Source of the DNA: a virus
Direction: 5' to 3' (one strand)
DNA: 20,060 nt
Virus record (IMG/VR): IMGVR_UViG_3300031706_000069
Span: 1 to 20,060 of that record
A program made the translations under genes and the position numbers. This document shows positions 1 through 20,060 of the stretch, piece after piece (the stretch's first letter is position 1; each line of letters starts with the position of its first letter). Under the pieces are notes generated by a model, which saw nothing but the letters and a program-made list of their open reading frames with translations, did not search any database and was not told the DNA's origin.

Positions 1-278
1 TCGCGGCGTACAATGTTGTAGTCCCTTGCATCGATACGTGCGGTATCTGCAGGAACGATGATTTCTTTAAAACCATCTGGGGAAAGCTCAACACCATCTT
101 CGGTATTGAAATGCCACCCTTGAGCCTGAACCTCACGACTAACTTCGTTCAGAACCTGCTTGGCAATAGAGACATCAGTCACTTGATTACCTGTAAGAGT
201 GTTGACGGGTGCCTCACCGATTGTAGTAAGTAAGACGTTGACCGCTTCTAGCTCGGTCATGGACGTTGGTTTAGTCAT
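1..278 (-). CDS. Tail tubular protein A, T7 gp11-like (N-terminal part, cut by window edge)
   Basis: The frame is open from an ATG at 278 to the left edge, giving about 92 residues of the N-terminus. The visible text includes TELEAVNVLL, IGEAPVNTL and VQAQGWHFNTEDG. This matches the start of T7 gp11: a helix with the pattern AVNxxLxxIGExPVxTL, then a helix ending in (R/A)GWxFN. In T7 gp11 forms the ring that joins the portal (gp8) to the nozzle (gp12). The start at 278 has GAGGAC a few bases upstream; a second ATG at 260 is possible, and the gp11-like text begins just after it. The gene follows the capsid gene and a strong terminator, exactly the T7 position, so gp12 and internal core proteins are expected beyond the left edge. 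The identification is by family pattern and gene order. Confidence 0.88.
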   Translation of the reverse strand, partial: MTKPTSMTELEAVNVLLTTIGEAPVNTLTGNQVTDVSIAKQVLNEVSREVQAQGWHFNTEDGVELSPDGFKEIIVPADTARIDARDYNIVRR

Positions 279-293
279 GATGTCCTCATATGG

Positions 294-328
294 AAAAAAA
301 AGGGCTGGCCCTATAAAAGAGCCAACCC
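294..328 (-). terminator. Strong intrinsic terminator between capsid and gp11 (T-phi position)
   Basis: In the direction of transcription a 10-bp stem (GGGTTGGCTC with GGGCCAGCCC, including G-U pairs) closes a 7-base loop (TTTTATA) and is followed at once by eight T. This is a textbook rho-independent terminator. It begins 10 bases after the capsid stop codon and ends before the gp11 start. In T7 the late terminator T-phi sits in the same place, between gene 10 and gene 11, where it lets capsid message outnumber tail message. The structure is seen directly; the role is taken from T7. Confidence 0.93.
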
Positions 329-338
329 AGATTAAATT

Positions 339-1301
339 TTAAGAAGTTTTAATTTCTACGGCACACTCAGGACGTAGGATACCGTGGCCCATTGCGTACT
401 TAGCAGCCATCAACGTACCTTGGTACATGACTTCAAAGTCGCCAGATGTGCGCTCTACGGCTAGGTCCATCAACTTAACTGTACCGATTGCAGATTTCTG
501 CATAACCAGTGCGGCTGTAGTTGAGAAGTTACCGGAGTAAGTGTTGTTCTCGCCAGATACTGCAGCTACGTTAGTTGTTGGCAGGTTGTTAGTCTTAACA
601 ATCTGAATACCAGCAACTTTAAGAACTGTACCTTCAGCATATACACCAGCTCCACCCCAGTCACGATTGATGACGGAAGTCTCTTGGACCAAGTTGTAAT
701 ACTGTGCAGGAGCTACAAGTGCCACACGCTCGTTCTCAGGCACATCTTTCTCGTCCAGAGCTTTCGCTGCGTCGAAGATAGCTGCAGCCAAAGCTGCGCC
801 AGATGTCTTAGAAGTCGAGGAAACTAGAGCTGAACCGCCATTACCACCAGTTACGGTAGCTGCTGAACGTGCGCCCAATAGACCTACGCGCATTGTGCGT
901 GTGTCAAATTCTTTAGCCAAGGCCATACCCAACAAGCGGCTGTACTCAGCGCGCACGTCATAATGATTTTTAGCCTCATCGATATTTGCAATAAATGTGT
1001 CAGCAATCAATACATCATCGATGTTGATAACGATTTCATTGTGAGCAATTTTCTGTGTACCCAACAAAGGTGTACCTACAGTGTGGTATGCAGCGTTAGC
1101 TTTACCTGTCACTGGGAAGGACGCTGACTTGCCGTTCGCGATTGTGCGAGAGACGTGCAGGTCTTTCATTACGTTTACTTCGTCAAAAGCGGTGAGAACT
1201 TCACCAGCGAAGACTTTTAGGAACAGAGCCGAAGCTGCTGCGTTATTTGCTGGGGTCGCCTTATTGACAACACCCAAGCGTGATGCGGTTACATTTGTCA
1301 T
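339..1301 (-). CDS. Major capsid protein, T7 gp10-like
   Basis: The product has 320 residues, close to the 345 of T7 gp10A. It is the HK97-fold coat protein that assembles the icosahedral head. Supporting features are an N-terminal arm rich in Ala/Asn, the segment VLTAFDEVNVMKDLHVSRTI near residues 35-54, NGKSASFPVTGKA, the DDVLIADTFI segment after residue 90, and the late AGIQIVKTNNLP motif, all typical of this coat family. The gene lies between the scaffold block and a T-phi-like terminator. The start at 1301 is preceded by AGGATAAAGAAA. No obvious slippery site near the 3' end suggests a gp10B-type frameshift product. The gene has a 190-base leader, the longest untranslated stretch in the virion module. 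Confidence 0.92.
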   Translation of the reverse strand: MTNVTASRLGVVNKATPANNAAASALFLKVFAGEVLTAFDEVNVMKDLHVSRTIANGKSASFPVTGKANAAYHTVGTPLLGTQKIAHNEIVINIDDVLIADTFIANIDEAKNHYDVRAEYSRLLGMALAKEFDTRTMRVGLLGARSAATVTGGNGGSALVSSTSKTSGAALAAAIFDAAKALDEKDVPENERVALVAPAQYYNLVQETSVINRDWGGAGVYAEGTVLKVAGIQIVKTNNLPTTNVAAVSGENNTYSGNFSTTAALVMQKSAIGTVKLMDLAVERTSGDFEVMYQGTLMAAKYAMGHGILRPECAVEIKTS

Positions 1302-1492
1302 TTTCTTTATCCTATGGAATTTTTATTTAGATTGAGAATGACTGTCGCTTACTACTTGTCAGGGTTGTCGGACGCATCCGGCCTAGTCGTTCATCGTTGA
1401 TAGTCTCAGCCACCTAAAAAGGTGTGCTAGATGTTCTCGTGTCATAGGAATTGACGGGACGTGGTTGATGCCCAGCGCCCCGCCAGAGGTAG
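1302..1492 (-). other. Untranslated leader of the capsid gene
   Basis: This 190-bp gap lies between the 19-aa gene and the capsid gene, in a region where other genes nearly touch. I see no copy of the GGTTGCACCAT promoter word. The transcript could form small hairpins: CACCT-TTTT-AGGTG near 1412-1425 and CGGA-TGCG-TCCG near 1369-1380. A 20-codon frame (1383-1445) has no ribosome binding site and is not called. Close to the capsid start there is CCATAGGATAAAG, which resembles only the initiation end of the phage promoter. A leader that stabilises or regulates the capsid message is possible but not shown. Confidence 0.4.
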
Positions 1493-1552
1493 TTACTTCT
1501 TCTTTGGTGGACGACCTACTTTTGTACCGTAAGTCCCTTTACCTTTAGGCAT
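1493..1552 (-). CDS. 19-residue basic peptide MPKGKGTYGTKVGRPPKKK
   Basis: The frame reads from ATG at 1552 to a TAA at 1493-1495. It is preceded by AAAGGAG at good spacing (AAAGGAGATTATT then ATG), one of the better ribosome binding sites in the window. Six of the 19 residues are Lys and one is Arg; the middle GTYGTKVGRPP ends in a Lys tail. From memory, short peptides of this pattern (MPKGKGTYG...GRPPKKK) recur next to capsid or scaffold genes in other podoviruses. No function is established. The charge fits binding to DNA or to the acidic scaffold or capsid interior, which is only an inference. It sits just downstream of the scaffold gene. Confidence 0.7.
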   Translation of the reverse strand: MPKGKGTYGTKVGRPPKKK

Positions 1553-1563
1553 AATAATCTCCT

Positions 1564-2256
1564 TTAAAATACCGAAGAACGCCCCAGCTTTTCCTCTACG
1601 TCTTTAGTATACGCAGAGTCCTTGCCGTATCGGGCGTCCTTCATTGCAGCTACAACTTCCGCTGTGCTACGGAACTCATCCTTGGATGGTGCCTGTGATT
1701 TTCCTGAGAGCAAGTTAGGCTCAGAGCCTTCCATAGCTTCTCGCTTAGACTGCAGCCATTCGACTGCCATCTTAGCATTATCAGTACCTGTCCCAACCAT
1801 TTGGTTGTAGAGTTCAAGTTCGTTGTTCTCGAGGCTCTCTTTAGCCCATTCAGTTAACTCTTGATAACCGTCTTTACCGCCAGCGACTTCCATCACTGCG
1901 TCTGCATCTGCTGTCTGAGCGGATTGCATACCCTTGATATAGGTTTCCACCATCTCTTTGGGGTAACCCATAGCTTCAAGTTCTGTGTAGCTTTCCTCGC
2001 CTAACTCACCAGAGCTAGCAAATTCCTCAGAGAACTTATCGAAACTTGGTGAGTCACTTTTAGGTGCTTCGGTCTCAGGCGCAGCCTCATCGGCTGGACC
2101 TGATAGTTTCTTCTCAAGTTCACTGTAGGATTTTGCTAGGTCTTCGGGAGAGCTAAACTTTTCAGGCAACCATTCAGGACGTTCAGATTGGTTATCCTCC
2201 GCAACAGGTGCTTCTGGGCCAGTATCGTCTTCTGTGATTGTGATGCTTTCTGCCAT
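1564..2256 (-). CDS. Capsid assembly scaffolding protein, T7 gp9-like
   Basis: The 230-residue product is strongly acidic at its N-terminus and rich in Glu, Ser, Pro and Ala. It contains RPEWLPEKFSSPEDLAKSYSELEKKL near residues 26-51, a signature of T7-like scaffold proteins: a WLPEKF entry motif followed by a helix. The later helices (MGYPKEMVETYIKGM, ELTEWAKESLE) and the short basic/polar C-terminus fit a protein that binds the coat protein and leaves the head before or during packaging. It lies between portal and capsid as in T7. The start at 2256 has no clear Shine-Dalgarno sequence, but the stop of the preceding 46-aa gene is only three bases upstream (TAG AAC ATG), so translation is probably coupled. 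Confidence 0.9.
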   Translation of the reverse strand: MAESITITEDDTGPEAPVAEDNQSERPEWLPEKFSSPEDLAKSYSELEKKLSGPADEAAPETEAPKSDSPSFDKFSEEFASSGELGEESYTELEAMGYPKEMVETYIKGMQSAQTADADAVMEVAGGKDGYQELTEWAKESLENNELELYNQMVGTGTDNAKMAVEWLQSKREAMEGSEPNLLSGKSQAPSKDEFRSTAEVVAAMKDARYGKDSAYTKDVEEKLGRSSVF

Positions 2257-2259
2257 GTT

Positions 2260-2400
2260 CTAGTAATCGATCCGTGTAATTTTGGATACGCCTTTAGATA
2301 CGGCAGGTGCAGCCAGTGGTTTATTTTCAGGTGTGGGTGCAGGATTGGCTTCTTCAGCCTTATCCTTCTCCATCGCCTTGTTGTCTTTGGCTTTCAACAT
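2260..2400 (-). CDS. 46-aa Lys/Pro/Ala-rich protein between portal and scaffold
   Basis: A frame of 46 codons starts at ATG 2400, with AGGAAAC upstream, and stops with TAG at 2260. It overlaps the 3' end of the portal gene by 41 bases. The N-terminal half is charged (MLKAKDNKAMEKDKAEEAN), followed by a Pro-rich linker (PAPTPENKPLAAPAV) and the ending GVSKITRIDY. I recognise no family. It fills the gap between portal and scaffold and its stop lies three bases before the scaffold start, so it probably couples translation of the two. The low-complexity composition and overlap reduce confidence, but the ribosome binding site and tight packing favour a real gene. Confidence 0.6.
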   Translation of the reverse strand: MLKAKDNKAMEKDKAEEANPAPTPENKPLAAPAVSKGVSKITRIDY

Positions 2401-3913
2401 AAGAGTTTCCTAATGCTTTCGCGCCTTCTTGAATGGCGGGGGGACCAGCTTGCATCATCATCTGTTGCTGCTGTGCCTGTTGCTGTTCTTGGGCGATTTG
2501 TTCTTGTGATTTAATCAAGCCTTCAGTCTCAATACCGAGAGCTGTTGCTCGACGTTTAATGTAATCCTGTAGATTGACGTACTGCTGTAGAACCTCTGGT
2601 CCTAGAGCTTGCGTCATACCCTGAATAAACATGTCCAACTTGCGTAGGTCGTGACCACGTCCAAGGGCTTCCATACCTGTGACGATTGTAGGTTTGACTA
2701 CATCGTCTGGTAATTTAGGTAGCTTCTTGGATTTGGTTAGAACCTCAATCTTACGGTTAACGTAAGGCAACTGAAATTCCTGCGACAAGATAGAGTAGAT
2801 ACCGGATAGGGTATCTTCTAGCTCACCTGCGAGGTAACGAATTTCCTCTGCAGTAACCCGTTCACCATTACGCTGTACTGAAGATTGCAGCATGAACTGC
2901 TGTGATAAGCGTTCCTCGATACCCTGCATAGCCTGATAGGCCACGCGGAAGTCGTTGAACTTATCCATCTGTAGAACTGAAACATCGTTGCTGTTACCTT
3001 CGATGATTGCAGTATTCTCAGCCTGCGCAATAGTACGCATACGCGTTGTGCCGTTGGGGTTCACCATGAAGAGAACCTTGGCAGCGGCGGCAGCGCCTTC
3101 TACGATTGCTTGGGATAGACCCTCGAGGGACCGGAGGTCACCTAGAAGTTCTTCTACAAACCCGCGACCATAGTCCTCACCGTCGATGCGGGAGAAACGA
3201 AGGGGCAGGAAGGGGACGTTGTTCTTTTTGTATTTGCCTTTAGAGCCAGTAATGACTGACCCTTTGACTTCTTGATATACGTTAAAGAACTCGTTCTTAC
3301 GCTCGATGTGAGTGTAGACTTCAACAGTCTTTTCATCACCCTCGAGTTTACCAGAGATGTTAGCGGCGGTCGCTTTATCTAAAGCGTTAGGTGAGACATG
3401 CTCAACAGTAACAACTTCTAGAATTTCACCATTAGGTGCGCGAGATACAACATAACTGTCTAGGTGGATTACCCGTGTCTTCTCAGGGCCAATGTGCAAT
3501 AGCACGTTGCCGCCTACGATTAAATGTTTCAGTGCTTCGTGTACCGCAACTCGGTCGCCAGACGTTTCAATCTCCGACATAACTGCCCGCTCATACTCAC
3601 CCAGTTGTTGTTCAATCTGGGTTCGTGCTGCTTCATCTTCAGCCAAATCCTTTAAGGTGTATGGCTCAACCATGAAACGGAAGAAGGGGGAGTTAGGTGG
3701 CATCAGAGCAAGAGAGAGTTTCGATGCTAGGTTATTCACCCCACGCGCACCGATGCCTTGAAACGGAGTATATAAATCACTCGTTTCATTGTGGGCATCT
3801 TGCGGTATCAGGGAGGGAATTGTTAGCAACGAACAATCTCTTGCTCGATCTAGATATGATTGACGAGACTGTTCGAGTTGGTGGTAACGCGCTTCAGCGG
3901 TTCCCATACTCAT
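2360..3913 (-). CDS. Portal (head-tail connector) protein, T7 gp8-like
   Basis: The product has 517 residues; T7 gp8 has 536. The portal forms the 12-subunit ring through which DNA enters and leaves the head. Family features are the N-terminal helix with YHQLEQSRQSYLDRARDCS, then TIPSLIPQ and PFQGIGARGVNNLASKL near residues 50-66 and LMPPNSPFFR around 70. An insertion-like HIERKNEF strand, the RFSRIDGEDYGRGFVEELLGDL segment and the SSVQRNGERVTAEEIRYLAGELE motif of the crown/stem region follow. The C-terminus is Gln-rich. The start at 3913 has only a weak GAGAA element. The gene follows two small virion-type proteins and precedes scaffold and capsid, which is T7 order. Confidence 0.93.
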   Translation of the reverse strand: MSMGTAEARYHQLEQSRQSYLDRARDCSLLTIPSLIPQDAHNETSDLYTPFQGIGARGVNNLASKLSLALMPPNSPFFRFMVEPYTLKDLAEDEAARTQIEQQLGEYERAVMSEIETSGDRVAVHEALKHLIVGGNVLLHIGPEKTRVIHLDSYVVSRAPNGEILEVVTVEHVSPNALDKATAANISGKLEGDEKTVEVYTHIERKNEFFNVYQEVKGSVITGSKGKYKKNNVPFLPLRFSRIDGEDYGRGFVEELLGDLRSLEGLSQAIVEGAAAAAKVLFMVNPNGTTRMRTIAQAENTAIIEGNSNDVSVLQMDKFNDFRVAYQAMQGIEERLSQQFMLQSSVQRNGERVTAEEIRYLAGELEDTLSGIYSILSQEFQLPYVNRKIEVLTKSKKLPKLPDDVVKPTIVTGMEALGRGHDLRKLDMFIQGMTQALGPEVLQQYVNLQDYIKRRATALGIETEGLIKSQEQIAQEQQQAQQQQMMMQAGPPAIQEGAKALGNSYVESQRQQGDGEG

Positions 3914-3921
3914 TTATGTTC

Positions 3922-4110
3922 TCAATTCATTATTTGAAGGCCAGCGCCCAGTAACTTTGGATCGGTAACCTTATCTTCAACTTTGTCAGCAACCTTCTGA
4001 ATAGGCAACGGGGAGCCACTGAGTGCGTCATCTAACTGCGTAACTCCGCCGCCAAGGATGCCATCAGTCTCTCTTGATACTTTTCGAGCTGCGTTCAATG
4101 CTGTACACAT
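3922..4110 (-). CDS. Small virion-type protein (62 aa), possibly T7 gp7.3-like
   Basis: The 62-residue product begins MCTALNAARKVSRE and ends GAGLQIMN. It is probably a paralogue or partner of the next gene upstream (4118-4342), which also begins with Met-Cys and ends GAGLQITK. In T7 the small proteins gp6.7 (begins MCFS) and gp7.3 (ends GGGINI) are encoded just before the portal, are carried in the virion and are ejected early in infection. Position, size, Met-Cys start and Gly/Ile-rich ending suggest the same class. The start at 4110 has AGTAGG upstream, formed partly by the stop codon of the preceding gene. Sequence similarity beyond the termini was not tested. Confidence 0.68.
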   Translation of the reverse strand: MCTALNAARKVSRETDGILGGGVTQLDDALSGSPLPIQKVADKVEDKVTDPKLLGAGLQIMN

Positions 4111-4117
4111 GTAAGAC

Positions 4118-4342
4118 CTACTTAGTAATCTGAAGACCAGCGCCCTTACCGAGATTGCTCACGGTAGGATCGAGATCGACTTTGAGTTGTGACGTACCCA
4201 AGGCTTTACCTTGAAGTGCGCCTTTCTCTGCTGCCATCCCGCTCTCGGGATTGCTCGGGTCATACATATTTGTCATGACCGGATTAACCGCTGCAGGGGC
4301 TGCAGGGGGCGGGGCTGGCGTAGGTGAGCCTCCAATACACAT
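4118..4342 (-). CDS. Small virion-type protein (74 aa), T7 gp6.7-like, Pro/Ala-rich
   Basis: The 74-residue product begins MCIGGSPTPAPPPAAPAAVNPVM and ends LGKGAGLQITK. Proteins that start Met-Cys-x-Gly followed by a Ser/Pro run and end with a Gly-Leu-x-Ile motif are common just upstream of the portal in T7-like phages. T7 gp6.7, an ejected virion protein, starts MCFS in the same place. The Cys at residue 2 might be lipid-modified or simply conserved; there is no signal peptide, so a normal lipoprotein is unlikely. A good ribosome binding site (GGAGAATAGAAT) sets the start. The role as an ejected or head-completion protein is an inference from position and shape. Confidence 0.72.
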   Translation of the reverse strand: MCIGGSPTPAPPPAAPAAVNPVMTNMYDPSNPESGMAAEKGALQGKALGTSQLKVDLDPTVSNLGKGAGLQITK

Positions 4343-4345
4343 ATT

Positions 4346-4522
4346 CTATTCTCCTAGTTTTGAAGCTTGTTGTTCTTCGTAAAGTGTTTGCATGAAATCT
4401 ACGACCGAACGCTGTCCACCTCGCCACATCAGCATATCATGCTGCTCAAGATATTGAGGTGCCATAACTGGGAAACGTGTATTCAGTTCATTTAGTAGTT
4501 CGTTAGATATATAAGGGAACAT
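4346..4522 (-). CDS. 58-aa conserved small protein at the head of the virion module
   Basis: A frame from ATG 4522 to TAG 4346 encodes 58 residues, with AGAGGA upstream. The N-terminal part has the form FPYISNELLNELNTRFP; the C-terminal part contains MWRGGQRSVVDFMQTLYEEQ. This recalls small proteins of T7-like phages in the gene 6.5 area, with a LLxxLxxRFP helix followed by GQRxVVxFLxxLY, but I cannot assign a function. It is the first gene after the phage promoter at 4532-4552: its start lies only 13 bases past the predicted transcription start, so its ribosome binding site is part of the initial transcribed sequence. It is followed after three bases by the gp6.7-like gene. Confidence 0.72.
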   Translation of the reverse strand: MFPYISNELLNELNTRFPVMAPQYLEQHDMLMWRGGQRSVVDFMQTLYEEQQASKLGE

Positions 4523-4531
4523 TGATCTAAT

Positions 4532-4552
4532 CCTCTATGGTGCAACCTAATC
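4532..4552 (-). promoter_or_regulatory. Phage RNA polymerase promoter before the virion module (copy A)
   Basis: The site contains TTAGGTTGCACCATAG in the direction of transcription, with the likely first transcribed base at 4535 (the G of ATAG). Over 18 positions, GATTAGGTTGCACCATAG agrees at 13 with SP6 (ATTTAGGTGACACTATAG) and at 13 with K11 (AATTAGGGCACACTATAG). The word GGTTGCACCAT occurs at three other gene boundaries in the same orientation. The upstream edge overlaps the stop codon of phoH. It should drive the gp6.7-like, portal, scaffold and capsid genes. Confidence 0.82.
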
Positions 4553-5260
4553 AAATGCTCGTGTCCATGCGGCACAGATGCCAGAACGAACAACGTCATC
4601 GTGAGTGAAGTTACAGTGGGCTGCAGGGATGTTGTGTTTATGTAGGAGGTCGATAGCAATCTTCAGGCCTGAAGTTCCCTGAAGGTCATGCTGGGAGATA
4701 TCGCCATTGATAACGACTTTAGTTTCCTCACCAATTCGAGTGAGAAACATCTTCATTTCTCTGGCAGTGAGGTTCTGGCCCTCATCTAAGATGACGAAAG
4801 CGTTATTAAAAGAACGACCACGCATAACTTCGAATGGGACAATCTCGATGTCACCACGCTTGATTGCTAGCTCGTACTTACCTTTACCCAGCCGAGCAAT
4901 CAGCACTTCCGTTAGCGGGTAGACCCAAGGTGCTATCTTATCTTCGATAGTACCTGAGAAGAACCCTAGCGATTTACCCGCAGGGATGTTCGGACGTGTT
5001 AAGATAATCTTACGGACACGCTTCTGTGCATACATATCTGCGGCAATAGCTGCAGCAATGAAGGTTTTACCAGTACCTGCAGGTCCTGTGACAAAGACCT
5101 GTGAATACTGCTTGATGCAGTTGATGTAGTTATCTTGAGCTACGTTCATAGGTAGGAGGGCTTGGACGCGTGGAGTTATCACACGCCCTTGCTCTTCGAC
5201 CTTACGCTGATAGGCAGACTTCTTAATCTTATCTTTTTTGCTTATCGTGTTCTTGGCCAT
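4547..5260 (-). CDS. phoH: PhoH-like ATPase
   Basis: The 237-residue product has a Walker A box GPAGTGKT at residues 59-66, the PhoH-typical TRPNIPAGKSLGFFSGT segment at about 88-104, a Walker B box VILDEGQN at 156-163 and the downstream GDISQHDL motif near 186-193. These define the PhoH P-loop family, related to helicase superfamily 1. Its biochemical role in phages is unsettled; it is common in marine phages and has been linked to phosphate stress or RNA metabolism. The gene starts at 5260 with AAGGAACAACA upstream, nine bases after the RNR stop, and closes the nucleotide-metabolism module. The virion-module promoter overlaps its 3' end. Confidence 0.92.
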   Translation of the reverse strand: MAKNTISKKDKIKKSAYQRKVEEQGRVITPRVQALLPMNVAQDNYINCIKQYSQVFVTGPAGTGKTFIAAAIAADMYAQKRVRKIILTRPNIPAGKSLGFFSGTIEDKIAPWVYPLTEVLIARLGKGKYELAIKRGDIEIVPFEVMRGRSFNNAFVILDEGQNLTAREMKMFLTRIGEETKVVINGDISQHDLQGTSGLKIAIDLLHKHNIPAAHCNFTHDDVVRSGICAAWTRAFD

Positions 5261-5269
5261 TGTTGTTCC

Positions 5270-7258
5270 TTAACGGATTGGGCAGGCACCAGTGGCGCAT
5301 TCATCATCTGTCAACTCATCGAAAGAGTTGGCATTCTCGATATCTACTGGTGACAATTTTGAAACGTATTCATCGTACACTTCTCGAGACACGACATCTT
5401 GAGGCAGGTAGGCATAGCCTAAGTCTGCTGCAGTCTTTGTTGGGTCGTTACGATAAATAAATGACACACCTACATACAAATCCCAGTTGTTCATGATCCA
5501 TTCGATGATGGCTGGTACTTCGTCAGGTGAGTAGCTGATTGTTACTGAGCAATTATGATCGACGTAGTGTTTCATCATAAGACCGTAGCGGTCCAACTGT
5601 TGCACAGCAGTTTCGAGGTTCACGAACTTACCGTCCACCTCATCAAACTTCACATCGTCATAGGCTACCGGAAAGGTAATTAAGACGCTGTCAGGTTCGA
5701 AAGGTTTCTCGATGACTGTGTAGTTAGCTGCAGTCATGATGGGTACGATTGGATCGTGTTTTGAGAAGGTCACGTTATTGAAGAGGTACTTACCAAGTGG
5801 CTTGTGGACCCCCTCCGTAGTCGACATGATCTTTGAAAGGGTTCCACTTGGCTTGATAGTTGTGACAAGCTTCGCCCGTGGTAGCCCTAGTTCATCTGCA
5901 ATATCGTTGGCACCCTGACGGGCAGAGGCTGCAATATTTTTCAACATCGATGGTACGTTGTTGTATAGATAACCTTGGTGGTCCATCCACTTCACGATGC
6001 CTGTAGCGCCTACGCCGCATAGACGGAGGAACTCATTCAGCTCATGCCATGAACGCTGCAAGATACCATCATCCAAGTTCACGCAAGTCTGGCGATAGTT
6101 TGCTCGGGCTGCTAGGTACACAGCTTTCTTCAGGCCCTCGAAGTCATCTAGGTATTTACCCCAGTCCACTTCAACTAGGTTACAGAAACTCTTGTTTCCT
6201 AATAGAATTTCTGCGCATGGATTAACTCCCTTAAAGTGTGGAGCACGTTTCAAAGCAGCTTCAGCATTAATGAATGCAGGTTCTGAACCACCAGCTTCAA
6301 CCATGCGGTCAAAGATGTAGGATAATTCCCACTTGGTAGGCTTCTTAGAGAACATAACTGAGTTGTTAGATTGCTGGCGGTGTGCATTGTCATGCAACCA
6401 GAAGTCTTTCTTAGCAAAGATGAAATCATCAATCTCAGGGTCATCTACAGGCACCAGCGCAATCTCTGCGGAGCGGCGTGAGGATAATGTAGTACCCATG
6501 TGGTTTAGTAGATCGAGGATATCCATGCGTGTCAGCAGTTCACCGGAACGCTTGTTCATGATGTCGCAGATGCGGCTCAACGCAATATGGAGCGTGTCAT
6601 CACCAGATGAAATCCAACCATAACCTTTCAGGCGTGTACCTGCTGGGCGGATTTCACGGTAGTCTAGGATGAGCTGATCCACAGGGTCCTTGAGTGCCAT
6701 GATTTTACCCAAGGCCTTTGCCCAAGCTTTAGCACTATCGCCAATCGAGATGCGGTGGATGCGGTAGCCTTCTTCAGTGACTGTACTCTCGGTCACATTC
6801 TCTTCACGACCTTTATTGGTACGCTCTGAACGCCATACTTCAATCGCTGTCTTACGAGCGAAGCCATTCAACGTGCCTACTACAGGCTCGAAGCCTACGC
6901 CACAGCCTTGAAGTAACAACCAGAACGCATCAACTACATCGTGGACTGTCTCGATACGTCCGAAGCTACAGTTGAACTGTGAAGCCTCGTGCTTCTTAGC
7001 CACGTCTGTGCCACCGAGCCATAGTGTGCGGCCTGATGTTGTAGCCTTACGAGTGAGCATCAACTCGCGGAACTCTTCTAGCTCACCAACTTCTCCTTGG
7101 TTAAGCTTCTCACCTTTTGAGCGTTCCCATAGCCATTGCTGGTGGGTAATTACTCGGGCCACTGTCTCCGGCCATGTTTCAAATACAGTACCCTCATCAT
7201 TAAGAGGACGGTTATAGGTTCGGCGAGTTATCACCTGCGCCCGTACATCATCAGTCAT
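5270..7258 (-). CDS. nrdJ: Class II (adenosylcobalamin-dependent) ribonucleoside-triphosphate reductase
   Basis: The 662-residue product reduces ribonucleotides to deoxyribonucleotides. It matches the monomeric class II type of Lactobacillus leichmannii (739 aa). C97 (QFNCSF) and C359 (KSFCN) are the active-site redox pair. N346, C348 and E350 (NPCAE) are the radical-site residues. The TTIKPSGTLSKI loop (about 466-477) contacts substrate phosphate. The tail CATGAC gives C654 and C659, the pair that passes electrons in. All key residues are present. The start codon overlaps the MazG stop (ATGA), and a glutaredoxin is two genes upstream, a plausible reductant partner although thioredoxin is the usual one. 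Class II enzymes need B12, so host or environmental cobalamin must be available. Confidence 0.93.
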   Translation of the reverse strand: MTDDVRAQVITRRTYNRPLNDEGTVFETWPETVARVITHQQWLWERSKGEKLNQGEVGELEEFRELMLTRKATTSGRTLWLGGTDVAKKHEASQFNCSFGRIETVHDVVDAFWLLLQGCGVGFEPVVGTLNGFARKTAIEVWRSERTNKGREENVTESTVTEEGYRIHRISIGDSAKAWAKALGKIMALKDPVDQLILDYREIRPAGTRLKGYGWISSGDDTLHIALSRICDIMNKRSGELLTRMDILDLLNHMGTTLSSRRSAEIALVPVDDPEIDDFIFAKKDFWLHDNAHRQQSNNSVMFSKKPTKWELSYIFDRMVEAGGSEPAFINAEAALKRAPHFKGVNPCAEILLGNKSFCNLVEVDWGKYLDDFEGLKKAVYLAARANYRQTCVNLDDGILQRSWHELNEFLRLCGVGATGIVKWMDHQGYLYNNVPSMLKNIAASARQGANDIADELGLPRAKLVTTIKPSGTLSKIMSTTEGVHKPLGKYLFNNVTFSKHDPIVPIMTAANYTVIEKPFEPDSVLITFPVAYDDVKFDEVDGKFVNLETAVQQLDRYGLMMKHYVDHNCSVTISYSPDEVPAIIEWIMNNWDLYVGVSFIYRNDPTKTAADLGYAYLPQDVVSREVYDEYVSKLSPVDIENANSFDELTDDECATGACPIR

Positions 7259-7581
7259 CGGTTATCACCATTACCTTTGAGCGTACCCCGAGCTTTTCGG
7301 GACGCTAGTTTATCTAAATTATTCTGGGCTAAGTCTGAGAGCTTACGGTTATGTTGCCGCGCAAACTCACTGATGAACCAAAGGCAATCGCCCAGCTCAT
7401 CGAGGATATCTTCCCGTGGATATGTACCGTCTTTGCGATACCACTTGGCTAGCTTGCCTGTGAGTTCGCCCACCTCCGCAGCTAGGCCCAAGCTCAAATA
7501 CTCAAGAGCTTTATCCGTTGGGTAGACTGCGGTCGTAGCTGCTAGGTCTTGGTAATCGTTTAGCTTTGTTACAATGGGCAT
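7255..7581 (-). CDS. mazG: MazG-like nucleotide pyrophosphohydrolase
   Basis: The 108-residue all-alpha protein carries the MazG metal-binding pattern: E36 and E39 (AAEVGEL) in one helix, then E62 and D65 (DELGDCLWFI) in the next. This family hydrolyses (d)NTPs, or in some cases alarmones, to monophosphates. In phages it may clean up non-canonical or host-derived nucleotides or alter the stringent response; the substrate cannot be told from the sequence. It forms a tightly coupled run, sharing one base with the glutaredoxin stop (TAATG) and four with the RNR start (ATGA). Together with RNR and ThyX it suggests remodelling of the host nucleotide pool. Confidence 0.88.
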   Translation of the reverse strand: MPIVTKLNDYQDLAATTAVYPTDKALEYLSLGLAAEVGELTGKLAKWYRKDGTYPREDILDELGDCLWFISEFARQHNRKLSDLAQNNLDKLASRKARGTLKGNGDNR

Positions 7582-7808
7582 TATGTTCGTCCTAAATATG
7601 CTTGAAGATTTTCATAGCCACCGACAAGCGCCCCATCAGGTCGAAAGATTTGTGGTACAGTTGTGAGGTTTGCCATGCCCATCAGGGTTCTATGGACAGG
7701 GGCGTCTGCGAGAGGGATGCCCTCCCAATCAAGCCCAGCCTCATCGAGGAGCTTTGCAGCTTTCAGACAATACTTGCAGTTCTTTTGGGTAATGATGGTG
7801 AACTTCAT
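7581..7808 (-). CDS. Glutaredoxin
   Basis: The 75-residue protein has the redox motif C11-K-Y-C14, the cis-proline loop TVPQIF near residue 55 and a GGYENL segment after residue 67, all typical of glutaredoxin/NrdH-type thioredoxin folds. It begins with a beta strand (MKFTIITQ) and has no signal peptide, so it acts in the cytoplasm. It probably supplies electrons to the class II ribonucleotide reductase two genes downstream, through that enzyme's C-terminal CxxxxC. The start overlaps the DUF3310 stop by four bases (ATGA). NrdH and glutaredoxin cannot be separated with certainty by eye. Confidence 0.88.
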   Translation of the reverse strand: MKFTIITQKNCKYCLKAAKLLDEAGLDWEGIPLADAPVHRTLMGMANLTTVPQIFRPDGALVGGYENLQAYLGRT

Positions 7809-8050
7809 AGGATGCTCTCCCCCTTGAGTTGGTGGATACGCATCTGGGCATAGCGAATGGTCTTACCTAGATCGACAATCTCGCTCTCTCGCTTGTCCAT
7901 GCCTTCGTAAAGTTTACTGCCAGCACGGAGTGAATACTTAACGATGTTACCTGTGTGGAAAGGCAGCGCATTACGCATGATGAACTCGATAGGTTCGATG
8001 ACATACTGAGTGTAATGAGATGGTTTGTTTATAATGTCGGGGGTGTCCAT
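7805..8050 (-). CDS. DUF3310 protein (SaV-like)
   Basis: The 81-residue protein contains INKPSHYTQ near residue 7, IEPIEFIMRN at about 18-27, and LPFHTGNIVKYSLRAGSK at about 29-46. This is the hallmark pattern of the phage DUF3310 family: NxPxHY, then IE.I.., then F..GN.xKY..R...K. These small proteins are frequent beside nucleotide-metabolism genes in phages; some are labelled nucleotide kinases without firm proof. The start at 8050 lies inside the 3' end of the exonuclease gene (22-base overlap). The stop overlaps the glutaredoxin start, so the gene belongs to one translationally coupled chain. Confidence 0.87.
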   Translation of the reverse strand: MDTPDIINKPSHYTQYVIEPIEFIMRNALPFHTGNIVKYSLRAGSKLYEGMDKRESEIVDLGKTIRYAQMRIHQLKGESIL

Positions 8051-8769
8051 AGAACTACCTTTCCTGTGTTGAAGTCGAACTCGGTATTGCGACAGATGCG
8101 GGCAACACGCGCCTGTACAAGTGCGACGTTTTCTGAGAGTTTCTTTTTGGCGTAAGCTTCAACCACTGCGGCCCACATCTCGGCGGTACTGTCACAACCC
8201 TCGAGAATTTTTTCTGCTGTTTTGGGACCACACCCAGCTAGGCCAGTATATCCATCCACTACATCCCCAGTTAAAGCTTGGGTCATGTGGAAATAGTCAG
8301 CCTCAAACTCAGTGATAGTTCGTGCTGTTTCATCTTTAGCAGGGTTGAAGAGCTGACACGGGATTGTTGCAAGGTCTTTATCCTCACTGACAATCACGCA
8401 GTCTGGCTCATTGGTAGCTGTGATGCCGAGGAGGTCATCAGCTTCCATACCCGCAACCATGACAGCACCCATCTCTTCAACCATGTACTTACGGAGAGGT
8501 GAAAGTGTCAGAGGCTTGCGGGTATTCTTCCGGTTACTTTTGTAGGACGGGAGGATTTCCTTACGCCAGTTAACCGGATCGGTGATGAAGAGTTTGAACT
8601 CCCCATGACCAAGTGCATCCGTCACCCTTTGGAGGTACTTGTGAATATATTCGATACCCTCACTCTCGTAGGCGTGGAGGGTCCATAGGCCATCGCCCCA
8701 ATCGATAGGACGCTCGGTGCTGGCTGCAGCTTTGAATGCTACAATGTCTGCATCAATGAGGTGCTTCAT
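8029..8769 (-). CDS. 5'-3' exonuclease (FEN-like), T7 gp6-like
   Basis: The 246-residue protein has the FEN/5'-nuclease acidic set: D6 and D8 (LIDADIV), E109, D111 and D112 (MEADD), D130 and D132 (SEDKDL), and D169 and D172 (GDVVDGYTG), with the helix-three-turn-helix GLAGCGPKTAEKIL near residues 176-189. YKSNRK (76-81) matches the YKxNR DNA-clamp motif. T7 gp6 removes RNA primers, degrades host DNA to supply nucleotides and takes part in recombination; the same role is expected. The start overlaps the stop of the 67-aa gene (ATGA). Length is less than T7 gp6 (300 aa), but all metal ligands are visible. Confidence 0.9.
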   Translation of the reverse strand: MKHLIDADIVAFKAAASTERPIDWGDGLWTLHAYESEGIEYIHKYLQRVTDALGHGEFKLFITDPVNWRKEILPSYKSNRKNTRKPLTLSPLRKYMVEEMGAVMVAGMEADDLLGITATNEPDCVIVSEDKDLATIPCQLFNPAKDETARTITEFEADYFHMTQALTGDVVDGYTGLAGCGPKTAEKILEGCDSTAEMWAAVVEAYAKKKLSENVALVQARVARICRNTEFDFNTGKVVLWTPPTL

Positions 8770-8969
8770 TGCATCTTGCCTCCATCAAAGGACATCAAGA
8801 CACCTCGTTCTCCATCATCTTGCGGAGCCATCATTGTCAGGCAGATGAGTGCAGCATCATGAACGATGTCCTGCATACCCTTATCGGTAGTCTTGTCATG
8901 GACTTTTGCAAGCTTCGCAACGCACTGCGACATGGAAGTTAATACTATTAGATCAATGTTCTCATCCAT
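8766..8969 (-). CDS. 67-aa protein of unknown function
   Basis: I do not recognise this 67-residue protein. It is largely helical, with VLTSMSQCVAKLAKV and DIVHDAALICLTMMA as probable helices, and has no membrane segment or Cys-pair motif. It is a credible gene: GGGAGG lies about eight bases before the ATG at 8969, the start overlaps the last codons of thyX by eight bases, and the stop overlaps the exonuclease start (ATGA). In T7 the corresponding interval between genes 5 and 6 carries several small regulators (5.5-5.9), which is a positional comparison only. Confidence 0.72.
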   Translation of the reverse strand: MDENIDLIVLTSMSQCVAKLAKVHDKTTDKGMQDIVHDAALICLTMMAPQDDGERGVLMSFDGGKMQ

Positions 8970-9600
8970 CGGTGAGGGCCTCCCATGATTGTGGAAATAA
9001 TGAAGACATCTGTTCGCCTAGAAGATCGGCAAACTCTTGTGTCTCTCGTTGAGTGTCGGACTTGATGCGGAGGTTGTAGACCCGCGACCAGAACAGGAGA
9101 GAGCCTGTCCATACCCACTCGGTCATTGTGCTTTGGGGTAGGATTGCCCGAGCTTGTTCAGCACAGATGCCGAGGGCTATCATCTTGTTGTATGTAGCAA
9201 TCGCATCGATGCAGATGTCGTGGTATTCTTCGAGGAACTCTTCGCTACGTCGATGTGTGTCAGGCGATGAGCCTTGCTTCACATTCTCTGCAGCACCCCG
9301 AAAGAACTTAGGCTTCCAGTAAGCTGGTGGCGTCTTGATATATCGACGGCTCTCTTCGTTCCATGTACCACCCACTTGGTGTTTTGCCAGTTGTCGGCTT
9401 ACGAAGATTGGTGCGCTGCACCGGAAGGTAGCCTGTGGATGAGAGAAGGGATGGTAGTGCTGCTCTCTGGCTAGGAAGTTTATCAAGCCATTATTGCGGG
9501 CCTCACTGTAACCGTCAGCCTGTTTAGAAAATGATACGCGGGCACAGTCGGCCACTAGATCGTCTGAACCCATATGGGTCATGTAAGATACATCAGTCAT
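8962..9600 (-). CDS. thyX: Flavin-dependent thymidylate synthase
   Basis: The 212-residue protein makes dTMP from dUMP with FAD, NADPH and methylene-tetrahydrofolate. ThyX features: the ARVSFSK strand (20-26), HxPFxHPQ (50-56, flavin-contacting His), SRQLAKH (68-74), WNEESRRY (80-87) and EQARAILPQS (148-157). The normal RHRx7S signature is altered: the three residues read K73-H74-Q75, and eight residues rather than seven separate them from S84. Phage ThyX proteins often show such changes, so I still call it functional. The start has AAGGAC upstream. It lies 16 bases after the HNH gene and next to the exonuclease and RNR, forming a dNTP supply unit. Confidence 0.92.
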   Translation of the reverse strand: MTDVSYMTHMGSDDLVADCARVSFSKQADGYSEARNNGLINFLAREQHYHPFSHPQATFRCSAPIFVSRQLAKHQVGGTWNEESRRYIKTPPAYWKPKFFRGAAENVKQGSSPDTHRRSEEFLEEYHDICIDAIATYNKMIALGICAEQARAILPQSTMTEWVWTGSLLFWSRVYNLRIKSDTQRETQEFADLLGEQMSSLFPQSWEALTDG

Positions 9601-9616
9601 TAGTAGTCCTTAACGG

Positions 9617-10015
9617 TTAAATTTTAATAAACTTAGGGATGTTGAAGGTGTGAACTTCACGGTGACAATTGGCACAGAGGAGGTGACATTTATCTGCTTC
9701 TGTTATTAGGTTGGCCCATGATGTCTGCATGTTACCTTGCGAGACGTTAAATTTTTTGACCAACCGATCGTGGTGATGGAAGTCAAATACATTTGGATGG
9801 TACTCTTCATCGCACCGTTCGCACCGCCCACCCTTATAGGCGACCAGTTCTCGTTTACGATGCTGTGTTAGTTCACGAGCTTTGATTGACTTTGGGTTCT
9901 TAGTGCGTGTTCGCCCAATTAGACCCGACCTTGTACTCGCCTGTGACTTCACATCGGAACTTGAAGTGTTCTCCGGCGAGTTGAAAAGATTTAACTGCTT
10001 CTTTTCCAACGTCAT
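9617..10015 (-). CDS. HNH endonuclease downstream of DNA polymerase
   Basis: The 132-residue protein has an HNH/zinc-finger nuclease core in its second half: C65-x2-C68, then FDFHHHD (77-83) carrying the catalytic His, and C114-AN-C117-HREVH (to 122). T7 also carries an HNH gene (5.3) directly after its DNA polymerase, and such free-standing nucleases are usually homing elements. The start at 10015 lies 116 bases inside the polymerase gene; it is supported by a strong AAAGGAG seven bases upstream, itself inside polymerase codons. Residues 1-40 are low-complexity, Ser/Thr/Asn-rich and Lys-rich, as expected for an out-of-frame extension. The core call is firm; the exact start is less so. Confidence 0.82.
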   Translation of the reverse strand: MTLEKKQLNLFNSPENTSSSDVKSQASTRSGLIGRTRTKNPKSIKARELTQHRKRELVAYKGGRCERCDEEYHPNVFDFHHHDRLVKKFNVSQGNMQTSWANLITEADKCHLLCANCHREVHTFNIPKFIKI

Positions 10016-11690
10016 CAGCTATCTCCTTTCTAGCTATGAGCTGCACCTCGTCATGGACGTGAGCAACTTGGGCATAGTCTTCGCCCCACTTGTAACCTTT
10101 AGCGGTTAGATTTTGGTAAAGTATTACTGTGGCTTGCTTGGCCAGCAGCGCACCAGCACCCTGTAGTAAGGTATTGAGTGCAGCATGGGGTGAACGAACC
10201 GGAAGTATTCTTCCATCTAGTCCAGCTAAGTGATTGTTCTTTTCAACTGCAGCACCGACAGCATCCCGTAGTTGCTTGAGAGCAGGGGTTGCCTTCATGA
10301 ATTTGTTGATAAGCTTACGCCCTTCCTTCTCGGAACCATCAACGATGGAACCAATCTTGGCAGGACCTGCGCCATACAGAAATCCGTAAATGAATGTCTT
10401 CGCTGAGTTTCGAGTAGGTAAACCAGCAGCCTTCTGGTTAACCGAATGGATATCCCCGTTGAGAACGACATCGATGTAGGCACCATCATCATACTTAGCC
10501 ATGAAGTGTGCCAAGCATCTTAATTCGAGGCCGGATAAATCTGCGCCTACAAGGTCATAGCCAGTTGGTGCATGGAATAAGGCTCGGCAATCTGTACCGA
10601 ACGGCGCACCGACACTGGGTGTTTGTGCAATGTTAGGTCTGTTGTGGGTGCAGCGTCCTGTTGCAGCACCGTTGGTATTAACCTGTCCATGTATGCGTCC
10701 ACCCTTGACCATCTTTAGCCATGCGTTCTTACCCACAGCTAATTGACCCAGCCGCTTATCAAGCATCAGATACTCACGGAGGAGGGAAGCTTCAGGGTAA
10801 TCTAAGCCAGCGAGAACTGTCTCATCTACTTTAGGTTTGCCGTTGTCTGTATGAACAAGGGGCATCCAGCCATAAACAGTGGTTAGCCTGTTAGCAATGT
10901 GGTCACGGCTTGCAGGATTGAATACAACTTCTTTAACCTTATAGGTTAGCTCACCCTTAACGTACCCTCGTGCTTTGTTATTCACTTTAGGTGTAAAGGG
11001 TTCACGTATTTCCCAAGGCTCGAAAGCTTCCTGCAGTTGCACACCGATCTCTGCCTGTCTCCGCTGTAGTTTAGCCAGCAGCTCATTAGCTTTTACCTCA
11101 TCGAAGTGGAAACCATGAGCCTCTTGCATACGGATGACATGAGCAAAGTCATGCTCGAGCTTGATACTCGCTGGTGAGGGCTTCTTACTCATGATGAACT
11201 TGTAGAACTTCAGGTTCGTGTAACAGTCTTGGACGCAATATGTCTGCATGTCCTCGGACCATTCTGCCCAGCCACCATCATACTCAATCTTGTTTTCACC
11301 GATCCGATAACCCCAAGCTTTAAGGCCGTGACTACCAATCAGATTACGTGGGTGGTCCTTGCCCTGTGGTTTCTTAATGTAGGCAAAGTCGTTGTTCTTT
11401 AGATCAGACCAGATCAAGCGGGACATAATCAACGTGTCATGTATCACACCATGATACTCAAATCCGAACAGCTTATACAAAGCGGGCAGGTCGAAGCCCT
11501 GAATATTATGACCCACCAAAAGCTCTGCATTCTCGAGGTATGACAAACCATCTGCAATGGAGATGTAACCCTCTTGGTCAGCACAGCTAACCTCTTCCTC
11601 AGTGTCCATATCAATTAACACAAGCGAATGTATCGCATCAAGTTCATCGAGTAGTCCGTTGGTTTCGATATCAAATAGTATACGTTTCAT
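9900..11690 (-). CDS. Family A DNA polymerase with proofreading, T7 gp5-like
   Basis: The product has 596 residues against 704 in T7. The 3'-5' exonuclease shows D7 and E9 (FDIET), D67 (HNIQGFD) and YCVQD (Y151, D155). Polymerase motif A is VGADLSGLELR (D384), motif B NSAKTFIYGFLYGAG (K431, Y435) and motif C HVHDE (D547). The spacing from motif A Asp to motif B Lys is 47 residues, as in T7. About 90 residues are missing between the exonuclease and motif A compared with T7, so the thioredoxin-binding insertion of the thumb is probably absent or much reduced. The C-terminus KVGSNWANTH matches the T7 ending. The start has GAGAGGGACAG upstream. It replicates the phage genome with the primase-helicase and SSB. 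Confidence 0.95.
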   Translation of the reverse strand: MKRILFDIETNGLLDELDAIHSLVLIDMDTEEEVSCADQEGYISIADGLSYLENAELLVGHNIQGFDLPALYKLFGFEYHGVIHDTLIMSRLIWSDLKNNDFAYIKKPQGKDHPRNLIGSHGLKAWGYRIGENKIEYDGGWAEWSEDMQTYCVQDCYTNLKFYKFIMSKKPSPASIKLEHDFAHVIRMQEAHGFHFDEVKANELLAKLQRRQAEIGVQLQEAFEPWEIREPFTPKVNNKARGYVKGELTYKVKEVVFNPASRDHIANRLTTVYGWMPLVHTDNGKPKVDETVLAGLDYPEASLLREYLMLDKRLGQLAVGKNAWLKMVKGGRIHGQVNTNGAATGRCTHNRPNIAQTPSVGAPFGTDCRALFHAPTGYDLVGADLSGLELRCLAHFMAKYDDGAYIDVVLNGDIHSVNQKAAGLPTRNSAKTFIYGFLYGAGPAKIGSIVDGSEKEGRKLINKFMKATPALKQLRDAVGAAVEKNNHLAGLDGRILPVRSPHAALNTLLQGAGALLAKQATVILYQNLTAKGYKWGEDYAQVAHVHDEVQLIARKEIADDVGKEAVKSFQLAGEHFKFRCEVTGEYKVGSNWANTH

Positions 11691-11714
11691 ATGCTGTCCC
11701 TCTCGACTAGCTTG

Positions 11715-13343
11715 TTAAAAGTCTGGTGACCCATCGTCACCTGCAAACACTTCAGGTTCTTGAACCTCAAACATTCTTCCGGTCTCTTGATTGTAGTGAA
11801 TGTAACAGCCCAAACCCGTCTCGCCGCTGTGTCTATTTTTTAAGCAGCGGATCGTGGATACGTTTGGATTGTCACCTTGCTGGTCTCTCTCGATACCGAG
11901 CACCATGTCACTGAGCTGGGCGATAGAAGCCGAGCCTCGCAGTGCGTTAAGGGAAGTCTGTAGTCCTTCTTCCCAACCCCTGTCACCTGATGGGCGACGA
12001 AGGTGAGAGACTAGGATTAGACCAATGCCAGTTTCCTCTACTAAGGAACGCAGCTTGGTCATGATGACATCGATTGCTTTACGCTCGTCACCGTCGTCCT
12101 CTCCAGATACCACGATTGATAGGTGGTCTAAGATTACCCATCCAACATGACAGGACTTTGCTAGATAACGCACTCGAGATAATAGATTGTCCGTACTCAT
12201 GCTACCGAAGTGGTCATACAAATACGTGCGTGAATTACCGACTGTAGCATTGAACGCAGCCCGCATTTCCTCTTCGGGTACAGGTTCACTATCAATATGC
12301 AGTGGCCTGTTGAGCGCCATGCCCACTATCGAACGCGCAGTATGACGGACGTTCTCTTCGAGAGCGATGTAGCCGTAGCTCTCGCCAGCCTCTGACAAGT
12401 GATAGGCTATCTCTCGACAGACCTGTGACTTGCCAACCCCTGAACCAGCCGTGATTGTGACTAGCTCACCTCTGCGCATACCTCGGGTCTTTGTGTTGAG
12501 ACCTTCGAATGGGTAGGGGATAGATGGGGTGTTATCGACTTCAGAGACTAGGTCCCAAAGGTCCTCGCCAGCGACGATACCATCTGGTCGATAGACTTTA
12601 GCTTCCCACATGGCATCGATAAGTTCTTTAGCCTTACCAGCCACGAGCATCTCGTTAGCATCTTTAAGCTCAAGGGTTGCGATGTGTGCCTTGGCGGGTG
12701 TCAGTAGCTGGGCTACCTCCATCGCACCTTGGCGACCAGCTTCGTCGTTGTCGAACATCAGCACGACCTTGTCGAAACTCTCAACAAACATCAGCTCACG
12801 TTCGATGCAACGCTTGGCCCCAGCACTGCCTGAGTTAATAGATACTACTGGAAACTTATTGCCTTGCACTTGTGACATAGAGAGTGCGTCTATCTCACCC
12901 TCCACAATGATGAGCATACGCCCACCTTCACGCCAAAGGTGCTGACCGAATAGGCCCGCAGCTTTAGCATCACCAAGAAACTTGAAAGACTTGTCAGCCC
13001 CTCTGACTTTCTGAGCAACTACAGTACCGTTCTTATCTCTGTAGTTAGCAATTTGAACAGGCTGTCCGCTCATCTCACCGACTGTGTAGCCAAACTTTTT
13101 ACAGGTAGCTTCAGTAATCTTGCGCTTCACTAGGGATGTGGCTGTGCCGAAAGGCAGGAGGCCTGAAGATAGTTTAGACTGAACAAATTCTGTCTGCATA
13201 GTAGAGCCTACCTTCTTATAGTTGTTGCATGAGAAACAGTATGACCCACCATCTGAGTAGACCGCCCGAGCATCGGACGATCCACAAGCATCACAGCTAT
13301 CGTGGTGGAGGAGTTCACTGTCGTTGGAGTTTGTATTCTGCAT
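11715..13343 (-). CDS. Primase-helicase, T7 gp4-like
   Basis: The 542-residue bifunctional protein unwinds DNA and lays primers. A zinc-binding domain lies at residues 17-39 (C17xxC20, C36xxC39). The TOPRIM primase part has VEGEID (E148) and FDNDEAG (D198, D200). The RecA-type helicase has Walker A TAGSGVGKS (298-306), Walker B VILDHLS (D406), VSHLRRP (about 445-451) and a LSDM segment near 477. The tail is acidic and ends DDGSPDF. In T7 the acidic tail with a terminal Phe docks on the polymerase; SSB in this window also ends in an acidic run plus DF. The start overlaps the HTH gene by 29 bases and has GGAGC upstream. T7 gp4A has 566 residues. Confidence 0.95.
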   Translation of the reverse strand: MQNTNSNDSELLHHDSCDACGSSDARAVYSDGGSYCFSCNNYKKVGSTMQTEFVQSKLSSGLLPFGTATSLVKRKITEATCKKFGYTVGEMSGQPVQIANYRDKNGTVVAQKVRGADKSFKFLGDAKAAGLFGQHLWREGGRMLIIVEGEIDALSMSQVQGNKFPVVSINSGSAGAKRCIERELMFVESFDKVVLMFDNDEAGRQGAMEVAQLLTPAKAHIATLELKDANEMLVAGKAKELIDAMWEAKVYRPDGIVAGEDLWDLVSEVDNTPSIPYPFEGLNTKTRGMRRGELVTITAGSGVGKSQVCREIAYHLSEAGESYGYIALEENVRHTARSIVGMALNRPLHIDSEPVPEEEMRAAFNATVGNSRTYLYDHFGSMSTDNLLSRVRYLAKSCHVGWVILDHLSIVVSGEDDGDERKAIDVIMTKLRSLVEETGIGLILVSHLRRPSGDRGWEEGLQTSLNALRGSASIAQLSDMVLGIERDQQGDNPNVSTIRCLKNRHSGETGLGCYIHYNQETGRMFEVQEPEVFAGDDGSPDF

Positions 13344-13515
13344 ACTTAGCTCCGTTCGGTGCTGTCTTCATCTGCATTACAATTGGAGTTCCTGCATTAC
13401 GAAGGCGGTTAACGACTGCAGCCAAGCGCCAGATACTGTAGTTACTCTGAGCCTCGAGTGCTGAGATAGTTCCGTATTGTTTAAGGTGTGTTGAGACTGT
13501 ATTTGCTTGTGACAT
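13315..13515 (-). CDS. Small helix-turn-helix protein
   Basis: The 66-residue protein has the layout of a compact winged helix-turn-helix: QANTVSTHLKQYGTISALEAQSNYSIWRLAAVVNRLRNAG covers three helices, and MQMKTAPNGAKYAEYKL forms a beta wing. Such proteins, in the style of the HTH_39 family, often sit beside replication genes in phages and are thought to bind DNA; no target is known. The start at 13515 has CTAGGAGAAG upstream. The 3' end overlaps the primase-helicase start by 29 bases, so the two are co-translated. It could regulate the module or act with the primase, both inferences. Confidence 0.8.
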   Translation of the reverse strand: MSQANTVSTHLKQYGTISALEAQSNYSIWRLAAVVNRLRNAGTPIVMQMKTAPNGAKYAEYKLQRQ

Positions 13516-13540
13516 AATAAGCTTCTCCTAGTTGTCAGGG

Positions 13541-13711
13541 TTAGTCTTCGGGTTGATCGGGAACCAGCCCTCCCCATAAGAGGAGGACGGCCTGTAGTGG
13601 CCAGACACATGAGCTGATTATCAATGATATAACTGGTACTCGCTCGTCGCTGTCGTCCACGATTAGCTCGGCCATAAGTACAGCGCCGAGTAGGTAGAGA
13701 ATGATGGCCAT
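13541..13711 (-). CDS. 56-aa two-helix membrane protein
   Basis: A frame from ATG 13711 to TAA 13541 encodes 56 residues, with AAGGACACCCA before the start. There are two hydrophobic segments: residues 2-18 (AIILYLLGAVLMAELIV) and about 25-50 (within VPVISLIISSCVW and PLQAVLLLWGGLV). A short charged loop (DDSDER) separates them, and the tail PDQPED is acidic. There is no signal-peptide cleavage site. Size and topology would allow a class II holin or an inner-membrane accessory protein. It follows the lysozyme gene, but T7 holin (gp17.5) is late and elsewhere, so the holin idea is weak. It is the first gene after the terminator and the promoter-like site B. Confidence 0.72.
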   Translation of the reverse strand: MAIILYLLGAVLMAELIVDDSDERVPVISLIISSCVWPLQAVLLLWGGLVPDQPED

Positions 13712-13725
13712 TGGGTGTCCTTAAA

Positions 13726-13752
13726 TACAAAAGGCCCCGCCGAAGCGGAGCC
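13726..13752 (-). terminator. Intrinsic terminator between lysozyme and the replication module
   Basis: In the direction of transcription an 8-bp stem (GGCTCCGC with GCGGGGCC, one G-U pair) closes a UUCG tetraloop and is followed by TTTTGT. UUCG loops on GC stems are among the most stable terminator hairpins. On the other strand the same stem is followed after four bases by TTTTT, so it may also work in reverse. It lies 15 bases downstream of the predicted start of promoter-like site B, so both read-through from lysozyme and new transcripts meet it. Confidence 0.88.
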
Positions 13753-13763
13753 AGAATTTTTGT

Positions 13764-13786
13764 GAGCTAATGGTGCAACCTTATTA
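13764..13786 (-). promoter_or_regulatory. Phage RNA polymerase promoter-like site after lysozyme (copy B, variant)
   Basis: The site reads AATAAGGTTGCACCATTAGCTC in the direction of transcription. The shared word GGTTGCACCAT is intact, but the following text is TTAGCTC instead of TAGCTC, a one-base insertion between core and start compared with copies A, C and D. The AGCTC at the initiation end matches copy C. It overlaps the lysozyme stop codon and precedes a terminator. It may be a weaker promoter or may start one base further on. Confidence 0.68.
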
Positions 13787-14218
13787 AAGGATAGACTTTA
13801 CTTCGCCTGTCTCATACCAATGTGCGGCATCAAAGTTAGGGCATGTCTTGCCCTTATCGAAGTCGGTATGTCCTGCAACCACAGCTTCTGGGTAGTGGTT
13901 ATGACGCCAATCATCGATGAGTTCTTTCAAGGATACCATCTGTGCGTCAGAGTAGTTAACGGCTGGGCCAGTTTTATCTGCATTCATACCACCTATTAGG
14001 CAGATGCCTTTAGACTTGGCGTTCATGCCGCGAACGTGTGCGCCTTGCTTATAAAGAGGTCGACCGTTTTCTACAGTACCATCGCGGCGGATGACTGCAT
14101 GATAACCAATGCCCATCCAGCCTTTCTCACGGTGCCATCGGTCGATTTCATCTCGGCCAATGTCCATTGCTGGTGGTGTATAGGCACAGTGGACTATGAT
14201 ATGTGTAATGTTACTCAT
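13784..14218 (-). CDS. N-acetylmuramoyl-L-alanine amidase (T7 lysozyme, gp3.5-like)
   Basis: The 144-residue zinc amidase cuts peptidoglycan between the sugar and the stem peptide. H10, H117 and C126 match the T7 zinc ligands H17, H122 and C130. Y39 (GIGYHAVI) and K124 match catalytic Y46 and K128, and the K-x-C spacing is the same. In T7 this protein also binds the phage RNA polymerase and slows transcription in the late phase. The T7 N-terminus is about seven residues longer and contributes to that contact, so inhibition here is possible but not shown. There is no signal peptide; release needs a holin or spanin-type helper elsewhere. It overlaps the endonuclease I gene by eight bases. Confidence 0.94.
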   Translation of the reverse strand: MSNITHIIVHCAYTPPAMDIGRDEIDRWHREKGWMGIGYHAVIRRDGTVENGRPLYKQGAHVRGMNAKSKGICLIGGMNADKTGPAVNYSDAQMVSLKELIDDWRHNHYPEAVVAGHTDFDKGKTCPNFDAAHWYETGEVKSIL

Positions 14219-14627
14219 TTAGCCACTCCTTTGGCACAAGTTTATCGGCGTAAAGAAAGCCGTGTTTCTCACACCACATTGCGTATGTAGTGGAGCTAGT
14301 TTTGGAGATAGTTTGGCGGCTGTTCGAGAATACAAATCTAATATCAAGCTCGGGATGTTGAGCCTTGACCAGTAAATGTTTCTGTCTATCCGCAGTGACA
14401 AACCTACCCTTGCTTTCACAAATGATAAGCTTGCTGGAACGTGCTTTAATGTAGAAATCTGGTGTGTATTTTGCGGTTCGGGAGGGGACCATGAACGAGA
14501 TAGAGTTCTTCTCGTATTGATACTGAATGCCGTGCCTATCTAATTCAGCGGCAACCTTCTCCTCGAGACCGGACCGCCACCCGTTTTTTAGGGCAGCGGC
14601 ACGTACTTTAGAAGTCTGCAAGGTCAT
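14211..14627 (-). CDS. Endonuclease I (Holliday junction resolvase), T7 gp3-like
   Basis: The 138-residue protein resolves DNA branches before packaging and helps degrade host DNA. Catalytic residues line up with T7: E22 (SGLEEKV; T7 E20), D57 (YTPDFYI; D55), E71 and K73 (CESKGRF; E65 and K67). The order, spacing and flanking motifs identify the family securely. A GTG at 14633 would add two residues, but the ATG at 14627 is preferred; the ribosome binding site (CAGGTG) is poor, and the start lies 20 bases inside the SSB gene, so translation is likely coupled to SSB. It overlaps the lysozyme gene at its 3' end. Confidence 0.94.
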   Translation of the reverse strand: MTLQTSKVRAAALKNGWRSGLEEKVAAELDRHGIQYQYEKNSISFMVPSRTAKYTPDFYIKARSSKLIICESKGRFVTADRQKHLLVKAQHPELDIRFVFSNSRQTISKTSSTTYAMWCEKHGFLYADKLVPKEWLNE

Positions 14628-15204
14628 CAACACCTGAAGCTACGTCGAAGCTATCAGCAACAAAGCCGTCCTCTTTATCGAACATGGCCAGAGCATCGGC
14701 ATCACCACCGAAACCTGCAGCAAGCTGGATAATCTGAACGCCTGTAGGACGTAGAGATACGCCCACTTTCTTTGATGAAGGCATGGCATAACAGAATGGG
14801 ACACCAGCCACGCGGATCGTCGAGCCTCCGGTGACTTCAGTTTTTGTTGGACCCTTGTTGCTATCGTAAATGGGAACGCTCATATCGCGAGTGCCACCAT
14901 TGCGCAGTTTAATCTTGGCGTTCTGTTTGAACTTGAAAAGGACGAAGCCTGTTACGTCTCCGTTGTCATCCTCCTCAGTTTCATACACAGGGGCTACATC
15001 ATAGCGGCCAACCTTTGGGTCAGTCTTGGCTTGGTCCTTTTGGAAGTCATCGCGCAGACCTTCAAGTTGTTTGATTAGGTCGTAGCTGTCAGCAACGGGT
15101 AAGCGGAGCTTAACTGAATACTCACCATCTACATTAAATTTTGTATCGGGTGTGTTGAGCTTGGGCCAGACTGCTGTGCCTTTGGGTGTTACGAATTTAG
15201 TCAT
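14608..15204 (-). CDS. Single-stranded DNA-binding protein, T7 gp2.5-like
   Basis: The 198-residue protein begins with a beta-rich OB-type region (FVTPKGTAVWPKLNTPDTKF, then GEYSVKLRLP at about 27-36) and has the later segments VLFKFKQNAKIK and GVSLRPTGVQIIQL. The family strand pattern, TPKGxAxxPxLNxPDTKF, is typical of phage gp2.5-like SSBs. The C-terminal tail is acidic (SGVDDLADF) and ends in Phe, as in T7 gp2.5, where the tail binds the polymerase and primase-helicase. It coats single strands and helps strand annealing. Its position directly before endonuclease I and lysozyme is T7 order. The tail is shorter and less acidic than that of T7. Confidence 0.93.
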   Translation of the reverse strand: MTKFVTPKGTAVWPKLNTPDTKFNVDGEYSVKLRLPVADSYDLIKQLEGLRDDFQKDQAKTDPKVGRYDVAPVYETEEDDNGDVTGFVLFKFKQNAKIKLRNGGTRDMSVPIYDSNKGPTKTEVTGGSTIRVAGVPFCYAMPSSKKVGVSLRPTGVQIIQLAAGFGGDADALAMFDKEDGFVADSFDVASGVDDLADF

Positions 15205-15215
15205 GTAGGGTATCC

Positions 15216-15341
15216 TTAAACGTGTTGGTATTTTTGAATGTCGATGCCCGCTTCCAGAAGTCGGGACTGAAGGTCTACTGGCAGCGGTGCGCTGTATTTC
15301 CGGTAGTATTCAGCAAGCATCACGAGGTGTTCTGCTGACAT
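15216..15341 (-). CDS. 41-aa conserved small protein after RNA polymerase
   Basis: A frame from ATG 15341 to TAA 15216 encodes 41 residues: a helix (SAEHLVMLAEYYRKY), a short PLPVDLQSRLLEAGIDI segment and a short tail. GAAAGGAG lies just upstream of the ATG at ideal spacing. The pattern, helix with LAEYYR then PLPVDLxxxLLEAGIDI, recalls small unnamed proteins beside polymerase or SSB genes in other T7-like phages, but I know no function. It is the first gene after phage promoter copy C and is followed after 11 bases by SSB. T7 has several small host-takeover genes in the same interval. Confidence 0.75.
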   Translation of the reverse strand: MSAEHLVMLAEYYRKYSAPLPVDLQSRLLEAGIDIQKYQHV

Positions 15342-15363
15342 TTTGCTCCTTTCGATTTTGCGA

Positions 15364-15384
15364 GAGCTATGGTGCAACCTAATC
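15364..15384 (-). promoter_or_regulatory. Phage RNA polymerase promoter after the polymerase gene (copy C)
   Basis: The site contains TTAGGTTGCACCATAGCTC in the direction of transcription, with the likely start base at 15367. It shares 15 consecutive bases around the core with copy A and has the AGCTC initiation end seen in copy B. It lies in the 55-bp gap after the polymerase stop. In T7 the first class II promoters are also found just after gene 1. It should drive SSB, endonuclease I and lysozyme. Confidence 0.85.
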
Positions 15385-15396
15385 GTTAACGGCTAG

Positions 15397-17889
15397 TTAG
15401 CTAAAGAAGAACTCGGAATGTAGGACCTGTGTAATATCGAGAGTTCCCTTGGCTGGCAGTGGGGGTAGGGTAGTTCCAAGTGAAGCTTCGCATTCATCTT
15501 TAAAAGACTGTAGTGGGTTGTTCTCGTGATACATCCATAAGAATGTTTCGCGGGTACATGCCCCCAGCATCTCGATGTCGGATGCGTGACAGCCGAAGCT
15601 ATCATGTATCATTGCGAAGTGAGTGACACCGTTGTCTGCTGCTAGGTTAACAGTCATACGCAGGTGGCAGCTATCGTTTGCATGGGTGTGGTTAGGAGAT
15701 ACACCATTGCCCTGACGACGACGATCCAGCTTGTTCTTGTTGGCCTCTTGAACCGTTAGGTAAACTAGCTTGTCGCCAAACTTAGTCTTCAATCTACGCT
15801 TGGTCATGTCAGGATAGGACTGCATCACAGGCAGACCGTCTAGAGTGGTCCACATGATAGGTAGGTTCTGCTTTGCAAGTTCTCTAGCGCAGTCTTGCAG
15901 CCAATCCATCGCGGTCTTAGCAGCGATGACAGTCTCGCTGATCGATGACCATACATGTTGAGCGAGATACACGGACGCCTCAAATTCACGCTCATGCAGA
16001 GGTGATACATATCCTGTATCCTCTTCACGCCGCTTCAGATCAGTTTCTGTCAGATACTCTTGGATGAAAGACCGTGCTGAGAACAACGTGGAGGAATAGA
16101 CCCGTGTCATCGTGCAGCGTTTGGCCGTTTTGCGTGTCATCCCGTACTTGAGCCAGCCTGCAGCTAACTCGGAGGTGACATGCTTCCCCAAGACCAGCTC
16201 ATCACTGTTCAGATCGAGCTTCACTTTCTCAATCGTCCTATCAATGACAGTTTGGTAGATGTCTGCAGGCCTATCAGATGGCATGAGGTTGACCTGTTTG
16301 CCACCTACCTCATCAAGCAGGGCTGCGCTAAGATGTTGCAGACCATTACATGCGCCATCTTTTGCAATCGGGATGTATGACACATGGTCATAGCCGTTGT
16401 TGTTGTAGCCAACCCATTCCTCACAGAATGCTAAGAACGACCAAGGATCATCAGCTTCTTTAGCCCACCATAGGTTATCCATCGGTGAGGTGCCTGCCTG
16501 CAGGATACGATCTTGGTTTTCTACTACCCAATCAACACGCTCTTGCATCGACGCTTTGTCATAGCCGTAGGTATTGGCTCCATGAATAGCTAGCTCACAC
16601 GCAGCCTCGTTGGTTCCCAATGGCTTGCCATCGGCAAACTTCAAGAGACCTTTAGCCAAGCTGTTGCCTTGTGGGGTTAGGTAGGAGCTGGCAGGATACA
16701 AACGCCCCCTGAAATCTGCGGTATGAGGGAAGTAGATGGCGTTGTAGACTGAGAACTGCTTGGCCATGACCTGAATGCGGGTCATCATCAAACGCTTTGA
16801 TTGCAGGCGCAGGTTCTCTTCATACACCTTAGTCGAACGCTGCTTCCATAGCTTGAAATCAGCAAGTTGTTTCTCGGTCAGGTCCTCTTTCTTTAGGCCC
16901 TCTGGGATTACTCGAGGTGGCAGCGGCTCATCCTCGGGAGACGTTAGGCCACCTACAGCAACACCATTCTCATCTAGCATCTCGACTACAACCATCACAA
17001 AGGTGTTTATCTGCCAAGGTGTCCGCTGGATGTGATTAATAGCCCTATAAACAGGGGCCATCTGTTCTGGCAGGCCCTTCAGCTCCTCGAGATAGTTTCT
17101 GTTTGAGGTTTTGATGAGCGTCAGCGTCGGTGTGTGGTGTGTGAGATAGCCGCCGCCGCGTGGTCCCGTCCAATCTTCGGGCGGAACTACCATCGGCAGA
17201 TAAACAGGTGATAGCATCTCCGCTACGTCCCTGTTCTTTGCTAGAAACTCATTTACCGCAGCCGTGGCCACAACTAATTTTTCTGTGCGGTTCTTGGCGT
17301 AGCTGCGAGTAATAATATCAGCGAAGCCTGTCTTGGTAGTGAAGATGTGTAGTAATTTCATACCAAGATGTATGCGGGCATCATCACCCCAGTTGGCCCA
17401 TTCTTCACAGTAGCGATTGTAAGCAGCCACAAGGTTCTGACGCTTACGCAGGCGGGTCGTATCAATCTCAGTCAGCAGCTTCTTAAACAACCAAGGATGC
17501 TGCTCTTCAAAAGAGGTGTAGCGCAGTTCATCCTCGAGCTGCTTGCCGATGTTATTGGCTACAGTTTGAAGCTTATTGCTCTTGCCTGTAATCTTATCGA
17601 TGACGACTTTGGCCGTGAAGAATGCAATCACATTCGGGTCAAGCAATCTCATAAATTTTACTGCGGTGCTTTTCTGACCAGCCTTACCGCTCTCAGCTTC
17701 GCGAATCGCTTGGGTGATTCCCTCCGCCACAGGCTCGATGGCCCGCTTCATCAGGGGAGAGCCGTAGTAGGTAGAACTTTCATTCCCTTTTTGCTGGCTC
17801 TCGGAAAGCATGGACTTGAAGCGTTGCTTCGTAAGTGTCCGTGCCTCTTTTTCTAATGCTTCTTGGGTAGCGTACAGATCGATTGTCAT
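15397..17889 (-). CDS. Single-subunit DNA-directed RNA polymerase, T7 gp1-like
   Basis: The 830-residue protein (T7: 883) transcribes the phage genome from its own promoters. D511 (KDGACNGLQHLSA) matches T7 D537; K590 and Y598 (KRCTMTRVYSS) match K631 and Y639 with the same 8-residue spacing; D763 (MIHDSFG) matches D812. DEVGGKQVNL (526-535) and the aromatic C-terminal foot (HSEFFFS, T7 ends FAFA) are also present. The residue after Y598 is Ser where T7 has Gly640. The specificity-loop region before GVSPNHTH (about 702-730) is shorter than in T7 and unlike it, which fits a different promoter. The start at 17889 has AAAGGAAC upstream. A phage promoter about 40 bases upstream suggests positive autoregulation. 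Confidence 0.97.
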   Translation of the reverse strand: MTIDLYATQEALEKEARTLTKQRFKSMLSESQQKGNESSTYYGSPLMKRAIEPVAEGITQAIREAESGKAGQKSTAVKFMRLLDPNVIAFFTAKVVIDKITGKSNKLQTVANNIGKQLEDELRYTSFEEQHPWLFKKLLTEIDTTRLRKRQNLVAAYNRYCEEWANWGDDARIHLGMKLLHIFTTKTGFADIITRSYAKNRTEKLVVATAAVNEFLAKNRDVAEMLSPVYLPMVVPPEDWTGPRGGGYLTHHTPTLTLIKTSNRNYLEELKGLPEQMAPVYRAINHIQRTPWQINTFVMVVVEMLDENGVAVGGLTSPEDEPLPPRVIPEGLKKEDLTEKQLADFKLWKQRSTKVYEENLRLQSKRLMMTRIQVMAKQFSVYNAIYFPHTADFRGRLYPASSYLTPQGNSLAKGLLKFADGKPLGTNEAACELAIHGANTYGYDKASMQERVDWVVENQDRILQAGTSPMDNLWWAKEADDPWSFLAFCEEWVGYNNNGYDHVSYIPIAKDGACNGLQHLSAALLDEVGGKQVNLMPSDRPADIYQTVIDRTIEKVKLDLNSDELVLGKHVTSELAAGWLKYGMTRKTAKRCTMTRVYSSTLFSARSFIQEYLTETDLKRREEDTGYVSPLHEREFEASVYLAQHVWSSISETVIAAKTAMDWLQDCARELAKQNLPIMWTTLDGLPVMQSYPDMTKRRLKTKFGDKLVYLTVQEANKNKLDRRRQGNGVSPNHTHANDSCHLRMTVNLAADNGVTHFAMIHDSFGCHASDIEMLGACTRETFLWMYHENNPLQSFKDECEASLGTTLPPLPAKGTLDITQVLHSEFFFS

Positions 17890-17928
17890 TCTGTGTGTTC
17901 CTTTAGGTATCTGAAGGGGGGCTTGAGA

Positions 17929-17949
17929 AAGCTATGGTGCAACCAAATC
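17929..17949 (-). promoter_or_regulatory. Phage RNA polymerase promoter before its own gene (copy D)
   Basis: The site contains TTTGGTTGCACCATAGCTT in the direction of transcription, with the likely start base at 17932, 43 bases before the polymerase start codon. The core GGTTGCACCATAGCT is shared with copy C; the position corresponding to the A before GG in copies A and C is T. It would let the polymerase raise its own expression once some is made. Confidence 0.8.
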
Positions 17950-17981
17950 CAAGCCCTTGATTTGATTGGATTACTCCAAGA

Positions 17982-18009
17982 TGGTGCATTGGTGCAGATG
18001 CTTGGTGCA
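17982..18009. repeat. Three TGGTGCA direct repeats
   Basis: TGGTGCA occurs at 17982-17988, 17990-17996 and 18003-18009, and two of these copies are followed by GATG. The same 7-mer is part of phage promoter copy D at 17935-17941 and of the inverted repeat at 18210-18227. The spacing between starts is 8 and 13 bases. Clustered short repeats beside an integrase gene could be arm-type integrase sites, operators for a repressor, or remnants of duplicated promoters. Confidence 0.7.
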
Positions 18010-18073
18010 GATGTACTTTTTTTCTTGCCATTAACGGCTAAAAAAAATAAGTGCGAAAGCCAACGTTTACAGG

Positions 18074-18107
18074 CCCTTACAAGGCATAAAAATAAGGCCT
18101 TTAAGGG
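18074..18107. other. Long imperfect hairpin in the control region
   Basis: CCCTTA-c-AAGGC and GCCTT-TAAGGG form an 11-bp stem with a single-base bulge around an 11-base A/T-rich loop. Neither side is followed by a T run, so it is not a standard terminator. It could be an RNA structure in the polymerase leader, an RNase III-type processing site or a recombination site. Confidence 0.5.
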
Positions 18108-18180
18108 GTTTAAACTGTTAAAGTAGGGATTGGGAGCAGTGCAGGTTACTGTTAATTGCTTGAAGATAGGAGCGTAGTCC

Positions 18181-18208
18181 ATTGTAATACCATGATAATT
18201 TATTTCAC
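18181..18208 (-). promoter_or_regulatory. Possible host sigma70 promoter for the RNA polymerase gene
   Basis: In the direction of transcription GTGAAA (18203-18208) and TACAAT (18181-18186) stand 16 bases apart. TACAAT matches five of six consensus -10 bases and GTGAAA four of six -35 bases. A phage of this type needs a host promoter upstream of its polymerase gene. The TGGTGCA inverted repeat begins two bases upstream of the -35 element, a good place for an operator. No experiment or second copy supports it. Confidence 0.4.
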
Positions 18209-18209
18209 A

Positions 18210-18227
18210 TGGTGCAAACCTGCACCA
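18210..18227. promoter_or_regulatory. Perfect 7-bp inverted repeat TGGTGCA-AACC-TGCACCA (candidate operator)
   Basis: Two perfect 7-base arms flank a 4-base spacer. On the minus strand the sequence reads TGGTGCAGGTTTGCACCA, of which GGTTTGCACCAT is the phage promoter word with one extra T. A further GTGCAGGTT lies at 18139-18147. The site adjoins a possible sigma70 promoter, so binding here could control polymerase expression. Confidence 0.6.
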
Positions 18228-18235
18228 CGAATACA

Positions 18236-18267
18236 CCCGAAACGTACCAAGTTGGTGGCGCTTCGGG
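18236..18267. repeat. Nested inverted repeat just after the integrase stop
   Basis: Outer arms CCCGAA and TTCGGG (6 bp) enclose inner arms ACCAA and TTGGT around a single G. The element begins eight bases past the integrase stop codon. There is no T run, so a terminator is doubtful. Its place beside int makes it a candidate core recombination site or a 3' message-stabilising structure. No tRNA 3' end is recognisable here. Confidence 0.45.
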
Positions 18268-18274
18268 ATGTCGT

Positions 18275-19315
18275 TTAGATAACTGTTGCCAAGGTGTCGA
18301 GCGCATCTGCAGCATCATCCATTTTGCTCGGAATGAAGTGTGCATATCGCTGCGTTTGCTCGATAGATTTATGACCGAGCCAATCCATTACCGTGCGGAT
18401 ATCAACACCAGCACCAAGTAGGCGGGTAGCGCAGGTATGCCGCAGGCAGTGGATTACAAACTGCTTGTCATCATCGAGACCGATGGCCTCCCGCATCTCC
18501 CACCAGACTCTGTAAAATTTCTTCTCAAGGATATCACCAAACACTAGGGCATCATGCTCATTTGTTTGACGCTCGAGGCTCTCTAGGACTGCTCTGACGC
18601 GGGCTGTCATTTTTACCGTGCGTGGGGTGTTCGCTTTGGTTTCCCACACCGTGATGCGTCCCGTTTTGAAGTCGAGATCGTTGAAGCGCAGGCGGAAACC
18701 TTCAGACTTTCGGAAGCCAGTATCAATGTAGAATTTGACCATGTTTCCGAACTCTTCGCGACCTGTGCGGTCATACCAGTCGAGCATCTGAGCTTCCTCG
18801 AGGTCCGATACAAACCTGACGCGCCCCTTTGTTAACTTGCGCCCCTGCATACGTATTGGCGGGATACGTTTCCGGCCCCGCTTGTGTGCGTGTAGCTGCA
18901 TCTGTTGCAGTAGGGTGCCTAGATAATTAACAGTGCTAGCAGAATAGTTCCTATCAACGGTTAAAAAATCGAAGAACTCAGATTGCGAGGCGACTGATAT
19001 TTCATCCAAGTTGGCGAGAGGGCCAAAGTAATTTAATAGCATACTGCCGTACCAGTTAAACTTCTTGGTGCTGGCAGTGCTGTGTGGTGACGATGCGACT
19101 TGGTTATCCACATAGTGTTCCCAAGCTGTCACGAGGTTCCAAGGCTTCTTTTGGATAGCTGCGATATCATACAGCCCAAGCTTGAGCTGTGCCATAGTTG
19201 CCTCAGCTTCCTCGAGGCTCTTGCAGGTGGCCGTGCGGCGCTTGCCAGCCACCATAACAGATACGCGGAACTTCCCGCTGCGTTCGGTAATACCCTTGGA
19301 CAATTTACTGGTCAT
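18275..19315 (-). CDS. int: Tyrosine integrase (site-specific recombinase)
   Basis: The 346-residue protein has the full tyrosine recombinase set: R202 (TGFRKSEG), K227 (TKANTPRTV), H289 and R292 (HCLRHTCATRLL), H315 (WLGHKS) and the nucleophile Y324 (QRYAH). An N-terminal AP2-like arm-binding domain (GKFRVSVMVAGKRRTATC, then a helix) covers about residues 14-50, followed by a SAM-like core-binding domain at about 60-150. The start at 19315 is chosen because AGGGAGAT lies ten bases upstream; it overlaps the MarR-like gene by 11 bases. A longer frame to 19390 would overlap that gene much more. It should insert the phage genome into the host chromosome, so the phage is probably temperate or descends from temperate ones. 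Confidence 0.94.
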   Translation of the reverse strand: MTSKLSKGITERSGKFRVSVMVAGKRRTATCKSLEEAEATMAQLKLGLYDIAAIQKKPWNLVTAWEHYVDNQVASSPHSTASTKKFNWYGSMLLNYFGPLANLDEISVASQSEFFDFLTVDRNYSASTVNYLGTLLQQMQLHAHKRGRKRIPPIRMQGRKLTKGRVRFVSDLEEAQMLDWYDRTGREEFGNMVKFYIDTGFRKSEGFRLRFNDLDFKTGRITVWETKANTPRTVKMTARVRAVLESLERQTNEHDALVFGDILEKKFYRVWWEMREAIGLDDDKQFVIHCLRHTCATRLLGAGVDIRTVMDWLGHKSIEQTQRYAHFIPSKMDDAADALDTLATVI

Positions 19316-19643
19316 CTTCCATAATCTCCCTAATTTTATTGGCCAAGGCGTGGCCTTTTGGTGTAAGTTCAACGATCCGCTGGCGTTCATCCTCCATATC
19401 GGTGGTTATTCGGAGCCATTTTAGGCCCTCTTCTCTGAGATATGATCGATCAGCCATTGTGCGCACCAACCTGTTGATGGTGGTCTGCGGCAACCCTAAT
19501 TCCTCGGGCATGTGGCGGGTCTCAATTATCTTATCAGATCGTGCTGCCAGATAGCAGAAAACCGCAATCATATTGGCCGTAATTTTGTAATGTTCATCGG
19601 TGAACACATCCATCACCGCCTGCAGCTTGATCATCGATTTCAT
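19305..19643 (-). CDS. MarR-like winged-helix transcription regulator
   Basis: The 112-residue protein has a MarR-type DNA-binding layout. There is a helix with ANMIAVFCYLAARS (23-36), a helix-turn-helix in MPEELGLPQTTINRLVRTMADRSYL (45-69), then a wing ending in the MarR signature D85-E-R87 through LTPKG (93-97), and a C-terminal helix. The start at 19643 has a near-perfect GGAGGA seven bases upstream; a further in-frame ATG at 19685 has nothing comparable. It overlaps the upstream 92-aa gene by 50 bases and the integrase by 11. Its position before int suggests a role in the lysogeny decision or in autoregulation, with the palindromes at 19917-19966 as possible targets. At 112 residues it is short for a MarR dimer. 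Confidence 0.82.
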   Translation of the reverse strand: MKSMIKLQAVMDVFTDEHYKITANMIAVFCYLAARSDKIIETRHMPEELGLPQTTINRLVRTMADRSYLREEGLKWLRITTDMEDERQRIVELTPKGHALANKIREIMEDDQ

Positions 19644-19872
19644 TGCGAAGTCCTCCAAAACGCCCACTTTTTTTGAATACCTCAAAACTAAAGTGTAGCG
19701 AACCTACGTTAGCGACATAAAGACGGCTTGTCACGCCATTGATTTCCGCCTGATTTTTCCAGATACCTAAGAACCTGAAAGGTTTCTCGAGATAGATGTC
19801 AAACTCGATGAATTTGAAAGGTTGGCTTATCTTGCCATCGTGTCGTGGGGCCTTGGTTTGATCTTTAGTCAT
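19594..19872 (-). CDS. 92-aa early protein of unknown function
   Basis: I do not recognise this 92-residue protein. Its middle is rich in aromatic and beta-forming residues (FKFIEFDIYLEKPFRFLGIW, then SRLYVANVGSLHFSFEVFKK), which suggests a small beta-sheet fold; both ends are polar. There is no membrane segment. The ATG at 19872, with AGAAAGAGAA upstream, is preferred over an in-frame ATG at 19917, because the likely promoter and palindrome lie between the two. It is the first gene after the right-end control region and overlaps the MarR-like gene by 50 bases. First genes of T7-like early regions often code for host-takeover proteins, but nothing specific supports that here. Confidence 0.65.
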   Translation of the reverse strand: MTKDQTKAPRHDGKISQPFKFIEFDIYLEKPFRFLGIWKNQAEINGVTSRLYVANVGSLHFSFEVFKKSGRFGGLRNEIDDQAAGGDGCVHR

Positions 19873-19897
19873 GGATTCTCTTTCTGTAGTGTTCACA

Positions 19898-19927
19898 ATG
19901 TTAGTTTTAAACTGCATACGGTATCAA
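19898..19927 (-). promoter_or_regulatory. Possible host sigma70 promoter for the lysogeny module
   Basis: In the direction of transcription TTGATA (19922-19927) and TAACAT (19898-19903) are 18 bases apart. TTGATA matches five of six -35 bases and TAACAT four of six -10 bases. The -35 element lies inside the 18-bp palindrome at 19917-19934, the standard arrangement for a repressible promoter. A start near 19891 would leave about 20 bases before the ATG at 19872. Confidence 0.45.
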
Positions 19928-19934
19928 TACCGTA
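19917..19934. promoter_or_regulatory. 18-bp palindrome TACGGTAT-CA-ATACCGTA (candidate operator)
   Basis: Two perfect 8-base arms are separated by two bases, the usual size and symmetry of a dimeric repressor site. It overlaps the -35 element of the possible early promoter. The GATAC/GTATC core is shared with the inverted repeat at 19947-19966 and with GATACC at 20034-20039. The MarR-like protein or a repressor encoded outside the window could bind it. Confidence 0.65.
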
Positions 19935-19946
19935 AAAATACTATTC

Positions 19947-19966
19947 TGATACTTTGAGAAGTATCA
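19947..19966. promoter_or_regulatory. Second inverted repeat TGATACTT-TGAG-AAGTATCA (candidate operator)
   Basis: Two perfect 8-base arms flank a 4-base spacer, 12 bases from the first palindrome. The shared GATAC core suggests that the same regulator, or a relative, binds both. Binding at both sites would cover the region upstream of the early promoter. Confidence 0.6.
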
Positions 19967-20012
19967 TAAAGCGATTTTAAACTATCCATGTATTTCTTCC
20001 GTTCACCTGCAG

Positions 20013-20059
20013 GATTGCATGGGAAGGCCTACCGATACCGATAGGCCCGCGATGCAATC
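20013..20059. repeat. Large two-tier inverted repeat at the right edge
   Basis: Outer arms GATTGCAT (20013-20020) and ATGCAATC (20052-20059) enclose inner arms GGCCTA (20026-20031) and TAGGCC (20042-20047). The centre holds CCGATACCGA, carrying the GATACC word again. There is no T run on the minus strand, so it is not a clear terminator for genes in this window. It may be an operator, an attachment site or a structure near the genome end. The window stops one base after it. Confidence 0.5.
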
Positions 20060-20060
20060 T

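Follow-up and report, generated by a model that had tools for sequence, protein, structure and literature searches.

The window, by which we mean the whole analyzed stretch of 20060 bases from an IMG/VR virus contig, carries all its main genes on the minus strand. Gene identities were read from the window ORFs by position and by similarity to annotated relatives. On that strand a MarR-like protein, a tyrosine integrase, a 385-bp gap and a T7-like RNA polymerase (RNAP) are followed by SSB, endonuclease, amidase, primase/helicase, DNA polymerase, ThyX, exonuclease, RNR, PhoH, portal, scaffold and capsid genes. The RNAP shows 74% identity to the enzymes of CRP-227, CRP-361 and CRP-114 and 66-68% to those of CRP-125, CRP-171 and CRP-113, and the MarR-integrase-gap-RNAP order is common to these phages. 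The T7-like RNAP and gene order, together with a tyrosine integrase gene upstream of RNAP, are those of an Autographiviridae phage with an integrase; judging from its genes, the window represents the left portion of a roseophage of this family, a marine T7-like phage of the temperate type. An ORF with HNH-like motifs (RCERCDEEYHPNVFDFHHHD...CANCHREVH) at 9617-10015 overlaps the end of the DNA polymerase frame and is possibly a homing endonuclease. The features of the locus and the phage promoters are as follows.

19305-19643, minus strand: MarR-like winged-helix protein, 112 aa, overlapping the integrase start (PHROG_9665 transcriptional regulator, 3e-18)
18275-19315, minus strand: tyrosine integrase, 346 aa (Pfam PF00589, 8.5e-28; PHROG_1 integrase, 3e-49)
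18232-18238, minus strand: imperfect integrase-side repeat GGGTGTA, 11 bp before the dyad, an 11-bp phase common to relatives
18210-18227, minus strand: dyad TGGTGCA-GGTT-TGCACCA, proposed integrase-side arm-type sites (conserved element TGGTGYA-N4-TRCACCA)
18138-18153, minus strand: candidate attP crossover core AACAGTAACCTGCACT, with half-sites around the 7-bp overlap AACCTGC, conserved in relatives
18074-18107, minus strand: hairpin between the core and the RNAP-side repeats, terminator-like in several relatives, a clear T-run being absent here
17982-18009, minus strand: TGCACCA three times, spaced by 13 and 8 bp, proposed RNAP-side arm-type sites; spacing kept in most W-type relatives
17927-17949, minus strand: phage RNAP promoter copy D (GGTTGCACCATAGC), with GGTTGCACCAT common to it and three other copies
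15397-17889, minus strand: T7-like phage RNA polymerase, 830 aa
15367-15379, minus strand: phage promoter GGTTGCACCATAG, after the RNAP gene
13768-13780, minus strand: phage promoter GGTTGCACCATTA
4535-4547, minus strand: phage promoter GGTTGCACCATAG

The word TGGTGCA was found 10 times in the whole window against 3.6 +/- 1.8 expected, and six of the 10 copies lie in the 385-bp gap between the integrase and RNAP genes. One of these (17935-17941) is inside promoter copy D, three start at 17982, 17990 and 18003, within 28 bp, and both arms of a perfect 7-4-7 inverted repeat at 18210-18227, whose minus strand reads GGTTTGCACCAT, consist of the word. A recheck of the letters indicated that all coordinates and sequences given for TGGTGCA and the inverted repeat in the original prediction were correct. 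None of 2000 shuffles of the gap contained six copies, and none of 200 dinucleotide shuffles contained TGGTGCA three times in 28 bp. However, 78 of 200 shuffles contained some 7-mer or other three times within 28 bp, and because of this the 28-bp triplet alone is weak evidence. We regard the conservation of the dyad and the spaced clusters in relatives as the stronger evidence.

We compared about 20 distinct integrase-RNAP gaps from TRCACCA-bearing relatives. The density of TRCACCA/TGGTGYA was 6-22 per kb in the gap compared with 0.1-1.1 per kb elsewhere on the same contigs, and the dyad and the spaced clusters recurred in relatives with integrases just 56-87% identical. The usual layout after the integrase stop consisted of one to three TGGTGYA-like repeats at 11-bp steps, with the last one inverted, so that the last two repeats form the dyad TGGTGYA-N4-TRCACCA, which in the window is the perfect inverted repeat; beyond the dyad came a conserved AACAGNAACCTNCACT, a hairpin, a TRCACC cluster and then the phage promoter of RNAP. 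The dyad was found with its spacer in L008, L009, L033 and L035, was present as the variant GGGTGCA-N4-TRCACCA in L050, L055 and L057, and was degenerate in L002-4, L011, L027 and L030. On the RNAP side, the TRCACC spacing was 11-13 and then 8 bp in most W-type relatives, the exceptions being L050-60, in which the 8-bp step comes first, and L033/L035, which differ. The distance from the dyad to the RNAP-side cluster was 185, 195-196 or 207-208 bp, that is, it varied in steps of about one helical turn, and we therefore argue that one nucleoprotein complex spans both clusters. The core AACAGNAACCTNCACT was kept with small variations in the gaps of W-type relatives and of L059, the repeats of which differ. 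In BB8 (L069), a perfect inverted repeat of another sequence, TGTGGCACATCGTGTGCCACA, occupies the place of the window dyad directly after the integrase stop (~6981-7001).

The gap is probably the attP of the phage, and the TGGTGCA/TRCACCA repeats would be arm-type sites of its own tyrosine integrase. Short repeats flank the candidate core on both sides in helical phase, and the adjacent integrase gene has an N-terminal arm-binding domain in a structural model of moderate confidence. In this AlphaFold2 model, the pTM of which was low (0.50), the N-terminus forms a b-b-b-a module of the kind seen in arm-binding domains, and its Foldseek matches were XerA, Tn1549 Int and lambda Int. The N-terminal domain would bind the repeats on both sides of the crossover core (~18138-18153), and the repeat-bound integrase would build the integration complex by which the phage is inserted into the host chromosome. 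The RNAP-side cluster ends up ~40 bp upstream of the promoter for RNAP, and for this reason an attP loaded with integrase may also impede transcription of RNAP.

The same layout, built from other words, was found around tRNA sequence in distant T7-like phages. L045 and L048 carry a complete tRNA-Leu between the integrase and RNAP genes (9434-9518 and 9241-9325, respectively) with GTGACAA repeats on both sides, and the tRNA-Leu of YIMV22061 is flanked by TGGCACA/TGACACA. L047 has TGTGCCA four times at ~11-bp steps followed by a tRNA-Ser-like fragment, and ProddE has TGCAACC on either side of a tRNA-like fragment; these two fragments were recognized by eye, ARAGORN reporting complete genes only. 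The recurrence of this layout thus points to the anatomy of an attP with arm-type sites. The comparison shows the array, its spacing, its conservation and its independence of the promoters (below), along with the tRNA-flanking layout in relatives and the domain layout of the integrase; the binding protein, the exact core and integration itself are inferred. When a plasmid collection was searched with three gap sequences, no tRNA or Rhodobacterales match and no attB or integrated copy was found, while an integrase scan of genome contigs gave a single distant match, in an actinobacterial MAG. Rfam returned nothing convincing on the gap, and a 10-bit tmRNA match was rejected as chance-level.

CRP-227, CRP-361, CRP-114, CRP-125 and CRP-171 resemble the window in their TRCACCA repeats and in the kind of promoter as well as in gene order; the promoters of the CRP-227 type read GGTTGCACCTA, unlike those of the window. 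The integrases of the CRP-125/171 clade differ from that of the window. Their N-terminal domain was 52-55% identical to the window's while the core-binding domain was 24-27% identical, and their gaps keep the TTRCACC word but have a different core sequence, the AACAG core being absent. On this comparison, the CRP-125/171 integrase is a natural domain swap in which the N-terminal domain is kept with the word and the core-binding domain changes with the core. The integrases of L005-L007, L036 and L046 have a diverged or replaced core-binding domain, retain the N-terminal and catalytic domains, and accompany a changed attP core. The model of the MarR-like protein matched MarR/MepR, and among TRCACCA carriers its recognition helix was about as conserved as the integrase N-terminus. 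Since both are conserved in these carriers, covariation of MarR versus integrase cannot assign the sites. Two strong dyads, ACGGTATCAATACCGT (19918-19933) and TGATACTTTGAGAAGTATCA (19947-19966), lie ~290-320 bp upstream of the MarR gene; they are identical in L015, L009 has another dyad instead, and they are possibly operators of the MarR-integrase operon or of an upstream gene.

A study on T7-like cyanophages reports that these phages have their attP downstream of int and need it to integrate, and that S-TIP37 needs both int and this attP (PMC8776855). S-TIP37, P-SSP7 and HTVC022P are, like the window phage, T7-like phages with an integrase gene, and there integration occurs during lytic infection; the attP of S-TIP37 and P-SSP7 is downstream of int, as we propose here. 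The cores of the three phages match tRNA-Leu or tRNA-Cys, whereas the candidate core of the window is not recognizably tRNA, and the passages on these phages do not discuss arm-type arrays. LUZ100 and Rhizobium phage Pasto resemble the window in having a MarR-like gene beside int, upstream of RNAP, and LUZ100 also has a terminator and a phage promoter between int and RNAP, gap repeats and a left-end pair; the repeat words there (CGACACA; TGTGCCA) differ from the window's. For LUZ100, a MarR-like repressor was suggested, as a proposal only, to bind sites flanking the RNAP promoter (PMC10134795), and the text cites Boeckman et al. 2022 for the same MarR proposal (PMC10134795). The earlier remark that no described T7-like phage is known to work this way therefore needs qualifying. 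The published model assigns the sites to MarR, whereas our main reading assigns them to the integrase.

In relatives the word also occurs outside the gap. A direct TTGCACCA-like pair, 11-12 bp apart, was found at the left genome end of L002, L003, L009, L012, L015, L030 and L050/L053, and the corresponding junction region of CRP-114, CRP-125 and CRP-171 has this pair as well. In W-type phages TGGTGYAAAWT follows some hundred bases past the pair and precedes the -35 of an early sigma-70-like promoter by ~6-15 bp; the promoter was read by eye. A left-end pair in the phage's own word was present in RHEph21 (L070; 85/98, span 85-104), in L045 (3378) and in L048; the pair of LUZ100 (L023; 90/102, span 90-107) lies within the terminal repeat, and that of BB8 (103/115) is degenerate. 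Several W-type left-end modules contain a second core-like dyad, the middle of which differs from the candidate attP core. The positions in W-type relatives are given below.

Left-end pair: L002 79-96, L003 76-94, L009 1556, L012 3882, L015 6230, L030 3957, L050 6083
Core-like left-end dyad GGCAACAG-N8-ACTNTTACC: L015 6282-6310, L009 1608, L050 left end

The window stops before the left-end region, and L015, the MarR of which is 97% identical, has the left-end module. The arms of an attP do not explain the left-end pair or the early-promoter copy of the word. Since the word lies near early promoters of relatives, the integrase or its MarR-like neighbor may also regulate early transcription. 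The Apl protein of phage 186 is a precedent for a single protein that acts through such repeats both at att and at early promoters (PMC7498355). Relatives of the window show this Apl/Cox-type layout, in which, as for 186 Apl and P2 Cox, the same direct repeats stand one helical turn apart at att and early promoters. Apl uses rows of five and seven sites, whereas here the core has sites to either side and the early region has just a pair and a single site, and the candidate protein here has a MarR fold, unlike Apl and Cox.

The original prediction had one protein bind both the repeats and all phage promoters, so that recognition of the promoter core itself would silence the lytic programme by covering every promoter. 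All four window promoters do contain TTGCACCA, which matches the repeat word exactly (P = 0.002 relative to random 7-mers), a strong likeness confined to this phage; it is weak in CRP-227, L050 and LUZ100 (P ~0.036; 6/7 positions in LUZ100), and the repeat words of ARP-C, Rhizobium phages, L047 and L059 are not promoter-like (P 0.29-0.90). Promoters and repeats were also found to evolve apart. The promoters read ATTAGGTTGCACCATAGC in the window's lineage and GGTTGCACCTAAGC in CRP-227 types; L050-L060 have GGTTGCACTATAGC promoters while their repeats stay TRCACCA, and the L050 clade keeps TRCACCA repeats with GGTTGCACT promoters. Repeats are likewise uncoupled from promoters in ARP-C phages (TGTGACA repeats, ATTAATCACC promoters) and in RHEph01 (GTGACAC repeats, ATTACCCCTC promoters). 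The motif comparison in related genomes that had been suggested as a check went against the prediction, since the promoter after RNAP is still GGTTGCACC in L047 and L059, the gap repeats of which are different words (TGTGCCA and GTAGTAA, respectively). The full promoter motif (ATTAGGTTGCAC[CT]NTAG type) is absent from the repeats, which have TRCACCA alone in common with it, and promoter D is its sole full match in the window's gap. Moreover, promoters outside the gap have one TGCACC each and no phased array, and the repeats tolerate A where every listed promoter has G. The likeness of repeat and promoter is lineage-specific and not the basis of function, and we consider a protein that covers all promoters improbable. 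What stands of the lysogeny-side operators is that a lysogeny-module protein, the integrase or the MarR-like regulator, very probably binds the repeats and that in relatives the word occurs near early promoters; the reuse and masking of promoters is not supported. The letters at 18210-18227 were rightly described as the promoter word plus one T, but L008 and L009, the closest relatives, have TGGTGTAAGGTTGCACCA there, and the perfect repeat with GGTTTGCACC is better read as the window phage's variant of the conserved dyad than simply as a promoter plus T. This repeat was also rejected as a true promoter: L008/L009 have GGTTGCACC there, but in L033, L035 and L050-60 the dyad is retained and GGTTGCACC is absent. 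That the TGGTGCA copies are a chance cluster or functionless promoter copies is very improbable; a triplet of some 7-mer arises readily on shuffling, but six copies in the gap never did, and the conservation of dyad, spacing and distances across diverged integrases, with the high density in the gap, already contradicts it.

The MarR-like protein, encoded just before int, is the main rival candidate for binding the repeats. It would be an excisionase or architectural factor at attP and a regulator at the RNAP and early promoters, like Apl, a possibility that we find less likely than the integrase. The same word occurs at three W-type places (the gap, the left-end pair and upstream of the early -35), and left-end pairs with other words occur in RHEph21, LUZ100 and L045/48, all of which bear a MarR. 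Precedents are Apl, which at both att and early promoters uses direct repeats spaced by about one helical turn (PMC7498355), and the MarR control of RNAP proposed for LUZ100 (PMC10134795). On the other hand, ProddE and BB8 carry repeats after the integrase gene, BB8 with its degenerate left-end pair, and a profile built on the MarR proteins of this phage group gave no match in the stretches of these two genomes that were searched; the repeats of ProddE and BB8 could, however, belong to a different protein. An apparent absence of MarR from L045/L048 was rejected, since both have a MarR-like ORF upstream of their int. MarR proteins are dimers and normally bind palindromes, whereas most sites here are direct repeats, and a core with sites to either side is more in keeping with an integrase than with an excisionase.

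We also put forward a wider and rather unlikely model for temperate T7-like phages, in which a single word, determined by the integrase (or else by the MarR-like protein), marks three places: attP, the left end and the early host promoter. Integration and repression of the early and RNAP genes would then be the work of one protein, which in the window's lineage may also touch the phage promoters. For T7-like cyanophages, the study cited above found no repressor homologue and obtained no stable lysogens (PMC8776855), and stable lysogens of LUZ100 were not obtained either (PMC10134795). The comparison indicates that a promoter-like word in a single genome can mislead and that such a case becomes clearer with relatives in which an integrase domain has been exchanged. 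For the question of how integrase-carrying T7-like phages could be held silent, the array and its left-end and early copies give exact DNA targets on which to examine the integrase and the MarR-like protein. If the wider model is true, temperate T7-like phages would have an immunity system without a CI-type repressor.
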